Position numbers and translations under genes: made by a program
Part shown: positions 1 to 29,142 of the stretch, in pieces
How positions within the stretch are numbered: position 1 is the stretch's first letter
How the letters are laid out: the number at the start of each line of letters is the position of its first letter
NCBI GenBank assembly: GCA_021163155.1
Contig: JAGGXI010000082.1
Coordinates: 1 to 29,142, forward strand
DNA from: Candidatus Aerophobota bacterium
Lineage (GTDB): Bacteria > Aerophobota > Aerophobia > Aerophobales > JAGGXI01
Reading direction: 5' to 3'
DNA: 29,142 nt
The notes under the pieces: generated by a model
The model's database searches: none
What the model was told of the DNA's origin: nothing
What the model saw: the letters and a program-made list of their open reading frames with translations, nothing else

Positions 1-31
1 ATCAAATATTATGCAATGATAAAGGTGAATA

Positions 32-53
32 GGCAGATTGTATAATGTCTGCC
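32..53 (+). promoter_or_regulatory. Possible promoter within an inverted repeat upstream of the ABC importer
   Basis: GGCAGA (32-37) and TCTGCC (48-53) form a 6-bp inverted repeat around a perfect TATAAT at 41-46. No good -35 box is seen 16-18 bases upstream, so a promoter would need an activator or the inverted repeat is an operator. It lies about 120 bases before the binding-protein start. The role is inferred. Confidence 0.35.
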
Positions 54-90
54 GCCCTACTTTGTTTAATAAAGATTTAGTGGGGTACCA

Positions 91-108
91 AAATCTATTA
101 TACACCAG
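91..108 (+). repeat. 18-bp direct repeat, copy 1, before the binding-protein gene
   Basis: AAATCTATTATACACCAG is identical to 1837-1854, which lies just after the same gene, so the two copies bracket the binding-protein gene. The next bases here, GGAGGTGA, look like a Shine-Dalgarno site but no start codon follows at a usable distance. Confidence 0.8.
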
Positions 109-167
109 GAGGTGAAAAATTTTAAAAGTTACTAAATATTTTAAAATCATTAAAAAAGGAGCTTAAA

Positions 168-1805
168 ATGAGGGGTAGAAATAAAATATTTTTAGCATTA
201 TTGTTAACAGTAGGATTGATGTTCAGTGTTGTTGCCAGTGCCTCGGCGGGGGGAACTTTAGTGTTTGGCAGCGCTGGAGATGCTTGCAGATTAGACCCTG
301 CAGATGTAACTGATGGCGAATCCATCCAGAGAATGGATAATATTTTTGAAGGTTTAGTTGAATATAAATCAGGTTCTACAGAAATACAACCTTGTTTAGC
401 TACCTCATGGGAAACATCTAAGGATGGAAAAGAGATTATCTTTCACTTAAGACACGGTGTTAAATTCCACGATGGGACAGATTTCAATGCAGATGCAGTT
501 GTTTTCTCCTTTGCCAGACAATACGACCCAAACCATCCCTATCATCAATATGGTGAGTGGTCATATTGGGGGTATATGTTTAGTGATATAGAGAAAGTAG
601 TAAAGATTGATGATTATACAGTAAAAATTGTCCTAAAAAGAGCAAACGCATCAATAATGACAAGTATGGCGATGTTTACGGTTTGTATTGTGAGTCCTAC
701 AAACGCTGAAAAGTATAAAGAAAATACCTTTAAGCATCCTTGTGGCACAGGTCCTTTTAAATTTGTAGAATGGATAAAGGATGACCACATCACCTTAGAG
801 GCTAATGATAATTATTGGCGCGCAAGACCCAAACTGGACAGATTAATCTTTAAGGTTATCCCTGACAAATCGGCAAGACTTATGTCTTTAGAAGTAAACG
901 AAGTTCAAGGAATAGAATATCCCGACCCTGCTCATTTTAACAGAGTAAAAGCTAATCCAGATTTACAACTTTTAACACAGCCAGGAATGAATATCGGATA
1001 TATGGCTATGAATAATGGATATGGATATAAAGATGCAAATGAGAATGGAGTACGTGATGCGGATGAACCCTGGGAGAAAACTCCCGGATATTTCGAGCCT
1101 CTTACCAAGAAAAAAGTGAGACAGGCAATTAATTACGCCATTGATAAGAAGTCGATAGTAGACAATATTTATAAGGGAACAGCAATAGTGGCAAAGAACG
1201 GAATGCCACCATTTATGCTTGGATATAATGATGAAGTAAAAGATTACCCTTATGACCCCAAAAAGGCAAGGGAGCTTTTGTCAGAAGCAGGATATCCAGA
1301 CGGCTTTGAGGTCACTTTATATGTAATGCCTGTATCCAGACCCTATATGTTTGACCCTCCAAAAATTGGGGAAGCGATTCAAAGCTATTTAGCTGATGTG
1401 GGAATAACTGTAAAATTTTATCAGGTGGATTGGGCTACCTATATTGACGAAACTGAGGCAGGAAAACATCAGATGTGTCTTCTGGGATGGACAGGTGATA
1501 ATGGAGACCCGGATAACTTTATGAATGTTTTATATGGAGCAAATGCTTGTTCAATAGGGACGGCTGGAAACCAAGCATTCTACAACAATGAGGAAGTACA
1601 AGATTTATTCTCCAAGGCATTACAGACCTTTAATGTGGAAAAAAGGGCAGAGTATTATAAGAAAGCACAGGAGATAATACACGAGGATGCTCCATGGGTG
1701 TATTTAGCTCATGCAAACCAGAATATTGTCTTCAGGAAAAATGTACATGGTTATGTCCTTCATCCAACATCAAGAAAGTTCTTTTATCCTGTGTGGATAG
1801 AATAA
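168..1805 (+). CDS. ABC transporter substrate-binding protein, peptide/nickel family 5
   Basis: This is the 545-residue periplasmic receptor of a DppABCDF/OppABCDF-type importer, which captures peptides or related solutes and delivers them to the permeases. It has a basic N-terminus, a hydrophobic core at about residues 7-23 and a signal-peptidase I site ASA|GG after residue 27. No lipobox cysteine is present, so the mature protein should be soluble in the periplasm. The body has the SBP_bac_5 pattern: LATSWETSKDGKEIIFHLR, then the KKVRQAINYAIDKK helix, and a C-terminal DAPWVYLAH stretch. Length fits the family (about 530-560). AAAAAAGGA lies 7 bases before the ATG. Permeases and ATPases follow on the same strand. 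The substrate cannot be read from sequence; dipeptide, oligopeptide or another small solute are all possible. Confidence 0.95.
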   Translation: MRGRNKIFLALLLTVGLMFSVVASASAGGTLVFGSAGDACRLDPADVTDGESIQRMDNIFEGLVEYKSGSTEIQPCLATSWETSKDGKEIIFHLRHGVKFHDGTDFNADAVVFSFARQYDPNHPYHQYGEWSYWGYMFSDIEKVVKIDDYTVKIVLKRANASIMTSMAMFTVCIVSPTNAEKYKENTFKHPCGTGPFKFVEWIKDDHITLEANDNYWRARPKLDRLIFKVIPDKSARLMSLEVNEVQGIEYPDPAHFNRVKANPDLQLLTQPGMNIGYMAMNNGYGYKDANENGVRDADEPWEKTPGYFEPLTKKKVRQAINYAIDKKSIVDNIYKGTAIVAKNGMPPFMLGYNDEVKDYPYDPKKARELLSEAGYPDGFEVTLYVMPVSRPYMFDPPKIGEAIQSYLADVGITVKFYQVDWATYIDETEAGKHQMCLLGWTGDNGDPDNFMNVLYGANACSIGTAGNQAFYNNEEVQDLFSKALQTFNVEKRAEYYKKAQEIIHEDAPWVYLAHANQNIVFRKNVHGYVLHPTSRKFFYPVWIE

Positions 1806-1836
1806 GGAAAAAGAATAATAGAAACTATTTTTATTC

Positions 1837-1854
1837 AAATCTATTATACACCAG
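1837..1854 (+). repeat. 18-bp direct repeat, copy 2, after the binding-protein gene
   Basis: This is identical to 91-108. In this copy the last base runs directly into a strong hairpin at 1854-1875. Confidence 0.8.
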
Positions 1855-1875
1855 GGGGTGATTTTTATCACCCCC
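1854..1875 (+). terminator. Hairpin between binding protein and first permease
   Basis: GGGGGTGAT and ATCACCCCC form a perfect 9-bp stem with a TTTT loop, followed by TTATTATAA. The position fits a leaky terminator or a 3'-end stabiliser that leaves more binding-protein mRNA than permease mRNA, as is common in ABC import operons. The downstream run is not a clean U-tract, so read-through is likely. Confidence 0.65.
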
Positions 1876-1902
1876 TTATTATAAGAATATAGGTATTAAT
1901 AA

Positions 1903-2907
1903 ATGAAGTGGTATATTACAAAAAGACTATTAATGCTAATACCAGTTTTATTAGGGACTTCAATTATTGCATTTTCTTTAATGCATTTGGCCCCTGGTGA
2001 CCCTGCGAGAACGATGGCTGGAGAACACGCATCTCAAAAAGTAATTAATACTATAAGGGAAAAATATGGATTAGATAAACCTCTCTATATTCAGTATGGG
2101 ATATGGCTTAATTGTGCCTTACATGGCGATATGGGGCGTTCTATAGTGTCTAACGAATATGTAACCAAAGAGATACTTAATAGATTTCCCAATACATTTG
2201 AGCTTGCTTTCTTTTCGTTGATTTTAGCTATAGTTATAGGTGTTGCGGCAGGGATTATTTCTGCATCCAAGCAATATTCTATCCTTGATTATACATTTAT
2301 GGGAGTAGCGCTCTTTGGTGTATCAATGCCCGTTTTTTGGCTGGGAATTATGCTTATGATGATTTTTGGAGTATATCTAAGATGGCTTCCTATAAGTGGG
2401 CGTATTAGTATGCTCATCTCTTATCATAAGATTACAGGCTTTTATATCCTTGATAGCATAATTACAGGCAATTTTGCGGCTTTAATAAGTGCGCTTCGTT
2501 ATTTAATTCTGCCTTCCATTGCTCTGGCAACAATACCTATGGCAACAATTGCCAGAGTAAGCAGATCGAGCATGCTGGAGGTATTAAGACAGGATTTTAT
2601 AAGAACGGAAAGAGCAAAGGGATTATCCGAAAGATTAGTAATCTACAAACATGCAGTAAGAAATGCAATGATTCCTGTAGTTACTGTAATTGGATTAAAT
2701 TTTGGCCTGCTGCTTGCAGGAGCTATTCTTACAGAAACAGTTTTTGCCTGGCCTGGAATAGGCAGATATGTTGTAAATGGTGTATATATGAGGGATTATC
2801 CAGTCGTGGTAGGATGCGTAATATTTTTTGCTTTTATATTCGTAATTGTGAATTTAATAACAGATATTATCTATATCTATATTGACCCGAGAATTCATTA
2901 TAAATAG
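1903..2907 (+). CDS. dppB: ABC transporter permease, DppB/OppB type
   Basis: This is the first inner-membrane permease of the importer (334 aa). Family features are the N-terminal membrane helix with RLLMLIPVLLGTSIIAF, the conserved APGDPA at residues 30-35, about six membrane segments, and the ATPase-contacting EAA loop at about 234-255 (RTERAKGLSERLVIYKHAVR). The C-terminus ends in DPRIHYK, as is usual for DppB/OppB. The ribosome site is weak (ATAGG), which fits lower translation than the binding protein. The second permease starts 7 bases after the stop. The gene symbol reflects family, not proven substrate. Confidence 0.94.
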   Translation: MKWYITKRLLMLIPVLLGTSIIAFSLMHLAPGDPARTMAGEHASQKVINTIREKYGLDKPLYIQYGIWLNCALHGDMGRSIVSNEYVTKEILNRFPNTFELAFFSLILAIVIGVAAGIISASKQYSILDYTFMGVALFGVSMPVFWLGIMLMMIFGVYLRWLPISGRISMLISYHKITGFYILDSIITGNFAALISALRYLILPSIALATIPMATIARVSRSSMLEVLRQDFIRTERAKGLSERLVIYKHAVRNAMIPVVTVIGLNFGLLLAGAILTETVFAWPGIGRYVVNGVYMRDYPVVVGCVIFFAFIFVIVNLITDIIYIYIDPRIHYK

Positions 2908-2913
2908 GATAAA

Positions 2914-3795
2914 ATGGAAAGAAAAAGAGAGACAAAAGTTGGAGAATTAATAAGGAGGCTTAAATACAATAAATCTGCAGTTTTTGGTCTCATTTTTGTT
3001 CTTATACTTATCTTATGTGCAATACTGGCAAACTATATTGCTCCGAATAATCCTACTCCTTCTCCTCCGGAATTATTCAAAAGCTTGAAACCTGGATTCT
3101 GGAGTAAACATGGAATAAAAGGTATGCCTCTGGGAACGGATGCTTTAGGAAGATGCGTTTTTAGCAGAATTCTCTATGGTGCCAGAGTAAGTTTAAGTGT
3201 GGGGTTCATTGCAGTTGGAATTGCTTTGCTTTTTGGTATAACTTTTGGAACAATAGCTGGTTATTATGGGGGATGGGTGGATACTATAATTATGAGAATA
3301 GTTGATATTATGTTTGCATTTCCAGCTTTACTTTTGGCAATAGTAATTGTGGCAGTTATAGGTCAGGGATTGGATAAAACTATGGTTGCATTGGGTATAG
3401 TTTATACCCCTCAAATGGCAAGGATTATAAGAAGTTCAGTGCTCTACATTAAAGAGATGGAATACATTGAGGTACAAAAAGCAATAGGTTCAAGCAATTG
3501 GAGAGTCATTTTTCGTCATGTTCTACCAAATAGTATAGCACCTGTCATTGTATATGGAACTTTAATGATGGCAACGGCTATTCTTGACTGTGCAGCACTT
3601 GGTTTCCTTGGTCTGGGTGCTCAACCTCCAACACCGGAATGGGGAGCAATGCTCTCCAAAAGCTATACATATATTGTGGGTGGAGCATGGTGGGCAGCGA
3701 CCTTTCCCGGGGTAGCTATCCTATTTGCAGTACTGGGGCTTAACCTGTTAGGCGATGGTTTAAGAGATATCTTAGATCCACGACTTAAGACGTAA
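2914..3795 (+). CDS. dppC: ABC transporter permease, DppC/OppC type
   Basis: This is the second permease (293 aa), pairing with the DppB-type subunit to form the channel. It has an N-terminal helix at about 22-42, the OppC-type periplasmic motif LGTDALGRCVFSRILYGARV at about 73-92, further helices, and the EAA loop EYIEVQKAIGSSNWRVIFRH at 183-202. The C-terminus NLLGDGLRDILDPRLK is typical. The ribosome site is only AGGA. A copy of repeat family A starts at the stop codon and separates this gene from the ATPase genes. Confidence 0.94.
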   Translation: MERKRETKVGELIRRLKYNKSAVFGLIFVLILILCAILANYIAPNNPTPSPPELFKSLKPGFWSKHGIKGMPLGTDALGRCVFSRILYGARVSLSVGFIAVGIALLFGITFGTIAGYYGGWVDTIIMRIVDIMFAFPALLLAIVIVAVIGQGLDKTMVALGIVYTPQMARIIRSSVLYIKEMEYIEVQKAIGSSNWRVIFRHVLPNSIAPVIVYGTLMMATAILDCAALGFLGLGAQPPTPEWGAMLSKSYTYIVGGAWWAATFPGVAILFAVLGLNLLGDGLRDILDPRLKT

Positions 3796-3934
3796 AAGCA
3801 GGATTAGAGGATTAGAGGGAAAAGAAAAACAGTGAGAAGCAAACTGGTAGCCGCAGGCTTTAGCCTGCGAAGAAGTGAGATGTGAGAGGAAAAGGCAGGA
3901 CTAAAAAGGCAGGATTAGAGGATTAGAGGGAAAT
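3796..3934 (+). repeat. Repeat family A, copy 1 (octamer tract, hairpin, octamer tract)
   Basis: An AGGATTAG-type octamer tract is followed by a spacer, a perfect hairpin CGCAGGCT-TT-AGCCTGCG at 3852-3869, a second spacer, and another octamer tract ending near 3930. The same order is found at 19390-19545 and 28804-28990. It fills the gap between permease and ATPase genes and could attenuate transcription. No open frame or transposase is seen. Confidence 0.85.
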
Positions 3935-3972
3935 AAGACTCCTTGTAAATGAGTGAATGGTAATGCATAAAG

Positions 3973-4971
3973 ATGATGAAAGAATTACTTAAAGTAAAAA
4001 ACCTAAAAACATACTTTTTTACCCATGAAGGAACGGTAAAAGCCGTAGATGGGATTAGTTTTAAGATTAATCAGGGAGAAACTCTGGGACTTGTTGGAGA
4101 GTCTGGATGTGGTAAAAGTGTTACCGCACTCTCCATTATGAGATTAATTCCCCATCCTCCTGGAAAGATTGTAAATGGGGAAATCTATTTTGAAGGCAAG
4201 AACCTCTTAGAATTAAATGGGAAAGAGATGAGAAAGATAAGAGGTAAAAAAATCTCTATGATTTTCCAGGAACCTATGACTTCATTAGACCCTGTATTTA
4301 CCATTGGTGATGAGATTATGGAATCCATTCAACTGCACCAAGGATTGAAAAAAGAAGAGGCAAGAGAAAAGGCGATAGAATCATTGAAAATCGTAGGGAT
4401 GCCAGATGTAAAAAAGAGAATAAATAATTATCCTCATGAGTTATCAGGAGGAATGAGACAAAGAGCAATGATTGCTATGGCATTATCCTGTAATCCTACT
4501 TTACTTATTGCTGATGAACCAACAACTGCATTGGATGTTACTATTCAAGCTCAGATTTTAAGATTAATCAATGAATTAAAGGAGAAATTTGGTGCTTCTG
4601 TGATGTTGATAACTCATGACCTTGGGGTAATTGCTGAAATGTGTGATTATGTTGCTGTGATGTATGCAGGACATATCGTAGAGTATACAGATGTAGATAC
4701 GCTCTTCCGCAACCCGCTTCATCCATATACAAAAGGATTAAATAAATCGATGCCAAGGCTTGATGTAGAAGCTAAACGTCTTGATACAATTAAGGGGTTG
4801 GTCCCCAATCTCCTTGATGTTCCTTCAGGATGTCCATTTCATCCAAGATGCGATTTTTGTTTTGAGAAATGCATTAAAGAGATGCCTGAATTAGTAGAAG
4901 CAGAAGACCATCATTTAGTAAAATGTCATTTAGTTAAAGGGGAGATTTCTGAAAAAGTCAGAAATCTCTGA
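3973..4971 (+). CDS. dppD: ABC transporter ATP-binding protein, DppD/OppD type
   Basis: This is one of two cytoplasmic ATPases powering the importer (332 aa). It has Walker A GESGCGKS at 42-49, Q-loop Gln99, signature LSGG at 157-160, Walker B LLIADEP at 177-183 and H-loop His215. The C-terminal oligopeptide-transporter extension holds Cys287, Cys293, Cys296, Cys300 and Cys318; in family members with known structure, cysteines here can bind an iron-sulfur cluster. ATG codons at 3973 and 3976 are both possible starts and neither has a strong ribosome site. The last ten codons (GEISEKVRNL) and the stop lie inside repeat family B, whose first hairpin is entirely coding here. Confidence 0.94.
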   Translation: MMKELLKVKNLKTYFFTHEGTVKAVDGISFKINQGETLGLVGESGCGKSVTALSIMRLIPHPPGKIVNGEIYFEGKNLLELNGKEMRKIRGKKISMIFQEPMTSLDPVFTIGDEIMESIQLHQGLKKEEAREKAIESLKIVGMPDVKKRINNYPHELSGGMRQRAMIAMALSCNPTLLIADEPTTALDVTIQAQILRLINELKEKFGASVMLITHDLGVIAEMCDYVAVMYAGHIVEYTDVDTLFRNPLHPYTKGLNKSMPRLDVEAKRLDTIKGLVPNLLDVPSGCPFHPRCDFCFEKCIKEMPELVEAEDHHLVKCHLVKGEISEKVRNL

Positions 4972-5036
4972 TTTCGCAGATAAAAGTTTAGATTACACAG
5001 ATTTGAGACCTCTAGAGGTTTTTCAAAGGTCTCAAA
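4942..5036 (+). repeat. Repeat family B, copy 1 (two hairpins)
   Basis: Hairpin 1 pairs GAGATTTCTGA (4942-4952) with TCAGAAATCTC (4958-4968). A GATTACACAGATT word follows, then hairpin 2 pairs TTTGAGACCT (5002-5011) with AGGTCTCAAA (5027-5036) across a loop containing TCTAGAGG. Related copies are at 6010-6056, 26495-26580 and 27829-27915. It overlaps the 3' end of the DppD gene and ends 13 bases before the DppF start, so hairpin 2 may affect translation of DppF. Confidence 0.85.
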
Positions 5037-5049
5037 GGGAATAAATGGG

Positions 5050-6009
5050 ATGGAGAAATTGATAGAAGTTAAAAATCTAAAGAAATGGTTCTGGACAGGT
5101 GGGGCATTTGCTGGAAAGAAAGAGGCAGTTAGAGCTGTGGATGATGTGAGTTTCTATATAAAAAAGAGAGAAGTTCTTGGTCTTGTGGGAGAGTCTGGAT
5201 GTGGAAAAACGACTTGCGGAAAAGTAATTTTAAGAATATTAGACCCTACGAGCGGTAGTATTTATTTTGATAGTCATAACATAACTCATTTAAGAAGAAG
5301 GGAAATGATAAAATTTAGAAGAAAAATGATGATTATCTACCAGGACCCTTTTGGTTCCCTTGACCCAAGAATGACTATAGGAGCAGCTATCGCTGAACCA
5401 ATGGAAGTACACAATATTATCTCAGGAAAGAAAAAAGAAGACAAAATAATAGAAATTATGAGAAAAGTGGGCCTTACTTCAGACCAAATAAATAGATACC
5501 CTCATGAATTCAGCGGTGGCCAAAGACAAAGAATAGGCATTGCAAGAGCTTTAGCAACAAATCCAGAATTCATAGTTGCAGATGAACCCGTCTCAGCTCT
5601 GGATGTTTCCATCCAGGCTCAGATCATCAATCTGTTGCAAGATTTACAGAGAGAATTCGGACTCACCCTTTTATTTATAGCTCATGATTTAAGTGTAGTA
5701 AAACATATAAGTGATAGAGTAGCCGTAATGTATTTAGGCAAAATTGTTGAGATGACTTCTAAGAAAGAATTATTCAATAACCCAAGGCATCCTTATACTA
5801 AAGCATTGCTTTCTGCAATACCCATTCCTAATCCAGGGCTCAGAAAAAAAGGAACTATTTTAATGGGGGATGTTCCCAGTCCTATAAATCCTCCTTCTGG
5901 ATGCAGATTCCACACAAGATGTTCTTATACTAAGGCTATATGTAAAGAAAAAGAGCCAGAACTAATTAATTCAGGAAATGATCATTATGTAGCCTGTCAT
6001 CTATTTTGA
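5050..6009 (+). CDS. dppF: ABC transporter ATP-binding protein, DppF/OppF type
   Basis: This is the second ATPase (319 aa), expected to form a heterodimer with the DppD-type protein. It has Walker A GESGCGKT at 47-54, Q-loop Gln98, signature FSGGQ at 154-158, Walker B FIVADEP at 174-180 and H-loop His212. The C-terminal extension has Cys285, Cys291, Cys298 and Cys316 in the family pattern GCRFHTRC. An AAAGGGA ribosome site, formed at the edge of repeat family B, lies 9 bases before the ATG. It is the last gene of the importer operon. Confidence 0.95.
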   Translation: MEKLIEVKNLKKWFWTGGAFAGKKEAVRAVDDVSFYIKKREVLGLVGESGCGKTTCGKVILRILDPTSGSIYFDSHNITHLRRREMIKFRRKMMIIYQDPFGSLDPRMTIGAAIAEPMEVHNIISGKKKEDKIIEIMRKVGLTSDQINRYPHEFSGGQRQRIGIARALATNPEFIVADEPVSALDVSIQAQIINLLQDLQREFGLTLLFIAHDLSVVKHISDRVAVMYLGKIVEMTSKKELFNNPRHPYTKALLSAIPIPNPGLRKKGTILMGDVPSPINPPSGCRFHTRCSYTKAICKEKEPELINSGNDHYVACHLF

Positions 6010-6056
6010 GACATCTGATTACATAGATTCTTAAAAATGATTACACTGATTTACAG
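6010..6056 (+). repeat. Repeat family B, partial copy, directly after dppF
   Basis: This holds two diverged versions of the GATTACA-(N)-AGATT word found in the other B copies, starting at the first base after the dppF stop codon. The hairpins of the full copies are not clear here. Confidence 0.5.
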
Positions 6057-6094
6057 TAAGACTATAATGGAGAAGATTTAAAGGTAAAAAGTAG

Positions 6095-6299
6095 GTAACT
6101 ATTCAGCCTGTTCAATTATAGTAATACAAATAAACATGGGGCTAATTGGCTGTTTAGTGTGTAGGGGTGACTTCAGTCGCCCTTTGTAAAACAAGAGTTA
6201 GAGGTAATTGGGAGGCTAAAGCCTCCCCTGCCCCGTAGAGAGCTTTAATAGATTGTCGAATCCTGGGCTAAAGTTAGTACAGGGTGCCTGAATAGTTAC
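6095..6299. mobile_element. MITE-like element with 12-bp terminal inverted repeats, carrying repeat family C
   Basis: The left end GTAACTATTCAG (6095-6106) and right end CTGAATAGTTAC (6288-6299) are perfect inverted repeats enclosing 205 bp with no plausible gene. The flanks aaaaagtag (left) and aaaaatag (right) look like an imperfect target duplication. Inside are hairpins GGGTGACT/AGTCGCCC (6165-6182, one G-T pair) and GGGAGGCT/AGCCTCCC (6210-6227). The internal part from about 6155 to 6280 recurs at 13765-13880, and inverted at 19581-19645. It accounts for most of the 316-base gap before the next gene. Confidence 0.65.
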
Positions 6300-6325
6300 A
6301 AAAATAGAAAATAAGGAGAACAAAT

Positions 6326-7225
6326 ATGTCAAAAAGAGCTAAAAAAAAGACGGCGATAGGAATAATCAGTGTGGGGGTAATAGTGCTTTTAAGTGCTTCC
6401 TCTCTTTGGGGAATGACTGCTAAAAAAGTTATTGAAAATATGGAACAAGCTTGCAAAAAGCAAACCAAAGATATTGAGGATATGACTATATTTAACAAGC
6501 TTGCAGGTGGGATGGCTATGTTAGCCGGTGAGTCAATAACTTATCAAAAGAGGGCAAGGATTGACGGGAAAACGATTTATAAAATCCGCAATGAAACAAA
6601 GATAATGGGTAAAACGATGGTGACAATATACGACGGGATATACAATTGGTCAATAGACCCTGCATCTGGCGAGGTAAAAAAGAAGAAAGCAGAGTTTACC
6701 CCGGACCCTACTCGGTTATGGAGAAATCTTAAACCTTCTGAGACTCATTACCTCGGCACTGAGGAAATTGAAGGGGGAAAAGCTCATTTGTTGAAAATTG
6801 ATAATCCATTTAAGGTGGTAGGCAAACCATCGACCAAAGCCTTGCAGGAAGGTGAAAGTTCAGCGGAAGGAAAAATATGGGTTAATGCTGGGAACTGGAC
6901 GCTTATGAGAACATTAATGGTAATAAGTGGGAAATCCAAAGAAGGAAAAGAGACTATTATAAAAATAAATATGGAACTCAAGGATTATCGTTCAGTTAAC
7001 GGTATGTTGTTTCCTTACAGAATGACAACCACTACTGAGATAGATATGCCCGGTTTATCTGAGGAAGAAAAACAGATGATGCAATCTTTTATGGGAGTAA
7101 TGGGCTCATACGAGATAATAACCACTGATGTAAAAGTTAACAATGGTCTCTCTGACGATCTTTTTGACGGAACCAAATTAAAACCAGGCAAATCAATGTT
7201 TCAGATACCAATGCCGCAGAGTTAG
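6326..7225 (+). CDS. Secreted LolA-like outer-membrane lipoprotein-sorting family protein
   Basis: This 299-residue protein has a lysine-rich start, a hydrophobic segment at about 11-30 (signal peptide or anchor), then a beta-rich body. KARIDGKTIYKI-type strands, an IYDGIYNWSIDP motif and a final FDGTKLKPG-type stretch resemble the COG2834/LolA-like half-barrel proteins that bind lipid or lipoprotein acyl chains. AAGGAG lies 7 bases before the ATG. It follows the MITE-like element and precedes an MBL-fold hydrolase by 58 bases. The fold assignment rests on motif impression, so the exact role (lipoprotein carrier, lipid binding or other) is open. Confidence 0.6.
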   Translation: MSKRAKKKTAIGIISVGVIVLLSASSLWGMTAKKVIENMEQACKKQTKDIEDMTIFNKLAGGMAMLAGESITYQKRARIDGKTIYKIRNETKIMGKTMVTIYDGIYNWSIDPASGEVKKKKAEFTPDPTRLWRNLKPSETHYLGTEEIEGGKAHLLKIDNPFKVVGKPSTKALQEGESSAEGKIWVNAGNWTLMRTLMVISGKSKEGKETIIKINMELKDYRSVNGMLFPYRMTTTTEIDMPGLSEEEKQMMQSFMGVMGSYEIITTDVKVNNGLSDDLFDGTKLKPGKSMFQIPMPQS

Positions 7226-7283
7226 AAGAAGCTAATTACCCGCAGAAGGGAAGCAAAATTAATTACTAAAGGAGTAAAAGCAA

Positions 7284-8156
7284 ATGAATAAAATATATAA
7301 AATTGGAAAAGTAGAAGAGGTAAAAATTTATACTCTTCTTGAAGATTATGCTGGATATGATACCTCGTTTTATGCCCAGCATGGCATCTCTTTTTTAATA
7401 GATGTAAAAAATAAGAATTTATCTAAAAAAATACTGTTTGATGTAGGGCAATCAGCAACCCCTATTCTTCATAATATGAAACTTCTTGGGATAGATCCAC
7501 AAACTATTGATTTAGTTTTTCTCTCTCACTGCCACAATGACCATACTAAAGGGCTTGTTGAAATTTTAAAATCTATAAGAGAAGATGCCCCTATAATTGC
7601 CCACTCAAGTATATTCAGACCACATTTTACACTTAGGCCATTTATAGAAGAAATTGGTCTATCTAAAGACAGAATAACTATTGAGAATAGAGGAAACTTG
7701 ATTTTAACGAAAGACCCCATCTCCATTATGGATGGTGTAGCCTCTACAGGAGAAATAAAGGAGAAAGTAAATTTTGAGAGAGAAGTAACAATTGAATTGT
7801 ATACAATAAAAGATAGCTTATTTGTTAAAGACTATCTTAATGACGAAATGTCTCTTGCAATAAATCTTTCGGATGGATTAGTAGTAATTGTTGGGTGCGG
7901 TCATCCTGGGATAGCAAGCATTGCAGAGCATGCAAAAAAAACATTTAATGTCCAGGGAGTCAAAGCTGTAATAGGAGGTTTTCACTTAATTGATGCAGAT
8001 AAAGACCGTATCCAAAAAACTGCAGAATATTTAAATGAAAAGGTTGAGAAGATATATACAGGGCATTGCACAGGAACAAAAGCAAAGGCTGTCTTTCTTA
8101 AAGAATTTGGAGAAAAATTTGAGGAATTACATTGTGGGAAAATTATTGAATTCTAA
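7284..8156 (+). CDS. MBL-fold metallo-hydrolase, COG1237 type
   Basis: This is a 290-residue metallo-beta-lactamase-fold enzyme. The metal motif HxHxDH is clear at His82-Cys-His84-Asn-Asp86-His87 in LSHCHNDHTKG. A later metal histidine sits in VVGCGHPGI and a further one in the C-terminal GGFHL/TGHCTG region. This arrangement matches the group annotated as 7,8-dihydropterin-6-methyl-4-(beta-D-ribofuranosyl)aminobenzene-phosphate synthase in methanogens. In bacteria the substrate is usually unknown and the annotation should not be taken literally. No signal peptide is seen, so it should be cytoplasmic. AAAGGAG precedes the ATG. It converges with the minus-strand gene ending at 8176. Confidence 0.85.
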   Translation: MNKIYKIGKVEEVKIYTLLEDYAGYDTSFYAQHGISFLIDVKNKNLSKKILFDVGQSATPILHNMKLLGIDPQTIDLVFLSHCHNDHTKGLVEILKSIREDAPIIAHSSIFRPHFTLRPFIEEIGLSKDRITIENRGNLILTKDPISIMDGVASTGEIKEKVNFEREVTIELYTIKDSLFVKDYLNDEMSLAINLSDGLVVIVGCGHPGIASIAEHAKKTFNVQGVKAVIGGFHLIDADKDRIQKTAEYLNEKVEKIYTGHCTGTKAKAVFLKEFGEKFEELHCGKIIEF

Positions 8157-8175
8157 TAGGGGATAGCAAAAGCTT

Positions 8176-8523
8176 TTATTTAGTCTCTTGTTTCCTGATA
8201 AATGAAGCCATTCTGTAAGCGTCTTTGGCAAAAGATAATCTATCCAAGGTGAAAATTATAACAGCAATACCTGTCAAAGAAAAGACAATACCCAAAACCC
8301 TGGCAAAGTTGTATAACATCCATACCTCAGATACAATGAAGCTTTTTGGAGGAATCATAGAGAGTTGTTCTCTAATATACAGCTTGCTAATATAAAAGAA
8401 TACTCCAACTCCAGCTATCGTAAGGATAGTTGCTATAGCAATGAGAAACCAGAGTATAGCTGCTTCAACTTTACGCCATTTTAATTGCTTTTCTACTAAA
8501 TTTTTTATAGTTTTCTTTCTCAT
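8176..8523 (-). CDS. Small two-helix membrane protein, unknown
   Basis: This is a 115-residue protein with a basic N-terminus, a membrane helix at about 21-46, a short external loop with IPPKSFIVSE, a second helix at about 72-94 and a basic cytoplasmic tail. AGGAAGG lies 6 bases before the start, which supports translation. It lies 174 bases downstream of the PspC group on the same strand and could be its last gene or be transcribed alone. I do not recognise a family. Confidence 0.6.
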   Translation of the reverse strand: MRKKTIKNLVEKQLKWRKVEAAILWFLIAIATILTIAGVGVFFYISKLYIREQLSMIPPKSFIVSEVWMLYNFARVLGIVFSLTGIAVIIFTLDRLSFAKDAYRMASFIRKQETK

Positions 8524-8697
8524 CCATTGCCTTCCTATTATTTGTTATTAAAGAGTATTTTTATCTTCTTTATAGCGGTAATTTCATCCCATCAGATGCA
8601 GATATTATCTCTATTTCAGACTATTCAGTCAGTTTTTTGCTAGCTTCCACGGCTTTGCCTTAAGTATAGTCATATCGATTTCGATTTATACATCAGA

Positions 8698-9165
8698 TTA
8701 CTGTTTATATCGGGGGAAAATTATGTTATATAAAAATATTCCACTTATTATACCCATAAGGTAGTAAGAGTGAGGAGCCCAGTAATCTCCTTTTATATCA
8801 AATTCCATTGTCAATAGAAGTCCAAATTCGTCAGTGATTAAACCGAGACCCACACCAAAGAGGATACTGCTGGATACTTTAACCTTTTCAATGTATCTTT
8901 TTTTACTCCGGAGTAGAAGAAACCAGTTGGAGAGGATAATTAAGAAGATTCCCAAATAAAAATGGTGAATGTGATAATCAGAAACTCTAAAAAAATTAAG
9001 AAATGGTCTCCCTGCCTCAATCCATATTACTATACATCTGCAGATAAATATAGTAAGTAAAAAAATAATAAAAGAAATAAAGGAAAGCTGTTTACCTCTT
9101 TTTATTATGTAAATTTCATATAATTCCCATCCTACGTCCGTTAGCTTTTTTATTAACCGAATCAA
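8698..9165 (-). CDS. Polytopic membrane protein with HxHH and DEFG motifs
   Basis: This is a 155-residue protein with about four membrane segments. Two polar motifs stand out near the membrane: HIHHFYLG around residue 65-72 and GLGLITDEFGLLL around 107-119; a lone His in WAPHSYY lies further on. Such a set of His and acidic residues could bind metal, but no activity is known to me. The start is TTG, overlapping the stop of the upstream TPR gene by 4 bases (TTGA), with AAAGAGGA in front, so translation is probably coupled. It belongs to the PspC-headed operon. Confidence 0.7.
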   Translation of the reverse strand: MIRLIKKLTDVGWELYEIYIIKRGKQLSFISFIIFLLTIFICRCIVIWIEAGRPFLNFFRVSDYHIHHFYLGIFLIILSNWFLLLRSKKRYIEKVKVSSSILFGVGLGLITDEFGLLLTMEFDIKGDYWAPHSYYLMGIISGIFLYNIIFPRYKQ

Positions 9166-9719
9166 TTAATCCTCTTTCTTTTAGAACCTTCTACAATAAG
9201 CTGTTGAAGTATACTCAGTTCTGTTTTTATTTTATTTCTTAAGTTAGAACTGTCTTCCAGTGTTCCAGGAGATGGGGCTATTTTTTCCGCTACTTTTAAT
9301 TTTGCTAAAGCTGCAGCAAATTTTCTTTTTCTATATAATTTCTTAGCCACCTGAAGGAAAGTTAAAGCAATTTCTCTTCTATCCAGTAGCTCCAGCTTTT
9401 CCACAGCTTCTTCATTTTGAGGATTTAGACGTAGAACTATCTGGTAATCTTTTTTTGCTCTTTCAAAAGCCCTTCTTTTTTCATTTTCTATTCCCCTTTG
9501 GTATATCTTTACCGGATTAGCTATTTCTTCAGCAATTTCCTCTTCTCCAGGAAATAGAGAAGTGCTTGTTACAAAAAGTATTAAACAAAGACCAGCTACA
9601 AAAACATGCAGTCCCGATCTTCTTTTCAGTAAAACACTATTAATAAAAGTATAGACAGCAAAAGTGAGAAAGCCAAAAAAACCAACTATTCCAATTATAT
9701 TCCAAAAAGATTCCCACAT
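9162..9719 (-). CDS. Membrane-anchored TPR-like protein
   Basis: This is a 185-residue protein with two hydrophobic segments at about 8-30 and 38-56, then a soluble helical part (about 65-170) with TPR-like repeats such as AFERAKKDYQIVLRLNPQNEEA and FAAALAKLKVAEKIAP. TPR parts usually hold protein partners. GAGGAG precedes the ATG and the LiaF-like gene ends 9 bases upstream. With PspC and LiaF-like neighbours it may scaffold an envelope-stress complex, which is inference. Confidence 0.75.
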   Translation of the reverse strand: MWESFWNIIGIVGFFGFLTFAVYTFINSVLLKRRSGLHVFVAGLCLILFVTSTSLFPGEEEIAEEIANPVKIYQRGIENEKRRAFERAKKDYQIVLRLNPQNEEAVEKLELLDRREIALTFLQVAKKLYRKRKFAAALAKLKVAEKIAPSPGTLEDSSNLRNKIKTELSILQQLIVEGSKRKRIN

Positions 9720-9728
9720 TGTAACTCC

Positions 9729-10646
9729 TCAATATAATTCTAATTTTAAGGCGGAGGCGTCTGCATCTAAATCAAGTTTGAGCTGTTTTTCGGCCGTTGG
9801 ATAATTATTACTGAGATATATATTCTCACTTTTTTTAAAGCCCAGAGCATCAAGGTTATTAGAAGTTAAACCCGCATCAGTTCTAATTTTTACTCCCATT
9901 GAATGGGGAATAAGAATCTTAATTTTGGAAGCACCCCCGCTAACTCTGGCTTTAATAGAAGTAATGTTACCGAATCTTATTCTACTATTACTGGCTCCTG
10001 CATCTAAATCAAATTCAACTATTTTCAAAGAGGAGAGGTTTAAATTATTATCACTTGCTCCAGCGCTAATTTTCAGAGAAAGAGGGATGGTACTATTTAA
10101 CTTTATATCCCAAAAATGAGCTCTGTTCCATCGAGTAAATAAATATTCTCTTTCTTTTTCTTTTTCCCCAATTTCTAAAAACCCTTCTCCATTTAGCTCT
10201 CTATATTTCATCCATGGCATTATTTCCAGAGGAATAGTAAAATTACCACTTGCCAGATTCTTCGTAGAGCCTTCTCTTATTTTCAGTTTTCCTGCTTTAA
10301 ACCTTAGATTAATATTAGCCTTTTTAATGCTGGGCAGTAGTGGTTGGCTAAGTTCTATGCTCTGAGTGTTTTTTCCGAAAAAGTAGTAAAATCTATTTCC
10401 TTGAGAATGATAAAGACAGATTACTAAACAAATAACAGCAATAATCAACAAGGGAGGCAAAATTCTTAAGTAAGGAAGAGAGACGGTTTTAAGGATTAAA
10501 TCGAGGCCTACAGCAATTAAAATAAGAGGCCAGAGTCGAATCAGATGGTACCATATACCCCAGGATAAGATACCAAAATTATTGGCTAAAAGGATCAGGC
10601 CGATGAGGATGATAATTAAGCCCCCAAGAAAATGCCTCGTTTTCAT
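9729..10646 (-). CDS. LiaF/toastrack-type membrane protein
   Basis: This is a 305-residue protein with three hydrophobic segments in the first 80 residues, including the GLIIILIGLILLANNFGIL and LWPLILIAVGLDLIL signatures of the LiaF-type/DUF5668 membrane module. A beta-rich domain from about 95 to 305 has repeated DAGASNS, SGGASK and DADASAL turns, as in the toastrack beta-solenoid that accompanies PspC and LiaF proteins. These proteins monitor the cell envelope and tune stress regulators. It overlaps pspC by 4 bases (ATGA), so translation is coupled. No two-component regulator is encoded beside it. Confidence 0.85.
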   Translation of the reverse strand: MKTRHFLGGLIIILIGLILLANNFGILSWGIWYHLIRLWPLILIAVGLDLILKTVSLPYLRILPPLLIIAVICLVICLYHSQGNRFYYFFGKNTQSIELSQPLLPSIKKANINLRFKAGKLKIREGSTKNLASGNFTIPLEIMPWMKYRELNGEGFLEIGEKEKEREYLFTRWNRAHFWDIKLNSTIPLSLKISAGASDNNLNLSSLKIVEFDLDAGASNSRIRFGNITSIKARVSGGASKIKILIPHSMGVKIRTDAGLTSNNLDALGFKKSENIYLSNNYPTAEKQLKLDLDADASALKLELY

Positions 10647-11095
10647 TGAGATTTTTTCCTTAAACTACTTGCTAAAATAGCCAGGCCGATTATAATCAGG
10701 ATAAGAGGCCAGAGTCTACTAAAGTTAAACCAGGGAAGAAAATTATTAATCAGAAATAGACACCCAATAGCAAGTAGAATGAGCCCCCCTATAATTCGTG
10801 AGTTTTTTCTTTCATTATTTGAATCTTCTCTAATGCGTTTTCCTATTTTTTGGGCAACATCTTCGGCTTTTTCCCTTAATTTTCCTTCCTCTTTTTCTGA
10901 TGTCTGTTCAGGATTTTGAGGAATGATAATCCAAGCAATAAGATAGCCAATAACTCCTATGCCGTTGGCAAAGATAGTTAATACAGCAAGAATGCGGACT
11001 ATTACAGGGTCAATATTAAAGTATTCGGCGATTCCTCCACAAACACCTCCAATCATACGATTTTCTTTAGAACGATAAAGCCTTTTTTTATTCAT
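10643..11095 (-). CDS. pspC: PspC domain protein
   Basis: This is a 150-residue protein headed by a PspC domain (residues 2-60) with KRLYRSKENRMIGGVCGGIA, then EYFNIDPVIVRILAVL and a helix ending in WIIIPQNP. A charged linker (61-95) follows, then two hydrophobic segments (about 97-145) that resemble the DUF5668/LiaF membrane module of the next gene. PspC proteins sit in the inner membrane and respond to envelope damage. GGGAGAG precedes the ATG. It is the first gene of the group, with a likely promoter at 11137-11164. Confidence 0.92.
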   Translation of the reverse strand: MNKKRLYRSKENRMIGGVCGGIAEYFNIDPVIVRILAVLTIFANGIGVIGYLIAWIIIPQNPEQTSEKEEGKLREKAEDVAQKIGKRIREDSNNERKNSRIIGGLILLAIGCLFLINNFLPWFNFSRLWPLILIIIGLAILASSLRKKSQ

Positions 11096-11136
11096 AACTT
11101 CTCTCCCTTTAAATTTAATCTACAAAGACTGAGTTT

Positions 11137-11164
11137 ATTATATCTAACTCTATCTAAAGAGCAA
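11137..11164 (-). promoter_or_regulatory. Promoter of the pspC operon
   Basis: Read on the minus strand, TATAAT (11142-11137) is preceded at 16 bases by TTGCTC (11164-11159), matching half of the -35 consensus. The start would be about 35-40 bases before the pspC ATG. The weak -35 overlaps a palindrome, suggesting control by a bound regulator. Confidence 0.5.
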
Positions 11165-11171
11165 ATTGCTC
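11159..11171. promoter_or_regulatory. 13-bp palindrome over the pspC -35 region, possible operator
   Basis: GAGCAA-A-TTGCTC is a perfect dyad centred at 11165. Its position over the -35 box fits repressor or activator binding. No matching regulator gene is in the window. Confidence 0.45.
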
Positions 11172-11235
11172 AAGCGATTCGGGTAAGATTTGCGAGGTGA
11201 GGATTAAAGGATTTCTAGATAGAAGAACTGGCAGA

Positions 11236-11478
11236 TTAACTTTTTGTATATTGTTTGATTCTCTCTTTAATCCAATTCCAATCCGGGTTTCCATGATTGA
11301 AAAAAGAGTTAAAATTATCCTTAAGCCACTCATAGTAGTCGTTCTCTGTATATTTACAGAAAGTCTCTACAAGAATATGTCCTGGAATGTCTTTAGGTGT
11401 TTTTATGCTCATCTCTTCAAATTCTTCATCTAAATATTCTTTTATAACTTTTTTATCAAGCATTTTGTGTTTTATCAT
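11236..11478 (-). CDS. Small acidic protein at the end of the methylase/HNH operon, unknown
   Basis: This is an 80-residue protein, rich in Glu, Asp and aromatic residues, with no membrane segment. Notable is the C-terminal GNPDWNWIKERIKQYTK. AAAGGA lies close to the ATG, and the start follows the HNH gene stop by 6 bases, so it is probably part of that operon. I do not recognise the family. Acid-rich small partners can act as inhibitors of nucleases, but nothing here proves that. Confidence 0.6.
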   Translation of the reverse strand: MIKHKMLDKKVIKEYLDEEFEEMSIKTPKDIPGHILVETFCKYTENDYYEWLKDNFNSFFNHGNPDWNWIKERIKQYTKS

Positions 11479-11484
11479 TTTCCT

Positions 11485-12075
11485 TTATTTATTATTAGGC
11501 CGCTGTATATGACTATTGAGATTATATTTTTCATACACATCAAAAATCTCTTTACAGAATTTAACCATTTTTTTGTCACTTTTCCTTACTGCCTCTTCAT
11601 ATAATCTTACAAGGAGCCTTTTGCCAAATTCTGTCTGTGAATATCTCTTTTTAAGAAGATTGTGCTCTGAGCACAAAGTCTGCCCATTATCAACTGTATT
11701 TGCTCCTCCTTTATCTAATGGTATTCTGTGGTCAGCATGGATTTCAACCCCATCTTTTCTTCCCTTACCACAAACAACACATTTATATCCGTCTCTTTTG
11801 AAAATTGCTTTTTTGACTTTAGAGGAAAATTCGTATAGCTCTCTATTCTGGATAAGATCAGGGTCATATCTATAAATACCTTTTCTTACTTTTATTAATA
11901 TACCCTCTTGGTAAAATTTACGAATTTGACGCCAAGGGTCACGTGGTTTTCTACCATAGAGCTTAAGGTATTGTTTCTCTACCCAATCGATAACTGGTCC
12001 ATGCTTTAAGTCTTCTTTGGGATGCATTCGGAAATATTCCATTATCAAATCAGCAATAGTTTTCCTTACTTTCAC
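11485..12075 (-). CDS. HNH endonuclease with an N-terminal winged-helix-like region; probable restriction enzyme
   Basis: This is a 196-residue nuclease. Residues 1-75 look like a winged helix (HGPVIDWVEKQYLKLYG, then PWRQIRKFYQEGILIKV and a KGIYRYDP wing). The HNH domain covers about 88-142: CVVCGKG (Cys99, Cys102), EIHADHRIPLDKGG with Asp115-His116, Asn130 in TVDNGQ, and LCSEHN with Cys135 and His138. Catalytic and zinc residues are all present, so it should be active. It starts 3 bases after the methyltransferase stop, the classic layout of a Type II restriction-modification pair. The pair could instead be a solitary methylase with an unrelated nuclease, but the spacing argues against that. 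Confidence 0.85.
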   Translation of the reverse strand: MKVRKTIADLIMEYFRMHPKEDLKHGPVIDWVEKQYLKLYGRKPRDPWRQIRKFYQEGILIKVRKGIYRYDPDLIQNRELYEFSSKVKKAIFKRDGYKCVVCGKGRKDGVEIHADHRIPLDKGGANTVDNGQTLCSEHNLLKKRYSQTEFGKRLLVRLYEEAVRKSDKKMVKFCKEIFDVYEKYNLNSHIQRPNNK

Positions 12076-12078
12076 TAT

Positions 12079-12882
12079 CTATTTCCTTCCTTGAAACACA
12101 TTCAGCATAAGTTGATTAATTTCAACCTCAGTTATTAATCTTTGTTTCGCAATTTCACAATAATTTCTATCGATCTCAACTCCTATTCCTTTTCTCTTTG
12201 TCAAAGCACAGGCAATTAAACTACTTCCACTACCTAAAAAGGGGTCGAGAATTGTATCGTCTACAAAAGTAAATAACTTTATGCATCTTCTCGGAAGTTC
12301 GACTGGAAATGGCGTAGGATGTCCTACACGTTTTTTACTTTCACCCATAAAATTCCAAACACCGTTTGTCCATTCCATAAATTCCTTCTTAGTAATATCC
12401 GATCTTCTACTTCCGCTTAACTTCTTCCATTGTTTTTTATATAGGACAACAATCATCTCCACAGGAGCGATGACATAAGGAGCTGAAGCGCTGAGCCATG
12501 AACCCCATGCAGTCCGTCTTGAGATATTTTGTTCATTCCAGACAATGGTAGAATGATATTTCCATCCAACCTCTTTAGCAATTGTAATGATATCAGCATA
12601 GACGCTTTGCTGCCCCCCCTTATTCTTATCTAAAGGTATATTTAAGCAAAATCTCCCGTCATCTTTTATTAATTCATAGGCTTTCTCAAGCCATTTCTTT
12701 GTAAATTTAAGATATACATTATAGGATAGCTTATCATCGTAAGAGTTGTATTTAATATCTATGTTGTAAGGGGGAGATGTTACAATTAAATCTACCATTC
12801 CTTCTTGGACGTACTTAGTAGATAAAAAGTCATCATTATATATTTTTATGCCTTTCACCTGAAAGTAAAGTTTTCTATTCAT
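12079..12882 (-). CDS. DNA methyltransferase, beta class (N4-cytosine or N6-adenine)
   Basis: This is a 267-residue enzyme with motif IV TSPPYN at residues 35-40 near the N-terminus, HPTPFP at 188-193, and the AdoMet-binding motif DPFLGSGSS at 213-221, followed by GVEIDRNYC. Motif IV before motif I makes it beta class. SPPY is typical of N4-cytosine methylases but also occurs in N6-adenine ones, so the modified base is undecided. AAAAAAGGA lies 7 bases before the ATG, and this ATG overlaps the stop of a 49-codon ORF (ATGA). It should protect host DNA against the HNH enzyme downstream. The recognition site cannot be inferred. Confidence 0.92.
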   Translation of the reverse strand: MNRKLYFQVKGIKIYNDDFLSTKYVQEGMVDLIVTSPPYNIDIKYNSYDDKLSYNVYLKFTKKWLEKAYELIKDDGRFCLNIPLDKNKGGQQSVYADIITIAKEVGWKYHSTIVWNEQNISRRTAWGSWLSASAPYVIAPVEMIVVLYKKQWKKLSGSRRSDITKKEFMEWTNGVWNFMGESKKRVGHPTPFPVELPRRCIKLFTFVDDTILDPFLGSGSSLIACALTKRKGIGVEIDRNYCEIAKQRLITEVEINQLMLNVFQGRK

Positions 12883-13028
12883 TTATATTCCTTTTTTAAA
12901 GGCACGGTCTTTTTCTCCTGAAGGTCATTTAAGGCTTCTTGTTCCATCTTTTGCAAAGCTTTACCCCAAGCAGGCTTGAGCTCGAAGAAAAGAGCTTCTC
13001 TCTCATATTCTCGTCTCAACTCACTCAC
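12879..13028 (-). CDS. 49-codon ORF starting in a GTGA tandem repeat, coupled to the methyltransferase
   Basis: A GTG at 13028 opens a frame of 49 charged residues (contains REYEREALFFELKP, then AWGKALQKMEQEALNDLQ), predicted mostly helical. It ends at TGA 12881-12879, overlapping the methylase ATG in an ATGA. The GTG lies inside the (GTGA)5 repeat, 5 bases after the stop of the upstream gene, with no Shine-Dalgarno site of its own, so termination-reinitiation is the likely start mode. TTG at 13019 or ATG at 12947 are alternatives. No family is recognised. Position and the exact overlap favour a real gene, but it may also be a leader for the methylase. Confidence 0.5.
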   Translation of the reverse strand: MSELRREYEREALFFELKPAWGKALQKMEQEALNDLQEKKTVPLKKEYK

Positions 13029-13040
13029 TCACTCACTCAC
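13021..13040. repeat. (TCAC)5 / (GTGA)5 tetranucleotide tandem repeat
   Basis: Five perfect TCAC units on the plus strand (GTGA on the coding minus strand), flanked by near-units TTAC and TCAAC. It covers the stop of the 179-residue ORF (TGA 13035-13033) and the GTG of the 49-codon ORF. Confidence 0.95.
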
Positions 13041-13572
13041 TTACTTCATCCTTAGGCAAATAGCCGGGACAGCTGGTGATTATCTCTTTTCTTTTACGTA
13101 CTCTCTTCTCCCTTTCACACTCACCTGATAGCCAGCAATTCGCACACAATCCAACCTCCTTACGAATTCTTGATACTTTTTTAGTAATCTTCGGCTCTTT
13201 TTCTATACCTACCACCTCTTCCTTTACTCTTTTTTTCTCTTTTGTAGGGCCCAAACCCTGTTCAGTGGCAAACTCTATCTCTTTTTCTTTAGCTTCTTCT
13301 CGCTGTTTATAAGTACCTATCTTATTATCCATACTTCTCATCTTTTCATCCAATAAATCATAGATATCTATCAATCTATTATCCACCGATTGCAAGAGTT
13401 TTGTAAAATAGCCGAGAGCATAATAGAGAACTCCAATTATTACAGAAGCGATAATAATAGCAAATCCATATATAGTAGCATTTCCACCGTATTTACCGGT
13501 AATCAAAAATATTCCTCCACCTACTCCAAATATAATAATAAACGGGCCAACTATTCTTAAAAATATATTCAT
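13033..13572 (-). CDS. Two-helix membrane protein with coiled coil and C-terminal four-cysteine motif
   Basis: This is a 179-residue protein heading the methylase operon. Membrane helices lie at about 5-27 and 32-55 and a short amphipathic coiled coil at 56-90 (LLQSVDNRLIDIYDLLDEKM). A highly charged linker follows, then Cys143-x2-Cys146-x5-Cys152-x15-Cys168-Pro, which could bind zinc or iron-sulfur on the cytoplasmic side. The ribosome site AAGGAGGAGGT is excellent. The next ORF starts 5 bases after the stop and the whole group is transcribed from a near-consensus promoter. I do not recognise the family. It is unlike any standard restriction-modification subunit. Confidence 0.75.
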   Translation of the reverse strand: MNIFLRIVGPFIIIFGVGGGIFLITGKYGGNATIYGFAIIIASVIIGVLYYALGYFTKLLQSVDNRLIDIYDLLDEKMRSMDNKIGTYKQREEAKEKEIEFATEQGLGPTKEKKRVKEEVVGIEKEPKITKKVSRIRKEVGLCANCWLSGECEREKRVRKRKEIITSCPGYLPKDEVSE

Positions 13573-13608
13573 ACCTCCTCCTTTCCGCCTTAAAATGTAG
13601 CCAATATC

Positions 13609-13636
13609 ATTATAATCGGAAGCACCGGGATGTCAA
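13609..13636 (-). promoter_or_regulatory. Near-consensus sigma-70 promoter of the methylase/HNH operon
   Basis: On the minus strand a perfect TTGACA (13636-13631) and a perfect TATAAT (13614-13609) are separated by 16 bases. Transcription would begin near 13602, about 30 bases before the ATG at 13572, with AAGGAGGAGGT between. One base short of the ideal spacing is the only flaw. Confidence 0.85.
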
Positions 13637-13764
13637 ACAGACATATTAACCCAGATTTGGCGATTTGAATAATATTAGCCAGGGTTAATTCCGAAGCATA
13701 ACATTAGGTCTACTTTTCACATTTTTCAAAAAACTTTTCCATAAGCAAAAACATCCCTTTTTGA

Positions 13765-13880
13765 TGGGTAGGGAGAGGCTAATCGCTATTAAAGCAAGAG
13801 TTAGAGATGATTGGGAGGCTAAAGCCTCCCCTACCCAGAGAGAGCTTTAACAGTTTGCCGAATCCAGGTTTAACTTTTCC
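13765..13880 (+). repeat. Repeat family C, copy 2, between divergent promoters
   Basis: This matches the inner part of the element at 6095-6299: AGGCTAATCGC, the hairpin GGGAGGCT-AA-AGCCTCCC at 13813-13830, AGAGAGCTTTAA, and a tail TTTGCCGAATCCAGG. It fills the 381-base gap between the divergent genes at 13572 and 13954 along with both promoters. The 12-bp terminal repeats of the first copy are not preserved here. The part from 13637 to 13764 holds nothing I can name. Confidence 0.8.
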
Positions 13881-13900
13881 CTGAAACTGGAGAGTTATGT

Positions 13901-13929
13901 TTGACGCATAGCTAAAGATATTGTATAAT
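13901..13929 (+). promoter_or_regulatory. Near-perfect sigma-70 promoter of the V-ATPase C gene
   Basis: TTGACG (13901-13906) and TATAAT (13924-13929) are separated by exactly 17 bases. The start would be near 13936, leaving a leader of under 20 bases that still holds the AGGAGG ribosome site at 13943-13948. This rules out the upstream in-frame TTG at 13921 as start codon. Confidence 0.85.
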
Positions 13930-13953
13930 AAACTGGAAGAAAGGAGGAAGAGA

Positions 13954-15000
13954 TTGAGTATAGAGTATTTAGAGGTAAAAGGTGGGGATACTCGTTATAT
14001 CTATACCACAGGTAGGATAAGGGGATTAGAGAAGTACCTTTTAAAAGAGACCGATTTTTCTCGAATAAAAGAGAGCAAAGGATTAGTAGAAGCATTAGAG
14101 ATTTTAAGCAAGATATTTCCCTATTCAGAATCTTTTAAAAAAATAGAAGAGAAAAACTTTGAGCGGATATTAGAAGAAGAATTAAAAAGAACTCATAGAG
14201 AAATAAGAAGTTTTTGTCCTCAGCCAGAGCTTGTGGACTTATTCTGGATAGAGTACGACTTTCATAATTTAAAAGTTCTCCTTAAAGCCCATTTTCAAGA
14301 AAATTTATCTTTGGGATATACCCCTCAGTTGAAAGTGAGTTTTTCTCCGGCGGGGACACTAAATATAGAGATTCTAAAGGAAGCTGTGCAAAAAGAAGAT
14401 TTTACTACCCTTTCTCCTCAATTAAAGAGCCTACTGGAGGAGATTTTCCCCTCAATTAAAGAAAACCCTCAACCCCATACTTTGGATACGCTTATAGATA
14501 AACTGTTCTTTCGTTGGATATATCAGCGATTAAGTAATTACAACGATCCATTCATTACCCAATTAATTAAAAAAGAGATCGACTCTTTTAATATAATGAC
14601 TTTTTTTAGAATTAGATTTTTAAAAAGAGATGACGAGGAAAAACTATTAAAAGAAGCTTTAATTGAAGGAGGAGAAACAGATAAGGAAATATGGATAAAA
14701 TTATCACATCAACCAAAAGAATCTATAGAAAGGGAATTAGGTAGCACAGGATATATAGAGATAATAAAGCAAGTTTTAGAAGGGAAGAAAGAAAGAGAAG
14801 AATCTTTATTCTCTTTGGATAAATTTTTTGATGAATATATATTAAAATATAGCAAAAAAGGTTTTTATGTCAGCTTTGGAAGAGAGGCTCTAATTAATTA
14901 TATACTACTTAAAAAACAAGAAATAAAACGTTTGCGAACAATTTTAAGAGAAAAAATCAATCAAACCCTGATGGAAGAAGAGAGGGTCTTAACTATTTAG
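13954..15000 (+). CDS. atpC: V/A-type ATP synthase subunit C
   Basis: This is a 348-residue stalk subunit that in V/A-type ATPases sits on the membrane rotor ring and links it to the central shaft. The N-terminal YIYTTGRIRGLEKYLL and the LFWIEYDFHNLKVLLKAHF segment are typical of the subunit C/AC39 family. The TTG start at 13954 is chosen because AGGAGG lies 5-10 bases in front and the longer frame would begin inside the promoter. Subunit F follows 13 bases after the stop. Subunits I, K, E, A, B and D, normally adjacent, are absent on both sides. The symbol follows V-type usage and not F-type atpC (epsilon). Confidence 0.88.
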   Translation: MSIEYLEVKGGDTRYIYTTGRIRGLEKYLLKETDFSRIKESKGLVEALEILSKIFPYSESFKKIEEKNFERILEEELKRTHREIRSFCPQPELVDLFWIEYDFHNLKVLLKAHFQENLSLGYTPQLKVSFSPAGTLNIEILKEAVQKEDFTTLSPQLKSLLEEIFPSIKENPQPHTLDTLIDKLFFRWIYQRLSNYNDPFITQLIKKEIDSFNIMTFFRIRFLKRDDEEKLLKEALIEGGETDKEIWIKLSHQPKESIERELGSTGYIEIIKQVLEGKKEREESLFSLDKFFDEYILKYSKKGFYVSFGREALINYILLKKQEIKRLRTILREKINQTLMEEERVLTI

Positions 15001-15013
15001 TGAGGTAAACTTT

Positions 15014-15328
15014 ATGTTTAAAATAGCTGCTATTGCCGATAAGGAGAGTGCACTCCCTTTTTTAGGAGGAGGAGTGGAGACAATAATTTGTGAAGAATCC
15101 ACAAAGATAGAGGAAATTCTCAGAGATTTAGTGAAAAAGGATTACGGCATTATTTTTATCACCGAGTCATTGGCTGCAGAGAATTTAGAAATAATCGAAA
15201 AAATTGATGAAGAGAAAGCTCTACCTCTTATTACCGTAATTTCTGATTTTGTCCAGCGCTCTACCGCTGTATCAGAAAAGAGACTTGAGAGATTAATAAG
15301 AAAAGCTGTGGGAATGGAATTAAAATAA
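15014..15328 (+). CDS. atpF: V/A-type ATP synthase subunit F
   Basis: This is a 104-residue protein of the central stalk. The fold pattern is that of subunit F: KIAAIADKESALPFLGGGVE at the start, DYGIIFITESLA in the middle, and a LPLITVISD strand before a final helix. Length agrees with the family (about 100). A GAGGT site lies 8 bases before the ATG. It pairs with subunit C upstream, but the catalytic subunits A and B that normally follow are replaced by pyrE. The symbol is V-type usage and not F-type subunit b. Confidence 0.88.
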   Translation: MFKIAAIADKESALPFLGGGVETIICEESTKIEEILRDLVKKDYGIIFITESLAAENLEIIEKIDEEKALPLITVISDFVQRSTAVSEKRLERLIRKAVGMELK

Positions 15329-15347
15329 CTTTTAGAGAGGAATGAAA

Positions 15348-15947
15348 ATGTTAAGTAAAAAAGAGATATTAGGTATCTTAAAAAAAGGAGAAGCTTTAAG
15401 GAAAGGCCATTTTAAACTTACTTCCGGCCTTCATACTACTGAATACATCCAGATGGCTTTAGTACTTCAATATCCTTCATACGCTGCTAAACTATGCGAA
15501 GAGATAGCTGACTTCTTTAAAGATGAGACTTTTCAGGTAGTAATAAGTCCAGCATTAGGGGGTATTCTAATAGGACAAAAAGTAGCGGAAATACGAGGAG
15601 TAAGAGCCATTTTTGCCGAGAAAGAGGAGAAAAAACTTGCCTTAAGAAGGGGGTTTAAGATAAATCCTGGAGAAAAAGTATTAATAGTGGAGGATGTGAT
15701 TACTACTGGGGGTTCAGTAAAAAAAATTATAGAAATAGTAGAGAAGAGTCAAGGGGAAGTAGTAGGGGTAGGATGTGTGGCTGACCGAAGTGAAAAATCT
15801 GTAGATTTTATAGTTAATAATAAGAATATCTTAAAGCCGAAAAGCCTCGTGACGTTGGAAATAAAAAATTATTCTAAAGAGGAATGTCCTTTATGTAAAA
15901 AGGGACTTCCTTTAACTATAATAGGGAGAGAGAAAGATTTAAGATAA
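15348..15947 (+). CDS. pyrE: Orotate phosphoribosyltransferase
   Basis: This is a 199-residue cytoplasmic enzyme that makes orotidine 5'-phosphate from orotate and PRPP in pyrimidine synthesis. The PRPP-binding motif VLIVEDVITTGG is at 111-122, the SGLHTTEYIQ substrate region near 26-35 and the LALRRGF loop near 97-103. A C-terminal CPLC pair (Cys180, Cys183) occurs in a subset of bacterial enzymes. The ATG at 15348 is preferred over that at 15342 because GAGAGG ends 7 bases before it and only 1 base before the other. The gene starts 19 bases after the V-ATPase F stop, so co-transcription is likely. Confidence 0.93.
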   Translation: MLSKKEILGILKKGEALRKGHFKLTSGLHTTEYIQMALVLQYPSYAAKLCEEIADFFKDETFQVVISPALGGILIGQKVAEIRGVRAIFAEKEEKKLALRRGFKINPGEKVLIVEDVITTGGSVKKIIEIVEKSQGEVVGVGCVADRSEKSVDFIVNNKNILKPKSLVTLEIKNYSKEECPLCKKGLPLTIIGREKDLR

Positions 15948-15948
15948 T

Positions 15949-16674
15949 ATGGGGAAAAAGATTGTATATAGAGACTTAATTAAGCAATATAACTTATTTT
16001 CTTTTCAGATAAATATTAAAGAAAGCAATCTTCTTGTCTTATGTGATAAAAAACTACCTAAACAGACAGAGAATGCCTTAATATGGGCTCGGAAAGATAT
16101 CGAACAATATATTTATCAAAACCCTGTTTTTAAGACCACATTTAACCCTTTCCCTGTTAAAGAAGATATGCCTTCTATCGTAAGAGATATGGCTGAAGCA
16201 TCTCAAAAAACAGGGGTAGGACCTATGGCCGGTGTTGCAGGTGCTATAGCAGAATATGTGGGGAAAGAGCTTCTGAATAGCTGCCGCCAGGTTATTGTAG
16301 AAAATGGAGGAGACGTTTTCCTAAAAGTAAGTAAGAAGAAAAGGGTAGGGATTTATGCGGGAGAGTCTCCTTTATCAGGTAAAATTGCTTTAGAGATAAA
16401 GTCTGAAGATACACCACTGGGTATCTGTTGTTCAGCAGGAACCTTTGGACATTCTAATAGTTTAGGAAAAGCAGATGCTGCGGTTGTTGTCTCTCCTTCA
16501 GCTACTTTAGCAGATGCTGCAGCTACAGCTATGGGAAATATTGTAAAGACCGATGCTCACATCAAAGAAGGGCTAAAATTTTTAAAAAGAATTCCGGAAA
16601 TAAAGGGAGGAGTAATTATAAAAGGAGAAAGAATGGGTGCTTGGGGGAATATAAAGATAGTAAGAGGCATTTAA
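15949..16674 (+). CDS. UPF0280 / ApbE-like family protein
   Basis: This is a 241-residue protein matching the UPF0280 (COG2122) group, related to the ApbE FAD-binding fold. Key stretches are GPMAGVAGAIAEYVGKELL, VIVENGGDVFLKV, GICCSAGTFGHSNSLGKADA and ATLADAAATAMGN. ApbE proteins attach or bind flavin, but for UPF0280 members no reaction is settled, and some sit near C1 or methanogenesis genes. It lacks a signal peptide and starts 1 base after the pyrE stop, so the two are surely co-transcribed. The ribosome site is weak (GAGAGAAAG), consistent with coupling. Confidence 0.88.
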   Translation: MGKKIVYRDLIKQYNLFSFQINIKESNLLVLCDKKLPKQTENALIWARKDIEQYIYQNPVFKTTFNPFPVKEDMPSIVRDMAEASQKTGVGPMAGVAGAIAEYVGKELLNSCRQVIVENGGDVFLKVSKKKRVGIYAGESPLSGKIALEIKSEDTPLGICCSAGTFGHSNSLGKADAAVVVSPSATLADAAATAMGNIVKTDAHIKEGLKFLKRIPEIKGGVIIKGERMGAWGNIKIVRGI

Positions 16675-16676
16675 AA

Positions 16677-17342
16677 ATGGACAATAATTTAATAAAAAAA
16701 TACTTTATAATTTTTAAGCAGATGAATCGAAAAAGACTTCTCATTTATCTTTTAATAGGGGGAGTAGTAGCAATATCTTTAATAACGTTATCTATCTTTC
16801 AATCAAGGGCAAATCGGAATATGCAAGAAAAATTTCAATTGGCTACCTCGTATTACCACCAGGCAGAAAATAGCGAGGGGGAGGAAAGGACAAAAAAGTA
16901 TCGGGAGGCAGAAGCACTCTATAAAGAGATTCTTCATAAATTTTGGGGGGATAAAAAGGATACTCTCTTTTATTTAGGAAATTGTCTTTATTCATTAAAA
17001 GATTATAAAGGAGCAATTAAAGTTTTACAAAGATTTGAGCATAAATATTCAAATGACTATTTCACTCCCTGGGTAGAGATAAAATTAGCCTCTATTTGCG
17101 AACAAAAAAAAGATTATGGGGAGGCTATAGAATTTTATAATAAAATATTTAAAAAATACCCTCAAAGCTCCTTAGCTCCTCAGGCTCTTTTGGGAATGGG
17201 AAGATGTTTGCAATTAGAAGGAAAATGGGATAAAGCTCAACAGAATTATAGTGAACTTCTTTCCCGTTATCCTCTATCTAAGGAAAAAGAGATGGCCCAA
17301 ATTAAGATTCAACAATTAAAGCAATTACAAAAAAATGATTGA
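16677..17342 (+). CDS. Membrane-anchored tetratricopeptide-repeat protein
   Basis: This is a 221-residue protein with one membrane helix at about 21-41 and a periplasmic or external TPR region from about 50 to 215. Repeats such as DTLFYLGNCLYSLKDYKGAIKVLQRF, ASICEQKKDYGEAIEFYNKIFKKYP and ALLGMGRCLQLEGKWDKAQQNYSELL are readable. It resembles the YfgM/BamD/CpoB style of envelope TPR proteins. The ATG at 16677 is chosen over a longer frame that overlaps the previous gene: AAGAGG lies 9 bases before it and it starts 2 bases after the preceding stop. Confidence 0.85.
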   Translation: MDNNLIKKYFIIFKQMNRKRLLIYLLIGGVVAISLITLSIFQSRANRNMQEKFQLATSYYHQAENSEGEERTKKYREAEALYKEILHKFWGDKKDTLFYLGNCLYSLKDYKGAIKVLQRFEHKYSNDYFTPWVEIKLASICEQKKDYGEAIEFYNKIFKKYPQSSLAPQALLGMGRCLQLEGKWDKAQQNYSELLSRYPLSKEKEMAQIKIQQLKQLQKND

Positions 17343-17407
17343 CAAAACATCTTTTATCTTTAAAATAAGCCAAAATAGATTAGTTTTTAAGAAAGGAGAA
17401 AGAAGAA

Positions 17408-17500
17408 GTGGTTTCTGATAAACAAAGGAAGAGAGCAAAGATTTCAAAACATAAAAGAAAAAAGAAACGTCGTGCTAATCGACATAAAAATAAAAAATAA
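17408..17500 (+). CDS. 30-residue very basic protein, possible bS22/mS38-like ribosomal peptide
   Basis: A GTG start with AAGGAG 9 bases upstream opens 30 codons rich in Lys and Arg (QRKRAKISKHKRKKKRRANR). There is hardly an acidic residue and no membrane segment. Length and composition resemble the short AURKAIP1/COX24-domain (bS22/mS38) ribosomal peptides of bacteria and mitochondria, whose core is KRRKRxxKHKxRK. It sits between a TPR gene and gltX, a translation context. Family assignment is from pattern memory and low-complexity basic sequence can mislead. Confidence 0.55.
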   Translation: MVSDKQRKRAKISKHKRKKKRRANRHKNKK

Positions 17501-17544
17501 AAGTTTTAAAAGCAAAATTAAGATAAAAAATAGTAATTAATAAA

Positions 17545-19020
17545 ATGAATAAAAATAAAAGAGAAATAAGAGTTAGATTCGCCCCCAGCCCAACAGGAGA
17601 GTTCCATTTAGGGGGAGCAAGAACAGCCCTTTTTAACTGGCTTTTTGCTCGACATTGTAAAGGGAAATTTATATTGCGCATAGAGGATACAGATGCTATC
17701 CGTTCTAAAAATGACTTTTCTCAATCAGTAATTGAAAATCTTAAATGGCTGGGACTGGACTGGAATGAAGGGCCAGAAGTAGAGGGAAGCTATGGTCCTT
17801 ATTTTCAATCTCAAAGGCTTCAAATTTATAAAAAATATGCTTATAAACTTTTAGAAGAAGGAAAAGCTTATTTTTGCTATTGTACTCAGGAGGAACTTGA
17901 AGAAAGAAAGAGAGAAAAGCAAAAAGAAGGTAAGCCTCCTAAATATGATGGGAGATGTCGAAACTTATCAGAGGAGGAAAGAAAGCACTTTAAGGAAGAA
18001 GGGAGAAAACCTGTTGTAAGGTTTAAGGTTCCTCAAGAGGGTATAACCTATGTAGAAGATTTATTACGAGGAAAAATAAGTTTTGAAAATAAATTGATAG
18101 GAGATTTTGTTCTCTTAAAATCTGATGAAACACCAACATATAATTTTGCCAACGTAATTGACGACACTTTAATGAAAATAACTCATGTAATAAGAGGAGA
18201 TGATCATCTTTCTAATACACCACGACAGATCTTAATTTATCAAGCTCTTAACTTTCAAACTCCTCAATTTGCTCACTTATCTATGATTTTAGGTAAAGAT
18301 GGAACAAAACTAAGCAAGAGACATGGAGCAACTTCAATTTCTTATTACAGAAAAAAAGGTTATCTTCCATGGGCGGTAGTTAATTATTTAGCTCTTTTAG
18401 GTTGGGCCACTTCGGACAGTCAACAATTGTTTAGCAAAGAGGAACTTATCAAAAAATTTAACCTGGAAAGAGTAGGGAAAAACCCTGCTGTCTTTGATAT
18501 TAAAAAACTGGAATGGATGAATGGAGAATATATTAGAAGAATGAAACCCGAGGAAGTAGCCTCTCTTTTAATTCCTTATTTAAAAGAGAAAGGCCTTGTT
18601 AAAGAAAGAATAGAGCCTAAAGAAAAGGAAATGATAAGAAAAATTGCTCAAATGGAGCAGAATAGACTTAAGGTTTTATCAGAAATTACCGATTTAGCAG
18701 ATTTTTTCTTTAAAAAGGATTTTATATATGAACCTAAAGCTGTAGAAAAAAGATTAAATAAGGAATATGTTCCTTTTTTATTAAAAGAGACAAAGAAAGA
18801 AATTAATGAGCTTGCTTCTTTTACAGAAGAGGAGCTTGAGGATTTGCTTAGAAATTTAACTAAAAAATTTTCTTTTTCTACAGGAGAGGTATTTCATCCT
18901 CTCCGTGTTGCTCTAACAGGAAGAACAAGAGGGCCGGGGCTATTTGAATTAGCGGTTGTGTTAGGAAAAGAAGAGGTTTTAAGAAGAATCGATAAAACTT
19001 TGGCTATGTTTAAAAATTGA
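17545..19020 (+). CDS. gltX: Glutamyl-tRNA synthetase
   Basis: This is a 491-residue class I synthetase that charges tRNA-Glu and, in organisms without GlnRS, also tRNA-Gln for later amidation. The HIGH-type motif is in APSPTGEFHLGG (13-24) and KLSKR is at 255-259. Zinc-type cysteines Cys111, Cys113 and Cys138 are spaced as in the bacterial enzyme. Length is usual. No clear ribosome site precedes the ATG, but the start aligns with the family. A tRNA-Gln gene begins 19 bases after the stop and tRNA-Glu follows. Confidence 0.97.
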   Translation: MNKNKREIRVRFAPSPTGEFHLGGARTALFNWLFARHCKGKFILRIEDTDAIRSKNDFSQSVIENLKWLGLDWNEGPEVEGSYGPYFQSQRLQIYKKYAYKLLEEGKAYFCYCTQEELEERKREKQKEGKPPKYDGRCRNLSEEERKHFKEEGRKPVVRFKVPQEGITYVEDLLRGKISFENKLIGDFVLLKSDETPTYNFANVIDDTLMKITHVIRGDDHLSNTPRQILIYQALNFQTPQFAHLSMILGKDGTKLSKRHGATSISYYRKKGYLPWAVVNYLALLGWATSDSQQLFSKEELIKKFNLERVGKNPAVFDIKKLEWMNGEYIRRMKPEEVASLLIPYLKEKGLVKERIEPKEKEMIRKIAQMEQNRLKVLSEITDLADFFFKKDFIYEPKAVEKRLNKEYVPFLLKETKKEINELASFTEEELEDLLRNLTKKFSFSTGEVFHPLRVALTGRTRGPGLFELAVVLGKEEVLRRIDKTLAMFKN

Positions 19021-19038
19021 GAGCTTAAGAATAAGTTT

Positions 19039-19109
19039 TGGGGGATAGGCTAGTGGTAGGCCACAAGACTCTGGATCTTGCAGCGGAGGTTCGAACCCTC
19101 CTCCCCCAG
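19039..19109 (+). tRNA. tRNA-Gln (anticodon CUG)
   Basis: A full cloverleaf can be drawn: acceptor TGGGGGA/TCCCCCA, D stem GGC/GCC, anticodon stem CAAGA/TCTTG with loop CTCTGGA (anticodon CTG at 19071-19073), and T arm GGAGG-TTCGAAC-CCTCC. The first pair is the weak U1-A72 known from glutamine tRNAs, and the discriminator is G. CCA is not encoded at the 3' end. Confidence 0.95.
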
Positions 19110-19154
19110 TATTAAAAGCAGGATTAGAGGATTAAAGGATTAGAGGGGTAAAAA
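19110..19154 (+). repeat. Repeat family A octamer tract after tRNA-Gln
   Basis: TATTAAAAGCAGGATTAGAGG begins directly after the tRNA discriminator base and is followed by further AGGATTAA/AGGATTAG octamers. The same TATTAAAAGCAG word begins directly after tRNA-Glu's CCAG. Confidence 0.8.
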
Positions 19155-19178
19155 TACCACCGAATTTATTCGGTGGTA
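19155..19178 (+). terminator. Strong hairpin after tRNA-Gln
   Basis: TACCACCGAAT and ATTCGGTGGTA form a perfect 11-bp stem with a TT loop. A second hairpin, GGTGGTT-TT-AACCACC, follows at 19200-19215. They may end the gltX/tRNA-Gln transcript. No U-tract follows the first, so a processing or stabilising role is equally possible. Confidence 0.55.
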
Positions 19179-19199
19179 GCTTATGTTTGTCGGTGATGC

Positions 19200-19215
19200 G
19201 GTGGTTTTAACCACC
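19200..19215 (+). terminator. Second hairpin between the tRNAs
   Basis: GGTGGTT-TT-AACCACC, a perfect 7-bp stem, is followed by an A/T-rich run ATTTATTTC. It shares the GGTGG/CCACC core with the hairpin 22 bases upstream, so the two can also pair with each other as alternatives. Confidence 0.5.
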
Positions 19216-19313
19216 ATTTATTTCAATCAATAACAAAAAAACAATACAAAAAATGATTGTAAAGGCCGAAGATAAATAAGTTAATGAGGAAATCTTAATT
19301 AATATATAATAGT

Positions 19314-19389
19314 GGCGCCATCGTCTAGGGGACCAGGACAGATGGTTCTCAGCCATCAGACCGGGGTTCGAATCCCCGTGGCGCTACCA
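19314..19389 (+). tRNA. tRNA-Glu (anticodon CUC)
   Basis: The cloverleaf has acceptor GGCGCCA/TGGCGCT (first pair G-U), D arm with CTAGGGGACCAGGAC, anticodon stem GATGG/CCATC with loop TTCTCAG (anticodon CTC), and T arm CGGGG-TTCGAAT-CCCCG. A discriminator A and an encoded CCA follow, in contrast to the neighbouring tRNA-Gln. Glutamate identity fits the TCGTCTAG start typical of tRNA-Glu. Confidence 0.95.
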
Positions 19390-19545
19390 GTATTAAAAGC
19401 AGAATTAGAGGATTAAAGGATTAGAGGGAAAAAATAGTGAGAAGTAGACTGGTAGCCGCAGGCTTTAGCCTGCGAAGAGGTAAGACGTGAAAGGCAAAAA
19501 ACAGGATTAGAGGATTAGAGGATTAGAGGATTAAAGGGAAAAAAC
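19390..19545 (+). repeat. Repeat family A, full copy after tRNA-Glu
   Basis: Octamer tract, spacer, hairpin CGCAGGCT-TT-AGCCTGCG at 19457-19474, spacer, and a tract of four AGGATTAG/A units at about 19503-19537. The order is the same as at 3796-3934. With the next chimeric repeat it occupies most of the 384-base gap before the small ORF at 19774. Confidence 0.85.
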
Positions 19546-19645
19546 AAAACAGTAAGAAGTAAACTGGTAGCCGCAGGCTTTAGCCTCCCAATTGCTTTTT
19601 AGCTTTTGATTTACAAAGGGCGATTAGCCTCGCCTCTACTTACAA
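19546..19645. repeat. Chimeric repeat: family A head fused to inverted family C
   Basis: AGTAAGAAGTAAACTGGTAG and the left arm of the A hairpin are followed not by the usual right arm but by CCTCCCAATTGC. Continuing to CGCCTC this is the reverse complement of family C (compare 6165-6225). The join is in the shared GGCTTTAGCC core of the two hairpins. From 19646 to 19773 I see only AT-rich sequence and the ribosome site of the next gene. Confidence 0.75.
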
Positions 19646-19773
19646 GTGGGTTGTCTAAAATTTTGATAGGCTGAAATAGGTTAAAAATACAGAGAAAGAA
19701 GTTCTTAAATCATCTCAATTAAGATTTACAAGGAGGTTTTTCTTAATTTCGAATTTAAAAATAAGGAGAAAAG

Positions 19774-20034
19774 ATGAGAGGAAGGATTACTTTTACTAAA
19801 TTAAAATTTAATAAAGTGTATATTTTAATAATTACAGGCCTGATTTTATTGATTTGTTTAGTATCCAATAAGATGTACTGGAATATGGTAAAGCTTTTTT
19901 CCCCTATAAAGAAAAAAGTCAAGCAGCTTGCAATTAACAAAAAAATATATAATAAAGGTTACGATGTTGTTACCAGTGCTTCAATTATAGCTATGAATAA
20001 ACAAAATTATAAAGAAAATGGAGATTTCAGATGA
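19774..20034 (+). CDS. 86-residue single-pass membrane protein coupled to rplM, unknown
   Basis: This small protein has a basic N-terminus, one strong hydrophobic helix at about 17-36 and a lysine-rich tail with a [16 protein letters not shown] stretch. AAGGAG stands before the ATG. Its stop overlaps the rplM start by 4 bases (ATGA), so translation of the ribosomal protein is probably coupled to it. Base use is more AT-rich than in rplM. I do not recognise a family; it could be a leader ORF or an independent membrane peptide. Confidence 0.6.
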
Positions 20035-20459
20035 AGACTTATATTCCTAAGGCAAAAGAGATTGAAAAAAAGTGGTATTTGGTAGATGCAGAGGGAGAAA
20101 TTTTGGGTAGGTTAGCCAGTAAAATTGCTCAGGTTTTAATAGGCAAGACAAAACCTATTTACACCCCTTTTTTAGATGTGGGTGATTTTGTAATAGTAAT
20201 AAATGCAAAAAAAGTAAGAGTGACAGGGGGTAAAGAGAAAAAGAAAATCTACTATCATTACTCTGGATATCCAGGAGGAATGAAAGGAAAAGTCTTTGAA
20301 GATCTAATAAAAGAAAAGCCGGAGAAAATAATTCGGGAAGCAGTGCGAGGAATGATTCCTAAAAATAAGCTGGGGAGAAAAATGCTAAAAAAACTTAAAG
20401 TATATCCTGGCACAGAACATCCCCATGAGGCTCAAAAACCTGAAAAAATAAGATTATAA
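20031..20459 (+). CDS. rplM: 50S ribosomal protein L13
   Basis: This is a 142-residue ribosomal protein, the standard length. [22 protein letters not shown] and the central [23 protein letters not shown] and [16 protein letters not shown] segments are diagnostic. It assembles early into the large subunit. The usual partner rpsI (S9) does not follow; a purine nucleoside phosphorylase gene begins 15 bases after the stop. Confidence 0.97.
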
Positions 20460-20474
20460 AAAAGGAATTTTAAA

Positions 20475-21296
20475 ATGTCTGCCTTATTGACTAAAATAAA
20501 AGAAGCGAAAGAATTTATTCAAAATAAAAGCAAAATCAAACCCAGGATAGGGATAATTTTAGGAACAGGGCTGGGAGGATTAGCAGAAGAAATAGAAGAT
20601 AGAGATGTAATTCCCTACTGTAATATTCCCCATTTTCCTATTTCTACTGCTCCCGGGCATAAGGGAAATTTAATTTTAGGTAGACTCAGTGATAAGCAGA
20701 TAGTAGCTATGCAAGGAAGATTCCACTTTTATGAAGGTTATTCTTTAGATGAAATCACTTTTCCTATAAGAGTAATGAAGTTTTTAGGAATAAAATTTTT
20801 AATTGAATCAAACGCTGCAGGAGGAATGAATCCTGATTTTAAAATAGGGGATTTAATGGTCATTACCGACCATATTAATTTAACAGGAAATAACCCTCTT
20901 ATAGGCCCTAATGACGAACAATTAGGTCCTCGCTTTCCAGATATGTCTGAGCCTTACAACAAAAGATTAATTGAGCTCATTAGAAAAATAGCCTTAGAGG
21001 AAGGAATTGAGCTTCATCGAGGTGTATATGTAGGAGTAACAGGTCCAAATTTTGAAACTCGAGCTGAGTATAAATTTCTTCGTTTAATTGGAGCTGATGC
21101 TGTGGGTATGTCTACTGTTCCTGAAGTAATTGTAGCTCAACACAGCAATCTACGAGTGTTAGGTATTACCTGTATTAGCGATGAATGTTTTCCAGATACA
21201 TTAAAACCTGTAGACTTTCGGAAAGTAATTCAAGGGGCTAAAAAGGCTGAACCAAAGATGAAGAAATTAGTAAAAAGAGTAATAGAAAAGATATAG
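20475..21296 (+). CDS. punA: Purine nucleoside phosphorylase, trimeric type
   Basis: This is a 273-residue cytoplasmic enzyme that splits purine nucleosides with phosphate to free base and ribose 1-phosphate (salvage). The phosphate-binding [13 protein letters not shown] start, [32 protein letters not shown] and the base-binding [31 protein letters not shown] segments mark the trimeric PNP family. Length fits. A methylthioadenosine phosphorylase function is less likely given the intact PNP motifs. AAAGGAATTT precedes the ATG. IleS starts 23 bases later. Confidence 0.93.
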   Translation: [273 protein letters not shown]

Positions 21297-21319
21297 AAGG
21301 CAATATAAAGGACAATGAG

Positions 21320-24067
21320 ATGGATTACAGTAAAACTATTAATCTTCCGCAAACAAAATTTAAAATGCGAGCAAACCTTCCTCAAAAAGAGAAAGAGATA
21401 CTAAATTTCTGGGAAGAGAAAAAAATCTATGAAAAGATAAGGGAAAAGAGCGCTCGTTTTCCTCATTATACACTTCATGATGGACCTCCTTATGCTAATG
21501 GAGATATACATTTAGGACAGGCTCTTAATAAAACAATTAAAGATATAGTGATTAAATATAAGACTCTTCAGGGTTTTAATGCACTCTTTGTTCCTGGATG
21601 GGATTGTCATGGCCTCCCTGTAGAGCATCAATTATTTAAAAAATTAGGAGCAAAAAAAGAGGAAATTTCACAATTAGAGTTTCGGCAGAAAGCAAGAAAA
21701 TATGCTCTTCGCTTTGTTAATAAACAAAAGGAAGAATTCAAAAGATTAGGAGTTTTTGGGAGATGGTCAAAACCTTACCTTACAATGGATCCTCTTTATG
21801 AAAGTGAAATCATAGACTCCTTCGGCAAATTAGCCAAAGAAGGATATATTTATAGAGGATTAAAACCTATTCACTGGTGCTCTAAATGCCAAACAGCTTT
21901 AGCAGAAGCAGAAATAGAATATAAAGAGAGAAGCGATCCTTCTATCTATGTTAAATTTCGTGCGAAAGATAACTTTCAGTTTTTACCTCCCAATACACCT
22001 ATATATATTCTAATATGGACAACTACCCCCTGGACTCTACCTGCAAATTTAGGGATAGCTCTCCATCCTCATCTCTCTTACTCTTTTGTAGATACGGAGG
22101 AAGGTGTTCTTCTCTTAGCTGAGGATTTATTAGAGAGAGTCAAAAAAGAGACAGGAATAAAGAAGGCAAAGGTATTATCTAAAGCAAAGGGAAAAGAACT
22201 TGAGGGAATAAAATATATTCATCCTTTTACTAATAAAGAAGCAAAGGTTCTCCTTGCTGATTTTGTTACTTTAGAAGAAGGGACTGGATGTGTGCATACT
22301 GCTCCTGGTCATGGAGATGAAGATTATCTGTTAGGGCTTAAATATAATCTGCCTGTCTTTTCTCCGGTAGATGATGAAGGAAAGTTTACTTCTGAAGTAG
22401 AAGAATTCAAGGGAATATCTATCTTTAAAGCTAATTCATTAATTATGGAAAAACTTGAAAGAGGTGGTTTTCTACTTCATAAAGGAGTAATTTATCATTC
22501 TTATCCTCATTGCTGGCGTTGCAAATCCCCTTTAATTTTTCGAGCTACTCCTCAATGGTTTTTAAATGTAGATAAACACAATTTAAGGAATAGAGCAATA
22601 GAGGCTGTGGTTAATGATGTAGAGTGGATACCCCAGCGGAGTAAAATGAGAATTAAGAGTATGCTTGAGGAAAGACCCGATTGGTGCCTCTCTCGACAAA
22701 GATATTGGGGAGTAGGAATTCCTGTAGTTTACTGTCTTAATTGTGGTGAGGCAATAATTGATGAGGATATTATTAAAAAAGTCAAATCTCTAACAATTAA
22801 ATATGGTTCCGATGTCTGGTTTAAAGAAAAAGTAGAAGAATTTATCCCCTCTGGATTTAAATGTCCTAAATGTGGAGGGAAAAGATTTATAAAAGAGAAA
22901 GATATTATAGATGTATGGTTTGAATCTGGGATATCTCATCAGGCAGTAGTTTTTCAGGAAAAATCTCTTCAGGACCCCGCTGACCTTTACATAGAAGGTT
23001 CGGACCAACATAGAGGATGGTTTCAAACTTCGCTTCTTACCTCTATAGCTCTTAAAGGAAGACCACCTTATCAAAAAGTGCTTACCCATGGATTTGTGGT
23101 AGATTCTAAAGGGAAAAAGATGTCCAAATCCATAGGAAATATAGTAGACCCTCAAAAAATAGTGGAAGAGAAAGGAGCAGATATTTTAAGACTTTGGGTC
23201 TCCTTAGAGGATTATACTCAGGATGTTAGAGTTTCTGAGAAAATTATAAATTATACTATAGAAGTATATCGGAGAATAAGAAACAGCTTTAGATTTTTAT
23301 TGGGAAATTTATATGATTTTGAGCCTCTAAAAAATTCTCTTCCTCCTGAGAAGATGCGGGAAGTAGACAGATGGATACTCTCTTCCTTCCAGCATGTAAT
23401 AAAAGAAGTAGAGAATGGTTTTGAAATGTTTAAATTTTATGAAACTGTTCGTTCCATCCATAATTTTGAGGTAAATGAACTGAGTTCTTTTTACTTTGAT
23501 ATTTTAAAAGATAGACTTTATACTTTTCCAGTTAATTGTACAGGAAGAAGATCAGCTCAAACAGTTTTATATCAGCTATTGGTAAATCTAAATAAATTAA
23601 TAGCTCCTATCCTTCCTTTCACTTCAGAGGAGGTATGGAAGTATATCAAACCTCAAAAAGAGGAAAGTGTTTTTCTTTCCTCCTGGCCAAAAATAAAAAA
23701 AGAATGGATAGATAAAGATTTAGAAGAGAAATGGAGTAAAATACTAAAGGTAAGAGAGAAGGTGTTGAAAGAATTAGAAGAGTACAGACAGAATAAGAAA
23801 ATCACCTCTTCTTTGCAAGCTAAAATTATTATAAAAGCCCCTCTTTCTATTTTTTCTATTTTAAAAAGTTTAGATAGTCAATTAAATGAGGTCTTTATAG
23901 TTTCTGGAGTGGAATTAATGGAAGACACGGAGCTGAAAATTATGGTAAAAAAGGCGGAGGGAGAAAAATGTGAACGGTGCTGGAACTATAGTCCTTATGT
24001 GGGAAAAGATAAAACATATCCTACCCTATGTGAAAGATGTTGCAAAACAATGAGAGCTAAATCTTAA
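21320..24067 (+). CDS. ileS: Isoleucyl-tRNA synthetase
   Basis: This is a 915-residue class I synthetase. PPYANGDIHLGQALNK at 56-71 holds the HIGH-type motif and KMSKS is at 600-604. The editing domain carries a WTTTPWTLPANL segment, and a C-terminal zinc finger has Cys884, Cys887, Cys904 and Cys907. Additional CxxC pairs (CSKC, CWRC, CLNC, CPKC) occur in the body. Length and layout fit the standard bacterial enzyme. Only 23 bases separate it from the purine phosphorylase gene, so no T-box leader is present and it is read with the upstream genes. Confidence 0.97.
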   Translation: MDYSKTINLPQTKFKMRANLPQKEKEILNFWEEKKIYEKIREKSARFPHYTLHDGPPYANGDIHLGQALNKTIKDIVIKYKTLQGFNALFVPGWDCHGLPVEHQLFKKLGAKKEEISQLEFRQKARKYALRFVNKQKEEFKRLGVFGRWSKPYLTMDPLYESEIIDSFGKLAKEGYIYRGLKPIHWCSKCQTALAEAEIEYKERSDPSIYVKFRAKDNFQFLPPNTPIYILIWTTTPWTLPANLGIALHPHLSYSFVDTEEGVLLLAEDLLERVKKETGIKKAKVLSKAKGKELEGIKYIHPFTNKEAKVLLADFVTLEEGTGCVHTAPGHGDEDYLLGLKYNLPVFSPVDDEGKFTSEVEEFKGISIFKANSLIMEKLERGGFLLHKGVIYHSYPHCWRCKSPLIFRATPQWFLNVDKHNLRNRAIEAVVNDVEWIPQRSKMRIKSMLEERPDWCLSRQRYWGVGIPVVYCLNCGEAIIDEDIIKKVKSLTIKYGSDVWFKEKVEEFIPSGFKCPKCGGKRFIKEKDIIDVWFESGISHQAVVFQEKSLQDPADLYIEGSDQHRGWFQTSLLTSIALKGRPPYQKVLTHGFVVDSKGKKMSKSIGNIVDPQKIVEEKGADILRLWVSLEDYTQDVRVSEKIINYTIEVYRRIRNSFRFLLGNLYDFEPLKNSLPPEKMREVDRWILSSFQHVIKEVENGFEMFKFYETVRSIHNFEVNELSSFYFDILKDRLYTFPVNCTGRRSAQTVLYQLLVNLNKLIAPILPFTSEEVWKYIKPQKEESVFLSSWPKIKKEWIDKDLEEKWSKILKVREKVLKELEEYRQNKKITSSLQAKIIIKAPLSIFSILKSLDSQLNEVFIVSGVELMEDTELKIMVKKAEGEKCERCWNYSPYVGKDKTYPTLCERCCKTMRAKS

Positions 24068-24107
24068 TTCCTCTACTTAATCACATAAAAAAGTATTACT
24101 GGGTAGA

Positions 24108-24265
24108 TAAGTGAATAAGTGAATAAGTAAATTAAGTAAATTAAGTAAATAAGGAAATAAGGGAAATAAGGAAATGGGGAGTAAGAGAAAAGATGAAGGA
24201 GTTATAAAAAATAGTACTAAAAAGTTTTATCCCATCAATCCATCATCCCATTTACCCATTTACTC
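24108..24265. repeat. Repeat family D, copy 1 (purine-rich arm and pyrimidine-rich arm), between ileS and rluD
   Basis: The left arm (24108-24177) is built of irregular AAGTGAAT/AAGTAAAT/AAGGAAAT units. The right arm (about 24226-24265) is CCCATCAATCCATCATCCC-type, with TTTACCCATTTACTC. The arms are roughly complementary, so a long imperfect hairpin is possible. A second copy with the same arms follows rluD. Bases 24266-24300 form a more GC-rich patch (AGCGACGAAGGGGAAGTCCC) of unknown meaning. Confidence 0.65.
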
Positions 24266-24313
24266 GTAGACAGCGACGAAGGGGAAGTCCCGAGATAGTC
24301 TTGAAAAAATGAG

Positions 24314-25246
24314 ATGCAAACAAAAGAAGTGCATTGCTTTATAGTGGAAGAAGAGGAAAAAATAAGATTAGACCTTTTCTTGAAGAAGAAAATCCCTCAT
24401 CTTTCTCGCTCTTTTATTCAAAGGTTAATTGAAGAGGAAAATGTTAAAGTAAATGGTTATCCTTCAGAAAAAGATTTTCTTGTTCATAAAGGGGACAAAA
24501 TTCTTGTTATTACTTATCCTCTTGATAAGCTAAAGGTAAAACCTGAACCTATTCCTATAGATATTTTATGGGAAGATGAAAATCTGGTGGTGGTAAATAA
24601 ACCGGCTGGCATGTTATCTCATCCTACATTAAATGGAGAAAAAAATAATTTAGTTAATGCTCTTTTATTTCATTGTGGTCATCTTTCTGAAATAGGTGCT
24701 CCTTTACGGCAAGGTATCGTTCATAGGTTGGATAAAGAGACCTCAGGAGCAATGGTAGTAGCTAAGGATGACTATGCTTACCTTGGTTTAAGTGCTCAAT
24801 TTCGAAAAAGAGTGGTAAAAAAAACCTATGTAGCTTTAGTAAGAGGAATCCCTCATAAAGAAGAAGGAATTATAAAAGGTAAGATTGGAAGAGACCCTAA
24901 GTGTGGTAAAAAAATGATTCTAGGGGGAAGAGGGAGTCATCAAGCAATCACTCATTACCAGGTATTGAAAAAATGGAGAAATCACAGCCTACTAAAATTA
25001 CATCCTCTAACAGGGAGAACCCATCAGATTCGTCTCCATTTACACCTGATTAACTGTTTTATTATGGGGGATAGGATGTATGGAGGTAAAAAGTATCAAG
25101 ATTTTCCTTATAAATTAAAACGAGCTATGCTTCATGCAAAATCATTAGGATTCTTTCATCCTAAAACAGAGGAGTGGATGGAATTTGAAGCTCCCTTACC
25201 TCCAGATATACAAAATATCACTAATTACTTAAATCTAGGTAAATGA
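24314..25246 (+). CDS. rluD: RluA/RluD-family pseudouridine synthase
   Basis: This is a 310-residue enzyme that turns specific uridines of rRNA into pseudouridine. An S4 RNA-binding domain covers about 17-77 (RLDLFLKKKIPHLSRSFIQRLI). The catalytic motif is HRLDKETSGAMVVAKD at 137-152 with Asp140 as nucleophile, followed by KKTYVALVRG and LTGRTHQIRLHL. Which site it modifies is not decided; RluD type is inferred from the S4 domain and the position after ileS. There is no recognisable ribosome site. The stop codon lies in the left arm of a family D repeat. The lspA gene often found between ileS and rluD is absent. Confidence 0.9.
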   Translation: MQTKEVHCFIVEEEEKIRLDLFLKKKIPHLSRSFIQRLIEEENVKVNGYPSEKDFLVHKGDKILVITYPLDKLKVKPEPIPIDILWEDENLVVVNKPAGMLSHPTLNGEKNNLVNALLFHCGHLSEIGAPLRQGIVHRLDKETSGAMVVAKDDYAYLGLSAQFRKRVVKKTYVALVRGIPHKEEGIIKGKIGRDPKCGKKMILGGRGSHQAITHYQVLKKWRNHSLLKLHPLTGRTHQIRLHLHLINCFIMGDRMYGGKKYQDFPYKLKRAMLHAKSLGFFHPKTEEWMEFEAPLPPDIQNITNYLNLGK

Positions 25247-25352
25247 GTAGATAAGGGAAAAAGTAGATGCTAACAGATAAAAATAATGAGAATTTTACCT
25301 ATATCCCATTCACCCATTATCCCATCAACTCATTTACTCATATCCCATTTTT
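25236..25352. repeat. Repeat family D, copy 2, after rluD
   Basis: AAATGAGTAGATAAGGGAAA (left arm, containing the rluD stop) is followed by a spacer and then a CCCATTCACCCATTATCCC-type right arm ending CTCATATCCCAT. It is the same plan as 24108-24265. The run of T at 25349-25355 right after could make the whole a terminator before fabG. Confidence 0.65.
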
Positions 25353-25409
25353 TTTGAAAAATTGGTATAGATCAGATTGTCTTATAAAAATAGGGTAAAG
25401 GAGGAATTT

Positions 25410-26150
25410 ATGCGTTTTGAAGATAGGGTAGCTATAGTTACAGGAGGAAGTAGAGGTATAGGTAAACAGATATGTCTAAAATTAGCCAGTGAAGGGGCGA
25501 AAATAGCTATATTTGATATAGAAGAAACTTTATTAAAAGAAGTTGCTGAACAGATAAGGCATATGGGAAGCGAAGTTTTACTTCTTAGAGTAGATATAAG
25601 TGATTTTGAAAAGGTGGATAGAGCTGTAAAGGAAGTAATTGACAGATTTGGACGAATTGATATATTAGTCAATAATGCAGGTGTTAACGAAGATAAATTG
25701 CTTTTACGGATGCGAGAGAAAGATTGGGATAAAGTCTTACAAGTTAATCTTAAGGGGACGTTTAATTGCCTTAGAGCGGTAATAAGAACAATGGTGAAGC
25801 AAAGAAGAGGAAAGATAATAAATATATCATCAGTCGTAGGCTTAAGAGGAAATGCAGGACAAGCAAACTATGCTGCTTCAAAAGCGGGAATTATTGGTTT
25901 AACAAAATCAGCAGCTAAAGAGGTGGGAAGGTATGGAGTTATAGTTAATGCCATTGCTCCTGGATTTATTGATACACCTATGACTGAGAAACTACAGGAA
26001 AAAGAGAGAGAGATGTTTACTCCTCAAATTCCTCTGGGAAGAATGGGAAAATCTGAAGAGGTAGCCAGTTTGGTGGCTTATCTGGCTTCTGATGAAGCAA
26101 ATTATATTACAGGCGAAGTAATAAAAATAGATGGAGGAATGGCTATTTAA
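25410..26150 (+). CDS. fabG: 3-oxoacyl-[ACP] reductase
   Basis: This is a 246-residue NADPH-dependent short-chain dehydrogenase that reduces 3-oxoacyl-ACP in fatty-acid elongation. The cofactor motif TGGSRGIG is at 11-18, NNAG at 88-91, and the catalytic set is Asn113, Ser141, Tyr154 and Lys158 (YAASK). The ATG at 25410 is chosen because AAAGGAGG stands just before it and the product then starts MRFEDRVAIVTGG; an upstream TTG frame adds an unlikely 11 residues. It leads the cluster fabG-acpP-fabF-rnc; fabH and fabD are not upstream. Confidence 0.96.
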   Translation: MRFEDRVAIVTGGSRGIGKQICLKLASEGAKIAIFDIEETLLKEVAEQIRHMGSEVLLLRVDISDFEKVDRAVKEVIDRFGRIDILVNNAGVNEDKLLLRMREKDWDKVLQVNLKGTFNCLRAVIRTMVKQRRGKIINISSVVGLRGNAGQANYAASKAGIIGLTKSAAKEVGRYGVIVNAIAPGFIDTPMTEKLQEKEREMFTPQIPLGRMGKSEEVASLVAYLASDEANYITGEVIKIDGGMAI

Positions 26151-26192
26151 CTAAAGTTTAAATAATTCGATAATTAAAAAGGAGAGGTTATT

Positions 26193-26441
26193 ATGGACAA
26201 GGGTGAAATTTTAGAAAAAGTTAAGAAAATTACTAGCGAGCAGTTAGGAGTAGAGGAATCCCAAATTACTTCTGAGGCTAAGTTTATAGACGATTTGGGA
26301 GCTGATTCGCTGGATACTGTAGAATTAGTGATGGCTTTGGAAGAGAAGTTTGATTTAGAAATATCTGATGAAGAAGCAGAGAAATTAATTACAGTCCAGA
26401 AGGTAGTGGATTACTTATGTGAACATTTAGAGAAAAAGTAA
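26193..26441 (+). CDS. acpP: Acyl carrier protein
   Basis: This is an 82-residue acidic carrier that holds growing acyl chains on phosphopantetheine. The attachment site is Ser39 in [19 protein letters not shown], and the helix [17 protein letters not shown] is typical. AAAAGGAGAGG precedes the ATG. It lies 42 bases after fabG and 150 before fabF. Confidence 0.97.
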
Positions 26442-26494
26442 TAAAAATTTGAATGAGTGGTGAGCTAAATAGGTTAAATGAGCTAAAGAAATTT

Positions 26495-26580
26495 TTAAAA
26501 AAGTCAGAAATCTCCGTAAATCAGTGTAATCAGACAACTATGGAGGTTTTTCAGAGGTCTCTAAATAGATTAAATGGGCA
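26495..26580 (+). repeat. Repeat family B, diverged copy between acpP and fabF
   Basis: AAAGTCAGAAATCTCCGTAAATCAGTGTAATCAGA and then TGGAGGTTTTTCAGAGGTCTC follow the order of the copy at 4953-5033. The left arm of the first hairpin is missing. A short open frame across this stretch is a shadow. Confidence 0.75.
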
Positions 26581-26591
26581 GGGAATAAAAT

Positions 26592-27827
26592 ATGGAAAAG
26601 CGAGTAGGAGTTACAGGGGTAGGGGTAGTTTCTCCTATTGGAGTTGGAGTAAAGGAATTCGAAAAAGCTCTTTTCGAGGGGAAAAATGGGATAAAAAGGA
26701 TAACCCATTTTGACCCTTCTTTGTATCGTTCCCAAATGGCGGGAGAGGTAAGAGGACTTGACTTTAAGAAATACTTTTCTACTAGGCAAATAAGGAGAAT
26801 GGATAGATTTACTCAATTAGGGATGATAGCAGCAAAAGAGGCTGTAGAACAATCAGGAATAGATTCCAATAAAGAGAACCTTAGCAAAATAGGAGTATTA
26901 GTAGGGTCAGGAGTAGGGGGACTTTCTACTATTGAAAGAGAGCAGACTGTCTTGTTGCAGAAAGGTCCTCGAAAAGTTAGTCCTTTTCTGGTTCCTATGC
27001 TAATTACAGATATTACTTCTGCACAAATAGCTATTGAATATGGATTTTCTGGCCCTAATTTTTCAATTTCTACTGCATGTGCTACAGGGACACATTCAAT
27101 AGGAGAAGCTTTTAAAATAATCCGCAGAGGGAATGCAGAAGTAATGGTTGCAGGGGGAACAGAAGCTGCTATTACTCCATTAGGATTAGCCGGTTTTTGT
27201 TCAATGAAGGCCCTTTCCACAAGAAACGAAGAGCCAGAAAGAGCCTCTCGACCTTTTGATAAGGAAAGAGACGGTTTTGTAATAGGGGAGGGGGCAGGGA
27301 TTGTAGTTTTAGAAGAACTGGAACGGGCTAAAAAAAGGAAGGCGAATATTATAGGGGAAATAGTAGGTTTTGGTATGAGTGCAGATGCTTATCATATAAC
27401 TCAGCCAATTACGGATGGGAGAGGAATTAAAGAAGCTATGGAAAAAGCCCTTAATGATGCTAAAATTTCTCCTGAGGAAGTCGATTATATAAATGCTCAT
27501 GGAACCTCCACTCCCCTTAATGATATGGTGGAGACACAAGCAATTAAATCCCTTTTCAAGGAAAATGCTTATCGGATACCCGTAAGTTCTACAAAATCTA
27601 TGACTGGCCATCTCTTAGGAGCAACAGGAGGAGTAGAAGTAATTGCTTGCCTCTCAGCTATTAATGAGGAAACTCTTCCTCCTACCATTAATTATGAGCA
27701 TCCCGACCCTCAATGCGATTTAGACTATGTTCCCAACGAAGCTCGAAAAGCTAAAGTAAAAGTAGTCATATCTAACTCTATGGGGTTTGGAGGACATAAT
27801 GCTGTTTTAGTTATCAAAAAATTTTAA
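26592..27827 (+). CDS. fabF: 3-oxoacyl-[ACP] synthase II
   Basis: This is a 411-residue condensing enzyme that adds malonyl-ACP carbons to acyl-ACP. The catalytic triad is Cys163 ([10 protein letters not shown]), His303 ([11 protein letters not shown]) and His340 ([13 protein letters not shown]), and the glycine-rich C-terminal [11 protein letters not shown] is present. Length is usual. The ATG has CAGGGA about 9 bases upstream, again formed at the edge of a family B repeat. The stop codon is followed after 1 base by another B copy. Confidence 0.97.
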
Positions 27828-27828
27828 T

Positions 27829-27915
27829 GAGATTTCTGAAAAGGTCAAAAATCTCTGATTTCACAGATAAAAGTCGAGATTACACAGATTGAGGCCTTTA
27901 GAGGTTTTTCAAAAG
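27829..27915 (+). repeat. Repeat family B, copy after fabF
   Basis: GAGATTTCTGA, GGTCAAAAATCTC, then a GATTACACAGATTGAGGCC and AGAGGTTTTTC stretch closely match 4942-5030. The first hairpin has one mismatch compared with that copy. Confidence 0.85.
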
Positions 27916-27941
27916 CATCCTAATCTATATTTGGTGATTCG

Positions 27942-28098
27942 CGAATGATATTAATAAGATCATTCTGTAACATCAGTCTAACTCTCATTGTTTAATAAGT
28001 TGAAAGAGATAAGAAGGATAAATAATTACAATTAGTCTTATTCTATTCTGGACTCTATCTAAAAATAACTTTAACAATTTGCCAGATCAGGTTTTAAA
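27942..28098. repeat. Small dyad and family C tail before rnc
   Basis: GAATGAT and ATCATTC form a small dyad near 27942-27965, beside the palindrome TTCGCGAA. Bases 28069-28094 (ACTTTAACAATTTGCCAGATCAGG) match the tail of family C at 13849-13876. Otherwise this stretch holds nothing I can name; no clear ribosome site precedes rnc. Confidence 0.5.
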
Positions 28099-28803
28099 AT
28101 GAAAATTCCATTAGAACGAAAAAAAAATTTGGAAAACCTTCAAAAAAATTTAAAGGTAAAATTTATTAATGTGAACCTTTTGAATCAGGCATTAACTCAT
28201 ACCTCTTATGCCAACTCATTGAAGGAGAAAAATATCCCTCATAATGAAAGGATGGAGTTTTTAGGTGATGCAGTACTGGAATTGATTATAGCAGATTATC
28301 TCTTTCATAAATATCCAGATTCAAACGAAGGAGAACTATCTAAACTCCGTTCCAAAATTGTATCTCAAGAAAGCCTTGCTCAATTTGCTCGGGAAATTAA
28401 GATAGAAGAATACCTATTAATAGGAAAAAATCAAGAAGGAATACAATCTCAGGATTCTTTATTAGCCGATGCTTATGAAGCGATAATAGGAGCTCTTTAT
28501 ATAGATAGAGGGCTAAAAATAACATATTGTTTTGTATTAACTTCCTTAATTGAGAAAGAGAAGGAGCTTATAGAAATAAATGACTTTAAGTCACAACTCC
28601 AAGAATATACCCAATCTGTATATAATTCACTTCCCAAATACAGGACAATCCAAAAAGTAGGACCTGAGCATCGCAGAAAGTTTAAGGTAATTGTGGAAAT
28701 CAAGAAGAAAATCTTAGGGGAGGGATGGGGATATAGCAAAAAGAAGGCGGAAAAGACAGCCGCTCAATCCGCATGGGAGAAAATAGCCAAAAAGCAGAAC
28801 TAA
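28099..28803 (+). CDS. rnc: Ribonuclease III
   Basis: This is a 234-residue double-strand-specific RNase that processes rRNA precursors and structured mRNAs. The signature NERMEFLGDAVLELI (49-63) holds Glu53 and Asp57, and ADAYEAIIGALYID holds Asp123 and Glu126, so all four metal ligands are present. A double-stranded RNA-binding domain covers about 158-232. The last residues KKQN and the stop codon are encoded by a 15-base unit (AAAAAGCAGAACTAA) that is repeated at once downstream as the start of a family A element. Confidence 0.96.
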   Translation: MKIPLERKKNLENLQKNLKVKFINVNLLNQALTHTSYANSLKEKNIPHNERMEFLGDAVLELIIADYLFHKYPDSNEGELSKLRSKIVSQESLAQFAREIKIEEYLLIGKNQEGIQSQDSLLADAYEAIIGALYIDRGLKITYCFVLTSLIEKEKELIEINDFKSQLQEYTQSVYNSLPKYRTIQKVGPEHRRKFKVIVEIKKKILGEGWGYSKKKAEKTAAQSAWEKIAKKQN

Positions 28804-28990
28804 AAAAGCAGAACTAAAAAAGCAGGATTAGAGGATTAGAGGATTAAAGGATTAAAGGGAAAAAAGCAGTGAGACGTGAACTGGTAGCCGCAGGCTTTAG
28901 CCTGCGAAGAGGTAAGACGTGAAAGGGGAAAAAGACAGAACTAAAAAAGCAGGATTAGAGGATTAAAGGATTAGAGGATTAGAGGGAAAA
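28804..28990 (+). repeat. Repeat family A, full copy after rnc
   Basis: A tract with GGATTAGA and GGATTAAA octamers (28824-28859) is followed by a spacer, hairpin CGCAGGCT-TT-AGCCTGCG at 28889-28906, a spacer, and a second octamer tract at 28950-28985. It has the same order as 3796-3934 and 19390-19545. Confidence 0.85.
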
Positions 28991-29048
28991 GCAAGAAAAA
29001 CAAAGAAAAACTAAGAACTTAAAAAAAACAAAAAAGGAGGTGAGATTA

Positions 29049-29132
29049 ATGAAAGCTAAGTTAATAAAGGCGTTGTTTGTTATTACATCTCTTCTGCTTG
29101 CTGGTGGTGCTAATATTCATTGGGGTGGTTAA
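29049..29132 (+). CDS. 27-residue signal-like peptide with ideal ribosome site
   Basis: AAAAAAGGAGGTGA, a nearly full anti-16S match, stands 5 bases before an ATG opening 27 codons: a basic start, then LFVITSLLLAGGANIHWGG and a stop. It looks like a signal peptide cut short. It may be a real small membrane peptide, a leader, or the start of a secreted protein broken by a frameshift; the window ends 10 bases later, so this cannot be settled. Confidence 0.45.
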   Translation: MKAKLIKALFVITSLLLAGGANIHWGG

Positions 29133-29142
29133 AGAGAAAAAG

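Follow-up and report, generated by a model that had tools for sequence, protein, structure and literature searches.

A five-gene run in a draft bacterial genome very probably contains a mobile two-gene restriction-modification cassette

Five closely packed open reading frames (ORFs) in a bacterial draft genome of 1.83 Mb (contig C97) include a DNA methylase and an HNH nuclease, and raise the question of whether all five form one defence system or whether a smaller system lies there among unrelated neighbors. The ORFs occupy positions 11236-13572 of the 29,142-nucleotide stretch of DNA that was analyzed (the window), and all are encoded on the minus strand. We consider that the locus very probably holds a horizontally acquired, two-gene Type II restriction-modification cassette, formed by the methylase and by an HNH protein whose restriction activity we infer. 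An original prediction from this DNA had described a near-consensus promoter and five ORFs separated by gaps of 4, -4, 3 and 6 bases. Coordinates and gaps were re-derived from the sequence and agreed with that description, and the promoter, a sigma-70-like element at 13609-13636 on the minus strand, upstream of the gene for a 179-aa protein, matches the consensus at 12 of 12 positions (TTGACA-16-TATAAT, read from 13636 to 13609). The tight spacing suggests that all five genes are co-transcribed at this locus, although such spacing can also make passenger genes resemble parts of a system. Three of the ORFs, encoding the methylase, the HNH protein and a protein of 80 aa, are real genes with homologs that are 45-80% identical.

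The methylase (267 aa; 12079-12882, minus strand) is the first gene of a conserved pair and is predicted to be a beta-class, site-specific DNA methyltransferase, with matches to Pfam N6_N4_Mtase (8e-50) and to the PADLOC Type II methyltransferase model PDLC03353 (1e-94). Motif IV (TSPPYN) precedes motif I (DPFLGSG), which is the beta-class order, and an alignment of 17 methylase sequences retains TSPPYN and DPFxGSG throughout. TSPPY is commoner in N4-cytosine methylases, a hint, though no proof, that this is the base modified. Methylase homologs with 58-81% identity are present in all intact loci. Two methylases of the same family carry an extra N-terminal helix-turn-helix domain of the MerR/HTH_17 type (L005, 3917-4987; L092, 4121-5188), and an orphan copy that is 69% identical (L088, 2717-3520) is followed by an NYN-like gene that replaces the HNH gene.

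The second gene of the pair (11485-12075, minus strand, GTG start) encodes an HNH endonuclease of 196 aa (Pfam HNH, 2.7e-8), which is the candidate restriction enzyme. Residues C99, C102, D115-H116, N130, C135 and H138 are invariant among 15 HNH sequences. With these Pfam matches and conserved catalytic residues, the predicted core of a beta-class methylase and an HNH nuclease with intact motifs was upheld. The structure predicted for the HNH protein (pLDDT 84, pTM 0.44) has an N-terminal winged helix (residues ~1-72), an HNH fold (~82-147) and a helical C-terminus. In this model, the HNH fold resembles that of EcoKMcrA (Z 8.0, with 65 residues superimposed at 2.6 A), and the winged helix matches that of DpnI (Z 7.7). 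The winged-helix matches, DpnI's included, are of the strength seen for any common fold. The PADLOC Type II restriction enzyme model PDLC03478 matches the nuclease over the HNH region only (8.6e-8), while a distant HNH relative at L092 matches it over both the winged helix and the HNH domain (1.2e-9). The match of the nuclease to its PADLOC model is weak, so that the nuclease represents a separate subfamily.

Type IIP systems with HNH (beta-beta-alpha-metal) nucleases are exemplified by KpnI, Hpy99I and PacI (PMC4081073). The present pair resembles these systems in having a separate HNH-class nuclease gene beside a methylase gene, with no helicase or translocase gene, but its nuclease differs in bearing an N-terminal winged helix and shows no sequence match to enzymes of the KpnI, Hpy99I or PacI type among solved structures. 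Neither an ATP-dependent translocase nor a specificity subunit was found among the five genes or as a conserved gene at the other pair loci.

The nuclease sequence, when used to scan genome contigs, hit 19 loci, and its search against 386 diverse genomes returned matches in 15, the source genome included. A Calditerrivibrio plasmid and one viral contig were added to the locus set; duplicates, edge-cut copies, decayed copies and the distant relatives at L021 and L022 were left out of the count of distinct loci. The methylase lies directly upstream of the HNH gene, on the same strand, in 25 of the 25 other distinct intact loci. Carriers include archaea, many bacterial lineages, the Calditerrivibrio plasmid and a phage contig, and the genes that flank the pair elsewhere are unrelated on both sides and mostly housekeeping. 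Pairwise distances for the methylase and the HNH protein are correlated (r = 0.77, 23 pairs; 0 of 5000 permutations as high), indicating that the two genes travel together. Relatives from the same order retain decayed pieces at most, namely a remnant of HNH in one (86 aa; G006) and of the methylase in another (46 aa; G007). Scattered hosts, unrelated neighbors, correlated distances and relatives with remnants only are, when taken together, what one sees with a mobile restriction-modification pair. The methylase/HNH system travels broadly, in bacterial and archaeal hosts as well as on a plasmid and a phage contig. The source-genome copy falls beside archaeal copies in the tree, with low support. 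In the four relatives where both flanking genes were found (G004, G011, G012 and G015), the two genes lie on different contigs, which kept an empty site from being shown.

The complete pair on the viral contig (L093, 3148-4570) is situated inside a phage head-gene module, with terminase- and portal-like genes before it and capsid-type genes after it. At two other loci, a further restriction nuclease adjoins the pair, BsaWI-like at L004 (5801-6538) and MspI-like at L021 (5587-6423).

In the two-gene reading, the cassette would have arrived in the genome by horizontal transfer. The methylase would then mark a short target sequence in host DNA, and the HNH protein would cleave the same sequence wherever it is unmarked, as in incoming phage or plasmid DNA, probably binding DNA via its N-terminal winged helix and cutting with its HNH domain. 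The two genes upstream, for a predicted membrane protein and a truncated antitoxin, would be passengers or upstream neighbors that lend a promoter at most, and the 80-aa gene would be an optional companion on some copies of the cassette, where its product may modulate the nuclease.

The 80-aa protein (11236-11478, minus strand) is the sole real accessory candidate at the locus and, judging from where its homologs occur, appears to be a portable and optional companion. The homologs are ~75 aa in length and start at M6. They are encoded directly after the HNH gene in Kryptonium (L006), Hydrothermus (L010) and Thermokryptus (L015), as the sole copy in each genome. Strong matches were obtained in 5 of the 386 genomes, namely the source genome, G186, G266, G005 and G070. 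In G186 (L092), the gene follows the methylase, and a distantly related winged-helix HNH gene lies upstream. In G266 (L091), it is the last gene of an operon with overlapping genes, together with an 86-aa ORF and an HNH_2 nuclease gene whose product is recognized by a PADLOC HNH model named "Type II restriction enzyme". In G005 and G070 (L089 and L090), it comes after a related ORF of 83-85 aa, with no such nuclease alongside. Six of the eight loci thus place the 80-aa gene next to an HNH nuclease or methylase gene, and two place it next to neither. Since this placement exceeds chance, the unit may consist of three genes in some hosts.

In a three-gene system of this kind, the 80-aa protein would be a portable factor that regulates or inhibits HNH restriction nucleases; it might hold back cleavage while host DNA is still being methylated, much as control proteins act in other systems. 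Its recurrence directly after the HNH gene at the source locus and three others, its position after the methylase at L092, the overlapping operon at L091 and the scatter of its carriers over the tree of the pair all favor this alternative. Against it, the gene is missing from 22 of the 25 other pairs, the copies at L089 and L090 have no such nuclease beside them, and a fold search with the structure model of the 80-aa protein (four helices, pLDDT 83) returned no match at E <= 0.001. On balance, we regard a three-gene system as a tentative and rather unlikely alternative to the two-gene cassette. On the expected co-occurrence of the 80-aa family with the pair, the picture is mixed: the family accompanies 3 of the 25 other pairs, and L092 joins it to the methylase with a distant HNH gene, but at three further 80-aa loci, in three genomes, the pair is absent. 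The family was found in none of the phages, plasmids and viral contigs searched.

Regulation of the nuclease is our leading guess at what the 80-aa protein might do, and such control would help to explain how new hosts survive the gain of a pair of this type. A broader proposal, likewise rather unlikely, is that the family, so far without a name, consists of small portable proteins that inhibit or activate HNH restriction nucleases, are common to unrelated HNH systems and are sometimes accompanied by a second small protein of ~85 aa. A second small family of 83-86 aa, with no Pfam match, precedes the 80-aa homologs at L089 (5642-6220), L090 (1390-1898) and L091 (5451-5939). At L092, the set of HNH, methylase and 80-aa genes (3124-5769) seems to split another DNA methylase gene, with a motif I piece and a motif IV piece on either side.

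Modification-dependent enzymes that join a winged helix to an HNH domain, with or without a PUA domain, have been described (wH-HNH and PUA-wH-HNH enzymes; HhiV4I and HtuIII; PMC11037411). The present nuclease is like these enzymes in this joining of domains but has no PUA domain, and it could be read as a Type IV-like, winged-helix/HNH nuclease with the methylase as a mere neighbor. The existence of wH-HNH Type IV enzymes and the structural matches to EcoKMcrA and, at the level of a generic fold, to DpnI are in keeping with that idea. However, the methylase adjoins the nuclease in every intact locus, and there the nuclease gene was never found standing alone, whereas no methylase adjoins 87% of the winged-helix fusion nucleases in a published survey (PMC11037411). 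A modification-dependent role is therefore very unlikely, and a methylase-paired restriction enzyme is the reading retained here.

The 49-aa ORF (12879-13028, minus strand, GTG start) is, as judged from its alignments, a 5'-truncated antitoxin remnant and a passenger at the locus, with 58-68% identity to the C-terminal portion of related antitoxins. An intact paralog on contig C98 of the same genome (L003) encodes an antitoxin of 62 aa, and the gene after it a ParE toxin of 96 aa (Pfam ParE-like_toxin, 4e-9), and a second related place, on contig C81 (L002), holds a damaged copy. The 49-aa ORF aligns to the C98 antitoxin from residue 17 onward only (58% identity) and thus corresponds to its C-terminal part, the N-terminal part being absent, as is the toxin gene; no convincing remnant of a ParE toxin was found in the window, including the region after the cassette. 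Its end overlaps the methylase start codon, and its own start codon lies inside a TGAG tetranucleotide repeat. This TGAG/CTCA repeat occupies 13013-13042, between the first two ORFs. Comparison with the paralogs gave a dN/dS of ~0.12-0.15, a value that reflects the history of the family and cannot date the truncation.

The first gene (13033-13572, minus strand) encodes the 179-aa protein, which had been described as having two membrane helices, a coiled coil and a four-Cys tail. The tail is confirmed as C-x2-C-x5-C-x15-C, and the remaining features are visible as hydrophobic and charged stretches. A search of 61 genomes, including those of the same order, found one relative, in the same-order genome G004, which matches in the tail only (61% over ~44 aa); there the tail is preceded, in the same reading frame, by the N-terminal domain of a resolvase and by a run of hydrophobic residues. 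G004 is without such a methylase or HNH nuclease, and the anticipated co-occurrence of the 179-aa family with the pair was seen nowhere else. A search of 386 genomes for the four-Cys tail gave no further convincing case; extra matches at E 0.001-0.01 were short and were judged to be due to chance. The gene may be a lineage-specific upstream neighbor or passenger that simply supplies the promoter. At L024 (1003-1623), a single reading frame joins the N-terminal domain of a serine resolvase to a hydrophobic segment and the four-Cys tail known from the 179-aa protein.

The original prediction had the membrane, 49-aa and 80-aa proteins sense, anchor or restrain the nuclease within one unusual defence system, of which the methylase/HNH core stands and the rest, for want of co-occurrence, mostly does not: one strong promoter, nearly gapless genes and the recurrence of the 80-aa gene beside HNH genes speak for a five-gene system, but neither the 179-aa nor the 49-aa gene is present with the pair in any of the 25 other distinct loci, the 49-aa ORF is a piece of an antitoxin gene and the tail homolog of the 179-aa protein occurs in a genome without the pair, so that this explanation is very unlikely.

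A target for the two-gene cassette was sought as depletion of palindromes in five host samples, which revealed no convincing candidate. CCGG, hinted at by the BsaWI-like and MspI-like neighbors, which belong to CCGG-recognizing families, was rejected, since its observed/expected ratio (O/E) in the source host is 1.01 and it is not depleted. GAGCTC was lowest among the 6-mers over the five hosts, although its values (0.55-0.80 vs 0.85 in same-order controls) are too weak to support a claim. In the genome sample of the source host (L095-L114), GATC (O/E 0.35), GTAC (0.45) and CTAG (0.14) are strongly depleted.
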